A DNA stretch of 64,000 bases. Origin: Paenibacillus sp. GP183 (GTDB taxonomy: Bacteria; Bacillota; Bacilli; Paenibacillales; NBRC-103111). Position 1 is the first letter of the stretch; each line of letters starts with the position of its first letter. The stretch is from positions 558,001 to 622,000 of the forward strand of contig NZ_FNSW01000001.1 in NCBI RefSeq assembly GCF_900104695.1. The letters run 5' to 3'. Shown in pieces: positions 1 to 64,000 of this stretch. The position numbers and the translations under genes were made by a program. The notes under the pieces are model-generated. The model searched no databases. It was given only the letters and a program-made list of their open reading frames with translations, and was not told where the DNA came from.

Positions 1-1127
1 CCCATTTTATCGAACATATGCTGTTCAAAGGAACGAAGCGGCATTCAGCTAAAGATATTGCTGAGATTTTCGATGGCATCGGCGGGAATGTGAATGCATT
101 CACCTCCAAAGAATATACTTGTTTTTATGCCAAGGTATTGGATGAACACCTGCCGATCGCGATGGATATTTTATCCGATATGTTTTTCCATTCAACCTTT
201 GATGAGGGCGAGCTGGATAAAGAAAAGAATGTCATCTTCGAGGAAATCTCGATGTATGAAGATACACCTGACGATCTGGTTCATGATTTAGCGGCAAAAG
301 CGGCCTATGGCAGTCATTCATTGGGGTATACGATCCTTGGTACGGAAGAACAATTATCCGCCATGAAGTCGGATGACCTACGCCGGTATATGAAAAAATA
401 TTACAATGTTGAAAATACAGTCATAAGCCTTGCCGGAAATATTGATGACAGCGTTCGCGAGCTGGTTGAGAAGTATTTTGGAGGCTTCAACAATTCGGGG
501 GAAGAGACGGGCTACGAGGTACCTGACTTTCTGGGCGAGCTCGTCTTTCATGCAAAGAAAACCGAACAAAATCATATATGTCTTTCCCTTCCGGGACTTT
601 CCTTGAAGGAAGACAATTTATATCCGATGGTTTTGCTGAACAATGTAATCGGCGGCGGTATGAGCTCCCGTTTATTTCAAGAAATCCGTGAAAAAAGAGG
701 GCTGGCTTACTCCGTTTATTCCTATCATTCCTCGCACATAGACAGCGGCATGTTTACGATTTACACAGGTACAGCGCCTAAACAAACTGAGGAAGTGTTA
801 AAAGTCACTTTGGAATTGCTTCACGAAATTGCCGATAAAGGTATGACCGATTCCGAGCTGAAAAAAGGCAAAGAGCAGCTCAAGGGCAGCTTGATTTTGA
901 GTCTGGAAAGCACCAGCAGCCGAATGAATCGCCTTGGCAAAAATGAGCTGATGACCGGTAAGCATTACAGCCTGGATGAAATGATCGAACGAATTGAAAG
1001 TGTACGTATGGAGCATATTCGTGAATTGACGCAAAACTTGTTCTCAGCCCCTTTTGCCTTATCCATGGTTGGCGATTCGGATCAAGTGCTTCAAGGCTTT
1101 AGGAGGGATCAACTTGTCATCCAATAG
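1..1127 (+). CDS. mlpA: M16 family zinc metallopeptidase, 5' end missing
   Basis: The reading frame is already open at base 1, and the first visible codons give HFIEH, the inverted HxxEH zinc motif of M16 (insulinase/mitochondrial processing peptidase) enzymes. The gene therefore starts before the window; the ATG at 18 falls inside the active site and is not the start. The downstream glutamate ligand lies in the segment [16 protein letters not shown], and the C-terminal M16 domain shows the usual [18 protein letters not shown] stretch. About 375 residues remain of a usual length near 410. In B. subtilis mlpA (ymxG) lies just upstream of the spoVF-dap cluster, which fits. The dut start codon lies inside this gene's 3' end, so the two are probably translationally coupled. 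The family is certain; the exact symbol rests on synteny. Confidence 0.93.
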
Positions 1128-1569
1128 CTTCCAGGTGCAAATTAAACGATTGCCTGGCAATGAAGATATTGCGTTGCCTAAGAAAATGTCAGAAGCGGCA
1201 AGCGGCTTCGACCTTCATGCGGCAGTAAGCGAAACGGTTGTACTGCATCCTGGAGAGCGCCAATTGGTCCCTACAGGATTTGCCTTAAGCATGCCTCCTG
1301 AGCTGGAAGCACAGATTCGCCCGCGCAGCGGTCTGGCCTACAAGCACGGGATTACGACGTTGAATTCACCAGGAACGATCGATGCCGACTATCGAGGCGA
1401 GGTCAAGGTGCTGCTTATCAATCACGGGCAAGAATCCTTCACCATCCAGCGCAATGAACGTATCGCGCAGATGGTGTTTCAGGTTGTTCCCGTCATTGAG
1501 CTCACTGAGGTCGATGAGCTGACTGAGACGGAGCGCGGCTCCGGTGGATTTGGACATACGGGGAGGTAA
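1114..1569 (+). CDS. dut: dUTP diphosphatase (dUTPase)
   Basis: Hydrolyses dUTP to dUMP and pyrophosphate, supplying dUMP for dTMP synthesis and keeping uracil out of DNA. All five trimeric dUTPase motifs are present in order: [32 protein letters not shown] and the glycine-rich C-terminal arm [11 protein letters not shown] chose the TTG at 1114 because AGGAGGG lies 7 nt upstream; this gives 151 residues, the normal length. An in-frame ATG at 1054 would add 20 residues from inside mlpA and has no ribosome site. The start overlaps the end of mlpA by 14 nt. Confidence 0.95.
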
Positions 1570-1639
1570 CCTCCCTCTTGACCCACCTGTAAATTGATCT
1601 CTTTTAAAATCTTTTTCTCACACCCAAACCTACCTTTCA

Positions 1640-1730
1640 ACCATTTTGCACCCACCCAAACCCTCCCTCTAGGGAGGGCCCCAAAGGGCGGCAGCCCTCT
1701 GGACACCCGCAAAGTTGGATAGGGAGTGAA
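1640..1730. repeat. GC-rich intergenic element with inverted repeats
   Basis: CCCTCCCT and AGGGAGGG form a tight inverted repeat around 1661-1677, followed by GGGCGGCAGCCCT. The composition differs from the flanks. It looks like a dispersed palindromic intergenic repeat of the kind scattered in Paenibacillus chromosomes; that is inference, since no second copy is in the window. Minus-strand ORFs across it look like by-products. Confidence 0.35.
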
Positions 1731-1871
1731 GTTGGCGCATGAAAGAGGACTTTGTTTAATCAAGCCGCTTTAGTCCCTGCGGGACACGCTCTTTCTCGTA
1801 ACAAATCCTTTAAATCCCCACTAAAGACGTAAATTATGTCTTATCATAAGCCAGTAATCAAGTAATAAAGG

Positions 1872-1910
1872 AAACCTCCAATCATAGTGAGCTATGGATT
1901 GGAGGTTTTT
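1872..1910 (+). terminator. intrinsic terminator downstream of dut
   Basis: Stem AAACCTCCAATC (1872-1883) pairs with the arm GATTGGAGGTTT, followed by a T run on the plus strand. Since dut ends 300 nt earlier, it probably terminates the mlpA-dut transcript after a long 3' tail. Confidence 0.7.
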
Positions 1911-1923
1911 GGCATTTGTTGAT

Positions 1924-1942
1924 AAACGCGGTCGCTCATCTT
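1924..1942. repeat. 19-bp motif, copy 1
   Basis: AAACGCGGTCGCTCATCTT occurs here and again, identically, at 54884-54902. Both copies are intergenic. CTCATC inside this copy can pair with GATGAG about 17 nt downstream (1955-1960). The function is unknown. Confidence 0.5.
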
Positions 1943-2157
1943 AACCTTGAAATGGATGAGAGATGCATGCTCGCGAAATTTGAGGAAAATTGCCTTATAT
2001 CAGCAACCATGTGGTTCTCCCAACATAAGTCCAAATACTTCCTTTATCATCTCAAATCACAGTAAACGGAGAATATACGTTCCATACCACCCTCACAAAG
2101 CACTATACACATTCGATTTAGTTGAAGTGCCCTAGACGAATGCCCACAGAATTTTCC

Positions 2158-2829
2158 TCACAATGGAACCGCATGATCCTCATTCCCGCTATGCGTGAAT
2201 GCCTCCGGCTGCTTCACCGAAGCCTTCGAATATAGCCGCAAAGCGTAGATATAGATCAGATCAAATACAGAGCAGAAGATACCCAGCACCAGAACCAGCT
2301 TATTGCCATGCAAAACGCCGATCGAAATCGTTGGAGCTAACGTACCCAGCCATTTGCATACCGCTATGACCTGATTTTGTCCCTGCGTGCTTTTTCTTGC
2401 GACCAGCATGCAGATAAACAGAACGGACATGATCAGATTCTGGAGAAAGGCCGAATACTTCGGGGCGTTGTCACCGAACTCGACGATAAAAGAGTACTGA
2501 AGTACAAAGGACATGGCAAAGATGAGGATGGACCATGGGATAAAGTTATGTTTCAAGAGACCGAATTTCTCGAACTCTTTTCTTCCATATCGAAAGTAAG
2601 TGGTAACAATGGCGATGTCGAACAGGACCCAGACTAGATTGACCCAACCCTGCACGGGGATGGTGGGGGCAGTTAAGTCCTTGAAGGTATAAAGCCCCTC
2701 CCAAGTCACGTTCAGCGCAAGGGCGAAAAGGGGCATGCCGTAGGTTTTCTCTTTGAAGCCTATCCGAACCAATTCCAGATAGACAACGGTCCAACATATT
2801 CCGCTTAATAATAGCAGCAGCATTTCCAT
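2158..2829 (-). CDS. Pyr4/PaxB-like integral-membrane terpene cyclase
   Basis: 223-residue protein that is almost entirely hydrophobic, with about seven predicted membrane helices. The N-terminal part (W13, YLELVRIGFKEKTYGMP at about 17-33, then ALNVTWEGLY with W43 and E44) and a late helix with FDLIY (D190) match my memory of the transmembrane terpene cyclase family known from fungal meroterpenoid clusters (Pyr4, PaxB). In Pyr4 one Glu in the second helix and one Asp in the last are essential; E44 and D190 here sit at comparable places. Start at 2829 is supported by AGGAGA upstream; the longer frame to 2955 would run through the regulatory palindrome. It is divergent from a TetR gene, so probably repressed by it. 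No prenyltransferase or other terpenoid gene is next to it, so the substrate cannot be named. Confidence 0.6.
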   Translation of the reverse strand: MEMLLLLLSGICWTVVYLELVRIGFKEKTYGMPLFALALNVTWEGLYTFKDLTAPTIPVQGWVNLVWVLFDIAIVTTYFRYGRKEFEKFGLLKHNFIPWSILIFAMSFVLQYSFIVEFGDNAPKYSAFLQNLIMSVLFICMLVARKSTQGQNQVIAVCKWLGTLAPTISIGVLHGNKLVLVLGIFCSVFDLIYIYALRLYSKASVKQPEAFTHSGNEDHAVPL

Positions 2830-2856
2830 GATAATCTCTCCTTTTAAAGTGACGGT

Positions 2857-2870
2857 GTTACATTTGTAAC
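2857..2870. promoter_or_regulatory. palindromic operator candidate between cyclase and TetR genes
   Basis: Perfect inverted repeat GTTACA-TT-TGTAAC lies between the divergent cyclase (start 2829) and TetR gene (start 2954). TetR-family repressors normally bind such palindromes in the shared intergenic region. The assignment is inferred from position and symmetry. Confidence 0.55.
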
Positions 2871-2953
2871 GTTCTATGAGTTGAATATATACTGTATCTA
2901 TGGGGCTGACAAGAGAGCCGGAGCGTACTGTGACAAAAGGGAGGAATTTGTTC

Positions 2954-3505
2954 ATGAAGGGGCAGGAGCAGAACGCGCAGAATCAATTTGCAAAGGAATG
3001 TATATATACCGCACTCATGCAGCTGATGGAAACAACAAGCTTCTCGGATATCTCCATCACGGAGATTACGAGAAAAGCCGGCGTATCCAGAATGGCGTAT
3101 TACCGCAATTACGGCTCCAAGGAAGACATCATAATCCAGTATCTCAATACGCTTTTTCAAGTATACCTGGAGGAAATCCGCAGCTATGGACAAGTGGACG
3201 TCTTCCAATTCGCTTACCTGTATTTTGCCTACTTCAGGAAGCATGAGGTGCTGATCAAGAATTTGCTCCGTTCAAATCTATGGAATCTGCTGCTGGACAG
3301 ATTCGATACCTACCTGCACTCCATATTCGCTGGACTCTTGACGCACGACATCACCTCGCCGGAGATGAAAGCATATGAGGTCCATTTTCTGGCTGGAGGA
3401 CTGTACAAAATATTAATCGAATGGGTTCAAAACGATATGGCCCAGAGCGATGAGGAGATGGCTGCACTCATCTGCAAGCTGGCACCTTCAAGTAATCAGA
3501 ATTAG
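2954..3505 (+). CDS. TetR/AcrR family transcriptional regulator
   Basis: 183 residues. The N-terminal helix-turn-helix reads FSDISITEITRKAGVSRMAYYRNYGSKEDI in segments typical of TetR, with the recognition helix around VSRMAYYRNY (residues about 40-50). The C-terminal half is helical, hydrophobic and divergent, and resembles the TetR_C_8 type ligand domain. The ATG at 2954 has GGGAGG 9 nt upstream; the in-frame ATG at 2900 has none. Its gene is divergent from the membrane terpene cyclase, with a 14-bp palindrome between them, so it probably represses that gene and possibly itself. Ligand unknown. Confidence 0.85.
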   Translation: MKGQEQNAQNQFAKECIYTALMQLMETTSFSDISITEITRKAGVSRMAYYRNYGSKEDIIIQYLNTLFQVYLEEIRSYGQVDVFQFAYLYFAYFRKHEVLIKNLLRSNLWNLLLDRFDTYLHSIFAGLLTHDITSPEMKAYEVHFLAGGLYKILIEWVQNDMAQSDEEMAALICKLAPSSNQN

Positions 3506-3558
3506 TGAAAACATGAAAACGGGATTTTTCATTCTAAAGCGTTTATAGTAAATAAAAG

Positions 3559-3606
3559 CAGCGGCTTTCTAAGACTTTATTTTAGAGTCCTAGTCCGCCG
3601 CTGTTT
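3559..3606 (+). terminator. terminator of the TetR gene
   Basis: CAGCGGC (3559-3565) pairs with GCCGCTG (3597-3603); an inner stem CTAaGACT with AGTCcTAG extends it. A short T run follows. Confidence 0.75.
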
Positions 3607-3674
3607 CCTGCTATCCGAAAGTTTGATTTCCTGCATCCCCAATCCACAACAATCCTCCAACAGCATTGGCTGTC

Positions 3675-3702
3675 ACCCATCCATAGGCTGAATCATACAA
3701 TA
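3675..3702 (+). promoter_or_regulatory. sigma-K promoter for dpaAB
   Basis: CATACAATA at 3694-3702 is an exact fit to the sigma-K -10 consensus CATANNNTA, with AC of the -35 (CAC, 3674-3676) 17 bp upstream. It lies 38 bp before the dpaA start. The B. subtilis spoVF operon is transcribed by mother-cell sigma-K, so sequence and known biology agree. Confidence 0.75.
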
Positions 3703-3740
3703 TCCAAGTGATATGTACCGAGAAAGGGGTGTAAGCGAGA

Positions 3741-4640
3741 ATGCTTACTGGCATATCAGTTGCTTTCATGGGCGGTGACGCGAGACAGCTGGAAGTCATT
3801 CAGAGGTTTACCGAGCTGGATGCAACTGTGTTTTTATTTGGTTTTAATAACCTGGGACGTCAACTCAGCGGAGTCACGAATTCGGAACCAAGCGCCGAGC
3901 TTTTGAAGCAAATTGACGCTTTCATTCTCCCTCCGGTAGGGACGGACGATACGGGTCGGGTGGAATCGATATTTTCCCATAATGAACTTGTTTTAACGGA
4001 TGAAATTATTGGAGCGCTGCCTTCACATGCCAAAGTATATACCGGGATGGCCAAAACTTATTTAAAGCGGCTGTGTCAAGAGCACAACATTTCTGTCATT
4101 GAGCTTTTTGACCGTGATGATGTGGCCATTTATAATTCAATTCCTACCGCTGAGGGAGCGCTCATGATGGCGATCCAGAATACGGACATCACGATTCACG
4201 GATCGGTATGTATGGTGCTCGGGTTTGGCAGAACGGGCTTTACCATGGCCAGAACACTGCAGGGATTAGGGGCCTCCGTGAAGGTAGGCGTCAAGCAGCC
4301 GGATCACTTTGCACGTGCATGGGAGATGGGTTTTCAGCCCTTTTACACAACTGATTTATACACAGAAGTAGCCAATATTGACTTGCTTTTTAACACAATT
4401 CCGACTATGATAATCACAGCACAAGTTATCACTAATATTCCGCATCGCGCGGTGATCATCGATTTGGCCTCCAAGCCTGGCGGAACGGATTTTCGTTTTG
4501 CTGAAAAAAGAGGTATCAAAGCGATGCTTGCACCGGGCTTACCTGGAATTGTCGCTCCCAAAACTGCTGGACGTATCATAGCGAATGCGCTAAGCCAGTT
4601 ATTAGAGGAGGACTTCAAGGACAGGAGCGATGCAGAATGA
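3741..4640 (+). CDS. dpaA: dipicolinate synthase subunit A
   Basis: 299 residues, the normal length for SpoVFA. With DpaB it oxidises the lysine-pathway intermediate made by DapA to dipicolinate, the spore-core chelator, in the mother cell. The N-terminus contains VAFMGGDARQLEVIQ, and the central Rossmann part contains VCMVLGFGRTGFTMARTLQGLG (about 155-176), an NAD(P)-binding GxGxxG-like loop. The start ATG follows AAAGGGGTG. The stop overlaps the dpaB start by 4 nt. A sigma-K promoter lies directly upstream, and asd, dapG and dapA, which make the substrate, follow. Confidence 0.95.
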   Translation: MLTGISVAFMGGDARQLEVIQRFTELDATVFLFGFNNLGRQLSGVTNSEPSAELLKQIDAFILPPVGTDDTGRVESIFSHNELVLTDEIIGALPSHAKVYTGMAKTYLKRLCQEHNISVIELFDRDDVAIYNSIPTAEGALMMAIQNTDITIHGSVCMVLGFGRTGFTMARTLQGLGASVKVGVKQPDHFARAWEMGFQPFYTTDLYTEVANIDLLFNTIPTMIITAQVITNIPHRAVIIDLASKPGGTDFRFAEKRGIKAMLAPGLPGIVAPKTAGRIIANALSQLLEEDFKDRSDAE

Positions 4641-5230
4641 ATTGGCAAGGGATAACAGTAGGTTACGCATTGACGGGTTCGCATTGTACGCTGGAGGAAG
4701 TCATGCCGCAAATCAAGAGATTTGTAGAGCAGGGAGCCAGGGTCATTCCTATAGTTTCATCCACGATCATGACAACGGACACCCGATTTGGCAAATCGGA
4801 GGATTGGCAGAAGCAGATTAAAGAGATAACAGGAAACGAAATCATATCCACGATCTTCGATGCCGAGCCCCTGGGGCCATCCAAGCTGTTGGATGTTTTG
4901 ACAATCGCACCCTGTACAGGCAACACGACCAGCAAATTGGCTAACGCTATGACTGACAGCCCTGTCTTGATGGCAGCCAAGGCGCAAATGAGAAATCAAA
5001 GACCGCTGGTGCTGGCTATTTCCACCAATGATGGACTTGGGCTAAATGCGGCAAATATTGCTAAGCTGCTCATTACCAAAAACATCTATTTTGTGCCTTA
5101 TGGGCAGGATGCGCCTGGTGCGAAACCAAACTCATTAGTGGCAAGAATGGACCTCATCATGGAAACCTGCGAAGCAGCCTTGCAAGGCAAGCAATTGCAG
5201 CCTATGATCATTGAAAGATTTCAATATTAA
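4637..5230 (+). CDS. dpaB: dipicolinate synthase subunit B
   Basis: 197-residue flavoprotein-fold subunit (SpoVFB). The N-terminus GITVGYALTGSHCTLEEV and the segment TIAPCTGNTTSKLANAMTDSPVLMAAKA are typical of the dipicolinate synthase B / flavoprotein family. The start ATG overlaps the dpaA stop (ATGA), so the two subunits are translationally coupled. A nested hairpin follows before asd, which may separate the sporulation unit from the vegetative asd-dapG-dapA unit. Confidence 0.95.
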   Translation: MNWQGITVGYALTGSHCTLEEVMPQIKRFVEQGARVIPIVSSTIMTTDTRFGKSEDWQKQIKEITGNEIISTIFDAEPLGPSKLLDVLTIAPCTGNTTSKLANAMTDSPVLMAAKAQMRNQRPLVLAISTNDGLGLNAANIAKLLITKNIYFVPYGQDAPGAKPNSLVARMDLIMETCEAALQGKQLQPMIIERFQY

Positions 5231-5240
5231 TGCATGATTC

Positions 5241-5291
5241 CACTAAAAATCGTGACTCAGTGTTCTTAACACTATGCCCCAATTTTTAGTG
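5241..5291 (+). terminator. nested hairpin between dpaB and asd
   Basis: Outer arms CACTAAAAAT (5241-5250) and ATTTTTAGTG (5282-5291) are perfectly complementary; an inner stem AGTGTT/AACACT lies at 5259-5273. There is no clean T run, so it may be a weak terminator, an RNA stabiliser, or a regulatory structure ahead of asd. Confidence 0.45.
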
Positions 5292-5321
5292 TCAGATAAA
5301 TAGATTAGGGGAGAGCAGTGT

Positions 5322-6359
5322 ATGTCCAATCAAAAGCTTTTTAATGTTGCAGTTGTTGGCGCTACGGGGGCTGTAGGAGAACAAATCATACGGCTTCTGG
5401 ATCAACGGAATTTCCCTGTAAAAGAGTTAAAGCTGCTTTCCTCAGCTCGTTCTGCAGGTACCAAGCTTCGCTTTAAAGACCGTGAAATTACGGTAGAAGA
5501 AGCAGGGCCTGGGAGTTTTGAAGGTATTGATATCGCTTTATTTAGCGCCGGTGGAGACATTTCCAAAGTACTTGCACCACATGCTGTAGAAGCGGGAGCA
5601 GTCTGTATTGACAATACGAATGCTTTCCGTATGGACCCGGAAACTCCATTAGTTGTTCCAGAAGTAAACATTGAGAAAATTAATGAGCATAAAGGCATCA
5701 TTGCCAACCCGAATTGCTCCACGATTCAAATGGTTGCTGCTCTAAAGCCGATTTATGACCGTTTTGGGATTTCCAGAATCATCGTCTCTACCTACCAAGC
5801 TGTTTCTGGCGCTGGAGCTAAAGCCATCGATGAAATGAAGCGGCAGTCCAGAGAAGTTCTTGCCGGGAATCCTTCGAATCCGGATATTTTGCCTGTTGGT
5901 TCTTTGCCGATCAAGCATCAAATAGCATTCAATGCCATTCCGCAAATCGATAAGTTCCTCGATAACGGATTTACCAATGAAGAGATGAAAATGATCCGTG
6001 AAACCAAAAAAATCATGGGTGACGATTCCCTCGAAGTTACCGCAACCTGTGTCCGAATCCCGGTGGTTTATGGACATTCCGAGTCGGTCTACGTTGAGCT
6101 AAAGCAGGATTTCGACGTAGATGAAGTGAAGCAGCTGCTCGCAAATGCGCCAGGCATCGTTCTGGTGGATAATCCACAAGAACAGCAATATCCTCTCGCC
6201 ACAGATGCAGCCGGCAAGCTTGAAATTTTCGTCGGACGTGTGCGCCGTGATCTCAGCAACCCAAGAGCATTAAACCTCTGGATTGTTTCCGATAATTTAC
6301 TTAAAGGCGCGGCATGGAACGCTGTTCAAATAGCGGAATATATTGCTATCGAGCAGTGA
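5322..6359 (+). CDS. asd: aspartate-semialdehyde dehydrogenase
   Basis: Reduces aspartyl-4-phosphate to aspartate semialdehyde with NADPH; the branch point to lysine/DAP, threonine and methionine. 345 residues, normal length. The NADP loop GATGAVGEQ is at residues 10-18 and the catalytic cysteine is in NPNCSTIQ (about residue 131). The late active-site histidine is probably in RIPVVYGHSES. SD GGGGAG precedes the ATG. It heads asd-dapG-dapA and lies directly after dpaAB, as in B. subtilis, linking DAP supply to dipicolinate synthesis. Confidence 0.97.
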   Translation: MSNQKLFNVAVVGATGAVGEQIIRLLDQRNFPVKELKLLSSARSAGTKLRFKDREITVEEAGPGSFEGIDIALFSAGGDISKVLAPHAVEAGAVCIDNTNAFRMDPETPLVVPEVNIEKINEHKGIIANPNCSTIQMVAALKPIYDRFGISRIIVSTYQAVSGAGAKAIDEMKRQSREVLAGNPSNPDILPVGSLPIKHQIAFNAIPQIDKFLDNGFTNEEMKMIRETKKIMGDDSLEVTATCVRIPVVYGHSESVYVELKQDFDVDEVKQLLANAPGIVLVDNPQEQQYPLATDAAGKLEIFVGRVRRDLSNPRALNLWIVSDNLLKGAAWNAVQIAEYIAIEQ

Positions 6360-6392
6360 GATAAACCGCTATCGTAAAAATGGGGGAACCTC

Positions 6393-7610
6393 ATGCGAAT
6401 TGTTGTACAGAAATTTGGAGGCACTTCCCTTTCCACCGCTCCCGCCAGAGAACATGTTCTAGAACACATTCAAGATGCACTTGCTGAATCCTATAATCTA
6501 GTAGTCATTGTATCAGCGATGGGAAGAATAGGTGACCCTTATGCAACCGATACGCTCCTGGAGATGACTCGGGAAAGCGGCGGTTCTATACCTTCAAGAG
6601 AGCTGGATTTGCTGCTAGGCTGCGGAGAGATTATTTCTGCAGTTCAGCTCTGCAGCCTCTTGGCCGCAAGAAACATACCTTCTGTGGTTTTAACCGGTGG
6701 ACAGGCGGGTATACAAACGAACGGCAATTTCGGCAATGCCCAGATCGTTTCCATTCAACCTAATCGCATAGTAGAGCATTTAGAGCAAGGGCAGGTCGTC
6801 ATTGTCACCGGATTCCAAGGCAAAACCATCGAAAACGAATTGACCACTTTGGGCCGTGGAGGCAGCGATACCTCAGCAACTGCTCTCGGAGCAGCTCTGA
6901 AGGCGGAGATCGTGGACATTTTTACGGATGTCAATGGAATTTTAACAGCAGACCCGAAGATTGTGGAAGATGCCAGACCTCTGGAAAGAGTCAGCTTCAC
7001 TGAAATTTGCAATATGGCTCATAATGGAGCCAAGGTGATACATCCCCGGGCTGTAGAAATTGCCATGCAGGCGAACATTCCGATACGCGTAAGATCCACC
7101 TTTTCCAAATCGCCAGGCACGTTAGTGACGCATACCGATGCGATCCAGGCAGCTTCCAACGAGATTCAAGACAAGAGAATCACAGGTATAGCGCATTTTT
7201 CCAATGTTACTCAAATTCAAGTTTCTGCGGAACAAGGTCAATATGATTTACAGCTGAGGGTCTTCAAGACGATGGCTGAGCATCAGATCAGTGTTGATTT
7301 TATTAATGTCAATCCTTCTGGCGTAGTATATACAGTGTTTGGCTATGAAACCGAGCGCGCGCTGAATCTGCTGCAAGCTCAAGGCTATGCGCCTATTGTG
7401 CAAAGCGGCTGCGCCAAGGTTTCTGTTATCGGCGGTGGGATGAATGGTGTCCCGGGAATTATGGCTCATATTGTTGAAGCGCTTACGAATGAAGATATTC
7501 AAATTCTCCAGTCGGCCGATTCCAACACAACGATTTGGGTGCTTGTGCGGGGTGAAGATATGCATAAATCCGTCAGGGCACTGCATCAAAAATTTAATTT
7601 GCACAAGTAA
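6393..7610 (+). CDS. dapG: aspartokinase I (diaminopimelate-sensitive type)
   Basis: Phosphorylates aspartate, the first step to lysine/DAP. 405 residues. The kinase motif VQKFGGTSL is at the N-terminus, the TTLGRGGSDTSA substrate segment is near residue 155, and two ACT domains follow (about 265 to the end; QVSAEQGQYDLQLRVFKTMAEH and VSVIGGGMNGVPGI are typical). Those domains normally carry end-product inhibition. Synteny with asd and dapA points to the DapG paralogue rather than LysC. SD GGGGGAA precedes the ATG by the usual distance. Confidence 0.94.
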   Translation: MRIVVQKFGGTSLSTAPAREHVLEHIQDALAESYNLVVIVSAMGRIGDPYATDTLLEMTRESGGSIPSRELDLLLGCGEIISAVQLCSLLAARNIPSVVLTGGQAGIQTNGNFGNAQIVSIQPNRIVEHLEQGQVVIVTGFQGKTIENELTTLGRGGSDTSATALGAALKAEIVDIFTDVNGILTADPKIVEDARPLERVSFTEICNMAHNGAKVIHPRAVEIAMQANIPIRVRSTFSKSPGTLVTHTDAIQAASNEIQDKRITGIAHFSNVTQIQVSAEQGQYDLQLRVFKTMAEHQISVDFINVNPSGVVYTVFGYETERALNLLQAQGYAPIVQSGCAKVSVIGGGMNGVPGIMAHIVEALTNEDIQILQSADSNTTIWVLVRGEDMHKSVRALHQKFNLHK

Positions 7611-7632
7611 AATAAGTTAAGGAGGGCGAACA

Positions 7633-8493
7633 GTGGATTTCGGAAATGTGATTACGGCAATGGTTACTCCCTTTGATGAGAATTTAGCTGTCAATTGGAG
7701 CCAAGTGGAACCACTGATCAATTATTTGATCGATGAACAGCTTTCGGATGGACTCGTCATTTGTGGAACAACAGGGGAATCTCCGACTCTGAGTGATGAG
7801 GAAAAGCTGAAGCTGATTGAAGCTTCTGTACGTTACGCCAGAGGTCGCTGCAAAATCATTGCAGGAACCGGAGGCAATGACACCGCACATACGATTCATT
7901 TTTCTCAAAAGGTTGAAAAGCTTGGCGTTGACGCTTTATTAGTCGTCGCTCCTTACTATAATCGCCCTTCCCAGGAAGGGCTGTATCAGCATTTCAAAGC
8001 TGTGGCTGAAGCCGTAAAGCTGCCTGTAGTGCTCTATAATGTTCCTGGGCGAACTGGAGTAAACATCGATGCAGACACAACCATTCGGTTATCGCAAATC
8101 TCCAAAATTGTGGCTACCAAGGATTGCGCCGGCACGAATCAGTTAACGCGAATTCTTAGCGGTGTGGGTGAAGGCTTTCATGTGTACAGCGGCGAAGACG
8201 CCAATACACTTCCTGCCTTGGCAGTAGGCTGCAGAGGAATTATCAGTGTGGCCAGTCATGTGATTGGAAAAGAAATGCAAACTATGATAAAGTATTACTT
8301 AGCAGGAAACAATCAGCAAGCAGCAGAAATGCATCGCAAGCTGCTTCCGGTGTTCACAGGCATTTTCCAGGCTCCGAGTCCCGCTCCAATCAAATACGCC
8401 TTGAAGCTTAAAGGTATTGACACAGGCGGCGTTAGACTTCCTTTAATTGAAGTTAATGAGCATGAAAGACAGTTCATCCGATCTCTTTTTTAA
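7633..8493 (+). CDS. dapA: 4-hydroxy-tetrahydrodipicolinate synthase
   Basis: Condenses pyruvate with aspartate semialdehyde to 4-hydroxy-tetrahydrodipicolinate, the substrate for both DAP synthesis and dipicolinate synthase. 286 residues. The phosphate/pyruvate motif GTTGESPTL is near residue 44, the catalytic tyrosine is in YYNRPSQEG, and the Schiff-base lysine is in VATKDCAG (about 161). Starts at GTG 7633 behind GGAGGG. Last gene of the asd-dapG-dapA unit; a terminator follows. Confidence 0.97.
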   Translation: MDFGNVITAMVTPFDENLAVNWSQVEPLINYLIDEQLSDGLVICGTTGESPTLSDEEKLKLIEASVRYARGRCKIIAGTGGNDTAHTIHFSQKVEKLGVDALLVVAPYYNRPSQEGLYQHFKAVAEAVKLPVVLYNVPGRTGVNIDADTTIRLSQISKIVATKDCAGTNQLTRILSGVGEGFHVYSGEDANTLPALAVGCRGIISVASHVIGKEMQTMIKYYLAGNNQQAAEMHRKLLPVFTGIFQAPSPAPIKYALKLKGIDTGGVRLPLIEVNEHERQFIRSLF

Positions 8494-8506
8494 ACGGGAA
8501 AGCAAA

Positions 8507-8542
8507 CGGATCGGTGCTTCCGGCATCGGTTTTGTTTTTTTT
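8507..8542 (+). terminator. terminator after dapA
   Basis: An imperfect hairpin rich in G-U pairs, built around GGTGCT and GGCATC with loop TCC, is followed by a long T-rich tail (TTTTGTTTTTTTT). Confidence 0.65.
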
Positions 8543-8570
8543 GGGAACACTAGCGCTTACAGAGCACAAC

Positions 8571-8600
8571 TTGTAAATGCTGTTTTTGTTCGTGTATAAT
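8571..8600 (+). promoter_or_regulatory. sigma-A promoter for rnj
   Basis: TTGTAA (8571-8576), 18-bp spacer, perfect TATAAT (8595-8600), about 65 bp before the RNase J start. Confidence 0.65.
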
Positions 8601-8665
8601 GGTGGCAAGTGACTGGTTCGGTTTATCATGTAAATTCGTCGCCAATAAAATAAGGAGGAATAATT

Positions 8666-10342
8666 TTGTCTAAGAAAATTCAAGAAAAATTATTGATTTT
8701 CGCTCTAGGCGGCGTGGGCGAAATCGGTAAAAATATGTATGTGGTGCAGTATGGCAACGACATCGTGGTTATTGACAGCGGACTCAAATTTCCCGAAGAG
8801 GACATGCTTGGAATCGACATCGTCATTCCGGATATCGGTTATCTTACGGAAAATAAGGATAAAATTCGAGGCATCCTTTTGACTCATGGCCATGAGGATC
8901 ATATCGGCGGTTTGCCGTATGTCATGAAGCAGCTTAATGTGCCGCTTTACGGTACGAAATTGACGCTTGGACTGGTGGAGACGAAGCTGAAGGAAGCTAA
9001 TCTGCTGGGTGAAACCAAACGGATTATGATTAATGCTGATACTGAGCTGACTCTTGGCTCGATCAAGGCTACTTTCTTCAAGACGAATCACAGTATTCCA
9101 GACTCTGTCGGTGTCGCTCTTGAAACGCCGGAGGGAATGGTTGTTCATACGGGAGACTTTAAGTTTGACCAGACTCCGGTCAATGAGCAGTATGCGGATA
9201 TTCATCGTATGGCTGAAATCGGCAAGAAGGGTGTGCTGGCCTTGCTTTCTGACAGCACCAATGCCGAAAGACCGGGTTATACCGGGTCTGAACGCAGTGT
9301 GGGCGTCGAGATTGAGGATGTATTCCGCAAAGCCAAACAGAGAGTCATTATTGCGACATTCGCTTCCAATATCCATCGTATTCAGCAAGTTATCGATGCT
9401 GCAGAAGCAACTCGCCGCAAAGTGACGGTCATTGGTCGCAGCATGGTCAACGTTGTTTCCATTGCCAGTGAGCTCGGATATTTGCACATTCCCGATGGCA
9501 TGCTGATTGAACCGGAAGAAGTGAATAAGCTCGCGGCTGACCGCGTAGTTATTCTCTCGACCGGAAGTCAAGGAGAGCCTATGTCGGCATTGACGAGAAT
9601 GGCTCGCTCGACGCATCGCAAAGTGGATATTTTGCCTGGAGATACTGTGATTATTGCAGCCACTCCGATTCCAGGGAATGAGAAGTATGTCGGCCGTACC
9701 GTCGACGAATTATTCCGTATCGGGGCTAATGTCATTTACGGGCCAGGATCCATTACAGGCGTCCACGTTTCCGGGCATGGCAGTCAAGAAGAGCTCAAGC
9801 TGATGCTGAATATCATGAAGCCGAAATATTTTATTCCGATTCATGGTGAATATCGGATGCTTCGCCAGCACGCGACTCTAGCAGAAGCAGTCGGAGTAGC
9901 CAGAGAAGATATCTTTGTCCTCGATAACGGAGATACAGTTGAGATCCAGGGCGGAGTAGCGCGCAAAGGCTCTAAAGTACAAGCCGGCAATATTCTTATT
10001 GATGGATTGGGTGTAGGGGATGTAGGTAATATTGTCCTGCGTGACCGGAAGCTGCTTTCTCAAGATGGTATATTGGTTGTCGTTGTTACTTTAGGTAAGC
10101 AGGACGGGAAGATCCTGTCCGGTCCGGATATCATTTCCAGAGGCTTCGTCTATGTGCGAGAATCGGAAGGATTACTGGATGAAGCGAACCGTATAGTGTC
10201 AAATACATTGAATAAATTAATGAATGAGAACATCAATGAATGGGCATCTTTAAAAACACATGTTAAGGATGCCTTGGGACGATTTTTATATGAACAAACC
10301 AGAAGAAGACCTATGATCCTTCCAATTATAATGGAAGTATAG
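8666..10342 (+). CDS. rnj: ribonuclease J
   Basis: Metallo-beta-lactamase/beta-CASP nuclease with endo- and 5'-3' exoribonuclease activity in mRNA decay and rRNA maturation. 558 residues, standard for RNase J. The zinc motif HGHEDHIGG is at about residue 74, SDSTNAERPGYTGSE starts the beta-CASP region, and HVSGHGSQEELKLM and IHGEYRML lie further on. Start TTG at 8666 behind AAGGAGG; no ATG fits. Its place after dapA matches B. subtilis ymfA (rnjB), so it may be the J2 paralogue, but J1 and J2 cannot be told apart by eye. It has its own promoter and terminator. Confidence 0.93.
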   Translation: MSKKIQEKLLIFALGGVGEIGKNMYVVQYGNDIVVIDSGLKFPEEDMLGIDIVIPDIGYLTENKDKIRGILLTHGHEDHIGGLPYVMKQLNVPLYGTKLTLGLVETKLKEANLLGETKRIMINADTELTLGSIKATFFKTNHSIPDSVGVALETPEGMVVHTGDFKFDQTPVNEQYADIHRMAEIGKKGVLALLSDSTNAERPGYTGSERSVGVEIEDVFRKAKQRVIIATFASNIHRIQQVIDAAEATRRKVTVIGRSMVNVVSIASELGYLHIPDGMLIEPEEVNKLAADRVVILSTGSQGEPMSALTRMARSTHRKVDILPGDTVIIAATPIPGNEKYVGRTVDELFRIGANVIYGPGSITGVHVSGHGSQEELKLMLNIMKPKYFIPIHGEYRMLRQHATLAEAVGVAREDIFVLDNGDTVEIQGGVARKGSKVQAGNILIDGLGVGDVGNIVLRDRKLLSQDGILVVVVTLGKQDGKILSGPDIISRGFVYVRESEGLLDEANRIVSNTLNKLMNENINEWASLKTHVKDALGRFLYEQTRRRPMILPIIMEV

Positions 10343-10378
10343 TCTACCACTAGTCACTTGAACCTTTTGCAAATAATA

Positions 10379-10412
10379 AAAACTCTCTCCATGAAAATGG
10401 AGGGAGTTTTTT
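10379..10412 (+). terminator. terminator after rnj
   Basis: AAAACTCTCTCCAT pairs with ATGGAGGGAGTTTT around a GAAA loop, followed by T residues. Confidence 0.85.
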
Positions 10413-10521
10413 CATGTTTTCATGCATGATATTTGGTTGAGGTGCCATACTAGGAAAGCTAATAAGAGCAGCCGCTTAAGTAGTAAGATTTCCTAAAGTA
10501 AATGTAAAGGAGGACATGCAC

Positions 10522-11256
10522 ATGGAAGCACCGGATAATCCCGATCAGCCAGATAACAACACTGAGGAAATAAGAAGGAATACGACACTGGAGAATATTC
10601 AGCAGCTGGGACAAACCACAACTCCTACAACCGAAACTAATGTATATTGCATGACAATTATAGGTCAGGTAGAGGGCCATATTGTGCTTCCACCGCAAAA
10701 TAAAACAACCAAATATGAACACATTATTCCCCAGCTTGTTGCAGCTGAACAAAATCAAAAAATTGAAGGTGTCCTTGTCATTTTGAATACGGTGGGAGGC
10801 GATGTGGAGGCAGGGCTTGCCATTGCGGAGATGATCGCTACGTTATCGAAACCAACCGTTACCCTCGTCCTTGGGGGTGGACACAGCATAGGTGTACCTA
10901 TTGCCGTTTCTTCCAGTTTCTCTTTCATTGTTGAGACAGCAACGATGATCATACATCCTATACGGCTTAACGGGCTGGTTATCGGTGTTCCGCAAACCTT
11001 CGAATACCTGGAGAGAATGCAGGAGAGAGTGCTCAAGTTTATTGTGAACCATTCCCGAATTACGGAAGAAATGCTGAAGGAGCTTATGTTCAAAACAGGT
11101 AATCTTTCGCAAGATATAGGAACCTCTGTTACCGGACCCGATGCAGTCAGATACGGGCTAATCGACAAAGTTGGAGGCATTGGTGAAGCCATCCAGGAGT
11201 TGAACCGACTGATGAAGCTTAGAAAGAATCCCGAAGAGGGGGGTCTGGTCCAATGA
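10522..11256 (+). CDS. tepA: ClpP-like protease TepA
   Basis: 244-residue ClpP/crotonase-fold serine protease (B. subtilis TepA/YmfB). The segment [20 protein letters not shown] is followed by [13 protein letters not shown], with the nucleophile S122, and the catalytic histidine is in [10 protein letters not shown]. TepA has been linked to protein export and to degradation of small spore proteins. The ATG at 10522 is preferred over 10516 because AGGAGG lies 8 nt upstream of it but only 2 nt from the other. The 3' end overlaps the next gene by 4 nt. Confidence 0.9.
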
Positions 11257-11477
11257 CGCTATACACTGTCATTCCGACTGAGGTGATTTTTCAAGGAATG
11301 GAGCAATATAACCCGCATTATGAAGATATAGAATTGCATGGGGTATCTATGCAAGTTGAGCGAATCAGCTATAATGAAGCGAGAATAGTGAGGTTATACA
11401 GTGTGAATTCGCAGGATTTTTTGAAACCTGAGCTTTGTCCCGGGACTCTTATTGTATATGGTCCCACTATACCGTAA
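11253..11477 (+). CDS. ylzJ: YlzJ-like small protein
   Basis: 74-residue acidic protein between tepA and spoIIIE, as in B. subtilis ylzJ. The start overlaps the tepA stop (ATGA), so it is co-translated with tepA. Features seen: an N-terminal [11 protein letters not shown], a hydrophilic middle, and a C-terminal proline-containing LVYGPTIP-like end. The function is unknown in this family as far as I know; identification rests on position, size and the N-terminal motif. Confidence 0.75.
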
Positions 11478-11524
11478 GCTCTTAGAGCTTGCTACTAAAG
11501 CCAGTATCTACCCCTTTGAAACTA

Positions 11525-11533
11525 TGCTATAAT
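11525..11533 (+). promoter_or_regulatory. extended -10 promoter for spoIIIE
   Basis: TGCTATAAT fits the extended -10 form TGNTATAAT. No good -35 is at the correct distance. It lies 21 bp before the GTG start. Confidence 0.45.
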
Positions 11534-11554
11534 TGTTCATTGGGGGTGGCAAAC

Positions 11555-14059
11555 GTGGCCAAACGTAAGAAAAAAGCGAAAGCTTTAAAAACCAGCTTAA
11601 TGTTTGAACTTTATGGAATCATCATTCTCATATTTTCCGTAATAGCTCTTGGCAAACAGGGCCATGTCGGAAAATCATTGATGTATATGTTTCGTTTCAT
11701 GGTAGGTACCTGGGATATATTAATCCCGTTAATCTTTATATACATAGCCCTGTATACCATGATCAAGAGGGGATGGCCTCCGCTGCGGACCGCAAAAAAA
11801 ACGGGAATTCTGCTGTTTATTTTTGGCCTGTTGATCAAAAATCATATCGACTTGTACAGCCAGCTTTATCCAACCGGAAATTTTACGGACGGGTCCATTA
11901 TTTCAGAAACATGGACCACTCTGATCAAAGGCTTAAGCTCCAATGAATCTGCCCTTAAAGCGCTTCAACAAGGAGTAGGCGGCGGAATCATCGGAGCGCT
12001 GCTCTATAGTGCTCTTCACTTTCTGTTTGCTGATCTAGGGGCCAGGTTAATCCAATATGCCCTGTTTGCGATTGGCTTCATTTTAGCAACGGGCATATCT
12101 TATGTCGATGTGGTCAGTATGCTTCAGGGGCGCTTCAAGCTGGCCGGCTTTAATCTGGGCGAGAAGATCAAGGAATGGCTGCAGGATCGCGGAACGAGAC
12201 AGCCTCAGATGGCTTCTGGCAATGTGAGATCCAAACCGAAAAAGGCTGAGCCTTATATTCCAATGGATGATGAGTTCGACGAAGAAGCGTTCATACCTGC
12301 GAAAAAGAAAAAAGCGCCGCTTTTTACCCAGCTTCTAAAGCCGGATACCGGAAAATCACCGGGTAATGATTCTTTTGAGAATGAAGATTTGGATGCGGAA
12401 CAAGTCGTTTATAAATCAGCAGTGTCATTGCCTCCTGCTGCAGTGCATGAAGAAGCGGCATTTTCTCCTGTAATTCGTGATTTTCAGGAGCGAGTGCAGC
12501 AGGAAGAATCTCGGTCAGCTGAAGATGTGTCTGTGAAACCCGCAAAACCCCAAACATCGACGGTCGGTTCGCTACCGGAGGAAGATGGAGAAGCTATCCA
12601 TATTGAATTTGAAAATAATCCAGTCAAAGCGGCTCGTCCTTATGTATTGCCGTCGTTATCATTATTAGGCAAGCCGGCTACGGGTAAAGGCTCTGATATG
12701 GCCGATTATAAGGCAATCGCCAGGAAGCTTGAAGCTACTTTGGAAAGCTTCGGAGTACGGGCGAAGGTGCTGGAAGTGGTGAGAGGCCCATCCGTGACCC
12801 GCTATGAAATTCAACCGGATGTCGGTGTGAAGGTAAGCCGAATTGTAAGTCTGACGGACGATATCGCACTCGCATTGGCTGCCAAGGATATCCGCATGGA
12901 AGCGCCAATCCCGGGAAAAGCTGCAATCGGAATTGAAGTACCCAATACTGAAGTTTCGATCGTGACCATGCGTGAGGTAATGGAAACAGCAGCCTTTCAG
13001 GATTCAAGCTCCCGTATGTCCATTACACTCGGGCGGGATATTTCCGGACAACCTATTGTGGGAAATCTGGCCAGAATGCCGCACTTATTGGTGGCAGGTG
13101 CCACCGGTTCAGGAAAATCCGTTTGTATCAACGGGATTATCACAAGCATTTTATATAAAGCCAAGCCTAACGAAGTCAAATTTCTGATGATTGACCCCAA
13201 GATGGTAGAGCTTAACGTTTACAATGGCATTCCGCATCTCCTTGCACCCGTTGTAACGGACCCGAGAAGGGCGTCTCTGGCGCTTAAAAAGATCGTGGTG
13301 GAAATGGAGAAACGCTATGAGCTTTTTTCCAAAAGCGGCACCAGGAATATCGAAGGTTACAACGCTTTATTGAATGAAAATTCCAAGGAAGATCCGCTGC
13401 CTTACTATGTTGTCATAGTGGACGAGTTAGCCGATTTAATGATGGTAGCCGCTAACGACGTCGAAGACTCCATTATGAGATTGGCTCAAATGGCACGTGC
13501 TGCCGGCATTCATCTGATCATTGCTACACAGAGACCTTCCGTCGATGTCATTACCGGTGTGATTAAAGCGAACATTCCTTCCCGAATCGCATTTGGTGTT
13601 TCCTCGCAGGTCGACTCACGGACCATTCTGGATATGGTGGGTGCGGAGAAGCTACTGGGGCGCGGGGATATGCTCTATCTCCCGGTTGGTGCTTCCAAGC
13701 CCATACGTATTCAAGGCGCATTCCTCTCCGATCAAGAAGTGGAAGATGTCGTCACCTTTGTGAGAACACAGGAACAAGCGAATTATCAAGAAGATTTGGT
13801 TCCCATGTTCGAAGAGCAGCCAGAGCAGCAGCACGAATTCGAAGATGATCTCTACGATCAAGCTGTACAAATTGTAGTGGAGGCCAAGCAAGCGTCAGTT
13901 TCCTTGCTACAGCGCCGCATGAGAGTAGGCTACACGCGAGCTGCCAGGTTGATTGATTCCATGGAAGCCAAAGGCGTAGTTGGACCTTATGAAGGCAGCA
14001 AGCCCCGTGAGGTGCTTATGTCGATAGAGCAATACCATCACAATCGAATCAGTTCCTGA
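11555..14059 (+). CDS. spoIIIE: DNA translocase SpoIIIE/FtsK
   Basis: 834-residue septal DNA pump that moves the chromosome into the forespore and clears trapped DNA at division. The first about 190 residues carry four hydrophobic helices. A charged linker follows (about 210-370), then the alpha domain, a RecA-like motor with Walker [14 protein letters not shown] (near residue 515), Walker [13 protein letters not shown], and a C-terminal gamma winged helix ([23 protein letters not shown]) that reads orienting octamers. The GTG at 11555 follows GGGGGTGG; the upstream ATG at 11489 has no SD. The single FtsK-type gene in the B. subtilis tepA-ylzJ-spoIIIE order supports SpoIIIE over SftA. Confidence 0.95.
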
Positions 14060-14070
14060 TGTACGATTGA

Positions 14071-14100
14071 GCACATACTCCGACAGAGTGTGTGCTTTTT
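14071..14100 (+). terminator. first of two tandem terminators after spoIIIE
   Basis: GCACATACTC and GAGTGTGTGC (one G-U pair) around CGACA, then five T. Confidence 0.85.
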
Positions 14101-14116
14101 CATCTTAGATAAACAG

Positions 14117-14142
14117 CACACTCTGACAGAGTGTGTTTTTTT
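14117..14142 (+). terminator. second tandem terminator after spoIIIE
   Basis: CACACTC and GAGTGTG around TGACA, then a long T run. Near copy of the preceding hairpin, probably a local duplication. Confidence 0.8.
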
Positions 14143-14218
14143 GTGTGCATAGAAGCAAACATGCTTTCTAATAATAAGCAATAGGAGTCAGCCACACGAA
14201 GAGAGGTTGAAAAAGGAC

Positions 14219-14980
14219 ATGAACAAAAGACTAATCCTCACAACATTCTGTATCATTTTTGTTCTTTTTGCTGCATATCAGTTAAAGAACATGGATACCG
14301 TTCGAGAAACGTTCAGCAAGAATGAGGTAAGATATGGCGCGACAGGATCTGATGTGTATGAACTGCAAGGCAGATTAAAGCTAATTGGTTTTTATCATGG
14401 TGCCATAGATGGAGATTACGGGTACACAACCTTGCAAGCCGTTAAACGATTTCAAGGTGAATTCGGCATGGTTGCGGACGGCGTAGTCGGCCCCAAAACA
14501 AAGCTGAAAATATGGGAAGCTACCAAGCAGTGGAGACCGACAGCTGCGCCTGCTACAGGAAGCGGCGGACCTGCCAACCCACCATCGCCGTCAACCAATT
14601 TGCCGACCTCCAACAATTTGGGTTTATCGGCTCAAGATATGAAACTCATGGCGAATGCTGTTTATGGAGAAGCCCGGGGGGAGCCTTACATTGGTAAAGT
14701 AGCAGTGGCAGCAGTAATTCTCAATAGAGTGCAGTCCCCCAGCTTTCCTCACTCGGTATCTGGCGTTATCTTTCAGCCAGGAGCCTTTACAGCTGTTTCA
14801 GATGGCCAAATTTGGCTCGAGCCTAATGCAGAATCCAAGAAAGCGGTCAAGGATGCGATTAATGGAATGGACCCCACCGGAAATTGCATATACTACTTCA
14901 ATCCTAAAACCGCCACGAACAAATGGATATGGTCACGCCCTCAAGTAAAAACAATTGGCAATCACATTTTTTGCAAATAA
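14219..14980 (+). CDS. sleB: SleB-like spore cortex-lytic / cell wall hydrolase
   Basis: 253 residues. An N-terminal hydrophobic segment (ILTTFCIIFVLFAAYQL) acts as signal or anchor; next comes a peptidoglycan-binding domain (VYELQGRLKLIGFYHG ... AVKRFQ ... VGPKTK, about residues 40-95), then a Pro/Ser linker, then the Hydrolase_2 domain (LMANAVYGEARGEPYIGKVAVAAVILNRV ... IYYFNP) of SleB/CwlJ lytic transglycosylases. Its architecture is that of SleB, which degrades cortex during germination. The ATG at 14219 has GAGAGG 12 nt upstream; a TTG at 14207 is possible but abuts the SD. A sigma-G promoter would be expected; only a poor match starting with GCATA at 14147 is visible. Confidence 0.85.
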   Translation: MNKRLILTTFCIIFVLFAAYQLKNMDTVRETFSKNEVRYGATGSDVYELQGRLKLIGFYHGAIDGDYGYTTLQAVKRFQGEFGMVADGVVGPKTKLKIWEATKQWRPTAAPATGSGGPANPPSPSTNLPTSNNLGLSAQDMKLMANAVYGEARGEPYIGKVAVAAVILNRVQSPSFPHSVSGVIFQPGAFTAVSDGQIWLEPNAESKKAVKDAINGMDPTGNCIYYFNPKTATNKWIWSRPQVKTIGNHIFCK

Positions 14981-14989
14981 GCTCTCTGG

Positions 14990-15022
14990 GAAGCAGCCGT
15001 TCTCGGTTGCTTCTTTTCTTTC
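14990..15022 (+). terminator. terminator after sleB
   Basis: GAAGCAGCCG pairs with CGGTTGCTTC around TTCT (one G-U), with a T-rich tail. The 3' arm overlaps the -35 of the next promoter. Confidence 0.75.
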
Positions 15023-15036
15023 CATAGGCATATAAT
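15007..15036 (+). promoter_or_regulatory. sigma-A promoter for the ymfFHI unit
   Basis: TTGCTT (15007-15012), 18-bp spacer, perfect TATAAT (15031-15036), about 40 bp before the gene. Confidence 0.65.
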
Positions 15037-15076
15037 GGGAGCATACTAAGCAGGTTTGAAAGGGGAGATGAGTTTT

Positions 15077-16357
15077 TTGAAACCATTGCAATTTGAGCGG
15101 AGCACCCATAATCATATTCGCATCCACGTCATGCCCACGGACCGATTCAAGACTTTCGCGATTTCGGTCTATGTCGGCCGGCCTTTGGATGAAAATGAAG
15201 TCACTGAAACGGCATTAACGCCATTTGTGCTTAGAAGAGGGAACGAGCTTTTCCCGGAAACCCAGCAGTTCAGAGAGCATCTGGATGAATTATATGGGGC
15301 CGGCTTTGGATTTGATATATACAAACGCGGCGATTACCAAATTGTTCAAATGCGAATGGATATCATCAATGACCGCTTTGTTTCGAGTACGGAGTCATTG
15401 CTCAGGCAAGGCTTGCAATTCGTGGGGGAAACACTGACCAAGCCGGCGCTGGAGGATCATCATTTTCGCGATAAATATGTAGACTCCGAGAAGCAAACCT
15501 TGCAAAAAAGGCTGGAAGCCGTCATTAATGACAAAATTCGTTATGCCGCAGAGCGATGTGTGGAAGAAATGTGCAAGGATGAGCCTTACCGTCTGCATCC
15601 ATTAGGCAAAATATCGGATTTGACCCCCATTACCTCTTCAGGGTTGTACGAACACTATAAAAAATGGATGCGTGAGTCATCCATAGATATATATGTGGTA
15701 GGAAATACCACGCTGAAAGAAGTCGAAGATATCGTTTATAAAGCTTTTCCCATACCGAGAACCGGTGACGTCAACTACAAGCCTGCCAAAATAAGAAGTC
15801 AAGTGAATCAAGTGAAAACGGTAGTGGAGAAGCTGGATGTCGGCCAAGGAAAGCTGAATATGGGTCTTCGAGCCAATGTTACATATGGAGATGATTTGTA
15901 TCCAGTTGCTCTCATGTATAATGGCGTCCTGGGGGGATATCCTCATTCCAAGCTTTTTATCCATGTAAGGGAAAAAGAAAGCCTTGCCTATTATGCATCT
16001 TCTCGTCTGGATGGGCATAAGGGGATATTGACGCTGCAATCGGGAATCGAGATTCAAAATTACGAAAAGGCTGTTGCGATCATTCTAAAACAGTTGGAAG
16101 CCATGGAGCAAGGAGACATCTCGGAGAAGGAGCTTAGCCAAACCCGAGCAATGATCTCCAATCATCTGCGCGAACTCCAGGATTCGGCGTTTGAATTAAT
16201 TTCCTTTGATTTCAACTTGATACTTTCGGGCAAAGAAAGAACCGTGCCAGAATTAATTCGAGATGTGGTTCAGGTGGATGCTGGCGCTATCGCGAAGGTG
16301 GCGAACCTGGTGAAGCTTGACACGATTTACTTTTTACGGGATCAGAAGGGAGACTAA
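15077..16357 (+). CDS. ymfF: M16 peptidase-like protein without zinc motif (YmfF type)
   Basis: 426 residues with the M16 fold: both halves show the family pattern, e.g. GVLGGYPHSKLFIHVREKESLAYYASS in the C-terminal half. The expected HxxEH in the first helix is absent; the equivalent place reads FREHLDELYGAGFG, so this is probably the non-catalytic member of a heteromeric pair with the next gene, which has the motif. Start is uncertain: the TTG at 15077 has AGGGGAG at good distance, whereas the ATG at 15068 lies too close to it. B. subtilis has the same tandem pair, ymfF-ymfH. Substrate unknown. Confidence 0.85.
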   Translation: MKPLQFERSTHNHIRIHVMPTDRFKTFAISVYVGRPLDENEVTETALTPFVLRRGNELFPETQQFREHLDELYGAGFGFDIYKRGDYQIVQMRMDIINDRFVSSTESLLRQGLQFVGETLTKPALEDHHFRDKYVDSEKQTLQKRLEAVINDKIRYAAERCVEEMCKDEPYRLHPLGKISDLTPITSSGLYEHYKKWMRESSIDIYVVGNTTLKEVEDIVYKAFPIPRTGDVNYKPAKIRSQVNQVKTVVEKLDVGQGKLNMGLRANVTYGDDLYPVALMYNGVLGGYPHSKLFIHVREKESLAYYASSRLDGHKGILTLQSGIEIQNYEKAVAIILKQLEAMEQGDISEKELSQTRAMISNHLRELQDSAFELISFDFNLILSGKERTVPELIRDVVQVDAGAIAKVANLVKLDTIYFLRDQKGD

Positions 16358-16360
16358 GTC

Positions 16361-17650
16361 ATGCAGATTATACCTTATCCACATTTGAATGAAACGATTT
16401 ATCACGAGGAGCTCTCCAATGGTCTAAATGTTTATGTTCTCCCTAAGGACGGATTTCAAAAAACGTATGCTACTTTCTCTACAAAATATGGATCGGTCGA
16501 CAATCATTTTAAAGTCGAAGGCCAGGAAGACGTGCGTGTTCCGGACGGCATAGCTCATTTTTTAGAGCATAAAATGTTTGAAGAGCCAGAGGGCGATGTG
16601 TTTTCCACCTTTGCTTCACAGGGCGCTTCAGCAAATGCTTTTACCAGCTTTGACCGCACTGCTTATTTATTTTCCGCTACAGAAGATATCATGACCAGCC
16701 TGCAAACCTTAATTAATTTTGTGCAAAATCCATATTTCACCGATGAAAATGTGGAAAAGGAAAAGGGCATCATCGGCCAAGAAATCAATATGTATCAGGA
16801 TAATTCCGATTGGAGAAGCTACTTCGGCTTAATTGAAGCGATGTATAAGACTCATCCGGTACGTATCGATATTGCGGGCACGATTGAATCCATCTCGAAG
16901 ATTAGCAAAGAAACGCTCTATGAGTGTTATCACACCTTTTACCATCCCAGCAACATGAGTTTATTTGTGGTTGGCGGTGTCAAGCCTGAAGAAGTGATTG
17001 CCTTTGTAAAAGAAAACCAAGCGGCCAAGTCGTTTGGTCCCCAGGGCCGAATCGAGCGGTTCTTCGAGGAAGAACAGCTTGCCGTGGAGATTCCGCAAAA
17101 GCTCATTCATCTGCCGGTTTCTTTGCCAAAATGTTTGTTCGGCTTTAAAGAGCAGCCTCCAGGAACGGAAGGCAAAGCTCTTCTCGAGCTGGAGTTAGTC
17201 ACCAAGGTCGTGCTGGATATTGTGTTCAGCGGAAGCTCATCTATTTATCAGATGCTCTACGACGAGCAGTTGATCTCCGATAATTTTGGCCATGAATACA
17301 ACTGCAGTAAGGACTATGCTTTTTCAGTCATTGGCGGCGACACCAGGGACCCTGAACTGCTGATCAGCCGTGTTCGGGAAGAGGTAGAAAAGCTCAAAAA
17401 AACCGGTCTTGATGTTGAAACCTTTGAGCGAAGCCGCAAAAAGAAAATCGGCAACTTCCTGCGGATGCTCAACTCACCTGAATCGATTGCCAATGAGTTT
17501 ACTAAATATCGCTTCAAGGACATCGATTTATTCGACATATTGCCCATGTTCGAAAGTCTAACTCTCGATCAGGTGAACGAGCGTTTTCGCCGGCATTTCA
17601 ATTGGGGTCAATTAGCTGCATCCATTGTGCGGAGCCGTGACGAGGGATGA
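16361..17650 (+). CDS. ymfH: M16 zinc metallopeptidase (YmfH type)
   Basis: 429 residues. The zinc motif HFLEH is at about residue 66 (AHFLEHKMFE), with the third ligand in the EKEKGIIGQEINMYQD segment; the C-terminal M16 half is complete. This is the catalytic partner of the preceding zinc-less paralogue, 3 nt away. SD GGGAG precedes the ATG. The stop overlaps the start of the reductase gene by 4 nt, so the three genes form one unit, as in B. subtilis. Confidence 0.9.
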   Translation: MQIIPYPHLNETIYHEELSNGLNVYVLPKDGFQKTYATFSTKYGSVDNHFKVEGQEDVRVPDGIAHFLEHKMFEEPEGDVFSTFASQGASANAFTSFDRTAYLFSATEDIMTSLQTLINFVQNPYFTDENVEKEKGIIGQEINMYQDNSDWRSYFGLIEAMYKTHPVRIDIAGTIESISKISKETLYECYHTFYHPSNMSLFVVGGVKPEEVIAFVKENQAAKSFGPQGRIERFFEEEQLAVEIPQKLIHLPVSLPKCLFGFKEQPPGTEGKALLELELVTKVVLDIVFSGSSSIYQMLYDEQLISDNFGHEYNCSKDYAFSVIGGDTRDPELLISRVREEVEKLKKTGLDVETFERSRKKKIGNFLRMLNSPESIANEFTKYRFKDIDLFDILPMFESLTLDQVNERFRRHFNWGQLAASIVRSRDEG

Positions 17651-18405
17651 ATGCTGCAATGAAGCCTTTTACCGAACAAACGGTATTGATTACCGGGGCG
17701 AGCCGAGGAATCGGAGCTGCCATTGCAGAGCGGTTTGCCTCCGTAGGGATGAATGTGATCATCCATTATTTGAATTCGCACGAATCGGCCAATGAAGTGG
17801 CAAGAGCCTGCATGAAGCACGGATCCAAGGTATTAACGGTATCAGCCGATTTGCGCTTTAAAGATCAGATTCTCAAAATGAAGGAGAAGCTGGATCAGCG
17901 AGAAATGATCCCGGATATCGTGGTAAACAATGCTGGAATTTCCCATTACGGTTTGTTATCCGATGTGACAGATGAAATATGGGATGAGGTTATGGAAGTG
18001 AACCTGAAAGGCGCCTTCCTCTGCACCCAGGTATTCATGGAGCAGATGATCCGGAATAAATACGGACGCATCGTTAACGTATCTTCCATATGGGGCATAT
18101 CGGGAGCTTCCTGTGAGGTTGTTTATTCAACAGCCAAGGGCGGCATGAATGCTTTTACAAAAGCATTGGCGAAAGAGCTCGCCCCATCGGGGATCACGGT
18201 GAATGCTGTCGCTCCGGGTGCTGTTGATACGAAGATGATGACGGGATTCAATGCGCAGGAAAAAGCTGCGGTTGAGAGCGAAATTCCTGTTGGACGCTTT
18301 GCTCTGCCAAATGAAATTGCATCGCTTGTTTACTTTTTGGCGCTTCCGGAATCCGGTTATATCACTGGTCAAATTATTAGTCCAAATGGCGGTTGGTTAA
18401 CTTGA
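17647..18405 (+). CDS. ymfI: short-chain dehydrogenase/reductase, YmfI type
   Basis: 252 residues. NADP loop TGASRGIG (residues about 15-22), NNAG (about 96), catalytic serine in VNVSSIWG, and Tyr/Lys in YSTAKGG. It resembles FabG, but its place after the ymfFH pair matches B. subtilis YmfI, which reduces the modification on elongation factor P. That function is taken from synteny. The start overlaps ymfH; the ATG at 17659 is an alternative with better spacing from GAGGG. Confidence 0.88.
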   Translation: MNAAMKPFTEQTVLITGASRGIGAAIAERFASVGMNVIIHYLNSHESANEVARACMKHGSKVLTVSADLRFKDQILKMKEKLDQREMIPDIVVNNAGISHYGLLSDVTDEIWDEVMEVNLKGAFLCTQVFMEQMIRNKYGRIVNVSSIWGISGASCEVVYSTAKGGMNAFTKALAKELAPSGITVNAVAPGAVDTKMMTGFNAQEKAAVESEIPVGRFALPNEIASLVYFLALPESGYITGQIISPNGGWLT

Positions 18406-18498
18406 GTTCAGCTAATGGCTGTTTTGCATATTTCCTCGGCACATTGTGAATCTTACTAAGTGTAAGTATATGCTCACAATAATAAGGAGGACCACAAC

Positions 18499-18750
18499 AT
18501 GGTTACTGTACTTAAGGTATTTGATAAGTGGAAGGAATTTCTTTCGGAGCGCGTTTCTCAAGCAGAGCGGGCAGGGATGAGTGATGAAACATTAAACAAA
18601 ATCGCTTTTCAAATCGGCGATTTCCTGGCAACTAAAGTCGATCCAAAGAATGATGAGGAGCGTGTGCTCAAGGAACTTTGGGATGCCGGGAATGAAGAAG
18701 AACGACGCACAATTGCCAAACTTATGGTAAAATTAGTAGACAAAGTCTAA
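18499..18750 (+). CDS. ymfJ: DUF3243 protein (YmfJ)
   Basis: 83-residue, charged, helical cytoplasmic protein. The segments FDKWKEFLSERVSQAERAGMSDE and IGDFLATKVDPKNDEER are characteristic of the DUF3243/YmfJ family. AAGGAGG precedes the ATG. Same position between ymfI and ymfK as in B. subtilis. No known biochemical function. Confidence 0.85.
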   Translation: MVTVLKVFDKWKEFLSERVSQAERAGMSDETLNKIAFQIGDFLATKVDPKNDEERVLKELWDAGNEEERRTIAKLMVKLVDKV

Positions 18751-18783
18751 TATGCGTTTTACAATTTCTATAACTGTTGCAAG

Positions 18784-18806
18784 AGCCTCCTGCCTGGAGG
18801 CTTTTC
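18784..18806 (+). terminator. terminator after ymfJ
   Basis: AGCCTCC and GGAGGCT around TGCCT, then TTTT. Confidence 0.75.
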
Positions 18807-18838
18807 CATGCTTGCTTCAAGAAAGGATTTCGTTAATC

Positions 18839-19684
18839 ATGGTATACCGCACAATTTTATTACTGCTCTTCTCATGCAGCATTCTTTTAAGCGCATGCGG
18901 AACTAGAGGGACTCCTGTGATTCGACCGGAAATCTTGGAGAGCAAGCTTTCTGTTCTTATGATAACCAGCGATAAATTAAGCGATCCCGTCAAACAGAAG
19001 ATTGGGTCCAAGCTGCTGGAGTGGCGGTCTGGCAATCAGATCGCATTTGAATGGATGAAAGACAAAGCAGCCATCGATGAATCGATGATAACGTCCATCA
19101 AGTCAAAGCCTTACGATTACATATATGTTATTGGAACGGATCTATTCTTGACAGCCATACAGGCGGCAGATCAAGATAAAGACAGCAAATGGACGCTGCT
19201 GCAAGATCAGATGACCTTGCAGCAGCCTCCTGTAAAATCGGATAATCTGTCCATCCTGCAAATTGATCCCAAGCAAGCGGCAGATGTAAGAACTAATTGG
19301 GTAAATCAAATGCTGGCGCAAAAAGAATCCGTGGAATGGGTAACCTTCGCCGAGAATCCAATTCCAGCAGAGTGGGCGCCTTCCGAGGAAGCTGACCATA
19401 TTGTTCTGCTGAACAATAACGGGGACTGGTTCAATCAGCTTAATTACCAAACCCGGTTGCATGCATCCAAATGGATTATTTTTAACGCACCTACGGATGC
19501 ATCCTTTGGGAATCGCGCAAAAACAATTGGCGTATCCGTTGTCGATTTAACCGCTCCCCTTGAAGCGGAATTGAATTGGGATGCTATTCTTGCGGGCAGG
19601 CTGAACATGATGACTGGGCGCACTTGGGTAAAAGGAATTCAAGCATACAATGGGCAGGAAATGAAACAATTGTTGATAAAATGA
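18839..19684 (+). CDS. predicted lipoprotein of unknown function
   Basis: 281 residues. A signal peptide with hydrophobic core RTILLLLFSCSIL ends in the lipobox LSAC-G (cysteine at residue 20), so the mature protein should be lipid-anchored outside the membrane. The rest is soluble and alternates short strands and helices (KLSVLMITSDKL, YDYIYVIGTDLF, DHIVLLNNNGDWF), suggesting a Rossmann-like or periplasmic-binding-like fold; I recognise no catalytic motif. The ATG at 18839 has AAAGGA 11 nt upstream; starting at 18752 would read through the terminator. It sits between ymfJ and ymfK where B. subtilis has no such gene. Confidence 0.75.
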   Translation: MVYRTILLLLFSCSILLSACGTRGTPVIRPEILESKLSVLMITSDKLSDPVKQKIGSKLLEWRSGNQIAFEWMKDKAAIDESMITSIKSKPYDYIYVIGTDLFLTAIQAADQDKDSKWTLLQDQMTLQQPPVKSDNLSILQIDPKQAADVRTNWVNQMLAQKESVEWVTFAENPIPAEWAPSEEADHIVLLNNNGDWFNQLNYQTRLHASKWIIFNAPTDASFGNRAKTIGVSVVDLTAPLEAELNWDAILAGRLNMMTGRTWVKGIQAYNGQEMKQLLIK

Positions 19685-19771
19685 AATAAAAGAGGATTTT
19701 GATGAATATTGTAGAAATAATTCCTTTAAGATCTTTTGCGTGACAGTATTGAAAATAATGAGGTGGAAGTA

Positions 19772-20536
19772 TTGGACGTAAAAGAATGGTACATGGAATA
19801 CAAAATCCACAAAAATCGTCCTGGCTTGCTTGGGGATATTGCTTCCCTGATGGGGATGCTCGACATCAATATTGTCACGATTAATGGAGTGGAAGACCGC
19901 ACTCGCGGTATGCTGCTGCAAACAAATGATGAGGAAAAAATTGATTTATTGGGTAAAATGTTAAAGAAGGTAGATAATATCACAGTTAATGCGCTGCGTA
20001 CGCCTAAACTGGTTGATATTCTAGCTGTGAGGCATGGAAGATATATAGAGCGCGATTCCGATGATCGCAAAACGTTTCGTTTCACACGTGATGAGCTTGG
20101 CCTATTGGTTGATTTTCTGGGAGAAGTATTTAAAAGAGAAGGCAACCAGGTCATTGGCCTCAGAGGAATGCCGCGTGTTGGCAAAACGGAGTCGATTATT
20201 GCAGGAAGCGTATGCGCGAATAAAAGATGGACGTTCGTTTCTTCAACGCTCCTAAGGCAAACGGTGCGCAGCCAGTTATCGGAGGATGAAACCTCCGTCC
20301 ATAATGTATTCATCGTCGACGGAATCGTTTCGACCATTAGATCCAATGAGAAGCATTACAGCTTGCTGCAAGAGATTATGGCTATGCCTGCAACTAAAGT
20401 AATTGAGCATCCGGATATTTTTATACGTGAGTCCGAATACACTTATAATGACTTTGATTATTTTATCGAGCTGCGCCAACACCCGGATGAAGAAATCAAT
20501 TATGACAGCTTCACATCCACTATGGAACCATTTTAA
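19772..20536 (+). CDS. ymfK: DUF3388 protein (YmfK)
   Basis: 254 residues. The N-terminal about 75 residues look like an ACT-type domain (YKIHKNRPGLLGDIASLMGML ... NGVEDRTRGMLLQ), and the remainder contains a P-loop-like GLRGMPRVGKTESI (about 132-145) and VFIVDGIVSTIRS. This combination is typical of the YmfK/DUF3388 family, suggesting a ligand-sensing NTP-binding protein. Start TTG at 19772 with GAGGTGG 5 nt upstream. Function unknown. Confidence 0.85.
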   Translation: MDVKEWYMEYKIHKNRPGLLGDIASLMGMLDINIVTINGVEDRTRGMLLQTNDEEKIDLLGKMLKKVDNITVNALRTPKLVDILAVRHGRYIERDSDDRKTFRFTRDELGLLVDFLGEVFKREGNQVIGLRGMPRVGKTESIIAGSVCANKRWTFVSSTLLRQTVRSQLSEDETSVHNVFIVDGIVSTIRSNEKHYSLLQEIMAMPATKVIEHPDIFIRESEYTYNDFDYFIELRQHPDEEINYDSFTSTMEPF

Positions 20537-20580
20537 TCGAAGAACCGTCCAACATAAGGGAGCATCCAGGAGGTGATCTA

Positions 20581-21456
20581 GTGTCTGAATTGGGACAGTT
20601 ACTGAAGCAAGCACGCATGGACCAAAAAATCTCTTTGGAGGATTTGGAAGAGTCAACCAAGATAAGAAAACGTTATTTGGAAGCTATCGAGGAAGGGAAT
20701 TACAAGATTCTTCCCGGCAGCTTTTATGTGCGTGCTTTTATTAAGAATTACGCGGAAGCCGTGGGCCTGGATCCTGCTGAAGTGCTGAGCTTGTATCAAA
20801 ATGCGATGCCTGCATCCGTTTCGGAAAAGCCAGTTAATTCAAATTTGCAGAGCAAAAGAAGCCTTTCTCGCAATAATGATAAAATGAGTCGTGTTGCATC
20901 GAGTGTTATGGTGATTGGTTTTGTCATTTTGATTCTCGGACTCATATATTATTATGCCTTTCAAAGCTCAAAGGGGACTCCGTCTCAGGAAAAGACGATA
21001 GACAATAAGCCTGAACGGATAACCGATCGAACCGATCCGAAGGCAGGACAAGCTAGTACCAGCCCCAGCACTGCGGCTGCGCCTACTCATTCGCCTACAG
21101 CTTCACCGACACCGTCACCAACTCCGACGCCTCTGACAGCTGTGAAATTCAACAAAAGTGAAAATGGCGTTGATTTCTATACAGTTACCGGCTCGCAAAA
21201 ACTGACCCTTCAATTGAAAATTTCAAGCGCCGACTGCTGGATTGAGGTTGATACAATTGACGTGAATGGTAAAAAAACAATGCAAAGGCAAAAGACTTAC
21301 AAAGATGGCGAGACCGATTCTTTCTTATTCGACAGCTCGGCTTATCTCAATGTTGGAGCCGCAAAGGCTCTGGAGCTTAACGTAAATGGAACGATCGTGA
21401 CTGTCGGCGATTCGCTGAATCCCAAGAGAATCCAGCTGGACCTGCAGAAAAGCTGA
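20581..21456 (+). CDS. rodZ: cell-shape protein RodZ (YmfM)
   Basis: 291 residues. An N-terminal helix-turn-helix domain of the HTH_25 type (LGQLLKQARMDQKISLEDLEE ... KRYLEAIEEGNY, residues 3-65) is followed by a basic patch, one membrane helix (VMVIGFVILILGLIYYYAF, about 110-129), a Thr/Ser/Pro-rich linker with repeated SPTPSPTPTP, and an extracytoplasmic DUF4115 beta domain (about 185-290). RodZ links the MreB elongation complex to the membrane. GTG start behind AGGAGGTGA. Confidence 0.93.
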   Translation: MSELGQLLKQARMDQKISLEDLEESTKIRKRYLEAIEEGNYKILPGSFYVRAFIKNYAEAVGLDPAEVLSLYQNAMPASVSEKPVNSNLQSKRSLSRNNDKMSRVASSVMVIGFVILILGLIYYYAFQSSKGTPSQEKTIDNKPERITDRTDPKAGQASTSPSTAAAPTHSPTASPTPSPTPTPLTAVKFNKSENGVDFYTVTGSQKLTLQLKISSADCWIEVDTIDVNGKKTMQRQKTYKDGETDSFLFDSSAYLNVGAAKALELNVNGTIVTVGDSLNPKRIQLDLQKS

Positions 21457-21516
21457 TTATTTGGCGATTTTTGCGCTTGCCCGGGAAATAAAGCCGCGTG
21501 AAAGGGTGTTCGTAAG

Positions 21517-22008
21517 GTGAGTAATGAAAGCTCGTTTGATATCGTATCCAAGATGGATATGCAGGAGTTAAACAATGCCATCCAACAAGCCATCAAGGAG
21601 ATCGCAACCCGTTTTGATTTTAAAGGCAGTAAGAGCACCATCGATTTGGATAAAGACCAGCTGGTCGTCATTTCCGATGATGAATTTAAACTGCAAAATG
21701 TATTGGATATTTTACACGCGAAGATGGCCAAGAGAGGGATCGCTCTGAAGAATCTGGAATATGGTAAAGTAGAGCCGGCTGCCTCCTCAACCGTAAGGCA
21801 AAAAATTAGTCTTAAGCAAGGAATCGATCAAGAGAATGCGAAGAAGATCAATATTTTGATTCGTGATTCCAAGATCAAGGTGAAAAGTCAAATTCAAGGG
21901 GACCAGATTCGCGTGACAGGTAAGAGCAAGGATGATTTGCAGGAAATTATTGCCCTTTTGCGTAAATCGGATATTTCTTTGGATCTGCAATTTACAAACC
22001 TCAAGTAA
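21517..22008 (+). CDS. yajQ: YajQ family nucleotide-binding protein
   Basis: 163 residues with the family signatures SSFDIVSKMDMQELNNAI at the N-terminus and FDFKGS about residue 35, and a C-terminal VTGKSKDDLQEIIALLR. YajQ (DUF520) proteins bind nucleotides, and a Xanthomonas homologue binds cyclic di-GMP. GTG start with AAAGGG about 10 nt upstream. B. subtilis has no yajQ at this point of the cluster; its presence here is a Paenibacillus-like feature. Confidence 0.92.
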   Translation: MSNESSFDIVSKMDMQELNNAIQQAIKEIATRFDFKGSKSTIDLDKDQLVVISDDEFKLQNVLDILHAKMAKRGIALKNLEYGKVEPAASSTVRQKISLKQGIDQENAKKINILIRDSKIKVKSQIQGDQIRVTGKSKDDLQEIIALLRKSDISLDLQFTNLK

Positions 22009-22035
22009 TATTCCATAATATGAAGCTGGATGAAG

Positions 22036-22066
22036 AAAGCCCGATAAATCGGGCTTTTGCTTTTTG
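22036..22066 (+). terminator. terminator after yajQ
   Basis: AAAGCCCGAT and ATCGGGCTTT around AA, then T-rich tail that runs into the next -35 element. Confidence 0.85.
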
Positions 22067-22092
22067 ACATGCCTAAATGGCATGTATTATAC
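22064..22092 (+). promoter_or_regulatory. sigma-A promoter of rimO with palindrome in the spacer
   Basis: Perfect TTGACA (22064-22069), 17-bp spacer, TTATAC (22087-22092). The spacer is filled by the perfect inverted repeat ACATGCC-TAAAT-GGCATGT (22067-22085), placed exactly where a repressor dimer would block polymerase. Confidence 0.7.
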
Positions 22093-22128
22093 TTGTAAGG
22101 ATGGTTTAGGATCAATGGAGGTCTCGAA

Positions 22129-23457
22129 ATGACTGAAAAGGTAAAGGTAGTCACGCTTGGTTGTGAAAAGAATTTGGTGGATTCTGAAATTATGGCGGGG
22201 TTGATTCATGGTCGCGGATTTCAGCTCGTAGAAGAAAAAGAAGAAGCTACCGTTATCATTGTAAATACATGCGGCTTCATCGATGCAGCAAAAGAAGAAT
22301 CGGTCAACACGATTCTCGATATGGCTGATCTGAAGCAAACGGCAAAGTTAAAGGCATTAATTGTTTCCGGTTGCTTGACTCAGCGCTATAAGCAGCAGCT
22401 CATGGAGGAAATGCCTGAAATTGACGGCATCGTCGGAACAGGTGATTTTGATAAAATCAATCATATAGTCGATGAGGCTCTGCGCGGGAAGAAACCGATC
22501 CTTGTAGGCAATCCGGTATTTAATTATGATCAAGATCTGCCCAGGAAGGTATCGACACCCCGCTATACGGCGTATGTCAAAATTGCAGAGGGCTGTGACA
22601 ATGCTTGCACCTTCTGCAGCATTCCGATCATGAGAGGCAGCTTCCGCAGCCGAAGTATGGAATCGATCGTCTCAGAAGTGGAGCAGCTTGCTTCGCAGGG
22701 AGTGAAAGAAATCAGCCTGATCGCTCAGGATTCTACGAACTATGGAACCGATCTTTATGAAGGATTCATGCTGCCTGCCTTACTGAATAAAGTGAGTGAA
22801 GTTGCGGGTATCGAATGGGTTCGTCTTCATTATGCCTACCCAGGTTTTTTTACCGATGAATTGATTGCGACTATAGCTTCCAATCCGAAAATATGCAAGT
22901 ATATCGATATGCCGCTGCAGCATAGCGTGGATGCCATACTCAAGCGGATGCGCAGACCCGGCAGGCAGAAGGATGCAAGGGAACTGGTCCGCAAGATCCG
23001 TGAGAACATTCCTCATGTGGCTCTGCGTACTTCCATCATCGTTGGGTTTCCGGGTGAGACAAAGGAGGATTTCGAAGATCTGAAGCAATTCGTTCGCGAT
23101 ATGCAGTTTGATCGTTTGGGGGTATTCACGTATTCCAAAGAAGACGATACGCCAGCATCGCGGCTTCCTGATCAGGTTGCTGACGAAGTGAAGGAATTTC
23201 GTGCCCATACTTTGATGGAGATTCAGCGTGAGATTTCCAATCTCCGCGGCGGCAGCCGTATTGGCCAGGAAATCGACGTGCTCATTGAACGCTACGACGG
23301 CCGCAGCGATGTTTATATCGGCCGCTCCCAATATGATGCGCCAGAGATCGATGGAGAAGTCTATGTGTCCAATGCTCAGTTGAAAATAGGTGAAATCGCC
23401 AAGGTGCGCATCACCCACTCCTACGAGTTTGACTTATCCGGGGAGGTTGTTGCATGA
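22129..23457 (+). CDS. rimO: ribosomal protein S12 methylthiotransferase RimO
   Basis: 442-residue radical-SAM enzyme that methylthiolates an aspartate of ribosomal protein S12. N-terminal cluster domain begins VTLGCEKNLVDSE with cysteines at about 12, 48 and 82 (SGCLTQRY); the radical-SAM motif CDNACTFC lies near residue 158; a TRAM domain closes the C-terminus. The GCEKNLVDSE motif separates RimO from MiaB, which is also in this window. SD GGAGG precedes the ATG. Overlaps pgsA by 4 nt. Confidence 0.95.
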   Translation: MTEKVKVVTLGCEKNLVDSEIMAGLIHGRGFQLVEEKEEATVIIVNTCGFIDAAKEESVNTILDMADLKQTAKLKALIVSGCLTQRYKQQLMEEMPEIDGIVGTGDFDKINHIVDEALRGKKPILVGNPVFNYDQDLPRKVSTPRYTAYVKIAEGCDNACTFCSIPIMRGSFRSRSMESIVSEVEQLASQGVKEISLIAQDSTNYGTDLYEGFMLPALLNKVSEVAGIEWVRLHYAYPGFFTDELIATIASNPKICKYIDMPLQHSVDAILKRMRRPGRQKDARELVRKIRENIPHVALRTSIIVGFPGETKEDFEDLKQFVRDMQFDRLGVFTYSKEDDTPASRLPDQVADEVKEFRAHTLMEIQREISNLRGGSRIGQEIDVLIERYDGRSDVYIGRSQYDAPEIDGEVYVSNAQLKIGEIAKVRITHSYEFDLSGEVVA

Positions 23458-24041
23458 ATTTGGCAAACCGGATCACCATTGCCAGAATCTTCCTTGTGCC
23501 CATCATCATGTTTTTTTTATTGATCCGGATCAAATTTCCGGACATTAAAATTGATGAATTCAGCATCACGTATAATCAAATTATCGCTGCTCTCATTTTT
23601 ATCATAGCTGCCAGTACAGACAGCCTGGACGGTTATATCGCCAGAAAAAATAAGCTTGTCACGAATCTCGGCAAGCTGCTGGATCCTTTGGCAGACAAGC
23701 TGCTGGTAACGGCTGTGCTCGTGTCTTTGGTCGAAATGAATAAGGTTGGAGCTTGGATTGCCATTGTTATCATCAGTCGGGAGTTTGCGGTAACCGGACT
23801 TCGACAAATCGCATTGCTTGAAGGCATCGTGATGGAGGCAAGCAAGTGGGGCAAGGCGAAGACCGCGGTTCAAATTACAGCGATCATTGCGTTGTTGATT
23901 AATAACTTTCCGTTTGCATTCTTGAATTTTCCATTTGATACGATTGCAAGCTGGTTTGCTGCGGTGATTACGGTTTACTCAGGAATTGATTATTTTGTCA
24001 AAAACAAGCATGTGATAGATTTTACGGAAAAGACGCAGTAG
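23454..24041 (+). CDS. pgsA: CDP-diacylglycerol-glycerol-3-phosphate 3-phosphatidyltransferase
   Basis: 195-residue membrane enzyme for phosphatidylglycerol phosphate synthesis. The CDP-alcohol phosphotransferase motif is present as STDSLDGYIARKNKLV followed by GKLLDPLADK (about residues 55-83), supplying the DG, AR, G, D and D positions. Several hydrophobic helices surround it. The start overlaps the rimO stop (ATGA). Confidence 0.95.
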   Translation: MNLANRITIARIFLVPIIMFFLLIRIKFPDIKIDEFSITYNQIIAALIFIIAASTDSLDGYIARKNKLVTNLGKLLDPLADKLLVTAVLVSLVEMNKVGAWIAIVIISREFAVTGLRQIALLEGIVMEASKWGKAKTAVQITAIIALLINNFPFAFLNFPFDTIASWFAAVITVYSGIDYFVKNKHVIDFTEKTQ

Positions 24042-24072
24042 GGCAGCCTATTGTTTTTTTCTATTTGGCAAC

Positions 24073-24145
24073 GCTTACGAAGTCAGTTTTGCTAAAGCAA
24101 AACTCAGCATATGCTTACGAAGTCAGTTTTGCTAAAGCAAAACTC
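24073..24145. repeat. two tandem copies of a 40-bp hairpin repeat
   Basis: A 33-bp block starting GCTTACGAAGTCAG is found at 24073-24105 and, without mismatch, at 24113-24145 (period 40). Each copy includes the perfect hairpin AGTTTTGC-TAAA-GCAAAACT. The array ends 15 bp before the cinA start, just ahead of its SD. It resembles dispersed Paenibacillus intergenic hairpin repeats; effect on cinA unknown. Confidence 0.85.
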
Positions 24146-24160
24146 TTGGGAGGAAAAAAC

Positions 24161-25402
24161 ATGAAAGCAGAAATTATCGCAGTCGGTACAGAGCTTTTAC
24201 TCGGGCAAATCGTCAATACTAATGCACAATTTCTCGCTCGGGAATGTGCAGCTTTGGGAATAAATGTGTATTACCAAACCGTTGTTGGTGATAATGAAGA
24301 ACGAATGTTAAGCACTTTTGAGTTGGCCGCTTCACGCGCTGATGTGGTTATTTGCACCGGCGGGATTGGCCCGACTCAAGATGATTTGACGAAGGATGTA
24401 TTGGCTCGTTACGTCGGACAGAAGCTGTATATTCACCAACCCTCCATGGATAAGATCAATCACCTGTTCCAATCCAGGGGAGCCCACATGGTAGAGAGCA
24501 ATGCGAGACAAGCGCTTCTGCTCGAGGGAAGTGATGCTTTGGAAAATGATACGGGTTTGGCAGTTGGAGCCGCATTTACATATGAAGGAACTCATTTTAT
24601 CGTTTTACCCGGACCTCCGAAAGAAATGAAGCCCATGTTTGAAAACTATGCAGTTCCATGGCTTCGTTCCCTGATGACCGATGAGATTCCCCTGTATTCC
24701 AAAATGCTTAAATTCGCCGGGATCGGCGAGTCCCTTTTGGAGAATAAGCTTATTGATTTGATTGAAGCTCAGACCGATCCTACAATTGCTCCTTACGCCA
24801 AAGAAGCCGAAGTCACGATTCGTCTGACGACCAGGGCTCGTACAGCTGAGGAAGGCGAGTTTAAGCTGGCTTCGACTTTGGAGGAGATCCACAATCGGGT
24901 CGGGAAGCATTTATATGCGACTGAAGATATTCCAATTGAGCAAGTGATTCTCCAAATGCTTGCGAGCAAAAAGCAAACACTTGCTGTAGCTGAGAGCTGC
25001 TCAGGCGGCCGTCTAAGCGATCTTCTTACAGCAGTGCCTAGTAGCTCGAATGTCTTTAAAGGAGGCATCACATGCTACTCCAACGCTCTAAAACACAAGC
25101 TTCTCGAGGTTCCTCTCAAAATTCTTGAAGAAGAAGGGGCTGTAAGTGCGGAAACAGCACGGCTGCTTGCTCAAAACCTGATGAGAATTGCAGATTCGGA
25201 TTATGCGCTGTCCATAACGGGCGTAGCAGGTCCGGATCCGTATGAAGGCAAGCCAGTCGGCTTGGTTTATATAGGCATTGCTGGTCGAGGCTTTGAAACC
25301 ATTGTAGAGAAGCTTCAAACCTCGGGCAACAGGGAGTCAATTAAACTGAGATCCGCTAAACACGCACTTTATCAAATATGGAAACAGTTGATTAATAACT
25401 AA
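24161..25402 (+). CDS. cinA: CinA: competence/damage-inducible protein with nicotinamide-nucleotide amidase domain
   Basis: 413 residues. The N-terminal MoaB/MogA-like domain (AEIIAVGTELLLGQIVNTN ... TGGIGPTQDD ... LPGPPKEM, residues 2-170) is followed by a KH-like linker and the C-terminal CinA amidase domain (VAESCSGGRLSDLLTAVPSSS ... SITGVAGPDPYEGKPVGLVYI), which deamidates nicotinamide mononucleotide. Upstream of recA as in B. subtilis and many Firmicutes. The ATG at 24161 has GGGAGGA; the longer frame from 24065 reads through the tandem repeats and is rejected. Confidence 0.95.
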   Translation: MKAEIIAVGTELLLGQIVNTNAQFLARECAALGINVYYQTVVGDNEERMLSTFELAASRADVVICTGGIGPTQDDLTKDVLARYVGQKLYIHQPSMDKINHLFQSRGAHMVESNARQALLLEGSDALENDTGLAVGAAFTYEGTHFIVLPGPPKEMKPMFENYAVPWLRSLMTDEIPLYSKMLKFAGIGESLLENKLIDLIEAQTDPTIAPYAKEAEVTIRLTTRARTAEEGEFKLASTLEEIHNRVGKHLYATEDIPIEQVILQMLASKKQTLAVAESCSGGRLSDLLTAVPSSSNVFKGGITCYSNALKHKLLEVPLKILEEEGAVSAETARLLAQNLMRIADSDYALSITGVAGPDPYEGKPVGLVYIGIAGRGFETIVEKLQTSGNRESIKLRSAKHALYQIWKQLINN

Positions 25403-25437
25403 AAATCGACTATACTAGCATTATCTGTTAGCGGAAG

Positions 25438-25474
25438 AACCGTAGCAAAGCGATAACTTTGTTGCGGTTTTTTG
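25438..25474 (+). terminator. terminator between cinA and recA
   Basis: AACCGTAGCAAAG and CTTTGTTGCGGTT pair (one G-U) around CGATAA, then T6. It makes recA largely independent of cinA. Confidence 0.85.
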
Positions 25475-25491
25475 TTTGCCTTCAAAAATGA

Positions 25492-25505
25492 CGAATATAT
25501 GTTCG
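25492..25505. promoter_or_regulatory. LexA (SOS) box of recA
   Basis: CGAATATATGTTCG closely matches the Bacillus SOS box CGAACRNRYGTTYC (one deviation in the left half). It lies just upstream of the recA -35. Confidence 0.8.
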
Positions 25506-25513
25506 GAAAATGC

Positions 25514-25542
25514 TTGGCAAAGACACCAAAATAAGTTATCAT
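25514..25542 (+). promoter_or_regulatory. recA sigma-A promoter
   Basis: TTGGCA (25514-25519), 17-bp spacer, TATCAT (25537-25542). A second possible -10, TATAAT, lies at 25550-25555 without a good -35. Confidence 0.55.
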
Positions 25543-25576
25543 ATACCTATATAATGAAAAAAGGGAAGTGAGTGTT

Positions 25577-26611
25577 TTGACAGATCGTCGCGCCGCACTT
25601 GAGGTGGCATTGCGTCAAATTGAAAAGCAATTCGGTAAGGGTTCCATCATGAAGCTGGGTGAATCCACCCATATGCAAGTCGAGACAATCTCCAGCGGTT
25701 CGCTGGCGCTTGATATTGCGCTTGGCGTTGGCGGATTTCCACGCGGAAGAATTATTGAAGTATACGGGCCGGAATCATCTGGTAAAACAACGGTAGCCTT
25801 ACACGCCATCGCAGAGGTGCAGAAGGCAGGCGGAACAGCAGCTTTTATTGATGCGGAACATGCACTAGACCCTTTATATGCCAGCAAATTAGGAATCAAC
25901 ATAGATGAACTATTGCTTTCTCAACCGGATACGGGTGAGCAAGCTCTGGAAATTGCCGAAGCACTCGTTCGCAGCGGCGCTGTTGATATCATTGTAGTAG
26001 ACTCAGTAGCAGCCCTTGTTCCAAAAGCGGAGATCGAAGGCGAGATGGGAGATTCTCACGTAGGCCTGCAAGCCCGCCTTATGTCTCAGGCACTTCGCAA
26101 ACTGTCGGGAGCCATCAACAAGTCGAATGTCATCGCCATCTTCATCAACCAGCTTCGCGAAAAGATAGGTGTCATGTTCGGAAATCCCGAGACGACCCCG
26201 GGTGGACGAGCCCTCAAATTTTACTCTACGATCCGGTTGGATGTTCGGCGCGTTGAAACCATCAAGCAGGGCAATGATATGGTCGGGAATCGGACCAAGA
26301 TCAAGGTCGTCAAAAATAAAGTGGCGCCTCCATTCAAGCAAGCCGATATTGATATCATGTATGGCGAAGGTATTTCACGCGAGGGAAGCATTGTAGACAT
26401 CGGGACTGAGATGGATATCATCAACAAAAGCGGTGCCTGGTATTCCTTCAATAATGAACGACTTGGGCAAGGACGCGAGAACTCAAAGCAATTCCTCAAG
26501 GAAAACAAGGAAATCGCAAATATCATCGAACAAAAAATAAGAGATTCCAGCAGTCTCATTAAAGTCGTTGGACCTAACACCGATGATGAAGATGATAACG
26601 CATTGGATTAA
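25577..26611 (+). CDS. recA: recombinase RecA
   Basis: 344-residue strand-exchange ATPase and LexA co-protease. Walker [10 protein letters not shown] is at about residues 65-73, Walker [16 protein letters not shown]-binding loop region [19 protein letters not shown], and the acidic C-terminal tail DDEDDNALD. Start: TTG at 25577 gives the usual [10 protein letters not shown]-terminus and has AAGGGAAG 8 nt upstream; the GTG at 25568 is only 1 nt from the SD. A LexA box upstream indicates SOS induction. Confidence 0.97.
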
Positions 26612-26621
26612 ACTAAAATCG

Positions 26622-26656
26622 AAGCACCTTTAATATCGTTTAAAGGTGCTTTCCTT
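26622..26656 (+). terminator. terminator after recA
   Basis: AAGCACCTTTAA pairs with TTAAAGGTGCTT, then a T-rich tail. recX starts 23 bp further on, so recX is presumably reached by read-through. Confidence 0.8.
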
Positions 26657-26678
26657 TTGTATAAAGGAGTGCTTGGAA

Positions 26679-27383
26679 ATGGAGCCGAGTGAATTAAAGG
26701 ATTCCATCATCACTAAAGTGGAAAAACAGAAAAGAAGCAAATACCGCTACAATCTTTTTGTGAATGAAGAGTACGCATTTTCCGTTCATGAGGATACAAT
26801 GATAAAGTACCGGCTCTTCAAAGGAGAACGGATTGATCCCCAGCGGGTGCAGCTAATTATGCAAGATGAAGAAAAACAGAAATCGATTACAAAAGCTTTG
26901 CAGATGATTGGACGGAGGCCCCATTCTATATTGGAAATAAAGCGAAAGCTTAAACAGCATGGTTTTGAACCGGAGACCATTGACTGGACCATCGAAAAAC
27001 TGAAGCAGCAGAATTATATCAATGATGAAGACTTTGCCAGGGCATTAACGGAGAATCGAGTATATACGCAGCGCAAAGGCAGGAATTATGTGCGGAAGGA
27101 GCTTCAACAAAGAGGTGTCGCCAAGGAATTTATCCAGGATGCCATGGATCGTATCAATCCCGAAGAAGAATACTTGGGCGCATTGACCCTCGCGAAGAAA
27201 AAATGGGAGCTTACATCGGGTACCCAGCAAGACAAGAGAAGGAAGACGCTGTCTTTTTTGATGAGAAGAGGCTTCACTGGGGCCGTTGTCAACAAGGTAC
27301 TGCAAGAGGTCTCCAATGGATATGATGATGAAGAGGATGGATTTGCAGACTTGGATGAACCATTAGATGATTCTTATAATTAA
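26679..27383 (+). CDS. recX: regulatory protein RecX
   Basis: 234-residue three-helix-repeat protein that binds RecA filaments and tempers recombination. Segments KALQMIGRRPHSILEIKRKLKQHGFEPETIDWTIEKL and INDEDFARALTEN ... GRNYVRKELQQRGVAKEFI are the canonical RecX repeats. Directly downstream of recA. ATG at 26679 with AAAGGAG 9 nt upstream; the frame runs back to 26646 inside the terminator. The acidic C-terminus DDEEDGFADLDEPLDD is longer than usual. Confidence 0.92.
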   Translation: MEPSELKDSIITKVEKQKRSKYRYNLFVNEEYAFSVHEDTMIKYRLFKGERIDPQRVQLIMQDEEKQKSITKALQMIGRRPHSILEIKRKLKQHGFEPETIDWTIEKLKQQNYINDEDFARALTENRVYTQRKGRNYVRKELQQRGVAKEFIQDAMDRINPEEEYLGALTLAKKKWELTSGTQQDKRRKTLSFLMRRGFTGAVVNKVLQEVSNGYDDEEDGFADLDEPLDDSYN

Positions 27384-27472
27384 TGTTGTTAATAATTATT
27401 AATATTAATAAATAATGTATAATGATCTGAAATGGGGTATATCGGGGTTCGTACCAATAGTTGGACAATGGC

Positions 27473-27502
27473 TTGACAAGCTTCTTCGACAAAAGATAAA
27501 AT
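27473..27502 (+). promoter_or_regulatory. sigma-A promoter of rny
   Basis: Perfect TTGACA (27473-27478), 18-bp spacer, TAAAAT (27497-27502). It implies a 5' leader of about 240 nt. Confidence 0.65.
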
Positions 27503-27530
27503 AGCAATGTATATTTTCATAACAATCACG

Positions 27531-27625
27531 ATCATAGGTCATCTATGATTTTGATGGACAGTCTTAAAAAACGCCAATTTTTATACTGTCTTTTATGAGT
27601 CACAAAAGCGCTGTCACTTTTGTGA
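27531..27625 (+). ncRNA. structured 5' leader of rny, three hairpins (candidate cis-regulatory RNA)
   Basis: Hairpin 1: ATCATAG-GTCAT-CTATGAT (27531-27549). Hairpin 2: GACAGT with ACTGTC closing an inner TAAAAA/TTTTTA stem (27557-27590). Hairpin 3: TCACAAAAG with CTTTTGTGA (27600-27625). No match to a riboswitch class I know. Autoregulation by RNase Y cleavage is a reasonable guess, unproved. Confidence 0.4.
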
Positions 27626-27752
27626 ATATTCATTCTAAAACATGCTCGCTAGAGTATGGATGTAATGACTTGCCAAACAATTAAAAACCGGATTAAAAAA
27701 CCGAAGGAATCCCAAGCTCATACCTTGGAGAAACCAACGAGGAGGTGACATG

Positions 27753-29297
27753 ATGCTGAACACAGCTATCTGGATCGCGATCATTCTCGTTGTTGGCCTT
27801 CTATGCTTAGGGATTGGTTATTTTATCCGCAAGTCTCTTGCAGAAGCGAAAATTTCCAGTGCAGAGCAAGCCGCTGAACAAATCAGGGAGTCAGCCAAGA
27901 AAGAAGCGGAAGCATTGAAAAAAGAAACGGTAGTGGAAGCCAAGGATGAAGTACACAGGCTCCGCTCCGAAGCTGAAAAAGACATTCGTGAACGTCGGAA
28001 CGAAATTCAACGACAAGAAAGACGATTGTTGCAAAAAGAGGAATCGCTGGATAAAAAAATAGAATCTCTTGAACGTAAAGAAGAGCAGGTTGCCAACAAA
28101 GAGAAAAGGATCGAAGATACACAAGCACAGATTGACCAGCTTTACAAAACCCAAGTAGCGGAACTTGAACGAATTTCCGGACTCTCTGCAGAAGAAGCCA
28201 AGAGCATCATTCTCACTAATGTAGAGCAAGAGGTTCGCCATGAAACCGCTCAGCTTATAAAGGAAATTGAACAGCAGGCGAAGGAAGAGGGCGACAAGAA
28301 AGCAAGAGAGATCATTACCCTTGCGATTCAAAGATGCGCCGCTGACCATGTTGCCGAAACTACGGTGTCTGTAGTTACATTGCCTAACGAGGAAATGAAG
28401 GGTCGGATTATCGGACGTGAAGGCCGAAATATTCGTGCACTGGAAACACTGACGGGTATTGACCTTATTATCGATGACACGCCGGAAGCTGTTATTTTAT
28501 CTGGATTTGATCCCATTCGCAGAGAAATTGCCAGAACCTCACTTGAAAAGCTTGTCGCAGATGGACGTATTCATCCGGCACGAATTGAGGAAATGGTCGA
28601 AAAATCCCGCAAGGAAGTGGATGAACGTATCCGCGAATACGGGGAGCAAGCCACCTTCGAGGTTGGTGTTCATGGTTTGCATCCGGATTTGATCAAAATT
28701 TTGGGCAGACTGAAATTTAGAACGAGCTATGGGCAAAATGTTTTGAAGCATTCAATGGAAGTAGCTTATCTGTCCGGATTAATGGCAGGCGAGCTCGGGG
28801 TAGACGTAACTTTGGCGAAACGTGCCGGGCTGCTTCATGATATCGGCAAGGCGCTTGATCACGAGGTCGAAGGATCTCATGTGGAAATCGGCGTGGAGAT
28901 CGGTAAGAAATACAAGGAACATCCAGTTGTTATCAATGCTATCGCCTCTCACCATGGAGATGTGGAAGCAACATCGGTTATTGCCATGCTGGTTGGAGCA
29001 GCGGACGCATTGTCAGCTGCAAGACCGGGAGCACGCAGGGAAACGCTGGAAACTTATATCAAGCGTCTGGAGAAGCTTGAAGAGATTTCCGAGTCGTTTG
29101 AAGGTGTTGAGAAGTCTTATGCGATTCAGGCAGGCCGCGAGGTTCGGGTCATGGTACAACCGGAGAAAGTGGATGACACCGAGGCTTTCCGTTTGGCGCG
29201 AGATATAACGAAGAAAATCGAAAGCGAGCTCGATTATCCAGGTCATATCAAGGTTACCGTCATTCGCGAAACCAGAGCGGTTGAATACGCAAAATAA
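27753..29297 (+). CDS. rny: ribonuclease Y
   Basis: 514-residue membrane-anchored endoribonuclease that initiates bulk mRNA decay. An N-terminal membrane helix ([19 protein letters not shown]) is followed by a long charged coiled coil (about 30-180), a KH domain ([19 protein letters not shown]), and an HD domain with the metal pair in [12 protein letters not shown]. The ATG at 27753 is 7 nt from AGGAGG; 27750 is in frame but closer. ricA, also in this window, encodes part of the RNase Y specificity complex in B. subtilis. Confidence 0.96.
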
Positions 29298-29307
29298 AGG
29301 CAATATA

Positions 29308-29342
29308 AAAGGAAAAGTGGCTGATGAAGCCACTTTTCCTTT
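29308..29342 (+). terminator. strong terminator between rny and ymdB
   Basis: AAAGGAAAAGTGGCT and AGCCACTTTTCCTTT are perfectly complementary over 15 bp around GATGA, with TGTTTTC after it. Only about 15 bp separate it from ymdB. Confidence 0.8.
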
Positions 29343-29356
29343 GTTTTCAAATTCGA

Positions 29357-30166
29357 ATGGGGGTGTCCGTTATCAAGATTGTATTTATTGGAGATATCGT
29401 CGGTTCGGTCGGACGAAAAGCATTAAAAACGATCATGCCCAGATTAAAACAGGCTCATTCGAATGCCATATTTATAGCCAATGGAGAGAATGCAGCTGCA
29501 GGCAGAGGCATTACAACGGCCATTGCCAAAGAGTTTTATGAGCTCGGCATTCATGGATTGACCATGGGCAACCATACCTGGGATCAGAAGGATATTTTCG
29601 ATTTTATCGATCAGGATGAGAAAATGATTCGCCCTGCTAACTTTCCCCCAGGAACACCGGGTCGAGGCCATGCCATCATAAAGGTGAAGGATCAAGAGCT
29701 GCTGCTTATTAATCTGCAGGGACGAACATTCTTGCCGCCCATTGACTGCCCTTTTCGTACAGTGGACGAAATTGTCGAAACGGGCAAAAAGAAGCATAAA
29801 TTTATTTTTGTTGATTTCCACGCGGAAGCGACATCAGAGAAAATTGCCATGGGCTGGCATTTGGACGGTAAGGTGTCAGCCGTAGTGGGAACGCATACAC
29901 ATGTTCAGACCCATGATGAGCGCGTGCTGCCGCAAGGGACCGCTTACGTGACGGATGTAGGCATGGTAGGCCCGAGAGACGGAATTCTAGGGATGGAACG
30001 CACAGCGGTCCTGCAAAAATTCAAAACCCAGCTGCCTGTTCGTTTTGTTACAGATGAAGGCAAGTGGCATTTTCACGCAGTCGTGATCGAGCTGGACGAT
30101 CAAACAGGTTTGGCCAAAAGCATCAAGCTGATTCGTTATGACGAAGATCATGTTTTTCTTGATTGA
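29357..30166 (+). CDS. ymdB: YmdB metallophosphoesterase (2',3'-cAMP phosphodiesterase)
   Basis: 269 residues. Metal-binding motifs GDIVGSVGRKAL at the N-terminus, NGENAAAGRGIT (about 42), GNHTWDQKDI (about 67), DFHAEATSEK and VGTHTHVQT match the YmdB family, which hydrolyses 2',3'-cyclic nucleotides and affects biofilm and motility gene expression in B. subtilis. Follows rny as in Bacillus. The start is uncertain: the ATG at 29357 lacks an SD, a GTG at 29363 overlaps GGGGG, and the family N-terminus (KIVFIGD) aligns best with an ATC at 29372 that has GGGGG at good distance. Confidence 0.92.
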   Translation: MGVSVIKIVFIGDIVGSVGRKALKTIMPRLKQAHSNAIFIANGENAAAGRGITTAIAKEFYELGIHGLTMGNHTWDQKDIFDFIDQDEKMIRPANFPPGTPGRGHAIIKVKDQELLLINLQGRTFLPPIDCPFRTVDEIVETGKKKHKFIFVDFHAEATSEKIAMGWHLDGKVSAVVGTHTHVQTHDERVLPQGTAYVTDVGMVGPRDGILGMERTAVLQKFKTQLPVRFVTDEGKWHFHAVVIELDDQTGLAKSIKLIRYDEDHVFLD

Positions 30167-30174
30167 TGGATAAA

Positions 30175-30200
30175 AGGAATGATTGGCCCTCCTTAAGAAT
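30175..30200 (+). promoter_or_regulatory. sigma-H promoter of spoVS
   Basis: AGGAATG (30175-30181), 12-bp spacer, TAAGAAT (30194-30200) fits the sigma-H pattern AGGAWWW-N12-RnnGAAT at all but one position. B. subtilis spoVS is a known sigma-H gene. Confidence 0.65.
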
Positions 30201-30247
30201 ATGATGGTTATTGGAATCTATCTATCTTTTCCCGAGGAGGTACTTTC

Positions 30248-30508
30248 ATGGACGTATTAAAAGTTTCAGCAAAATCCAATCCAAATTCTGTTGCAGGTGC
30301 ATTGGCTGGTGTGCTGCGTGAGCGGGGAACCGCAGAGCTTCAGGCCATCGGAGCCGGTGCGCTAAACCAAGCCATTAAAGCAGTAGCCATCGCAAGAGGG
30401 TTCGTTGCTCCCAGTGGTGTTGATCTCATTTGCGTTCCAGCATTTACAGATATCGTCATAGACGGGGAAGATCGGACAGCCATCAAATTGATAGTCGAAC
30501 CGCGCTAA
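30248..30508 (+). CDS. spoVS: stage V sporulation protein S
   Basis: 86 residues, the usual size, and near-invariant in sequence: DVLKVSAKSNPNSVAGALAGVLRE and AIGAGALNQAIKAVAIARGF. SpoVS is an Alba-like protein needed for coat assembly and affecting septation in B. subtilis. GAGGAGG precedes the ATG. The sigma-H-like promoter upstream suggests expression at the onset of sporulation. Confidence 0.97.
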   Translation: MDVLKVSAKSNPNSVAGALAGVLRERGTAELQAIGAGALNQAIKAVAIARGFVAPSGVDLICVPAFTDIVIDGEDRTAIKLIVEPR

Positions 30509-30534
30509 ATCCACTTTCATACATTGCCAGCGCG

Positions 30535-30561
30535 CCTGTTTACGTTGTAGACAGGTTTTTT
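30535..30561 (+). terminator. terminator after spoVS
   Basis: CCTGTTTAC and GTAGACAGG (one G-U) around GTT, then T6. Confidence 0.85.
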
Positions 30562-30668
30562 GCTGCATCCATATTGAACTGCAAGTCAGTTGAAGACACT
30601 AGGTTTATCTCAGTTGATAAGAAAGTATAAGTTTTTCTAAATTATTCTTGTGAGAGGATGGGGAGTCC

Positions 30669-31619
30669 ATGTATATTATTGATGCTCATTGTGATGCGCT
30701 GTCCAAGCTTTACTTGCATCCGCAGCTCGATTTTTATCAAGAAGAAGTTGAACTCGCTGTAAGCTTTCCGAGAATGCAAAGGTCGGGGATCAAGATTCAA
30801 TGCTTTGCCATCTATCTCCCGGAGCTAATCCAACATCCCAAATATGAGCACATTTTGCAAATAGTCGACATTTTTTATCAAAAAGTCATTCAGCCTGGCC
30901 GGCTTCAAATAATTAGGCAGGTTAATGATTTGCAAAAGGTGCTCCAGCAAAAGGTAAAAGGCGCGATCCTGACTTTGGAAGGTGTGGATGCTTTAGCAGG
31001 TAATGTGGCATTGGTGCGGAATTTATATCAAATTGGCGTCAGGATCATCGGGATCACATGGAACTATGCAAACTGGGCTGCCGACGGAGTCATGGAACCG
31101 CGTAAAGGCGGATTTACATTAAAAGGGAAGAAGCTCATTTGGGAAATGGAAAAATTGGGTATAATAGTGGATGTGTCTCATTTGTCCGTCAATGGTTTTT
31201 GGGAGTTGATGGACATGTATGCCAAGCCTTTTATCGCTTCCCATTCCAACAGCTATGAACAGTGCCCCCATCCAAGAAATTTATCAAATGATCAGATCAA
31301 AGCTATCATTGCGCGTAAGGGTCAAATCGGGCTCACCTTCGTGCCCTATTTCGTTAAAAAGCATTATCCGGTACAGATCAAGGATTTATTGACACATATC
31401 GATCATATTTGCGGATTGGGTGGTGAAGCGAACATTGGCTTTGGTTCCGACTTTGACGGAATTGATCAATGGATTCAAGGGTTAGAGCATGCCGGGAAGT
31501 ACGGAAATCTGGTTGAGGTTTTATGCAAGAACTATAAGGAGGAACAGGTGGCCGGGTTTTTACATGGCAATTGGGAACGTTTTCTTATAAACAATTTGCC
31601 GATGGTTGAAAATAATTGA
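30669..31619 (+). CDS. membrane dipeptidase, M19 family
   Basis: 316-residue zinc dipeptidase of the renal-dipeptidase type. Metal ligands: HCD at residues 7-9 (IIDAHCDAL), the bridging glutamate in LTLEGVDAL, histidine in VDVSHLS, and histidine in IASHSNSYEQCPHPRNLSD-like segment; the C-terminal GFGSDFDGI is also typical. SD GGGGAG before the ATG. No signal peptide is seen, so it is probably cytoplasmic and cleaves dipeptides, including D-residue ones. It commonly lies next to spoVS in Paenibacillus-type genomes (memory, not checked). Confidence 0.9.
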   Translation: MYIIDAHCDALSKLYLHPQLDFYQEEVELAVSFPRMQRSGIKIQCFAIYLPELIQHPKYEHILQIVDIFYQKVIQPGRLQIIRQVNDLQKVLQQKVKGAILTLEGVDALAGNVALVRNLYQIGVRIIGITWNYANWAADGVMEPRKGGFTLKGKKLIWEMEKLGIIVDVSHLSVNGFWELMDMYAKPFIASHSNSYEQCPHPRNLSNDQIKAIIARKGQIGLTFVPYFVKKHYPVQIKDLLTHIDHICGLGGEANIGFGSDFDGIDQWIQGLEHAGKYGNLVEVLCKNYKEEQVAGFLHGNWERFLINNLPMVENN

Positions 31620-31808
31620 TCTAATTTTGATATGGATTCCATCTAAAAATGCTATCTTTACAATTCCACCAAAACTCTTGCTTTTTACTGTCCAAAGGCA
31701 TAAAATTTGGAATGAATAGTGAAAGAAATTTTTTATATCTCTTAGGATAACGACATGCAATTTAGTCTGAACAAACAGACAGCTACTATTAAAAGGAGTG
31801 GACAAAAG

Positions 31809-33557
31809 GTGATTAGTCAGTTATCTTGGAAAATCGGAGGTCAGCAGGGGGAAGGGGTCGAAAGTACAGACCGCATTTTCTCTACCGCTCTGAACCGTCT
31901 CGGTTATTATTTGTATGGGTACCGCCATTTTTCCTCGCGGATTAAAGGGGGACATACGAATAACAAGATTCGCATCAGCACCAAGCCGATTCGCGCAATT
32001 TCCGATGATTTGGACATTCTTGTCGCATTTGACCAGGAAACCATTGATTTCAATGCTCATGAGCTTAATGCAAATGGCGTTATTGTGGCGGATGCAAAGT
32101 TTAACCCTGTATTACCTGAAGGAATCAAAGCAAGATTGTTCCCGGTTCCCATTACGGCGATTGCCGAGGATTTAGGAACTTCCCTTTTTAAGAATATGGC
32201 TGCATCCGGTGCGTCTTGGGCATTGCTCGGACTGCCTTTGGATGTATTTAATAAAGCAGTAGAGGAAGAATTCGGACGTAAAGGCGCAGCAGTCGTTGAG
32301 AAAAATATCGAAGCCGTGCGTAAAGGTGCGGAGTCCGTATTGGAGCTTGCTGGTGGCCCGATTCACGAGTTCGCTCTGGAGCCTGCAGACGGTGCTCAGA
32401 AGCTGTTCATTATCGGCAACGATGCTATTGCACTAGGTGCAGTGGCAGCGGGATGCCGTTTTATGCCTGCCTACCCGATCACACCGGCTTCCGAGATTAT
32501 GGAATATTTGATCAAGGCGCTGCCTAAATTTGGCGGTACAGTTATTCAAACCGAAGATGAGATCGCAGCAGTTACCATGGCTATCGGCGCTAACTATGCC
32601 GGTGTTCGTACCTTGACTGCATCTGCAGGTCCAGGGCTGTCCTTGATGATGGAAGCGATCGGCCTTGCCGGAATGACCGAAACACCGGTCGTTATCGTGG
32701 ACACACAGCGCGGCGGACCAAGTACAGGCTTGCCGACCAAGCAAGAGCAATCTGACCTCAATGCCATGGTTTATGGCACACACGGTGAGATTCCCAAGAT
32801 TGTACTTTCACCAAGCACGATTGAAGAATGCTTCTATGATACCCTTGAAGCTTTCAATCTAGCGGAAAAATATCAATGTCCGGTTATTCTGATGACCGAT
32901 CTTCAATTGTCACTCGGTAAGCAATCCTCGGAGCTGCTCGATTACAACCGCATTGTGATTGATCGCGGGGCTTTGCTTACAGAGGTTCCTGTACAAGAAG
33001 AGAATCAGTTGTTCAAACGCTATGAATACAAACAAGACGGTATTTCACCTCGTGTCCTTCCAGGAACGAAGAATGGGATTCACCACGTCACAGGCGTTGA
33101 ACACGACCAAAGCGGACGTCCTTCCGAAAGCACGGATAACCGTCAGAAAATGATGGATAAGCGGATGGAAAAACTGAAGCATATCCAGGTAAGAGATGCT
33201 GTTAAAGTCGATGCTCCTCATGAGTATCCGGATATCCTGATCGTGGGCATGGGCTCAACAGGGGGAACGATTGACGAAGCCAGGGCAAGACTTGCTAAAG
33301 AAGGTATCAAGACCAACCATGCTACTGTTCGTCTGATTCATCCGTTCCCAACAGAGCAAATCAAATCTTATATTGAAAAAGCAAGAACTGTGATCGTAGT
33401 TGAAAACAATGCTACCGGCCAACTGGCTGATCAAATTAAACTGCATGTCGGACATGCGGATAAGATTCAAAACCTGCTTAAATACAACGGGAATCCTTTC
33501 TTGCCATCGGATATCGAACAAAAATGTAAGGAGCTGAGCTTGGTATGGCAACATTAA
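31809..33557 (+). CDS. korA: 2-oxoacid:ferredoxin oxidoreductase subunit alpha (gamma-alpha fusion)
   Basis: 582 residues. Residues about 1-190 form the gamma domain (WKIGGQQGEGVESTDRIFSTALNRLGY ... FSSRIKGGHTNNKIRIS); the alpha pyrimidine-binding domain follows (YPITPASEIMEYL, ETEDEIAAV-like QTEDEIAAVTMAIGANYAG) and then a transketolase C-terminal-like domain. This is the KorA layout used for 2-oxoglutarate. Start GTG at 31809 behind AAGGAG; the ATG at 31755 has no SD. Overlaps korB by 13 nt. A different, second enzyme of this family lies at 49.6-53 kb. Confidence 0.92.
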   Translation: MISQLSWKIGGQQGEGVESTDRIFSTALNRLGYYLYGYRHFSSRIKGGHTNNKIRISTKPIRAISDDLDILVAFDQETIDFNAHELNANGVIVADAKFNPVLPEGIKARLFPVPITAIAEDLGTSLFKNMAASGASWALLGLPLDVFNKAVEEEFGRKGAAVVEKNIEAVRKGAESVLELAGGPIHEFALEPADGAQKLFIIGNDAIALGAVAAGCRFMPAYPITPASEIMEYLIKALPKFGGTVIQTEDEIAAVTMAIGANYAGVRTLTASAGPGLSLMMEAIGLAGMTETPVVIVDTQRGGPSTGLPTKQEQSDLNAMVYGTHGEIPKIVLSPSTIEECFYDTLEAFNLAEKYQCPVILMTDLQLSLGKQSSELLDYNRIVIDRGALLTEVPVQEENQLFKRYEYKQDGISPRVLPGTKNGIHHVTGVEHDQSGRPSESTDNRQKMMDKRMEKLKHIQVRDAVKVDAPHEYPDILIVGMGSTGGTIDEARARLAKEGIKTNHATVRLIHPFPTEQIKSYIEKARTVIVVENNATGQLADQIKLHVGHADKIQNLLKYNGNPFLPSDIEQKCKELSLVWQH

Positions 33558-34411
33558 AAGACTTTCGTAACAATGTAAAACCGAATTGGTGCCCAGGATG
33601 CGGGGATTTCTCGATTCAAGCTGCTATTCAAAGAGCGGCTGCAAATGTTGGACTAGAGCCTGAAGGTCTTGCACTTGTTTCAGGTATCGGCTGCTCCGGT
33701 CGGATTTCCGGTTATGTGAATGCATATGGCTTCCACGGCGTTCACGGCAGATCTCTTCCAATCGCACAAGGCGTTAAAATGGCTAACCGTGAACTAACCG
33801 TTGTTGCCGCAGGCGGAGATGGAGACGGCTTTGCAATCGGTATGGGACACACCGTGCATGCGATTCGCCGTAACATCGATGTAACTTACATCGTCATGGA
33901 CAATCAGATTTATGGTTTGACTAAAGGGCAAACTTCCCCGCGCAGTGCGGAAGGCTTCAAGACCAAAAGTACACCGCAAGGTTCCATCGAGACTGCACTT
34001 GCTCCCTTGGAGGTAGCACTTGCCGCGGGTGCAACTTTTGTGGCACAATCCTTCTCCAGCAACCTGAAGCAGCTTACAGCTATTATTGAAGAAGGAATGA
34101 AGCACAAAGGATTCTCTTTAATCAATGTATTCAGCCCTTGCGTTACTTTCAACAAAATCAACACTTACGATTGGTTCAAGGAAAACATTGTTGATTTGGA
34201 TGAGTTCCCTGATTATGATCCATCCAATCGTGTAATGGCGATGACTAAGCTTATGGAAACTGGCGGCATGCTGACAGGCATCATCTACCAGGATAAAGCA
34301 AAAAAGAGCTATGAAGATCTCGTAGTCGGCTTCAAGCAAGAAGGACTCGCCAAGCAAAACATTAAAATCACAGAAGACGAGTTCAACAAACTGGTTGCCG
34401 AATTTAAATAA
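33545..34411 (+). CDS. korB: 2-oxoacid:ferredoxin oxidoreductase subunit beta
   Basis: 288 residues. Binds thiamine diphosphate and the [4Fe-4S] cluster: WCPGCGDF at residues 16-23 (first cysteines), GIGCSGR, HGRSLPIAQGVKMAN, and the ThDP-Mg motif GGDGDGFAIGMGH followed by MDNQIYGLTKGQ. With KorA it decarboxylates a 2-oxoacid, probably 2-oxoglutarate, to the acyl-CoA while reducing ferredoxin. AAGGAG precedes the ATG inside the korA 3' end. Confidence 0.94.
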   Translation: MATLKDFRNNVKPNWCPGCGDFSIQAAIQRAAANVGLEPEGLALVSGIGCSGRISGYVNAYGFHGVHGRSLPIAQGVKMANRELTVVAAGGDGDGFAIGMGHTVHAIRRNIDVTYIVMDNQIYGLTKGQTSPRSAEGFKTKSTPQGSIETALAPLEVALAAGATFVAQSFSSNLKQLTAIIEEGMKHKGFSLINVFSPCVTFNKINTYDWFKENIVDLDEFPDYDPSNRVMAMTKLMETGGMLTGIIYQDKAKKSYEDLVVGFKQEGLAKQNIKITEDEFNKLVAEFK

Positions 34412-34515
34412 TTGATGACAAGCAAGCGGAGCAAGAGGGCATATGGGTAACCGTATGTCCTTTCTTTCTGCAGTCATACATAGAATCATGCAGCAATTGA
34501 AAGGATGATTCCATT

Positions 34516-35085
34516 TTGAAGCAAGTTCCAATCGGTGTTTCCGCACGCCATGTCCATTTGTCGCCTGAACATATTGATCTTTTGTTCGGTGCTGGATATC
34601 AATTAATGGTGTTAAAGAAATTAACCCAACCCGGACAGTTTGCCGCCGAAGAAACGGTCAAAATTACAGGTCCAAATGGACATATCGATAAAGTGAGGGT
34701 TATTGGGCCAGCGAGAAAACAAACACAAATTGAAATTTCCCGTACCGATGCTATTACTCTGGGAGTAAATGCTCCTGTATGTGAATCTGGCAAACTCGAA
34801 GGTACGCCAGGTATAAAAGTTACAGGCTCCAAAGGGGAGATTGAATTGGAGAAGGGTGTTATCGTAGCTGCGCGTCATATCCATTTTCACACCTCGCAAG
34901 CTAAAGAGTGGGGAATTAAAGACATGCAGAGGCTCCGAGTGAAAATAAGCAGTGATCGTCCATTGATCCTTGAAGGTGTGATTGCCCGAGTTTCGGAGCG
35001 TTATGCGTTAGATATGCATATCGACACAGACGAAGGAAATGCTGCTGGCGTATTAACAGGGGACTGGGCTGAAATCGTAGATTAG
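34516..35085 (+). CDS. pduL: phosphate propanoyltransferase (PduL)
   Basis: 189 residues in two related barrels. VGVSARHVHLS at the start and AARHIHFHTSQAKEWG in the middle are the paired histidine motifs that hold zinc in PduL. It exchanges acyl-CoA and acyl-phosphate (propanoyl or acetyl). No microcompartment shell genes are nearby, so it is probably a cytosolic phosphotransacetylase. TTG start behind AAAGGATGA. It lies 104 bp after korB and may be fed by acyl-CoA from the oxidoreductases. Confidence 0.9.
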   Translation: MKQVPIGVSARHVHLSPEHIDLLFGAGYQLMVLKKLTQPGQFAAEETVKITGPNGHIDKVRVIGPARKQTQIEISRTDAITLGVNAPVCESGKLEGTPGIKVTGSKGEIELEKGVIVAARHIHFHTSQAKEWGIKDMQRLRVKISSDRPLILEGVIARVSERYALDMHIDTDEGNAAGVLTGDWAEIVD

Positions 35086-35109
35086 TTTATGCAAAATGGA
35101 TAAGCAAGC

Positions 35110-35141
35110 AGGGCGCCGTAGCAGGCGCCTTGTTTTTTTTC
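35110..35141 (+). terminator. terminator after pduL
   Basis: AGGGCGCC and GGCGCCTT around GTAGCA, followed by GTTTTTTTT. Confidence 0.9.
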
Positions 35142-35284
35142 TAAAACGATTCATCTTCATCTCATATTTTTTGTCAAAAAGAGTTTTAAGTAATGGATCA
35201 GGGAATGCTTACAAGTATACATATTGGGTTATGTATTTATATAACGAACATACAACTAACAAACATATGAGGTGAATTTCTCGA

Positions 35285-38245
35285 ATGAACGACACAAAGG
35301 TTTCCATCCAAATAAACGGTAAAGAGATGAATGGCCTATCCGGACAAACGATTCTTGAAGCGGCTAACCAAGAAAAAGTGTTCATCCCTCAAATTTGTTA
35401 CAACCCGCAGCTTGGAGCTATTGAGACATGTGATACCTGCCTGGTCGAGGTGAACGGCGAGCTTGTCCGCTCCTGTTCGACTTTAGTGCAGCCTGGTGTG
35501 CAGATTTATACCGATTCCGCACTAGCGAAGGAAGCTCAGCTGGAAGCTATGTCGCGGATTTTGAAAAATCACGAGCTTTATTGCACAGTATGCGATAACA
35601 ATAACGGCAACTGTATTGTTCATAACACAACGGAGTTGCTTGAAATGGATCACCAGAAATATGAATTCCAACCCAAACCCTATGAGGTTGATTTGTCCCA
35701 TCCTATGTATCGCTATGATCCCAATCAATGCATCTTGTGCGGCAGGTGTGTGGAGGCATGCCAAGATCTGCAGGTAAACGAAACGCTGTCCATTGACTGG
35801 AATCGCGAGCAGCCTCGCGTGATCTGGGATCAGGACGTGCCGGCCGATATGTCGTCCTGTGTCTCTTGCGGTCATTGCGTAACAGTATGCCCTTGCAATG
35901 CTTTGATGGAAAAATCGATGCTGGGGGAAGCAGGTTATTTAACCGGGATTGCCTCTAATTTATTGGAGCCGATGATTGATCTCACCAAGAAAATCGAGCC
36001 AGGCTACCGTGAAATTTTCATGATATCCGAAATGGAAGCCGCAATGCGAAAATCCAGAATTAAACGGACGAAAACCGTATGCACCTACTGCGGTGTCGGA
36101 TGCAGTTTTGAGGTTTGGACGAAGGACAGAGAAATCCTAAAAATAGAACCTACGGTAGAAGCACCGGTGAATGGGGTCTCTACTTGCGTCAAAGGCAAAT
36201 GGGGATGGGATTTTGTCAACAGTGAAGAAAGGCTGACTAAGCCATTGATCCGCAAAGGTGACAAATTTGTAGAATCGACCTGGGATGAAGCACTGGATCT
36301 GATTGCAGCCAAGCTCGGCGAGATTAAAGAAAAGTCCGGACCCCATTCCATTGGGTATATTGCTTCCTCCAAATGCAGCAATGAAGATAATTTTATTTTT
36401 CAAAAATTCGCACGGGCCATTATGCAGACCAACAATGTCGATAACTGTTCCCGTTATTGTCAATCGCCGGCTACTGCTGGCCTCATGAGGACCGTTGGAT
36501 TAGGGGGAGACAGCGGGACCATTTATGACATCGCAAATGCCGATTTGGTGTTGATTATCGGAGCGAATCCCGCTGAATCTCATCCAGTCCTCGCTACTCG
36601 GGTCAAACGAGCGCATAAGCTGAACGGGCAGAAGTTGATTGTTGCAGATTTGCGTAAAAATGAAATGGCCGAGCGAGCGGATATGCATATCCATCCGAAA
36701 CCGGGAACCGATCTGGTATGGATCTCGGCGGTAACCAAATACATCATCGATCATGGTTGGGAAGACCGTAATTTTATTTCAGCTCGTGTACAGGGATATG
36801 ATCAATTCGTCGAGTCGCTAAGCAGGTTTACTCTTGAATATGCGCAGCAGGTTACCGGACTGTCACAGGATGAGCTCGTCCGGTTGGCCACGATGATCCA
36901 CGAATCGCCGTCCACTTGTATTCTATGGGCTATGGGCGTCACACAGCACTTGGGGGCAAGCGATACAAGCACGTCAATCTGTAATCTTCTGTTAGTTACC
37001 GGCAACTTCGGACGGACCGGGACTGGAGCTTACCCGCTCCGCGGCCATAACAACGTCCAGGGGGCTTGCGATTTCGGCACGTTACCCTCATACTTCCCAG
37101 GCTATGAGTCGGTCGCAAATGATGAAGTGCGTGCCCGTTATGAGCAAGCATGGAATGTTAAGCTTCCGAATGAAGCCGGATACGATAACCATCAAATGGT
37201 GGAGGGTATTGAAAAAGGCGACCTGAAAGCTCTGTATTTATTTGGAGAAGAGATGGCTATGGTGGACTCCAACTCCAACTTTGTCGAGGAAATGTTCGGA
37301 AGGCTGGAATTTTTCGTGGTCCAGGATATATTTTTTACGAGAACCGCGCAGTATGCCGATGTGGTGCTGCCTGCAGCACCCAGCCTGGAAAAGGAAGGAA
37401 CTTTTACAAACACCGAAAGACGTATCCAGCGTTTCTATAAGGTGTTTGAACCAATGGGCGAATCAAAGCCTGATTGGCAGATTATTCAGGAGGTGGCCAA
37501 CCGGCTGGGTGCGAACTGGAACTATACGCATCCTGGCGAGATCATGGCAGAAGCCGCCAGTCTGGCCCCGCTGTTTGCCGGTGTGAGCTACGAGCTGCTT
37601 GAAGGCTGGAACAGCCAGGTTTGGCCGGTTGCTCCGAACGGCGAAAGCACACCTCTTTTATATAAGAATCAGTTCGGATTTCCGGATGGAAAAGCCCGCC
37701 TGTATCCCGTGGATTGGACGCCTCCGTTTGAGCCGAAGGATTATGATCTTCACTTGAACAATGGGCGTATTTTGGAACATTTTCACGAGGGCAATATGAC
37801 TTACCAAGCGGAAGGCATTCGGCATAAAGTACCGGGTATTTGGCTGGAAGTTTCTCGTGAGCTTGCACAGGAGAGAGGGCTTGAAGACGGAACTACGGTC
37901 CGTCTGACTTCTCCTTATGGACAAACAAAAGTTCCGGTGCTGATAACCGATCGTGTTCAGGGAAATGAACTGTATCTGCCCATGCATACAAGGCAAGCGG
38001 AGGAAGCTGTCAATCGGTTGACAAGCAGCTACTTTGACATCGTCACTCATACACCGGTCTTTAAGGAGATGAATGTCAATATGGAGATTGTCGAGCAAAA
38101 GGGTGAAATCCCGCTTCCTCGTGTAAACCACCGATTTGCCGAGCGAAACCCGCAAATTGGAGTCAAGGTGGAGGAGAAATGGCAGAGGAACGATTTTGTA
38201 CCCGTGGCAGAAATGGTTCGGAAGGAGACTGAGCAGCATGGCTAA
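35285..38245 (+). CDS. molybdopterin formate dehydrogenase, catalytic subunit (YrhE/YjgC type)
   Basis: 986 residues, cysteine form. Domains in order: [2Fe-2S] ferredoxin (C38, C49, C52 and a later Cys in VRSCS), a His/Cys [4Fe-4S] segment (YCTVCDNNNGNC), two [4Fe-4S] motifs (CILCGRCVEACQ; CVSCGHCVTVCPC), the catalytic [4Fe-4S] motif CTYCGVGC, and the bis-MGD domain whose active-site cysteine is in NCSRYCQSPA. C-terminal molydopterin-dinucleotide-binding barrel is complete. Oxidises formate; electrons go probably to NAD or ferredoxin via a partner not present here. The ATG has GAGGTG upstream. Overlaps a DUF1641 gene, as yrhE-yrhD in B. subtilis. No fdhD in the window. Confidence 0.93.
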   Translation: MNDTKVSIQINGKEMNGLSGQTILEAANQEKVFIPQICYNPQLGAIETCDTCLVEVNGELVRSCSTLVQPGVQIYTDSALAKEAQLEAMSRILKNHELYCTVCDNNNGNCIVHNTTELLEMDHQKYEFQPKPYEVDLSHPMYRYDPNQCILCGRCVEACQDLQVNETLSIDWNREQPRVIWDQDVPADMSSCVSCGHCVTVCPCNALMEKSMLGEAGYLTGIASNLLEPMIDLTKKIEPGYREIFMISEMEAAMRKSRIKRTKTVCTYCGVGCSFEVWTKDREILKIEPTVEAPVNGVSTCVKGKWGWDFVNSEERLTKPLIRKGDKFVESTWDEALDLIAAKLGEIKEKSGPHSIGYIASSKCSNEDNFIFQKFARAIMQTNNVDNCSRYCQSPATAGLMRTVGLGGDSGTIYDIANADLVLIIGANPAESHPVLATRVKRAHKLNGQKLIVADLRKNEMAERADMHIHPKPGTDLVWISAVTKYIIDHGWEDRNFISARVQGYDQFVESLSRFTLEYAQQVTGLSQDELVRLATMIHESPSTCILWAMGVTQHLGASDTSTSICNLLLVTGNFGRTGTGAYPLRGHNNVQGACDFGTLPSYFPGYESVANDEVRARYEQAWNVKLPNEAGYDNHQMVEGIEKGDLKALYLFGEEMAMVDSNSNFVEEMFGRLEFFVVQDIFFTRTAQYADVVLPAAPSLEKEGTFTNTERRIQRFYKVFEPMGESKPDWQIIQEVANRLGANWNYTHPGEIMAEAASLAPLFAGVSYELLEGWNSQVWPVAPNGESTPLLYKNQFGFPDGKARLYPVDWTPPFEPKDYDLHLNNGRILEHFHEGNMTYQAEGIRHKVPGIWLEVSRELAQERGLEDGTTVRLTSPYGQTKVPVLITDRVQGNELYLPMHTRQAEEAVNRLTSSYFDIVTHTPVFKEMNVNMEIVEQKGEIPLPRVNHRFAERNPQIGVKVEEKWQRNDFVPVAEMVRKETEQHG

Positions 38246-38714
38246 GGCGATCAGCTATATTGAGCGCAAGCTTCCGACCGATGAAGAACTGCAGGCCGAA
38301 TCGTTAGCAGATGTTTTGAAAGCTATCAGCGATAACCGTCAAGCTATTCTTGCTTTTCTGGATATTCTCAAGGAAATGGAGAATTCGGGAATGCTCGACA
38401 TCATCCGGGGAATCATGAAAAACAGGACAAGTCTGGGTTCGGTCGGTATGGAGTTTATCAATGTTGCGAAAATACCGAACATGCTTAAAAATGTCATCAT
38501 GGCTTCTCAATTTCTGGGACGCATTGAACCCAAGGACACGGAGAAACTGATAAACGGACTGGACAGCGGTTTGAAGAAAGCGATGAAAAAAGAGGAAGAA
38601 TCCATTAGCATGTTGGGCTTACTGGGTTTATTGCGCGATCCCGATGTCAAAACCACTTTGTCCAAAGGTCTTCATCTCCTGCAAGGAATGGGGAAGAGCT
38701 TGAACAGCAAATAA
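38238..38714 (+). CDS. yrhD: DUF1641 protein, formate dehydrogenase partner (YrhD)
   Basis: 158 residues, helical. The segment NRQAILAFLDILKEMENSGMLDII and GLLGLLRDPDVKTTLSKGL are typical of DUF1641. The start overlaps the formate dehydrogenase gene by 8 nt and has AAGGAGA upstream; the long in-frame extension from 38136 lies inside the dehydrogenase gene. The fixed pairing with FdhA-like genes in Bacilli suggests an accessory or assembly role. Confidence 0.9.
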   Translation: MAKAISYIERKLPTDEELQAESLADVLKAISDNRQAILAFLDILKEMENSGMLDIIRGIMKNRTSLGSVGMEFINVAKIPNMLKNVIMASQFLGRIEPKDTEKLINGLDSGLKKAMKKEEESISMLGLLGLLRDPDVKTTLSKGLHLLQGMGKSLNSK

Positions 38715-38741
38715 ACTGTTATACGGGTTGAGAGTTTTAGA

Positions 38742-38781
38742 AAAACGGGCTGAGGGTAAATCCTCAGCCCGTTTTCATTTT
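38742..38781 (+). terminator. terminator after the formate dehydrogenase unit
   Basis: AAAACGGGCTGAGG pairs perfectly with CCTCAGCCCGTTTT, then a T-rich tail. Confidence 0.9.
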
Positions 38782-38856
38782 TTAAGGTGAAACTCAGAAT
38801 CTATGTGGTCATATTTCTTTTGGATAGATAATACAATGAGCATAAATGGAGTATTT

Positions 38857-41199
38857 ATGAAAATAGGGTGTGAAATGGATACAATTGGCCGCAATATCGT
38901 ACGAAAAGACGCCTTGGAGAAGGTAACGGGAGCGGCCAAATATACAGCCGATCTGGTTACCTCTGATTCGTTATATGCCAAAATGGTTGTCAGTCCTTAC
39001 GCTCATGCACGGATTATTTCTGTTGATTTATCCATTGCGCAACGTATACCGGGTGTGCTAACGATATTGATCGGTAGAGACGCCAACCTGTTAACCGGCG
39101 AAGAAATTAAGGACCGTCCTATAATTGCCTTTGATAGAGTTCGGTATTATGGGGAGCCGGTTGCTGTAGTTGTAGCCGATTCACCTGAAGCTGCTATTCG
39201 TGCCGCGAGGCTGATTCTCATAACCTATTCACCGCTTCCGGTGGTTCATACTCCGACCCAAGCTTATCAACAAGGAGCACCTCTTATTCACGAAAATCTG
39301 GGTAAGTACGAAAAAATCCCGGGCGTTTTACCAAAGCCCGGTACGAATATATGCAACCACACCAAAATACAAAAGGGGAACATGGAGCAAGGCTGGGCAG
39401 ATAGTGCTGTTACTGTAGAGGTGAATGTCTCCTTCCCGCCATCAGACCACGCTGCCATGGAAACGCGCAGTGTCAGTGCTGAAATCCTGCCTGATGGCCA
39501 TGTGATCATCCATTCGGCTACACAAGTCCCATTCGCAATCAAAAAAATGCTGAGCTCCACATTCGGTCTGAGCCAAGGGGAAATCACCGTCCATACTCCA
39601 TTAGTTGGTGGTTCGTACGGGGGCAAGTCAGCCATTCAGCTTGAATTTATCGTTTATTTGGCTTCAAAAAAGGTAGGAGGCCGAAAAGTTGAGCTGACCA
39701 ATTCGCGTGAGGAGGATTTCACGACATCACCGGTTCATATCGGGTTGGATGCACGGGTGAAACTGGGCTGCGATTCAGAAGGCTTCTTTCAGGCTGCCGA
39801 AATATTTTTTTTATTTGACGGCGGTGCTTATTCGGACAAAGCCGTCCTAATAAGTCGGGCTGCCGCGATCGATTGTACGGGGCCTTATCATATGCCCAAT
39901 GTTCGGTGCGACTCGTTATGCATGTATACGAATCACCCCTATGCGACATCGTTCCGTGGCTTCGGTCATCCCGAATTAACCTTTGCCATTGAACGGTCCA
40001 TGGAGCTATTGGCGGAAAAATTATCGATGGACCCGCTTGAGCTTCGTTGGAAAAACGCGATTCGACCCGGCCAAACAACCCCGACTCAGGTTGTTTTAAA
40101 TGAAAGCAAAATCGGTGATACCCGCCGCTGCATTGAAAGGGTGAAAGAATTGATCGCATGGAAGGAAGGACAGCACATCAAAGTTGGTCCCGACCTCATA
40201 AGAGCGAAAGGGATGAGCTGTTTTTGGAAAACGTCTATCCTCGCAACAAATGCCGGGTCCGGAGCGATTCTTACATTCAACGCGGACGGAACCGTCAATC
40301 TAAGCTGTGGGGTTGTCGAAATCGGCACAGGCTCGCGAACGGCACTCGCACAGGTCGCATCCGAAGCTTTGCAGATCGATATCGACCGGATCTACGTAAA
40401 GATGGATATCGATACGAGTCTTGCGCCGGAACATTGGAAAACCGTGGCTTCGAGAGGAATGTGGATGGCGGGCAGAGCGGTGCTCGCTGCTTGTCAAGAC
40501 GCGATTCGCCAGCTCTTTCAAACAGCATCCCAGGTTTTACGATGTTCCATGGACGATTTGGGGATACGTGACGGATATGTCTTTATCATGGGTGAACCGG
40601 AACGAAAATTGGCTGTCAAAGACATCGCCTACGGCTATGTGTACCCGAATGGCAATGCGATCGGAGGGCAAGTCATAGGTCGGGGCCAATATACACTTCA
40701 GGGCATGACATACCTTGACCCTGAGACCGGAAAAGGCGTCCCGGGACCGGATTGGACGGTCGGGGCCCAGGCAGTGGAGGTCGAATGGAATTCCCGTGAT
40801 TATACATATAAAATATTACGGGCTGTCACGGTTATCGATGCCGGAACGATCATTAACCCGAAACTTGCGGAAGGACAGGTTAAAGGAGCAATGCACATGG
40901 GTTTGAGTTTTGCCAGCCGGGAGGGATTTATATTCGATCAACAGGGGATCGTTTTGAATACACAATTTCGAACCTACAAAGTGCTCCGTTACGGAGAAAA
41001 TCCCGATTATACGGTTGAGTTCGTCGTGACGCCGTCCCACGAGACAGCCTACGGACTGCGAGGCATTGGGGAGCACGGTTTGATCGGCATGCCGGCCGCG
41101 CTTGCGAACAGTCTATCAAGGGCAGCCGGCGTTCCGCTGAATCGTCTCCCGCTATTGCCGGAACTGATTTGGCGTGTGAAAACGGGTGGCAAACCATGA
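38857..41199 (+). CDS. xanthine dehydrogenase-family molybdopterin-binding subunit
   Basis: 780 residues. N-terminal aldehyde-oxidase a/b hammerhead domain (RKDALEKVTGAAKYTADL, HARIISVD, VRYYGEPVAVVVAD) and C-terminal Moco-binding domain (GGSYGGKSA, RGFGHPE, GIGEHGLIG with the catalytic Glu about 739). Hydroxylates an N-heterocycle or aldehyde; substrate not readable by eye. Start: the ATG at 38857 with GGAG 5 nt upstream, or the ATG at 38875. The gene is followed without gaps by the FAD and [2Fe-2S] subunits, giving a three-gene L-M-S enzyme. Locally richer in GC than its neighbours, which may mean acquisition. Confidence 0.92.
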   Translation: MKIGCEMDTIGRNIVRKDALEKVTGAAKYTADLVTSDSLYAKMVVSPYAHARIISVDLSIAQRIPGVLTILIGRDANLLTGEEIKDRPIIAFDRVRYYGEPVAVVVADSPEAAIRAARLILITYSPLPVVHTPTQAYQQGAPLIHENLGKYEKIPGVLPKPGTNICNHTKIQKGNMEQGWADSAVTVEVNVSFPPSDHAAMETRSVSAEILPDGHVIIHSATQVPFAIKKMLSSTFGLSQGEITVHTPLVGGSYGGKSAIQLEFIVYLASKKVGGRKVELTNSREEDFTTSPVHIGLDARVKLGCDSEGFFQAAEIFFLFDGGAYSDKAVLISRAAAIDCTGPYHMPNVRCDSLCMYTNHPYATSFRGFGHPELTFAIERSMELLAEKLSMDPLELRWKNAIRPGQTTPTQVVLNESKIGDTRRCIERVKELIAWKEGQHIKVGPDLIRAKGMSCFWKTSILATNAGSGAILTFNADGTVNLSCGVVEIGTGSRTALAQVASEALQIDIDRIYVKMDIDTSLAPEHWKTVASRGMWMAGRAVLAACQDAIRQLFQTASQVLRCSMDDLGIRDGYVFIMGEPERKLAVKDIAYGYVYPNGNAIGGQVIGRGQYTLQGMTYLDPETGKGVPGPDWTVGAQAVEVEWNSRDYTYKILRAVTVIDAGTIINPKLAEGQVKGAMHMGLSFASREGFIFDQQGIVLNTQFRTYKVLRYGENPDYTVEFVVTPSHETAYGLRGIGEHGLIGMPAALANSLSRAAGVPLNRLPLLPELIWRVKTGGKP

Positions 41200-42035
41200 T
41201 CGAATTTGATTTTGAATACTATCGTCCTTCGACGATCGAGGAAGCCGTCAGACTCTACCATGTGCTGTATACAAGGGGAAAGAGCCCTATTTACTACTCG
41301 GGTGGTACGGAAATCATCACATTGGCAAGAGCAGGCCAGATCAAGATGGGGGCGGTTATCGATATAAAAGGTATAGCGGAAAGCCGCATTTACGGTTATC
41401 GCGAACAGGAGCTTGTCATCGGATCCTCAGTCACATTGACACAATTGTCCGAGGTCCCGGAATTTCCTCTTCTTGCTTTGACCGGGAGCCATGTAGCAGA
41501 CCATACGGCCCGAAACAAAATCACAATTGGTGGAAATATTTGCGGCGAAATTATTTACAGGGAAGCTGTCCTGCCGTTTCTATTGGCGGAAAGCCGCGTC
41601 GTAATCGCAGGAAGAAATGGGGTGAGGACCGTCCCGATTTTAAATGTCTTCCGGCAAAGGCTGTTACTGGAAAGAGGGGAGTGGCTTGTCCAAATATTAA
41701 CCGACCGCAGAATGCTCCAATTGCCCTTTTACAGTGTTAAAAAACGCAAGCTTGATCTCATCGACTATCCTCTTCTTACGCTCTCAGCCCTCAAAATCGG
41801 TGATTTTATTAGAGTCGCCATAAGCGGATTAATATCCTACCCCTTTCGTTCAGATGAGGTCGAGAATATTTTGAACAATCGAGACTCGCCTCTGGAGGAA
41901 CGTATACGGCTAGCTGTTCAAAAGCTGCCTTCACCAGTTTTGGACGACTGGCTGGGATCGGCGGATTACCGGCTTTTCGTGTTAAAAAATACGTTGGTCG
42001 AGATGTTTACAGCGCTGGAGGGAGGATCATTTTGA
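41196..42035 (+). CDS. FAD-binding subunit of the xanthine dehydrogenase-family enzyme
   Basis: 279 residues, CoxM/XdhB type. FAD-binding segments: YYSGGTEIITLARAG (about 34-48) and TARNKITIGGNICGEIIYREAVLPFLLAESRVVIAG. The family usually shows TIGGN followed by A-D/P-S-D; here it is followed by ICGEIIYRE, a mild deviation. Overlaps the molybdopterin subunit by 4 nt and shares one base with the next start. C-terminal CO-dehydrogenase-flavoprotein domain is short. Confidence 0.88.
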   Translation: MIEFDFEYYRPSTIEEAVRLYHVLYTRGKSPIYYSGGTEIITLARAGQIKMGAVIDIKGIAESRIYGYREQELVIGSSVTLTQLSEVPEFPLLALTGSHVADHTARNKITIGGNICGEIIYREAVLPFLLAESRVVIAGRNGVRTVPILNVFRQRLLLERGEWLVQILTDRRMLQLPFYSVKKRKLDLIDYPLLTLSALKIGDFIRVAISGLISYPFRSDEVENILNNRDSPLEERIRLAVQKLPSPVLDDWLGSADYRLFVLKNTLVEMFTALEGGSF

Positions 42036-42502
42036 TGGATCAATCACGTTGTTTGACTAAATTAATGGTGAATGGGGAAGTAAGGAGAGTGGAATTTCGA
42101 GCAGCGGAAACATTGCTGGATGTCTTGCGCGGTCCGCTTGGTCTAACTGGTTCCAAACCCGGATGTTTGAATGGAGATTGCGGAACTTGTACAGTTCTTG
42201 TTGACAGTTGGCCGATGAAATCGTGTATCATGCTGGGCGTGGAAGTGATCGGCAAGTCCATTGTAACGATCGAAGGAATCAAAGGTTCAGCGGTACAAAG
42301 AGCTTTTATCGAAAATAATGCGTTCCAATGCGGTTATTGTACACCCGGGTTTATTATGAACATCGAAGGCTTAGTCCAAAACCATCCGTATGCGAACGAT
42401 GATATTATTGAAGAATGGTTGCAATCGAATATCTGCCGATGCACCTGCTATGAGGAAATCAAGGCAGCGGCGATTTCCGTGTTGAGAGAAAACAATCCTT
42501 AA
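42035..42502 (+). CDS. [2Fe-2S] subunit of the xanthine dehydrogenase-family enzyme
   Basis: 155 residues. First cluster: CLNGDCGTC and a later SC (KPGCLNGDCGTCTVLVD ... MKSC); second cluster in the helical domain: CGYCTPGF and CRCTCYEE. Passes electrons from Moco to FAD. The ATG at 42035 shares its A with the previous stop codon TGA; GGAGGGAGGA is the SD. Last gene of the three-subunit unit; a perfect terminator follows. Confidence 0.95.
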   Translation: MDQSRCLTKLMVNGEVRRVEFRAAETLLDVLRGPLGLTGSKPGCLNGDCGTCTVLVDSWPMKSCIMLGVEVIGKSIVTIEGIKGSAVQRAFIENNAFQCGYCTPGFIMNIEGLVQNHPYANDDIIEEWLQSNICRCTCYEEIKAAAISVLRENNP

Positions 42503-42506
42503 CCAC

Positions 42507-42550
42507 ATAAAAGACCACATTCCAAGTATTGGAATGTGGTCTTTTATCAA
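42507..42550. terminator. bidirectional terminator
   Basis: ATAAAAGACCACATTCCA (42507-42524) and its perfect 18-bp complement (42530-42547) around AGTAT. The stem begins and ends in A/T runs, so it could act on both strands. Confidence 0.9.
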
Positions 42551-42698
42551 TTGAAGATATGGCTATCTTAGACCTAATGTGGAGTCCTTTAAAGACTTTT
42601 CGCCTTTTGGATTACTTTTATGTAAAATGAGGTATGTGATAATTCATTTGTATTTACTGATTAATGATTTTAAAATTAATGGAAGGGGGGCTGTCCTG

Positions 42699-43511
42699 AT
42701 GTTTATTACCAAACATGATGGATATTTATTTATTGTCAATCAATATGATCATTCCGTACAAGCGGGAGAGGTAGTAAGGCATTGGGGGAATGTTCATTTT
42801 GCCTGGCCGGAGGCTTTTCAATCACTTTGTTTAGCCGTAGAAAAGCACGATATTGGTTGGATAGAATCGGATTCAAAGGTCGTGTTTGATCCCGAAACCA
42901 GACAGCCTGTTCCTTTCAATCGTGTGGATCTACTTCAGCATGTTGAGTTTTACGGTAAGGGATATGAGCAAGTAGCAGCGGAGGATCCATATGCCGGGCT
43001 TTTGGTAGGGATGCACTGGATAGGATTATATACGAGTCGTTTTGGATATGATCCGTCGTTCACGTTTAGAGTACCCGATGAATTGGTTCCATTTATGAAT
43101 GAGAAGATCATCAACACGCAAAAGGGTTGGATTGATCTGAAGATGAAATTGTGGAATAAAAAGGAGCCCAGAAGCCGATTTGAAGATCAGCTATGGATGA
43201 ATTATGAGATAGTTCAATTTATGGACCGCCTTTCACAGTATGTATCTATACATACCTTGGATACGCAGAATCAATTTATATTGGGTCCTGTACGTCAAAC
43301 CGTAGATAGTGAAGGGGTTATGTTTACGGTTCAAGGGCAAGGTGACGGAAACGTTGTTGTAGACCCATTCCCATTTGATTCCGAGGTGGAAACTACTGTC
43401 CATTTGCGTAAAATTCCAGATATCTCTTATGGATCGCATGAGGAAGTTTATCAAACTATGGAAGAAGCTGCAATTGAGCGAGTGACCTGGAAGTTCATAC
43501 CTGCTAAATAA
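42699..43511 (+). CDS. DUF3891 family protein
   Basis: 270 residues. The N-terminal half has the pattern of DUF3891: YDHSVQAGEVVRHWG, AVEKHDIGWIESD, a pattern of conserved His, Asp and Trp residues that suggests a metal site of the HD-domain kind (inference). Start ATG at 42699 behind GGAAGGGGGG; the frame is open to 42579, but with no SD. Upstream of a MocA-like gene (49 bp) and a dehydrogenase gene (15 bp), probably one operon. Function unknown. Confidence 0.8.
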   Translation: MFITKHDGYLFIVNQYDHSVQAGEVVRHWGNVHFAWPEAFQSLCLAVEKHDIGWIESDSKVVFDPETRQPVPFNRVDLLQHVEFYGKGYEQVAAEDPYAGLLVGMHWIGLYTSRFGYDPSFTFRVPDELVPFMNEKIINTQKGWIDLKMKLWNKKEPRSRFEDQLWMNYEIVQFMDRLSQYVSIHTLDTQNQFILGPVRQTVDSEGVMFTVQGQGDGNVVVDPFPFDSEVETTVHLRKIPDISYGSHEEVYQTMEEAAIERVTWKFIPAK

Positions 43512-43559
43512 GGAGGAGTAAGAAGAAAGAAAGGAACTAAGAATTAAGGAGATTAATCA

Positions 43560-44180
43560 ATGAAATCGGTTGCTTCTGCAGAGGTATATGGAATAGTGCC
43601 AGCGAGTGGTTTTTCTAGACGGATGGGAAAACAAAAGCTGCTTCTTTCATGGCAAAATACCCCCCTCCTTGAACATGTTTTAACAACAGCCCAAAATTCA
43701 TCACTAAGAGAAGTTTTATCTATAATTCCTGCTGGAGATGAAGAATGCAGTAGAATCAATAAGCAAAGCAATTGCCATACTGTATATAATGACAATCCCG
43801 AGAGAGGTATTGGATACAGTCTGGCACTTGGAGTTAAGCAAATTCCAAGAACGGCTGATGCAGTGATCATTTTACTCGGTGATCAGCCTGAATTAAAACG
43901 GGATGACATTGAAAACGTCATTCTTCGTTACCAGGATCTTTTAGAAAATCAAAGTGATTCGAAAGTAATTATTCAAACGCAATATACAGATAATAAGGTG
44001 GGTCACCCTATATTATTTTCTAAACATTTCTTTTCCGATATTTCTCAATTGGATGGAGATCGGGGAGGTAATAGTATTATTACTTCTAATTTAAAATATA
44101 AATCTCTTGTTGAAAGTAAACATGCTTACCCTGATGATATTGATACAATAGAAGACTTTAATCGATTACTTGACAGATAA
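43560..44180 (+). CDS. MocA-like molybdenum cofactor cytidylyltransferase / NTP transferase
   Basis: 206 residues. N-terminal nucleotidyltransferase motif GIVPASGFSRRMGKQKLL (the usual LAAGxSxRMG), ILLGDQPEL as the metal-binding Asp motif, GHPILFSKHFF and GDRGGNSII further on. MocA attaches CMP to molybdopterin to form the cytosine dinucleotide needed by xanthine-dehydrogenase-family enzymes; its place 1 kb after such an enzyme supports this. V-P replaces the usual L-A at the motif start. SD GGAG. Confidence 0.82.
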   Translation: MKSVASAEVYGIVPASGFSRRMGKQKLLLSWQNTPLLEHVLTTAQNSSLREVLSIIPAGDEECSRINKQSNCHTVYNDNPERGIGYSLALGVKQIPRTADAVIILLGDQPELKRDDIENVILRYQDLLENQSDSKVIIQTQYTDNKVGHPILFSKHFFSDISQLDGDRGGNSIITSNLKYKSLVESKHAYPDDIDTIEDFNRLLDR

Positions 44181-44195
44181 TTGGAGGAGTTTATC

Positions 44196-45263
44196 ATGGC
44201 AACTTATGATATTGCTGTAATTCCGGGTGACGGAATAGGCAAAGAGGTTATGGATTATGGCGTGAAAGCATTACAGATTGGTGCTGAAATTCATGGGGGT
44301 TTCTCTTTTGAATTCCAACAATTTCCATGGAGCTGTGAGTATTATCAACAGCATGGCAAAATGATGCCAAGTAACGGGATTGAGATATTAAATGGGTTTA
44401 ATGCTATTTTTTTAGGTGCTGTAGGACTTCCGGCCCTAGTGCCGGATCACATCTCCTTATGGGGACTGCTTATAGAAATTCGCCGTGAAATGAGACAATA
44501 CATCAATCTTCGGCCGGTCAAGCAAATGAGGGGTGTACAATCGCCTTTAGCATCCCCAAAAGATTTTGATATCGTGGTTGTTCGTGAAAATTCAGAGGGC
44601 GAATATTCTCCTATTGGCGGTCGGATGGGACATAATGAAAATGAAATTGCTATCCAAAACGCCGTTTTTACGCGAAAAGGAGTCGATCGAGCTGTTCGAT
44701 ATGCCTTTGAACTGGCAGTAAAAAGAGATAAGAAATTTCTAACCAGCGCTACCAAGTCCAACGGAATCATCCATTCCATGCCTTTCTGGGATGAAGTATT
44801 TCATCAAGTAGGCCAGGAATATAACCATATTATCCAACAATCTACGCATATCGATGCCCTCTGCGCCTTTTTTGTGACAAAGCCGCATACTTTGGATGTG
44901 GTGGTCGCATCTAATCTGTTTGGTGATATTTTAACGGATTTGGGCGCAGCTATTATGGGATCTATTGGAATAGCTCCATCTGCTAATATTAACCCGGAAA
45001 AGAAATATCCTTCCATGTTTGAGCCGGTTCACGGTTCGGCGCCGGATATTTACGGTAAGGGAATCGCCAATCCGATTGGTCAAATCTGGTCGGCCAAAAT
45101 GATGCTTGATTTCTTTGGATATGAAGAAATTGGTCATCTGCTTCTGGAAGCGATTGAAGATACACTTGAACAGGGCATTGCAACCCCCGACCTAAAAGGA
45201 ACTTCGTCTACATCTGAAGTGGGAGAAGCTATATTGGGTACTTTCAAGAAAAAACAGAAATAA
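44196..45263 (+). CDS. tartrate/malate dehydrogenase-type isocitrate/isopropylmalate family enzyme
   Basis: 355 residues of the NAD-dependent beta-decarboxylating dehydrogenase family. AVIPGDGIGKEVM at the N-terminus, SLWGLLIEIRREMRQYINLRPV (tartrate-type rather than IPMDH-type), VVRENSEGEYS, TSATKSNGI with the catalytic lysine, and metal ligands in SNLFGDILTDLGAAIMGSIGIAPSANI. Substrate most likely tartrate or D-malate. GGAGGAG precedes the ATG at 44196; the TTG at 44181 is upstream of the SD. Low GC relative to the XDH genes. Last gene of the DUF3891-mocA unit. Confidence 0.85.
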   Translation: MATYDIAVIPGDGIGKEVMDYGVKALQIGAEIHGGFSFEFQQFPWSCEYYQQHGKMMPSNGIEILNGFNAIFLGAVGLPALVPDHISLWGLLIEIRREMRQYINLRPVKQMRGVQSPLASPKDFDIVVVRENSEGEYSPIGGRMGHNENEIAIQNAVFTRKGVDRAVRYAFELAVKRDKKFLTSATKSNGIIHSMPFWDEVFHQVGQEYNHIIQQSTHIDALCAFFVTKPHTLDVVVASNLFGDILTDLGAAIMGSIGIAPSANINPEKKYPSMFEPVHGSAPDIYGKGIANPIGQIWSAKMMLDFFGYEEIGHLLLEAIEDTLEQGIATPDLKGTSSTSEVGEAILGTFKKKQK

Positions 45264-45320
45264 TCGGTGAGCCAAGGGTGATCGGTATTATCGCAGAGTT
45301 AATTAAAGAAGCAAGGTCTG

Positions 45321-45349
45321 GCTTTCTTTTATAAAGGAAAGCTTTTTTA
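45321..45349 (+). terminator. terminator after the tartrate dehydrogenase-type gene
   Basis: GCTTTCTTT and AAGGAAAGC (G-U pair) around a short loop, then T6. Confidence 0.8.
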
Positions 45350-45461
45350 TTTTGAACTGATTTTTCCTATTTCCTTGGATGGATATACGGGGTGAGTAAT
45401 GTTATAATCTTCACGTATGCTCAATTTTCCGGATGACCTTTATATAGAAGGAAGTGAAACT

Positions 45462-46931
45462 ATGGCTAAAGAAACAAAGGATTTCTCCAAATACTTTCAG
45501 CCGCCATCCCTGACGGATGCCAAGAAGCGCGGGAAAGAAGAAATTTCCGTTCATTATGATTTTACGATACCCGAGGATATGCTGGTCTTCGGAGCCAATA
45601 AATTTTATATGATCCGCACCTATGGCTGTCAAATGAATGAGCACGATACCGAAGTGATGAAAGGCCTGTTGGAAACAATGGGTTATTCGTCTACGGAAGA
45701 CAAGCTGCAAGCGGATGTTATTCTGCTTAATACATGCGCGATTCGCGAGAATGCTGAGGATAAGGTTTTTGGCGAGCTTGGTCATTTGAAGGCGCTAAAA
45801 GCTGAAAAACCCGGTTTGGTTCTGGGGGTATGCGGATGTATGTCCCAGGAAGAAGCGGTCGTGAATCGAATCATGCAAAAGCATGGCTTTGTCGATTTGA
45901 TTTTTGGAACGCATAATATCCATCGGCTGCCGTCCCTGCTCAAGGAAGCGTATTTCAGTAAAGAGATGGTCATTGAGGTGTGGTCCAAGGAAGGCGATAT
46001 CATTGAGAACCTGCCGAAGAAACGCGAGGGGATCAGAGCCTGGGTTAATATTATGTACGGATGCGATAAATTCTGCACCTATTGCATTGTTCCCTTTACG
46101 CGCGGGAAAGAAAGAAGCCGCAGGCCGCAGGATGTTTTGGCTGAGGTTAGAGATTTGGCCCGACAGGGCTTTAAGGAAATTACATTGCTGGGTCAGAATG
46201 TGAATGCTTATGGCAAGGACTTTGAGGATTTAATTTATTCCTTTGCCGACCTAATGGAGGATATCAGTAAAATTGATGTTCCCCGGATTCGGTTTACGAC
46301 CTCACATCCCCGTGATTTTGATGATCGATTAATTGAAGTTCTGGGGAAACGCGGCAATCTGGTTGAGCATATTCATTTGCCTGTACAATCCGGCAGTACC
46401 GAGGTTCTCAAGATCATGAACCGCAAATATACGAGGGAGCATTATCTCACTCTCGCAGCCAAGATCAGGCAAACGATTCCGGATGTAGTGTTAACCACCG
46501 ATATTATTGTAGGTTTCCCGGGCGAAACTGATGAGCAGTTCGAGGAAACGATTTCCTTGGTTAAGGAAGTAGGCTTTGATTTTGCTTTCAGCTTTATTTA
46601 TTCGCCAAGAGAAGGAACTCCAGCTGCCGCTATGGAAGACAACGTACCCATGGAATTGAAGAAGCAGCGTTTGTATCGTCTTAATGAAGCTATCAATGAA
46701 TTCAGTAAAATGAGCAATGAAAAGCTGCGCGGCGAGATTGTCGAGGTTTTGGTGGAAGGCGAGAGCAAGAACAATCCGGAGGTGCTTTCCGGACGAACGC
46801 GCACGAATAAAATGATCCATTTTGTTGGATCGATGGAGATCGTAGGCAAGCTGGTTCATGTGAAAATCACAGAGCCGCAAACCTGGGTGCTAAAAGGTGA
46901 GATTGTACCGGAACCCATTGCTTTGGCTTAA
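45462..46931 (+). CDS. miaB: tRNA-2-methylthio-N6-dimethylallyladenosine synthase
   Basis: 489-residue radical-SAM methylthiotransferase acting on i6A37 of tRNAs. N-terminal cluster cysteines in [28 protein letters not shown] and VCGCMSQEE; radical-SAM motif CDKFCTYC; C-terminal TRAM domain. YGCQMN separates it from RimO. The ATG at 45462 has AAGGAAG; the in-frame ATG at 45417 lacks one. Next to ricA as in B. subtilis (ymcB-ymcA). Confidence 0.96.
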
Positions 46932-46974
46932 TGAAAAGTTACCAAGAAAGAATGAACGGGGAGAGTGTTGGCCA

Positions 46975-47442
46975 GTGTCAGGACATGAAAATCATCAGCA
47001 TCCGCATACACATACACATGAAATAGAGAGTTTTACAAATACGGAAATGATCGTCCGGGGGGATATTCTCGCGAAGGCGAAGGAGCTTGCCGATCTGCTT
47101 ACGACCTCAAGCGAGGTACAAACCTTTCAAAAAGCGGAAATCCAGATTGCGAGTAACGACCATATTCAGCAGCTGATCAGCGCCATCAAGAAGAAGCAAA
47201 AGGAAATCGTGGCTTTCGAGAGCTTTCAAAACGCCAAGATGGTGGATAAAATCGAGAAGGAAATTGAAGTGCTGCAGGATGAATTGGATTCGATCCCTGT
47301 TGTCAGCGAGTTTAAGCAAACACAGGAAGACATCAACTATTTGCTGCAGCTGGTGATGTCGGTGGTTCGTGATACGATTTCCGATAAAATCAATGTGGAA
47401 GCCGGAAGCAGCGAGAGTCCCGAGGATTCATACGGAGAGTAA
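46975..47442 (+). CDS. ricA: RicA (YmcA), YlbF-family subunit of the RNase Y specificity complex
   Basis: 155 residues. The core (AKELADLLTTSSEVQTFQKAE ... FESFQNAKMVDKIEKEIEVLQDELDSIPVVSEFKQTQEDINYLLQLV) is the helical YlbF/YmcA family and follows miaB as in B. subtilis. It has a histidine-rich N-terminal tail (HENHQHPHTHTHE) and no cysteine at all. In B. subtilis the RicA-RicF-RicT complex guides RNase Y cleavage and carries Fe-S clusters. GTG at 46975 with GGGGAG 11 nt upstream. Confidence 0.87.
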   Translation: MSGHENHQHPHTHTHEIESFTNTEMIVRGDILAKAKELADLLTTSSEVQTFQKAEIQIASNDHIQQLISAIKKKQKEIVAFESFQNAKMVDKIEKEIEVLQDELDSIPVVSEFKQTQEDINYLLQLVMSVVRDTISDKINVEAGSSESPEDSYGE

Positions 47443-47467
47443 CTTGAATGCATAAGGAGCATCTGCG

Positions 47468-48208
47468 ATGATTACGGTCAGAAATTTAACCAAAACGTAT
47501 CCGCCGAACAATGAGATTCTTTCGCAGGTAAGCTTCCAAGCGGATGAAGGTGAATTTATTGTGGTCCTTGGCGGCAGCGGCAGCGGAAAGAGTACACTGC
47601 TGCGCTGTATAAGCCATCAGGAGAAATGGACCTCCGGACAATTGATTCATGATGGACGTGATATCAGCTCGCCGGGCTTGCTTGAACGGTACAAGCTGGG
47701 CAGGGATTTTGCTTATATTGAAGAGAAGCCTGTATTAAATCGCAATAAAAGCGCGCTTAAGAATGTGCTGAAGGGCCGTTTCTATCAAACCTCCATCCTC
47801 AGACTTATGACCGGCACTGCAAACAGGGATGAGCATGTGCTCGGGATGGATTATTTGGAAAAGGTCGGCCTGCTCGATAAAGGCTATAAAAAGCTTGGCG
47901 ACCTGAGCGGGGGAGAGCAGCAGCGCGTTGCCATTGCCAAAGCGCTTGTCAAAGGTGCCAAGATTCTGGTTGTCGATGAGCCGGTTTCGGGTCTCGATCC
48001 CAAATCGGTGGAATTCATCATGAATGATCTTCGAGCCTTGTGTAAGGAGAAGAACATCACGGTCATAGCTGCGCTCAATCAAGTCGAGCTAGCCGAGCGA
48101 TATGCGACGCGGATCTGGGGAATTGCCGAAGGCAGACTGGTTCTGGATATTCCGGCTCGTTCGCTGACAATGCGTGAGAAGCAGCTTATTTTTGGTGCAA
48201 CCTCATGA
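47468..48208 (+). CDS. ABC transporter ATP-binding protein, PhnC-like
   Basis: 246 residues. Walker A GGSGSGKST (about 37-45), signature LSGGEQQRVAIA, Walker B ILVVDEPVSGLDP. The spacing and the segment ALKNVLKGRFYQTSILRLMTG resemble phosphonate-type ATPases (PhnC). No permease or binding protein is nearby; the gene lies between ricA and a phosphatase gene it overlaps by 4 nt. It may work with a distant permease or be a stand-alone ATPase. Start behind AAGGAG. Confidence 0.88.
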   Translation: MITVRNLTKTYPPNNEILSQVSFQADEGEFIVVLGGSGSGKSTLLRCISHQEKWTSGQLIHDGRDISSPGLLERYKLGRDFAYIEEKPVLNRNKSALKNVLKGRFYQTSILRLMTGTANRDEHVLGMDYLEKVGLLDKGYKKLGDLSGGEQQRVAIAKALVKGAKILVVDEPVSGLDPKSVEFIMNDLRALCKEKNITVIAALNQVELAERYATRIWGIAEGRLVLDIPARSLTMREKQLIFGATS

Positions 48209-48690
48209 TTAAAGTGCTGTTTGTATGCTTGGGCAACATTTGCCGCTCTCCCATGGCTGAAGCTTTGCTTCGACACAAGGTTAAGGAAGCCGGGCTGGAG
48301 GATTTGATCCAGATTGATTCCGCCGGAACCGGGAATTGGCATGCCGGAGAACCTCCTCATGAAGGCACTCGCCGAATTCTGGATCAATATCAAATCAGCT
48401 ATCAAAGTCAGAAAGCTAGACAGTTGAAAGCTGCGGATTTTACAGCATTCGATGTGATTGTAGCAATGGATGACAGCAACGTGCGTAATATGAAACAAAT
48501 TGCAGGACCGGCTATTGCTGTAAAGATTCATAAATTGCTGGATTTTCTGCCTGAACAAGGGATTACGGATGTTCCCGATCCTTATTTTACAGGCAATTTT
48601 GAAGAGGTTTACGAAATGGTAGATCAAAGCTGCGATCGGCTGCTTGCCTGGCTGCTTGAACAGAAAGAAAAAGCTGGCCCCAAGGAGTGA
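48205..48690 (+). CDS. low-molecular-weight protein-tyrosine phosphatase family protein
   Basis: 161 residues. The CX5R loop is C8-LGNIC-R14-S, directly at the N-terminus (VLFVCLGNICRSPMAEALL), with the general-acid segment VPDPYFTG near residue 128. These fit active LMW-PTPs such as YfkJ and YwlE; arginine or tyrosine phosphatase activity cannot be told apart by eye. Co-translated with the ABC ATPase (4-nt overlap). Its terminator overlaps the stop codon. Confidence 0.93.
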   Translation: MIKVLFVCLGNICRSPMAEALLRHKVKEAGLEDLIQIDSAGTGNWHAGEPPHEGTRRILDQYQISYQSQKARQLKAADFTAFDVIVAMDDSNVRNMKQIAGPAIAVKIHKLLDFLPEQGITDVPDPYFTGNFEEVYEMVDQSCDRLLAWLLEQKEKAGPKE

Positions 48691-48707
48691 GGGGAACAGC
48701 TTTTTTT
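48668..48707 (+). terminator. terminator overlapping the phosphatase stop codon
   Basis: AAAAAGCTGGCCCC pairs with GGGGAACAGCTTTTT (small internal bulge), then T residues. It also ends the convergent gene on the minus strand. Confidence 0.75.
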
Positions 48708-48709
48708 GT

Positions 48710-49114
48710 CTAAGACATGATTGAAGTAAGCCCGGATAAACGTGCGCATTCCGAGATGGCCTGCAGCATTTGTTTGTGGATAGGGATGATGACATCGGTT
48801 GGTCCGAGTTTGAAAAAACCGCTGCGATTATGGACGGTCGCTGCTTGCACATAAAGCCTGAAATGCTGATCCTCCGCTGAGAAATTCGCTGATTCCTGAT
48901 TGGAGGAGCGCCAGTTGACAAAGGTGATCTTTTTAAGCTGCTTGTTGTCAAAAGGCAAGATGCTGAGGATGTCTTCCAGCTGAAAGTAATAATTGACGTG
49001 AGGCTTATGAAGAATTAATTCCTTGGTAGAAATGGTTAACCCGTAATCCTTTTTTTTGTGTGACATTCGCAGATCGCCTTCGAGCGATTTGATTTTGATA
49101 AAGTCAGGATTCAT
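48710..49114 (-). CDS. hypothetical protein, PH-like
   Basis: 134 residues, no signal peptide or membrane helix. Alternating strands (YGLTISTKELILHK, YYFQLEDILSILPF, KKITFVNWRS, FRLYVQAATVHNRSGFFKLGPTDVIIPI) and a C-terminal helix suggest a pleckstrin-homology-like barrel; this is inference from pattern only. GGGAGGA is 9 nt before the ATG at 49114. It is convergent with the phosphatase gene. No known function recognised. Confidence 0.65.
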   Translation of the reverse strand: MNPDFIKIKSLEGDLRMSHKKKDYGLTISTKELILHKPHVNYYFQLEDILSILPFDNKQLKKITFVNWRSSNQESANFSAEDQHFRLYVQAATVHNRSGFFKLGPTDVIIPIHKQMLQAISECARLSGLTSIMS

Positions 49115-49196
49115 AGGAAGCATCCTCCCAGCCGTATATAATTTTGTTCTGGCTAAGCTTATTTTAACAGAATACCACAAAGCGGAACGATTGTTA

Positions 49197-49367
49197 ATGT
49201 CGAGTCATGTCAATGAGATGAAACGAAATGTGTCCATCGATGCAAAAAAACTGTACGAGAAGACGCATGAGAAGTATAATAAAAGCTGGCGAGTATTTGC
49301 AAACGGTTACATGATTGAATTTTCGGGAAACGGAGAGCGATCGTTATGGAACCTGTATGCGGTGTAA
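49197..49367 (+). CDS. possible small basic protein
   Basis: 56 residues, rich in Lys/Asn/Glu, with the central pattern DAKKLYEKTHEKYNKSWRVF and a hydrophobic end. No SD is seen ahead of the ATG at 49197; an ATG at 49218 is possible. It overlaps the next small ORF by 22 nt in another frame. Unrecognised; may not be expressed. Confidence 0.35.
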   Translation: MSSHVNEMKRNVSIDAKKLYEKTHEKYNKSWRVFANGYMIEFSGNGERSLWNLYAV

Positions 49368-49519
49368 TCTATGATCCGCTTGCCGAAGAAAACATCGAGA
49401 TCTGTGAGGCGTGTAAACAAGGCGAGTGCAAAGAAAATTTACAAGCCCCTTTGGAAAACAATCGCGTTCATTCGTTTCATCTGGGCGCCTGCGGCTTGAT
49501 TTTGGACTACATGCTCTAA
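49346..49519 (+). CDS. small cysteine-containing protein
   Basis: 57 residues with five cysteines: C5, then CEACKQGEC (20-28), and C49 near the C-terminus (LGACGLILDYML). CGGAGAG about 10 nt upstream of the ATG serves as SD. The CxxC-x4-C pattern suggests metal or disulfide binding. It lies 108 bp before a ferredoxin-containing oxidoreductase. I do not recognise the family. Confidence 0.5.
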   Translation: MEPVCGVIYDPLAEENIEICEACKQGECKENLQAPLENNRVHSFHLGACGLILDYML

Positions 49520-49627
49520 CCGTTTAGAAGCAAAAAACTGTTGCTTACCAGAGATTTACTGTTACAATTAAAGAGTAAAACTATTCACACTATTCAATGC
49601 ATTCTCATTCTTGAAAGGAGATAAGGA

Positions 49628-50638
49628 ATGGTTACTTTACCCAAAATCAATGATCTTGGCTTTTTCGAGATCAGACTGGAATCGATCGGCGGGCTTGGCG
49701 CCAACCTTGCCGGTAAAATGCTCGCAGAAGCAGGGGTGGTCGGTGTTGGACTCAATGGCGTGAGCTTTTCCTCCTACGGTTCCGAGAAAAAAGGGTCAGC
49801 CGTCAAAGCGCATATCCGTTTCTGTGATCCAACAACCAATATTCGCGATACTTCACCGGTTGAACGTCCTCATGTAGTCGGCATTTTTCATGAATCGCTG
49901 TCGAAAACCGTAAACGTTATCAGCGGTATTTATGAAGATAGCACGGTTCTCATTAATTCTACCAAATCACCCGAAGAGCTTAAGGAAAAGATGAAGCTTA
50001 GAGGAGGAACTATAGCCGTTGTCGATGCCATCGGAATCTCCTTGGAAGAGAAGAACCGGGTTAACATGGCCATGCTGGGCGCGCTGTTTCGGTTGTGCGA
50101 CTTTCTTGATCCTGAAGTAATGAGAGGCGTTATCCGTAAATCCTTGGAGAAGAAATATCCTGCAGCCGTAGCACCGGCCATTCGTACTTTTGACAGAGGC
50201 TATGATGAAGTGCAGTTTCATACGTTTGCGCTTCCCGAAGGGGAAAGGATGCCTGATTTCGTTCGTTTTGACACTCCCGTGCTTGGCTATGGAACTCAGT
50301 CACTCGGAGGCATGATTACCAATCCTGGCAACAGCATTCTCAAGGATCTAAGTATTTCCCGAGCAGGCATGATGCCGCATTTTCATGAAGATAAGTGTAT
50401 ACATTGCGCTTCATGCGATAATGTGTGTCCGGATTTTTGTTTCGTTTGGGAAGAACAGCCGGATAAAAAGGGGCGTCCACAGATGTTCCTGCAAGGAATT
50501 GACTATCAATACTGCAAAGGCTGCTTAAAATGCGTACAGGCCTGTCCGACAGAAGCTTTGTCCGGCGAGCGGGAAGAAGACGGTTATGCGGACGATCACC
50601 GCACCCCACATCACTTTGATTTGGCGGTTAACCAATAA
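49628..50638 (+). CDS. 2-oxoacid:acceptor oxidoreductase, gamma domain fused to ferredoxin (delta)
   Basis: 336 residues. Residues about 10-195 are the POR gamma domain (RLESIGGLGANLAGKMLAEAGV ... FSSYGSEKKGSAVKAHIR); the C-terminal 80 residues contain two [4Fe-4S] motifs, CIHCASCDNVCPDFC and CKGCLKCVQACPTEAL. AAAGGAG SD. With the next gene it forms a complete pyruvate/2-ketoisovalerate-type enzyme of different layout from KorAB (gamma separate and fused to delta, alpha fused to beta). Confidence 0.92.
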   Translation: MVTLPKINDLGFFEIRLESIGGLGANLAGKMLAEAGVVGVGLNGVSFSSYGSEKKGSAVKAHIRFCDPTTNIRDTSPVERPHVVGIFHESLSKTVNVISGIYEDSTVLINSTKSPEELKEKMKLRGGTIAVVDAIGISLEEKNRVNMAMLGALFRLCDFLDPEVMRGVIRKSLEKKYPAAVAPAIRTFDRGYDEVQFHTFALPEGERMPDFVRFDTPVLGYGTQSLGGMITNPGNSILKDLSISRAGMMPHFHEDKCIHCASCDNVCPDFCFVWEEQPDKKGRPQMFLQGIDYQYCKGCLKCVQACPTEALSGEREEDGYADDHRTPHHFDLAVNQ

Positions 50639-50677
50639 AGAGTAAGAAATCCCAGGGAGAAGGGTGGATACAAAGGT

Positions 50678-52981
50678 ATGGCGATTGATATTAAGAAGGA
50701 ATTGGGTCAAGCGAAGATCGAACAGCGTATCGTCTATGAGTCCGGCAATGAAATGGCTGCTTACGCAGCTCACCAGATCAATTATCACATTATGGGATAT
50801 TTTCCCATTTCCCCGTCAACCGAGGTTGCGCAGTTTTTGGATTTGATGAAATCTAACGGTCAGCATGATATCGTGTTGATTCCTGCAGACGGCGAGCATG
50901 GCTCCGCCGGTGTATGCTATGGAGCTTCAACAGCCGGAGGACGTGTATTTAATGCGACCAGCGCGAATGGCTATTTGTATATGCTGGAGCAAATGCCGGT
51001 GCAATCGGGAACCCGTTTCCCCATGGTCCTGAATTTGGTTTGCCGCTCGGTATCCGGACCTCTGAATATCCACGGCGATCATTCAGACCTTTACTATGCG
51101 CTCAATACTGGCTGGCCGATTCTGATGTGCCGGGATCCGCAAGCCGTTTATGATATGAACCTGATTGCTCTCAAGCTGGCGGAAGATCCAGAGGTGCGGT
51201 TGCCTGTAATGGTAGCCTCCGATGGTTACTTTACTTCCCATCAAAAGCGCAAGGTGCAAACCTTCGCGCATAAAGAAGATGTTCACAAGTTTATCGGTGA
51301 GCAGCCCAAAGGCTATCCCCATACCTTGGATCGGAACAATCCTATCACAGTCGGCCCTTATATGAATGAGCCGGATTATATCAATAACTGCTATCAGCAG
51401 TCGATGGCCATGTATAATGCGGAAACCGTGTTTGACCGCATTCGTACGGAATACGCAGATTTGACAGGCCGCGATTATCCGATTCTCGACCTTTACCGTA
51501 TGGAAGACGCAGAGGTTGCCGTGTTCCTGATGAATTCCGCATCGGAAATCATCAAGGACGTTGTGGACCAGTTGAGAGAGAAGGGCATTAAAGCAGGCTC
51601 TATCGCTCCCAACATGATCCGTCCTTTCCCTGCGAAGCAGATTGCGGAAGCCTTGAAGAATGTCAAGGCCGTTACCGTTGGCGACCGTGCGGACTCTTAT
51701 GGCGGTCATGGCGGCAATATGGTACTTGAAATTAAAGCCGCATTATTTACAGAGGGCAACCGCAATACCATGGTCATCAGCCGAATCTACGGATTGGGTG
51801 GGAAAGATTTCTATTCGGAAGACGGCCACAGCCTGTTTCAATTCGCAATTGACGCCGTTGAGAAAAACAGAATTGACGTGCCGTTTGATTATCATGGCCA
51901 CACCGTAGGCGATCCTGCGAAAGCTCCGAAGCGCGTCCTGAACCCAATGAAATATGAGGACCTGAACACAGGGCTTATCACGGTGACTCCGGATGAAGCT
52001 TCAGGCAAGCTGAACGTTCGAATCCCTCCGCTGCGCTCCTTGACAGGCAAGCCTAAGCGTATTGCACCAGGCCATGGCGCTTGCCCGGGCTGCGGTATTT
52101 TCTCCGGCTTGGAGCTGTTCTTCAAAGGAATAGAAGGCGATATCGTAGCTTTGTTCCACACAGGCTGTGCGATGGTTGTCACAACCGGTTATCCCTATTC
52201 GGCCCATAAAGCGACTTACATCCATAACCTGTTCCAGAATGGCGCGGCCACTTTATCCGGTGTCGTGGAAATGTTCTGGGAGCGTAAGCGCCGCGGCGAA
52301 TTGGATGAGTACAACTTGCCGGACGATTTCACCTTCGTCATGATCACCGGTGACGGCGGTATGGACATCGGCATGGGACCCGCTATCGGAGCTGCCCTGC
52401 GCAACCACAAAATGATTATCCTCGAGTATGATAATGAAGGTTACATGAATACAGGGGCTCAACTGTCCTACTCTACACCGATGGGACATAGAACATCGAC
52501 TTCGAACGTCGGTTCCAAGCAGGCAGGTAAGGTGTTCCACCATAAGGATACCGCGCAAATCATGGCAGCAACTCATATTCCTTATGTATTTACCGGTTCG
52601 GAAGCCTACCCTCAGGATTTGGTTAAAAAGGCAGCCAAAGCCCAGTGGTACGCTCAAAACGAAGGTCTCGTTTACGGAAAAATTCTTATCGCCTGTCCTT
52701 TAAACTGGCTGTCTGAAGATCAGGATGGATCCAATATCGTGGGTGCAGCGGTTGATTCTTGCTTCTTCCCGCTCTATGAAGTGGAGCATGGTGTGACGAC
52801 GATCACGTACAATCCGGAAGACAAGAACAAGAAGGTTCCCTTAATCGATTGGCTCAAAACCATGGGTAAAACCAGACATATGACCAAGCCCGAGCATGTG
52901 GAATCTCTCACGTCGTTCGAGCACGAAGTGGAACGCAGATGGAATATGCTAAAAGCCAAGCACGAGAATCCTTATTTATAA
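50678..52981 (+). CDS. 2-oxoacid:ferredoxin oxidoreductase, alpha-beta fusion
   Basis: 767 residues. Alpha part: pyrimidine-binding domain with FPISPSTEVAQFL and a GEHGSAG segment, then a transketolase C-like domain (about 270-390). Beta part from about 455: ACPGCGIFSG, TGCAMVVTTGYPYS, and the ThDP motif GDGGMDIGMGPAIGAA followed by YDNEGYMNTGAQ. The substrate is not determinable; ferredoxin reduction is expected through the preceding gamma-delta protein. GGGAG-type SD (AGGGTGG) upstream. Confidence 0.92.
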   Translation: MAIDIKKELGQAKIEQRIVYESGNEMAAYAAHQINYHIMGYFPISPSTEVAQFLDLMKSNGQHDIVLIPADGEHGSAGVCYGASTAGGRVFNATSANGYLYMLEQMPVQSGTRFPMVLNLVCRSVSGPLNIHGDHSDLYYALNTGWPILMCRDPQAVYDMNLIALKLAEDPEVRLPVMVASDGYFTSHQKRKVQTFAHKEDVHKFIGEQPKGYPHTLDRNNPITVGPYMNEPDYINNCYQQSMAMYNAETVFDRIRTEYADLTGRDYPILDLYRMEDAEVAVFLMNSASEIIKDVVDQLREKGIKAGSIAPNMIRPFPAKQIAEALKNVKAVTVGDRADSYGGHGGNMVLEIKAALFTEGNRNTMVISRIYGLGGKDFYSEDGHSLFQFAIDAVEKNRIDVPFDYHGHTVGDPAKAPKRVLNPMKYEDLNTGLITVTPDEASGKLNVRIPPLRSLTGKPKRIAPGHGACPGCGIFSGLELFFKGIEGDIVALFHTGCAMVVTTGYPYSAHKATYIHNLFQNGAATLSGVVEMFWERKRRGELDEYNLPDDFTFVMITGDGGMDIGMGPAIGAALRNHKMIILEYDNEGYMNTGAQLSYSTPMGHRTSTSNVGSKQAGKVFHHKDTAQIMAATHIPYVFTGSEAYPQDLVKKAAKAQWYAQNEGLVYGKILIACPLNWLSEDQDGSNIVGAAVDSCFFPLYEVEHGVTTITYNPEDKNKKVPLIDWLKTMGKTRHMTKPEHVESLTSFEHEVERRWNMLKAKHENPYL

Positions 52982-52996
52982 AAAGATATTTCCGAC

Positions 52997-53031
52997 CAAG
53001 GCACTTTCTCCATCCGTGGGAATGTGCCTTT
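52997..53031 (+). terminator. terminator after the second oxidoreductase
   Basis: Stem AAGGCAC ... GTGCCTT with internal paired TTC/GGAA segments, then TTGTG. Weak T run. Confidence 0.6.
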
Positions 53032-53073
53032 GTGTTGATGTTCGAACTATTATAGAATCAGGAGGGACTTCCT

Positions 53074-53361
53074 TTGCCATTCGTGCTGCAGCATAAAAAT
53101 ACATCTCAGGTTTACACGTGCATGCTGGTGAATCATTATCGATTGGAGTATTACGGCGTTAAATTTTGGGAGGATGAGGATGAGGCTGAGCAGGACCGAG
53201 TGCCATTTTTGCAGGAAAAAGGTGTGCCTGATCCGGAGTCCTGGCGTGTGGCCGAGATGGAAGAAGGCCAGATGAAAATCAGCAATGTGAAGCTGAAAAA
53301 CGATCCCGCTTATATCCTGCATTGGAAAGAAAATGAGAGGCCGATAGCGACAAAGATCTAA
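53074..53361 (+). CDS. hypothetical protein
   Basis: 95 residues, acidic in the middle (WEDEDEAEQDRVPF), no membrane helix or signal. TTG start behind AGGAGGG. The segments VNHYRLEYYGVKFW and LKNDPAYILHW have regularly spaced aromatics. I do not recognise it; probably a conserved Paenibacillaceae protein of unknown role. Confidence 0.65.
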   Translation: MPFVLQHKNTSQVYTCMLVNHYRLEYYGVKFWEDEDEAEQDRVPFLQEKGVPDPESWRVAEMEEGQMKISNVKLKNDPAYILHWKENERPIATKI

Positions 53362-53374
53362 CTTTTCACAAAAA

Positions 53375-53403
53375 TTCGTTCTTTTTGAAAAATAGCATAT
53401 AAT
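53375..53403 (+). promoter_or_regulatory. promoter of the YkuK-like gene
   Basis: TTCGTT (weak -35, 53375-53380), 17-bp spacer, perfect TATAAT (53398-53403). Confidence 0.5.
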
Positions 53404-53414
53404 AGATGATGAGA

Positions 53415-53457
53415 GACCTCCCAATCCGCAGAGAAAGGAAACCTTGCTTTTGAGGTC
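53415..53457 (+). promoter_or_regulatory. leader hairpin able to mask the ribosome site
   Basis: GACCTC (53415-53420) is perfectly complementary to GAGGTC (53452-53457), which contains the SD of the following gene. The first arm would be near the 5' end of the mRNA from the promoter above. Confidence 0.4.
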
Positions 53458-53460
53458 CTG

Positions 53461-54072
53461 GTGAACCTGATGAAGAAGCGCCCCTATCTGACCATGATTC
53501 ACGATCTGGAGTTTCGCAATACGACGGAGAAAGGACTCAGTCTTGAAAAGGTGCATGAGCGCATTCTCCATTTTATGCGGTTGGATCCTAAGGCTGAATA
53601 CAAATTCATAATTGGAACAGATTGTCAGGTGCATACCGGGCATACGAAATTCATCACCGGAGTTGTCATTCAGCGCATGGGCAAGGGAGCATGGGCCTGC
53701 TACAGGCAAGTCATTATCCCCAGAACATTCAGCTCGATAAAAGAAAAATTATCTACAGAAACCTCGTACAGTGAAGAGATTGCCTTGTTTTTCAATGAAC
53801 AGAGACGCTCTGAAATGGAAGACATCGTGCTGCCGTTTGTCTATCAAGGCGCCTCGGTTGAAATGTTTATTCACATTGATGCGGGTACAGATAAGCTGAA
53901 AAACAAGACGGCCATGTTCGTTGAGGAGATGGTGCGCAGAGTCGAATCCATGGGCATGGTACCTATTATCAAGCCGGATTCCTATGTCGCTTCTTCCTAT
54001 GCCAACCGATTTTCGAAGAAGCCCTATCATCCGACAGAAGCCGGAATTACATTGTCGAACGGAATCTTATAA
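53461..54072 (+). CDS. YkuK-like ribonuclease H-fold protein (DUF458)
   Basis: 203 residues. IIGTDCQVHTGHTKFITGVVI (residues about 49-69), an acidic strand with IHIDAGTDKLKNKT, and a C-terminal VASSYANRFSKKP are the landmarks of the YkuK/DUF458 RNase H-like family; Asp in GTDCQ, Glu and Asp in HIDAG would be metal ligands. Function unknown. Start GTG at 53461, or ATG at 53470. The SD may be sequestered. Confidence 0.83.
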   Translation: MNLMKKRPYLTMIHDLEFRNTTEKGLSLEKVHERILHFMRLDPKAEYKFIIGTDCQVHTGHTKFITGVVIQRMGKGAWACYRQVIIPRTFSSIKEKLSTETSYSEEIALFFNEQRRSEMEDIVLPFVYQGASVEMFIHIDAGTDKLKNKTAMFVEEMVRRVESMGMVPIIKPDSYVASSYANRFSKKPYHPTEAGITLSNGIL

Positions 54073-54167
54073 GTAAAAATCCGCTGTTCCCTTATGATGT
54101 TTATTTTGCATCGGTAGAGGATAGTGGTTTTTTTGCTGCATTCAGTTTAGAGAAGGGGGCAAGGCCC

Positions 54168-54674
54168 ATGGCAAGAAGTTTTATAATGGAAGCAGTTATG
54201 CTAGCGGTTCATGGTCAGCTGCTTGCACCCGAAAGTCCCGTAGAGTATATCATTCCCTATACAACTATACTGGAATTATATGAAATGAAAGACGGTTCCG
54301 AATTGATTATGCCTACTCCGGAAGATGATGCACATGTCAAAAATAAAATTGGCGAGCTCATTGCGTATTTTGAGGATTCATTCAATAAGAAGAAGATTGA
54401 AAAAGCCTTGCAAATGGCTTGGCGAAAGAGTCCGCCGCTGCCGATCAACGAGTACGTAACCTTTACGATCATTTATGCGGTGGAGAACGAAGAGTATGGG
54501 GAGGTCTTTGACCCTATTGAAACAGAGCTGATTCTTACGGCAATCAAGGAAAAATCACCGCTTCTGACCGATCAATTGGATTTTCTCGATAAGCTGATTG
54601 ACGCGCAAATTCCTATTGAAGTGATTGATGTGGAGGACTTTGAATTTGCGACTGAGGGAGATTTTTTATTGTGA
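54168..54674 (+). CDS. hypothetical protein, conserved-looking
   Basis: 168 residues, acidic, soluble. Features: EAVMLAVHGQLLAPESPVEYIIPY, then IGELIAYFEDSFNKKKIEKAL and DPIETELILTAIKEKSPLLTDQLDFLDKLI, mostly helical. GAAGGGGGC SD before the ATG. I recall similar proteins from Paenibacillus with misleading automatic names; no domain is recognised. Downstream is the metY regulatory region. Confidence 0.7.
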   Translation: MARSFIMEAVMLAVHGQLLAPESPVEYIIPYTTILELYEMKDGSELIMPTPEDDAHVKNKIGELIAYFEDSFNKKKIEKALQMAWRKSPPLPINEYVTFTIIYAVENEEYGEVFDPIETELILTAIKEKSPLLTDQLDFLDKLIDAQIPIEVIDVEDFEFATEGDFLL

Positions 54675-54696
54675 TCATTGAGCTAATAAAAAAGTA

Positions 54697-54725
54697 TTGA
54701 CCTCCAGAAAATTTCTTGTTATATT
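54697..54725 (+). promoter_or_regulatory. strong sigma-A promoter upstream of metY
   Basis: TTGACC (54697-54702), 17-bp spacer, TATATT (54720-54725). A second -10-like TATAAT lies at 54730-54735. Confidence 0.65.
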
Positions 54726-54735
54726 ACAATATAAT

Positions 54736-54760
54736 AATTCCTATAGGTTAACTATGAATT
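54736..54760. promoter_or_regulatory. imperfect palindrome, CymR-like operator candidate
   Basis: AATTCCTA (54736-54743) and TATGAATT (54753-54760) match as inverted arms at 7 of 8 positions, directly downstream of the -10. CymR sites of sulfur genes in Bacillus have a similar ATTCC...GGAAT look; assignment is inference. Confidence 0.4.
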
Positions 54761-54777
54761 GTTTATCGGTCAACCGA

Positions 54778-54812
54778 AGACACAACCATTAGAGCGTGGG
54801 TGTGTCTTTTTT
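54778..54812 (+). terminator. terminator between the promoter and metY
   Basis: AGACACAACC pairs with GGGTGTGTCT (one mismatch) around a 10-nt loop, then T7. Because the promoter is upstream and the gene 147 bp downstream, it may attenuate metY. Confidence 0.75.
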
Positions 54813-54817
54813 TACCA

Positions 54818-54864
54818 AATAAGAAAGTATACAATTTCGGATTTCCGAAATAAACTTTCTTATT
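54818..54864. repeat. 47-bp two-tier inverted repeat
   Basis: Outer arms AATAAGAAAGT (54818-54828) and ACTTTCTTATT (54854-54864) are perfect; inner arms ATTTCGG (54834-54840) and CCGAAAT (54845-54851) are perfect. No T run. It follows the terminator by 6 bp. Confidence 0.7.
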
Positions 54865-54883
54865 GGCGAATAAACCTACCTTA

Positions 54884-54902
54884 AAACGCGGTCGCTCATC
54901 TT
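54884..54902. repeat. 19-bp motif, copy 2
   Basis: Identical to 1924-1942. Here it is enclosed by ATAAACCT (54870-54877) and AGGTTTAT (54919-54926), a perfect inverted pair, so the motif would sit in the loop of a larger hairpin. Confidence 0.5.
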
Positions 54903-54955
54903 CGAAGGACCTCGATAGAGGTTTATCTCATTTAAAATGAAAAATGGAGGTTTAA

Positions 54956-56254
<1,299 letters not shown>

Positions 56255-56291
56255 GCAGAGATTCTAATAAAATAGAAGAGGAGTGGTTATC

Positions 56292-56873
56292 ATGGCACGT
56301 GTTGTCATTATTTCAGGAAGCCCGTCGGCTTCTTCTAGATTGGAAGGCGTACTGCAAACCGTAATCAAGCAATTGGAGATAGCAGGATTGAAGGTTCAAT
56401 TGCTATCTGTCCGAGACCAATCTCCCGAGGATTTAGTGTACAGTAATTTCAACAGTCCGAGGATCATTCAGGCGGTAAAAGATATTGAGCAAGCTGATGC
56501 CGTAATCGTGGCTACTCCCATATACAAGGCTTCGTACACAGGAGTTTTGAAAAGCTTCCTTGATCTGCTTCCGCAAAAAGGGCTGCAAGGTAAAATTGTC
56601 CTGCCGCTAGCCATCGGAGGTACAATCGCACATTTATTAGCCATTGATCATGCATTGAAGCCCGTACTATCTGCGCTTAACTCCTACCATATTTTAGCTG
56701 GAGTCTATGTCCTGGACACTCAGGTCGTACGTGAAGAAAATAACTTTACACTGCATCCGGAAATCGAATTGAGACTTCAAGAGGCTGCGAAGACATTTGC
56801 TCAGGAAGTCATCTGGCGCTCTGAACGAGTATCCGCTGTTTCTCTTCAGGAAGAAGATGTCCATGCAGGATGA
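56292..56873 (+). CDS. NADPH-dependent FMN reductase, SsuE type
   Basis: 193-residue flavodoxin-fold reductase. ISGSPSASSRLEGVL (FMN phosphate loop), ATPIYKASYTGVLKSFLDLLPQKGLQGKIVLPLAIGGTIAHLLAID is the SsuE signature. Supplies reduced FMN to two-component monooxygenases, e.g. for sulfonate use. No ssuD monooxygenase is adjacent, but metY is 37 bp upstream, so both probably belong to a sulfur unit. The ATG at 56292 has GAGGAG 8 nt upstream. Confidence 0.9.
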   Translation: MARVVIISGSPSASSRLEGVLQTVIKQLEIAGLKVQLLSVRDQSPEDLVYSNFNSPRIIQAVKDIEQADAVIVATPIYKASYTGVLKSFLDLLPQKGLQGKIVLPLAIGGTIAHLLAIDHALKPVLSALNSYHILAGVYVLDTQVVREENNFTLHPEIELRLQEAAKTFAQEVIWRSERVSAVSLQEEDVHAG

Positions 56874-56894
56874 AGTTCACCAATGGATTCAAAG

Positions 56895-56922
56895 TGTTTA
56901 CATAACTATTGTTATGTAAACA
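56895..56922. other. dif-like Xer recombination site 1
   Basis: 28 bp in an 11-6-11 layout: TGTTTACATAA, centre CTATTG, TTATGTAAACA. The right arm nearly equals the B. subtilis dif arm TTATGTAAACT. The site lies in a longer perfect inverted repeat, arms 19 bp each (56888-56906 and 56911-56929). The nearest recombinase gene is at 58099-59184. No T run follows, so it does not look like a terminator. Confidence 0.55.
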
Positions 56923-57046
56923 CTTTGAACAGTTACCCGAGAGTAAGTAAGACACGTTTTTTTCAGTTCTTTTTTTATAATCATTATTCGCCTATACTTA
57001 GTTAGGTAAAGAAGTCGAGCTGACTTGAATAATGAGGAGGTTAATC

Positions 57047-58036
57047 ATGGTATATCAAGCGAATCAAAACCGTTATGCGGACATGACTTATAATCGGACA
57101 GGTCGATCAGGGCTTAAACTGCCGGCCATTTCACTCGGGCTCTGGCACAATTTCGGCGGTGTCGATCAACATGAGAATGGCAGAGCCATGCTGTTGAGAG
57201 CATTTGATTTGGGGATCACCCATTTTGATTTGGCGAATAATTATGGGCCTCCGGGGGGATCGGCGGAAATAATGTTCGGTAAGGTATTGAAATCGGATTT
57301 TGCTCCTTACCGCGATGAAATGATCATTTCCACAAAAGCCGGTTATTATATGTGGGAAGGCCCATATGGGGAATGGGGCTCCCGGAAATATTTGATTTCG
57401 AGCCTGGATCAAAGCTTGAAGCGCATGGGGCTTGACTATGTAGATATCTTCTATTCTCACCGTCCGGATCCCAACACTCCGCTTGAGGAGACCATGGCAG
57501 CACTCGATCATGTGGTACGGCAAGGTAAAGCTCTATATGTCGGAATTTCCAACTATAAAGCTGAAGATGCGAAAGAGGCGATCAAGATTCTGAATCGCTT
57601 AGGCACGCCGCTGCTTATTCACCAACCTTCATACAGCATGTTTAATCGCTGGATCGAAGATGGACTTCAGGATGTGTTAGAGGAAGGCGGAGTGGGAAGC
57701 ATTGCATTCACTCCACTGGCGCAGGGTCTGCTGACGAACAAGTATGTGAGCGGCATTCCCGCTGACTCTCGCGCAGCGAAGCCAAGCGGGTTCCTGAAGG
57801 TGGATCAGGTTACGGAAGACAAGATTGCGAAGGTCAATCGCTTGAATGAAATCGCCGGTAAACGTAATCAAAGCTTGGCCCAAATGGCGCTGGCGTGGGT
57901 ATTAAGAGGCGGCCGAGTAACGTCTGCATTAATTGGCGCTAGCCGTGTTTCGCAAATTGAAGAGAATATTGCAGCGCTTAATAATCTGGAGTTCAGCTCA
58001 GATGAGCTCAAGCAGATAGATGAAATCTTGAAGTAA
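57047..58036 (+). CDS. aldo-keto reductase, YghZ/Gpr type
   Basis: 329 residues. The catalytic tetrad is visible: Asp and Tyr in FDLANNYGPPGGSAE, Lys in ISTKAGY, His in FYSHRPDP. GLWHNFG and YGPPGGSAEIMFG are characteristic of YghZ (L-glyceraldehyde 3-phosphate reductase), and the C-terminal IGASRVSQIEENI binds NADP. GAGGAGG precedes the ATG at 57047; the frame is open to 57032. It could reduce methylglyoxal or glyceraldehyde 3-phosphate. Confidence 0.9.
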   Translation: MVYQANQNRYADMTYNRTGRSGLKLPAISLGLWHNFGGVDQHENGRAMLLRAFDLGITHFDLANNYGPPGGSAEIMFGKVLKSDFAPYRDEMIISTKAGYYMWEGPYGEWGSRKYLISSLDQSLKRMGLDYVDIFYSHRPDPNTPLEETMAALDHVVRQGKALYVGISNYKAEDAKEAIKILNRLGTPLLIHQPSYSMFNRWIEDGLQDVLEEGGVGSIAFTPLAQGLLTNKYVSGIPADSRAAKPSGFLKVDQVTEDKIAKVNRLNEIAGKRNQSLAQMALAWVLRGGRVTSALIGASRVSQIEENIAALNNLEFSSDELKQIDEILK

Positions 58037-58080
58037 ATCTTCGGTACCTATGAATAAGAAGCTCGCTGCATGAGCCAGTG

Positions 58081-58110
58081 AATCCTGAAGCTGCGGCTTC
58101 AGGATTCTTT
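58081..58110. terminator. bidirectional terminator between aldo-keto reductase and xerS
   Basis: AATCCTGAAGC and GCTTCAGGATT perfectly paired around TGCG, with T after it on plus. The stem contains the xerS stop codon on the minus strand. Confidence 0.85.
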
Positions 58111-59184
58111 GCGGTTATCGATGGCGTCGGCCATGGTTTTATCGGTTAGATGCGCATAGATCTGTGTCGTTTCCGGTGAGGCGTGGCCAAGCTGCTCCTG
58201 TGTTTTGTACAAATCATTGCGCAGATAATAATCGGTCGCGAAGGAATGCCGTAATTTGTGAACGGAGAGGTAGGGCTTGCCGAATCTCTTGGCATATTTG
58301 ATCACCATCTCCTGGATCGCCCGTTTGGTCATGCGTTCTCCCTCTTTTTTGCCATTAGCAATGGCGAGAAAGAGGGCTTTTTCTTTTTTCTGCGGTTTGT
58401 ACATCACTTGCCGCATGGTGACATAATCCGTTAATGCCTGAATGGCTTCATGGCGAAAGTAAACCGGCGTTTTGAAGGTGTCATCGTTCTTCCCCTTACG
58501 GTAAACGTAAGCGAGCTTCTTTTTCAAATCGATGTCATCCACATTCAGGTTATACACTTCAGAAACACGGAGCCCGGAGTTGAGAATCAGGGTTATGATG
58601 CATGTATCGCGCACTTTGTTGAGTTGAAAGGAATAGACGGCCTGTTTATTGCTCGACACGTCCTGCTGATACCCACCATTTTGGATATAGTCGATGAATT
58701 CATGGATTTCCTGCTCCTGCAGCAATTTCCCTTCCAGCTTGGCAGCCGAATCCTTCGGCTTATGCGAGCGCTTGATTTCCACCTTGGCCATCACATTGCG
58801 TTTCAGCAGCGGATAAAAATGTTCATCCTCGGCAATCTGGCTTAAATAGTGAAAGAGAGATCGCAGGGAAGAGAGCTTACGGTTAATTGTCGTCTTGATA
58901 TTGGCCTGCTCCTTACGGGTGGAGAGAAACATTTTATAGCCATCAACGCTGTCCATATGCAGGTTTTCCAGATCCTCAAGAGGAACGCGGGCAATGGAAT
59001 CCGCAGTGGAGAGACCTTCAGCCAGCATCCAGGATAGAAAGGTATCATAATCTCGCGTATATTCCAAAAGAGAGGACGGGGACAGATCCGGCAGCTTATA
59101 ATTGATGAATTTCTCCACATACCAAGGCATGGAGGGGATCCTTTTCTCTAACTCATTCCGATCTTTCACTTTGATGATATTCAT
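58099..59184 (-). CDS. xerS: tyrosine recombinase XerS-type
   Basis: 361 residues, the XerS length (XerC/D are near 300). SAM-like N-terminal core-binding domain (about 25-135) and the catalytic domain with R206 (SGLRVSEV), K232 (YRKGKND), H309 and R312 (HKLRHSFA), H334 (LGHASPETT) and Y343 (QIYAHL). All six residues for strand cleavage are present. Start at 59184 with GAGGTG 11 nt upstream. XerS enzymes act alone on dif-type sites to resolve chromosome dimers. A dif-like site lies 33 bp upstream of the gene and another about 1.2 kb beyond its 3' end, so it may act on either. A canonical XerCD may exist elsewhere. Confidence 0.9.
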   Translation of the reverse strand: MNIIKVKDRNELEKRIPSMPWYVEKFINYKLPDLSPSSLLEYTRDYDTFLSWMLAEGLSTADSIARVPLEDLENLHMDSVDGYKMFLSTRKEQANIKTTINRKLSSLRSLFHYLSQIAEDEHFYPLLKRNVMAKVEIKRSHKPKDSAAKLEGKLLQEQEIHEFIDYIQNGGYQQDVSSNKQAVYSFQLNKVRDTCIITLILNSGLRVSEVYNLNVDDIDLKKKLAYVYRKGKNDDTFKTPVYFRHEAIQALTDYVTMRQVMYKPQKKEKALFLAIANGKKEGERMTKRAIQEMVIKYAKRFGKPYLSVHKLRHSFATDYYLRNDLYKTQEQLGHASPETTQIYAHLTDKTMADAIDNRKES

Positions 59185-59217
59185 TGGAAATGCGACACCT
59201 CGCTATATAAGGTAATT

Positions 59218-59245
59218 TGTTTACATAACATTTATTATGTAATCT
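59218..59245. other. dif-like Xer recombination site 2, upstream of xerS
   Basis: 11-6-11 layout: TGTTTACATAA, centre CATTTA, TTATGTAATCT. The left arm is identical to site 1; the right arm shares its first 8 bases. Located between the xerS SD and whatever lies upstream, within its promoter region. In streptococci the XerS target is also next to its gene. Confidence 0.65.
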
Positions 59246-59393
59246 AATTTCGAGATTTCTTCACAAATAAAGCCTATTGTCTATTATAAGGGATTCTGTT
59301 TGGAAAGGAAGCTATAAATAGGGAACATTTGTTTTAACAAAATTGCCTAAGGGTAATGATAGTAAAAACAGAATACATTTGCTTTGCACTGGG

Positions 59394-60116
59394 GTGATTC
59401 CTATCGTATTCCTATTTATACTCATTTATTTTGTATTGATCTTTTTAGTCCTGGAGATAGCTGTCACGCTGCTGATCATCAGCGGTTTGGACAAGGAGGT
59501 TGCCCGGTTTCAGGCTGTATCGATGCTGACTGCAACCGGATTTACCACCAAGGAATCGGAATTGATAGCCCGGCACCCGATCCGCAGAAAAATTGCTATT
59601 TTTCTTATTTTATTTGGAGTTTTTTCATTGGCGGTTATGATTGCCTCCATCAGTACAATTTTAACGAAGGACTTAAGGATTGTTCAGTTGATCATTATCA
59701 CTTGTTTGTTTGGAATCGTGCTTTTCGTGGTGAAAACTAAATCCTTTAACAGCAAAATGTCAGGTGAATTTCATCACAAATTGAAGAAAGAGTATGAACT
59801 TCACGAATTGCCCTTTCAGGAAATTCTCTACTTGAATGAGGGAGATTTATTTACAAGTGTGAAAATCGATGAGGAATCCCCCTATGTGAATAGGAAGATG
59901 GAAGAAGTTTTCATAGCGGATAAAGATATTTTGCTGTTATTTGTCCGCAGAGGAGAAGAGAAGATTCGCCGTGAGCGCATGAAACTGGTGATCCAAGCTA
60001 AGGATGAACTGTATGTTTACGGCTCAAATGCAGTTATCGACAACAAGTTTCATACTGAAATAGCAAAAATGATGGCTAAAAAGCAAGATGAAGAAGAAAT
60101 AAAAGCTTTAGAATAA
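59394..60116 (+). CDS. small membrane protein with RCK_C (TrkA-C) domain and pore-loop-like motif
   Basis: About 240 residues. TM1 is at residues 2-28, TM2 at about 55-75 and TM3 at about 83-100; the C-terminal 100 residues carry a TrkA-C/RCK_C-like domain (EILYLNEGDLFTSVKIDEES ... KDILLLFVRRGEEKIRRERMKLVIQAKDELYVYGS). Between TM1 and TM2 lies FQAVSMLTATGFTT, close to the K+-filter loops of TrkH/KtrB (FQSVTTRTAGFNT). A single such M1-P-M2 unit joined to RCK_C is not the usual transporter. Start unsure: GTG at 59394 lies next to GGGG; a TTG at 59343 has no SD. Confidence 0.7.
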   Translation: MIPIVFLFILIYFVLIFLVLEIAVTLLIISGLDKEVARFQAVSMLTATGFTTKESELIARHPIRRKIAIFLILFGVFSLAVMIASISTILTKDLRIVQLIIITCLFGIVLFVVKTKSFNSKMSGEFHHKLKKEYELHELPFQEILYLNEGDLFTSVKIDEESPYVNRKMEEVFIADKDILLLFVRRGEEKIRRERMKLVIQAKDELYVYGSNAVIDNKFHTEIAKMMAKKQDEEEIKALE

Positions 60117-60170
60117 TTTATGACATAAAGTAACAAGTTTCAATGATAATCGGGATACGGGAGTGAAACT

Positions 60171-61624
60171 ATGAACCAGCCTCAACTGCGGGAGAAAACA
60201 TTGAATGCCGCTTTGCATCAATTTATTTTCCCCTTTTCAATCAACAATAACGCTGAAAGTGAGTTCAAGAAACAGCTGATCCTGGAACAGTTTATTCCCT
60301 TTTCACTAGGAGATCTCGAACAGGAAAATATGTTTTATGGCGTTAATTATCGAGTTTCCCATCATGAGATGGAGCGGTACTACTTACCTTTTACCAATAA
60401 TGTATTGTTTCCGCATCAAACTGATGATGAGAGCTCCTTTCAGCGTTATTCCAAGCGTTATGAAATTTCATGTGAATTGAAGATGGAGCATGCTACTTTT
60501 CCTTTTGCTATTCACTCTGTGGATGTCACCTTGTGTCCATTTGATTTAGGCTTTATTACAATAAGAACCGAGCTCGACTGTGAAGTGATCAATTATTCAT
60601 TAGCTCTCGAGTTTGCGAAACGATTTAGAGTTCTACAGAACATGAGCAAGCAGGATGACAAATCCTACATTCAGCATCAGAATGTAAATTACAATGAAGT
60701 TGAAGATTTTATTTTTGCTGTTCTGGTGCCAGATACAATGCGGTTTTTGGATAAAGAAAATATGAGTGAGGTTTATTTCGAGAACCTGCCGTTTTTTATT
60801 GATGAGCGGATGTTTGTTGAAAGCTTCTTTTCTTTACCGAAAGACTCGGAAATTACATTGGAGGACCAATATCGTGCAGCGCGAACGGATGGCCTGAAGA
60901 TAAGGGAGAACCCTTCATCGGGGCTACCAATATGGACTATATTAAAGAATATTGTGCGATTCATTCCTATTACCGGTGGGGGCCGAATACGTATTTTACG
61001 ATGGACGAGAATTCCTTTTGCTGCATTACCAATCAACCCCAAGACATTGCAACCAAGATCGCTAATAAAATGTATGGGGAGTACTATTATATTTTGTTAA
61101 TTAACCTTTTTCATAAAATTGTACTGCTTAAGCTATCGATTGAGTATTCGCATGTACAGTTGAAATTGAACCAGGATCTCATTGATGAATTGATTCATTC
61201 CATCACAACCTTTTCGGCCAAATATTATTTCATCGAGGCGGTTTCCCAATCGCAGGGCAAGGAGCTGTATGGACTTGTGCGTAACCTGCATGGGATTGAG
61301 GAACTGTTTGAAGATGTGAAGCTGACTTTGGATGATTTGTTTAAATATCAATCCACTTATACGAATAGACGCTCAAGCATTTTATTAATGATATTAACCA
61401 TCTACACAGTGATCAGCGGTATCTTTGGAATGAATCAAGTGATTGAAGATTTAAAAGGGGCTATTGCATTTGAAAAAATGCTTCATTATTCACCCTTTGA
61501 ATACTTGGCTCTGGTCGTGACACTTTCGGGAATCACAATAGTTCTGTCGCTTGCCGCCAGTACCATATGGCAGTTCTATAAACGTAGAACCAAGGAAAAA
61601 ACTCGAAAAAAATATTTGATGTGA
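60171..61624 (+). pseudogene. CorA-like membrane protein gene broken by a frameshift
   Basis: Two overlapping reading frames encode one protein. The first (60171-about 60900) gives the N-terminal cytoplasmic half; the second continues as KGEPFIGATNMDYIKEYC and ends with two membrane helices (SSILLMILTIYTVISGIFGMNQ and YLALVVTLSGITIVLSLAAS), with the GMN motif of CorA-type Mg2+ channels. Frames join near 60893-60907, consistent with loss of one A in CTGAAGATAAGGG. GGGAG SD before the ATG. No slippery heptamer, so a mutation or assembly error is more likely than programmed frameshifting. Closely downstream of the RCK_C protein. Confidence 0.7.
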
Positions 61625-61628
61625 AGCT

Positions 61629-61686
61629 TGAAAAAGGAGCTTTCCGATGAGGTATGACAACCTCCCGGGAAGCTCCTTTTCTTCAA
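61629..61686. terminator. bidirectional terminator between CorA-like gene and MFS exporter
   Basis: AAAAGGAGCTTTCC and GGGAAGCTCCTTTT pair; an inner GAGGT/ACCTC stem extends it. A run on the 5' side and T run on the 3' side. Confidence 0.8.
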
Positions 61687-61701
61687 CGGCGGTAAATCTA
61701 A

Positions 61702-63168
61702 TTATGTTGCTGCGCTGGCCGTCTTGACGACCGGATTCGGCTTTGGCTTTACCTTGCCGATGAACAAACAAAATGGAAGGGCTACAGCTGCGATCAAGGT
61801 AGCGATCACATACACGTCGTTGACACTCATCGTGAATGACATGGCGCCGATATGGAGTTTGTTCGTGTCGCCTCCTGCAATCAGAACAGCGCTGTGACTA
61901 GACGTGTGTGTAGCCAGCAGCGTGGTGAAGATGGCGATGGCGAACGAGCTGATCACATTTCGTGTCCAGTTCATGATTGCGGAAGCATGACCTGACAGCA
62001 GCGGATCGATCCGCTCCATGCCCGCATTGCTGGCCGGCATCATGCAGAATGCGATTCCCAGGTTCCGAATCGTCATCCAGACCATAATGTACGTATGCGA
62101 AACGTCGATGCTCAGCCAGCTAAGGAATATCGTTCCTGCGGACAAAAGCACAACCCCGATCGCCATCAACCAGCGTGGCCCGACGGTTGAATACATTTTG
62201 CCAACAAGCGGCATGGCGAGCGCCATGATGAGCGAAGCAGGCAGCAGGATAAGGCCAGTATCCATCGCCGAAACATGCTGGATATTCTGCAGAAAGATTG
62301 GGGTCAGGAACGTTCCCGAAAACATACTGACCGTCAGAATGTTGGTGATTAGCAGTGATATCGTATAACGACCATTGCGGAACACACGCAGATTAAGCAG
62401 CGGAGTCGACGTAGTTAATTCACGCCAGATAAAAGCAATTAAGAACAACGCTCCGATGATAAGTACCGTAACTGTTTTGGCTGAGCTCCAGCCCCATGTA
62501 TGTCCCTGCGAGAGTCCGACTAGTAAAGTGGAGCTGCTTACCAGCACGGTAACAAATCCGATTCCATCGAAGCTTTTGGGAACACTGAGCCGATAATACG
62601 GAATAAATGCGATTATGAGAACAATGGCGATCAAGCAAATGGGAATGTTCATAAGGAACAGCCACTGCCACGCGAAGTTCTGAAGCAGCCAGCCGCTGAA
62701 CGTCGGGCCGAATGCGGGCGCAAGCATGGCTGCAAGACCCCACAGCGAGATGGCCATCGCATGCTTCTCCCGCGGAATGACTTGGTAGATGATTGACATT
62801 GTCGCGGGGATGATCAAACCGCTAAACAATCCCTGCAAAATGCGAAAAGCGATCAGCGACTCCGGATTCCATGCGGTTGCGCACAAGCCGGATGCGAAGG
62901 TAAAGCCGATCAGAGAGAATAAGTACAAGCGCTTATAGCTGAACTTTTCGCCGAAATATCCCACGACAGGTGCCGATGTGCCCATGGCCAGCATAAAACC
63001 TGTCAATGTCCATTGAATCGTACCGAGACTAGTGTCGAAATGCTTCTGCAAAATCGGCAGTGCAATGTTGATCGTGCTGGAGGCCAGGATACAGATGAAC
63101 GACCCAACGAAAATAGCGGTCATGATCGGCCAAAAGCGAACTTGCTGAGTAGGTGAAGCGGTGCTCAT
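61702..63168 (-). CDS. MFS multidrug exporter, DHA2 (EmrB/QacA) family
   Basis: 488 residues with about 14 membrane helices, the DHA2 number. Motif A-like GYFGEKFSYKRLYLFSLIGF after TM2, motif C-like ALWGLAAMLAPAFGPTFSGWLL in TM5. Probably exports a toxic compound by proton antiport. AGAGGGAG is the SD for the ATG at 63168. It is divergent from a PadR regulator with palindromes between, so repression by PadR is likely. Confidence 0.93.
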   Translation of the reverse strand: MSTASPTQQVRFWPIMTAIFVGSFICILASSTINIALPILQKHFDTSLGTIQWTLTGFMLAMGTSAPVVGYFGEKFSYKRLYLFSLIGFTFASGLCATAWNPESLIAFRILQGLFSGLIIPATMSIIYQVIPREKHAMAISLWGLAAMLAPAFGPTFSGWLLQNFAWQWLFLMNIPICLIAIVLIIAFIPYYRLSVPKSFDGIGFVTVLVSSSTLLVGLSQGHTWGWSSAKTVTVLIIGALFLIAFIWRELTTSTPLLNLRVFRNGRYTISLLITNILTVSMFSGTFLTPIFLQNIQHVSAMDTGLILLPASLIMALAMPLVGKMYSTVGPRWLMAIGVVLLSAGTIFLSWLSIDVSHTYIMVWMTIRNLGIAFCMMPASNAGMERIDPLLSGHASAIMNWTRNVISSFAIAIFTTLLATHTSSHSAVLIAGGDTNKLHIGAMSFTMSVNDVYVIATLIAAVALPFCLFIGKVKPKPNPVVKTASAAT

Positions 63169-63190
63169 AAATAATCTCCCTCTGTTTGAC

Positions 63191-63212
63191 TATATGTCTA
63201 TATTTACATATA
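63191..63212. promoter_or_regulatory. PadR-type operator
   Basis: TATATGT-N8-ACATATA is a perfect inverted repeat containing ATGT-N8-ACAT, the form recognised by PadR/LmrR repressors. It lies 23 bp upstream of the MFS start, where it can block it. Confidence 0.65.
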
Positions 63213-63250
63213 ATAAATCCATAAACAATTATATGACAGAAAATCAATTG

Positions 63251-63264
63251 TGTCAAAGTTGACA
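63251..63264. promoter_or_regulatory. second palindrome upstream of padR
   Basis: TGTCAA-AG-TTGACA, perfect inverted repeat 18 bp before the PadR start; possibly a second binding site, or TTGACA as a -35 for the minus strand as well. Confidence 0.4.
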
Positions 63265-63281
63265 TATGAAATGAGGCGGAA

Positions 63282-63824
63282 ATGAATACATTAGCATACG
63301 GGTTGCTCAACATTCTTACTTTGGCTCCCCAGTCGGGGTATGATTTGATGCTCCGGATTCAGTCGTTCTGGCCTGCCAAGCATAGTCAAATCTATCCCAT
63401 TCTGGCTTCTCTGGAGAAGGAAGGGTTGGTTAGCTGCGAATGGGTCCAGCAATCTGACAAGCCTGACAAAAAAGTGTATTCCATCACGGAGCAAGGGTTC
63501 GAATCATTACGGGCGTGGAAATGCGAACCTCTTGGCGATCCGGTCCTGCGGGACGAGATGCTTCTAAAGCTTTATGGCTTGCCTTTGGATGAATTGGGAT
63601 CTTATCGTAAAATGATCGGCGAGAGGCTTGAATTTTATCGGCTTAAAATCATGCAGGTAGAGAAAAAGCTGGAGAAGTTTCGGGAGTCGGAGGAAGGGGA
63701 ACCGAAGCCTGGATCGACATTGCTTGGAGTTTACTTGTTGCTTAGAAAGGCCGCTTTCGATCTACAGGCCGGAATCAGCTGGTGCGAATGGGCTCTTACC
63801 CAATTGCAGGACAAGAATGAATAA
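63282..63824 (+). CDS. PadR family transcriptional regulator
   Basis: 180 residues. Winged helix with LAYGLLNILTLAPQSGYDLMLRI, QIYPILASLEKEGLVS and KKVYSITEQGFESLRAW (residues 3-72), then a long helical dimerisation part of the Vir_act_alpha_C type (PADR2). Divergent from the MFS exporter. GAGGCGG precedes the ATG. Ligand unknown. Confidence 0.93.
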   Translation: MNTLAYGLLNILTLAPQSGYDLMLRIQSFWPAKHSQIYPILASLEKEGLVSCEWVQQSDKPDKKVYSITEQGFESLRAWKCEPLGDPVLRDEMLLKLYGLPLDELGSYRKMIGERLEFYRLKIMQVEKKLEKFRESEEGEPKPGSTLLGVYLLLRKAAFDLQAGISWCEWALTQLQDKNE

Positions 63825-64000
63825 AGTTGAAAGATATCATGTGAAAAAGGTCAGACCCCGTGTGGATAATCTACTGTCGAGCAAAAAAATTGGCTTCTCA
63901 ATAGGAAGGAAAATTAAAAAACCATATCGAATATTTAAAATAGAAATTTCTGGAATAACCCATTATTGATCTAATCAACTATAGAAACATTACAAAAGTG
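63825..64000. other. 3' end of the window without a supported gene
   Basis: An 81-residue frame crosses the padR stop in another frame and lacks an SD. The last about 120 bases are AT-rich. I see no terminator or promoter worth naming. Confidence 0.5.

Follow-up and report, generated by a model that had tools for sequence, protein, structure and literature searches.

We identified two divergent genes in a 64-kb stretch of the Paenibacillus sp. GP183 genome (the whole stretch analysed, hereafter the window) that encode a membrane protein of the Pyr4 family and a TetR-family regulator. According to our preferred explanation, which we hold with roughly even confidence and mostly from comparative sequence analysis, the pair would be a horizontally acquired two-gene module in which a TetR switch governs a stand-alone Pyr4-family acid catalyst acting on an isoprenoid. 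The family match, the conservation of the predicted catalytic residues and of a palindromic site between the genes, the absence of the pair from the same locus in relatives and its position within a mainly clostridial clade are described below, together with the alternative explanations to which these data give rise.

The membrane protein and its conserved residues

The gene at 2158-2829 (minus strand, ATG at 2829) encodes a 223-aa protein that matched the Pfam profile PF25129 (Pyr4-TMTC) at 89.5 bits against a cut-off of 27, over residues 4-167. This places the protein in the Pyr4 family by sequence, in agreement with the Pyr4-type identity that the first-pass annotation had read from the DNA alone. 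The longer listed open reading frame that reaches 2955 is an upstream extension of the same gene; the ATG at 2829 is preceded by the ribosome-binding-like AAAGGAGAG, and both genes of the pair are preceded by sequences of this kind (by eye). PF25129 was the sole model listed in a Pfam search at E≤10, in which the HMMER filters discard most matches above about 0.1, with no PQ-loop, MtN3 or KDEL-receptor profile appearing. The best NCBIfam score was 8.9 bits against a cut-off of 207, hence nothing usable, and no PDB sequence was matched when the protein or profile A2 served as query, a result that leaves room for relatives there.

Conservation was analyzed in an alignment of 60 sequences including the GP183 protein, all of them chosen by their similarity to it. 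One sequence (L076) is without the N-terminal half, leaving 59 that cover the N-terminal positions, and L140 (19.8 bits, stops inside) and the fragments G083:C124 and G182 (below the cut-off) were not included. The first-pass annotation had pointed to E44 and D190 as the essential acidic pair, which we take to be E63/D218 in Pyr4 numbering, and both proved to be conserved: E44 is glutamate in 58/59 covering sequences and glutamine in the other, and D190 is aspartate in all 60. Since the PF25129 match ends at residue 167, the assignment of D190 comes from our own alignment and not from that of Pfam. Additionally, W13, Y17 and W43 (59/59 each), N40 (58/59) and Y193 (60/60) are conserved, N131, S135, Q151 and K159 are likewise invariant, and D71 is aspartate in 59 of the 60 sequences. 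A paralogue in genome G021 (L008, 1462-2088) carries both E44Q and D71N, a natural acid-less variant, and a second copy about 4 kb from it keeps both acids.

These positions coincide with residues mutagenised in DmtA1, as described in PMC6173783. W29, Y33, N56, W59, E60, D214 and Y217 of DmtA1 correspond to W13, Y17, N40, W43, E44, D190 and Y193 of the GP183 protein with identical spacings; in that study the W29A, Y33A/F, W59A and E60A/Q mutants are inactive, N56A and Y217A are poorly active and D214A has very low activity. Furthermore, DmtA1 is proposed to protonate a plain alkene, for which the extra acid D94 is needed, and the conserved D71 is a candidate counterpart of the extra acids (D94, E133) linked to alkene protonation. 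Judged from its sequence, the GP183 protein likely works as a terpene cyclase.

The TetR gene and its predicted operator

The divergent gene (P0002; 2954-3505, plus strand) encodes a TetR-family regulator of 183 aa, which scores 25.8 bits for TetR_N and 52.1 bits for TetR_C_8 and so exceeds the Pfam cut-offs of 24 and 26.1, respectively. Its reading frame opens at 2900, and ATG 2954 is the likelier start because the Clostridium orthologue starts there. Between the two genes, 27 nt upstream of ATG 2829, lies a predicted TetR operator, GTTACA-TT-TGTAAC (2857-2870), whose arms are both perfect and whose 2-bp centre is itself not palindromic. The divergent regulator and the perfect palindrome noted in the first pass are therefore both borne out, and the site recurs in three other loci (L064, L129 and L077; see below). 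A promoter scan gave TTGTCA-17-TATATT (2884-2912, minus strand) for the Pyr4-like gene and TTGTAA-18-TATACT (2864-2893, plus strand) for tetR. Both are promoter-like as consensus matches only, and the two sites compare with a shuffle mean of 0.4. The operator starts 13 nt downstream of the -10 of the first, and its right arm is overlapped by the -35 of the second, so that one operator could shut both genes. Rfam gave no match over its gathering score in 1500-3800.

The palindrome has no other match at two or fewer mismatches in the window (chance mean 1.28) and no second exact copy in the 5.83-Mb genome, in which a backward control pattern also occurs once. Its count alone is thus unremarkable, and it stands above chance because of its position and conservation. 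In this regard, an orthologous divergent pair is present in a Clostridium MAG (G687, locus L064), with 98/178 identical residues in the TetR protein and 55% identity in the membrane protein, and the site GTTACA-AG-TGTAAC is found between its two genes. A promoter-like TTGATA-17-TATAAT precedes the operator there by 14 nt, in an AT-rich stretch in which six such sites were found and 2.4 were expected. We scored 20 upstream regions of the clade, leaving out L080 (truncated gene), L139 (37% identity) and L140. The site is matched at 12/12 positions in GP183, L064 and L129 and at 11/12 in L077, in all cases at a distance of 23-27 nt from the start codon. A 9/12 site that retains GTAAC in full is present 26 nt upstream in L002 and L004, and the remaining 14 regions score 6-9 of 12, with no clear site. 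Among 10,000 Markov resamples a score of 12 was never reached, and 11, 10 and 9 were reached in 0.05%, 0.6% and 6.9%, respectively. L129 was fetched only after the site had been proposed. A count of the exact pattern across the 11 carrier genomes gave one copy in G000 and one in G687, each between the pair, two copies each in G689 and G690, on contigs other than that of the gene, and none in the other seven; these 0-2 occurrences per genome, against 0-2 for the backward control, are at chance.

Two further and more distant divergent pairs, at L083 and L006, have TetR_C_8 regulators and other sites, TTGACA-CC-TGTCAA (31 nt upstream) and TTGATA-TA-TGTCAA (5/6 pairs; 21 nt upstream), respectively. 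The recognition helix of these regulators reads SRQTFY, versus SRMAYY in GP183 and L064, so the site appears to differ along with the recognition helix, a comparison of two against two that is suggestive only. A divergent P0002-like TetR gene is found in four of the 20 clade loci (GP183, L064, L083 and L006) and another TetR gene in L068, and the other 15 have none adjacent, which indicates that the switch is not obligatory. L068, on a Streptomyces plasmid, was not counted as support, its adjoining TetR having TetR_C_31 and its site scoring 6/12. In L129 (genome G1091) a perfect operator-like site (1458-1471) lies upstream of a Pyr4-like gene with no adjacent TetR. No P0002-like TetR gene was found near the TetR-less loci L129 and L077 in the stretches examined: those of G1091 held no P0002-like regulator, and the sole TetR-like genes in those of G941 were two others, at about 41 bits. 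The regulator of the L129 site may act in trans. The neighbours of homologues from the host's own family vary, and in 20 contexts a TetR-like gene adjacent to the Pyr4-like gene or in its vicinity was seen by eye twice (L041, L054), hence the pairing is not family-wide. In L080 (8510-9508, genome G955) a Pyr4-like gene without its N-terminal part abuts a divergent TetR gene, in what looks like a decayed pair. Altogether, the arrangement of the GP183 locus and the recurrence of its site give comparative support to a probable regulation of the membrane gene by the neighbouring TetR protein.

Predicted fold and a possible transport function

The AlphaFold2 model of the membrane protein is of moderate confidence (7 sequences in the input, mean pLDDT 76.9, pTM 0.67) and shows six helical segments, one of which, at 54 residues (91-144), has room for two spans. 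The seven helices given in the first-pass annotation are thus compatible with the model and not proven by it, and the length of 223 aa stands. In a Foldseek search of the PDB, SWEET chains were the top 3 of 216 matches at E≤10 (E 0.047-0.10, prob 1.00), and no match reached E 0.001 in the PDB or in the viral structure library, whose top five comprise two entries named PQ loop repeat protein and three nameless ones. Among the best 50 rows of VIA-align, the first 18 belong without exception to SWEET, KDEL receptor, cystinosin or SemiSWEET structures, at Z 12.1-7.8, and row 19 is at 7.3, scores to be read knowing that helical bundles can give Z near 12 by chance. As to whether the protein belongs to some other membrane family, a question already raised in the first pass, profiles give Pyr4 only and the predicted fold best matches SWEET/PQ-loop proteins. 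An internal repeat as in PQ-loop proteins (residues 1-88 against 112-206) was also sought and rejected, since at an hhalign score of 10.91 it was equalled or surpassed by 27/60 column shuffles. We regard the likeness of the predicted fold to SWEET/PQ-loop/KDEL-receptor proteins as a lead. No paper proposing a relation between the Pyr4 and PQ-loop folds was found among the matches listed, and PMC11109268, which covers Pyr4, mentions no PQ-loop, SWEET transporter or KDEL receptor. If true, the relation would join a terpene cyclase family to a transporter/receptor superfamily.

Because the predicted fold is transporter-like, a transporter of this fold under TetR control is a live alternative and the main rival of the catalyst that we favour, though on balance an unlikely one. 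The protein would then be a small-molecule exporter or flippase of the PQ-loop/SWEET fold, using E44, D190 and K159 for proton coupling or substrate binding, and the Pyr4 cyclases would have branched off from this fold as enzymes. Many efflux genes are under TetR control, and a stand-alone gene with a TetR neighbour, carried by clostridia and in 5 of 11 carrier genomes unaccompanied by a UbiA match, would suit this function, and so would the structural matches. However, those matches come from a model built on just 7 sequences, their Z scores near 12 are within the helical-bundle range, none reaches E 0.001 in Foldseek, and neither a PQ-loop Pfam model at E≤10 nor a repeat between the N-terminal and C-terminal halves accompanies them. 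Furthermore, all of the residues whose loss kills or cripples DmtA1 (PMC6173783) are kept.

Substrate and pathway context

Our search of the surroundings gave no terpenoid family among the 30 larger flanking ORFs, which span about 20 kb on each side and the window up to about 24 kb, and no conserved partner enzyme for the Pyr4-like gene was found. From gene order, uppS and dxr are presumably located further upstream. UbiA, searched at E≤0.001, is present in 6/11 carrier genomes, the GP183 genome having three matches over the cut-off, and had no match in the other five (G687, G689, G691, G860 and G955). Of these five, G687 and G691 are MAGs, G689 is a draft and G955 has a truncated copy of the Pyr4-like gene only; the copy in G860, however, is on a 5.1-Mb contig, about as large as that genome. 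Clostridia are strict anaerobes. Since several carriers are clostridia, in which oxygen-dependent epoxidation should be unavailable, the clade in its entirety is unlikely to use an epoxy-polyprenyl substrate. The plain alkene proposed as the site of protonation in DmtA1 (PMC6173783) makes a stand-alone olefin-protonating enzyme possible, and by analogy the GP183 protein could be one.

These data weaken the accessory terpenoid or meroterpenoid role suggested in the first pass. In that role the protein would be the cyclase of a route of prenylation, epoxidation and cyclisation whose other genes are elsewhere in the genome, which we consider improbable. The family and the catalytic residues would fit, as would the three UbiA matches of the host and the homologue located near an isopentenyl phosphate kinase gene on a Nostoc plasmid, but no such gene is found among the flanking ORFs and UbiA is unmatched in five carriers. 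In addition, Pyr4-like genes of this orphan type are common, because a filter for terpenoid genes nearby kept 264/1,107 bacterial Pyr4-like candidates in a 2026 survey, 843 having failed it (PMC13307353). Actinomycetota make up 69% of the filtered set, and the main text of this survey does not state what the 843 orphans do (PMC13307353).

On the Nostoc plasmid p057_N (L069, 6001-7821) a Pyr4-like gene is about 0.4 kb from the isopentenyl phosphate kinase gene, and on the Streptomyces plasmid NZ_CP107787.1 (L068, 7375-13895) a 52%-identical homologue overlaps the TetR_C_31 gene; located 4 kb on is a gene annotated as hydroxyneurosporene dehydrogenase, whose AsqO_C and Diels-Alderase matches are below the cut-off.

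Origin of the gene pair

The pair lies within the dut-dpaA interval, which measures about 2.2 kb in GP183 (1570-3740) and 121 bp in G001, a genome of the same genus. Both dut and dpaA were scorable by tblastn in 26 of 29 other relatives, and the pair is absent from the gap in 26/26, consistent with the insertion into a core locus that had been claimed. The accompanying statement that related genomes usually carry ymxH there was not confirmed: no evident ymxH was seen by length and by eye in any of the 26 gaps, of which 17 are under 255 bp and so too short for it, and the gap exceeds 1 kb in two relatives (L094, L106). About 590 bp with no evident gene (1570-2157) separate dut from the Pyr4-like gene and are unmatched at the same-genus site. 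The repeats found in 1560-3745 are a 28-nt direct repeat in two copies that are 75% alike and a terminator-like 27-nt inverted pair (1857-1923), and nothing there resembles a target-site duplication. The GP183 pair adjoins dipicolinate synthase genes. In the Clostridium MAG G687 (L086, 239-3919) the pair has as neighbours two genes that match APH or choline kinase and that we take to resemble spore-coat CotS kinases.

PF25129 was detected in 31/104 genomes of the host's family and in 36/296 from its order (35 over the cut-off). With the GP183 protein as query, its own genome was the only one to match among 398 drawn from the phylum, and matches were obtained in 5/391 genomes from the class of a Clostridium genome and in 16/206 of the family of that Clostridium, G1226 being marginal and G1139 just 37% identical. 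The relatives at 46-59% identity are located at clostridial loci, in a Gemmiger MAG, on the Streptomyces plasmid and in G197, a single genome from the order of the host. In a 50-row tree these relatives and the GP183 protein form a clade of 12 rows (support 100/99), and a clade of 34 rows holds all the host-family rows except the GP183 protein, plus three of the order. The mainly clostridial clade, together with the absence of the pair in 26/26 relatives, makes the pair look horizontally acquired. A pair acquired in this way, now with no current role and decaying, is very improbable: the patchy presence of the gene, the N-terminally truncated copy in G955 (L080) and the E44Q/D71N paralogue in G021 would agree with decay, but in GP183 both frames, the key residues, the site and the ribosome-binding-like sequences before both genes (by eye) are intact.

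Proposed mechanism and comparison with known systems

Returning to the acquired module of switch and catalyst, we infer DNA binding, direction of regulation, catalysis and substrate as follows. A TetR-family repressor would sit on GTTACA-N2-TGTAAC, shortly after the point at which transcription of the membrane gene is predicted to begin, and as the same operator overlaps the -35 of tetR's own promoter, one site would block both divergent genes. The repressor would be released by a small ligand, which is probably the substrate or a signal for it. The membrane protein would then act as an acid catalyst of the Pyr4/DmtA1 type, in which E44, held in place by W13, Y17, N40 and W43 and assisted by D190 and Y193, would protonate an isoprenoid chain at an alkene, not at an epoxide, and so trigger cyclisation or hydration. 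Outside any clustered meroterpenoid pathway, the protein would modify an isoprenoid lipid or another lipophilic compound on its own. A broader and doubtful idea is that the SWEET/PQ-loop fold has the Pyr4 cyclases as one enzymatic branch, and that this mainly clostridial and partly TetR-switched clade is an autonomous inducible module working with neither oxygen, UbiA nor a cluster, on an isoprenoid that its hosts own (e.g. a polyprenyl carrier lipid) or meet outside. To our knowledge no Pyr4-family member has so far been found in use outside natural-product assembly, and this one would be the first if the broader idea is true. The GP183 pair offers a compact orphan case with a probable operator and regulator, in which the inducer could point to the substrate.

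Among known systems, Pyr4 itself, the fungal pyripyropene cyclase, shares with the GP183 protein the curated PF25129 profile match and the conserved acidic pair. Pyr4 is encoded by a clustered fungal gene and its substrate is an epoxide made with oxygen, whereas the GP183 gene is bacterial and unclustered. The SWEET, SemiSWEET, KDEL receptor and cystinosin proteins of the PQ-loop superfamily are alike in predicted helical arrangement but have no sequence-profile match and differ in function. With the TetR_C_8 regulators (PF14278) the GP183 TetR protein has in common both TetR domains over cut-off and a gene divergent from its likely target; it differs from the known ones in its partner, a Pyr4-family gene, a combination for which no publication was found among the matches listed (a weak test). 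DmtA1, the drimentine membrane terpene cyclase of Streptomyces youssoufiensis, shares its size class and the seven mutagenised residues with the GP183 protein, and its seven predicted helices are compatible with the GP183 model (PMC6173783). The neighbours of DmtA1 are a CDPS and a phytoene-synthase-like prenyltransferase, in contrast to the TetR gene alone in GP183. Lastly, ZigF, XiaH, TylF and GroF are bacterial members of the same family that sit in biosynthetic gene clusters (PMC13307353), whereas the GP183 gene is an orphan from a mainly clostridial clade.
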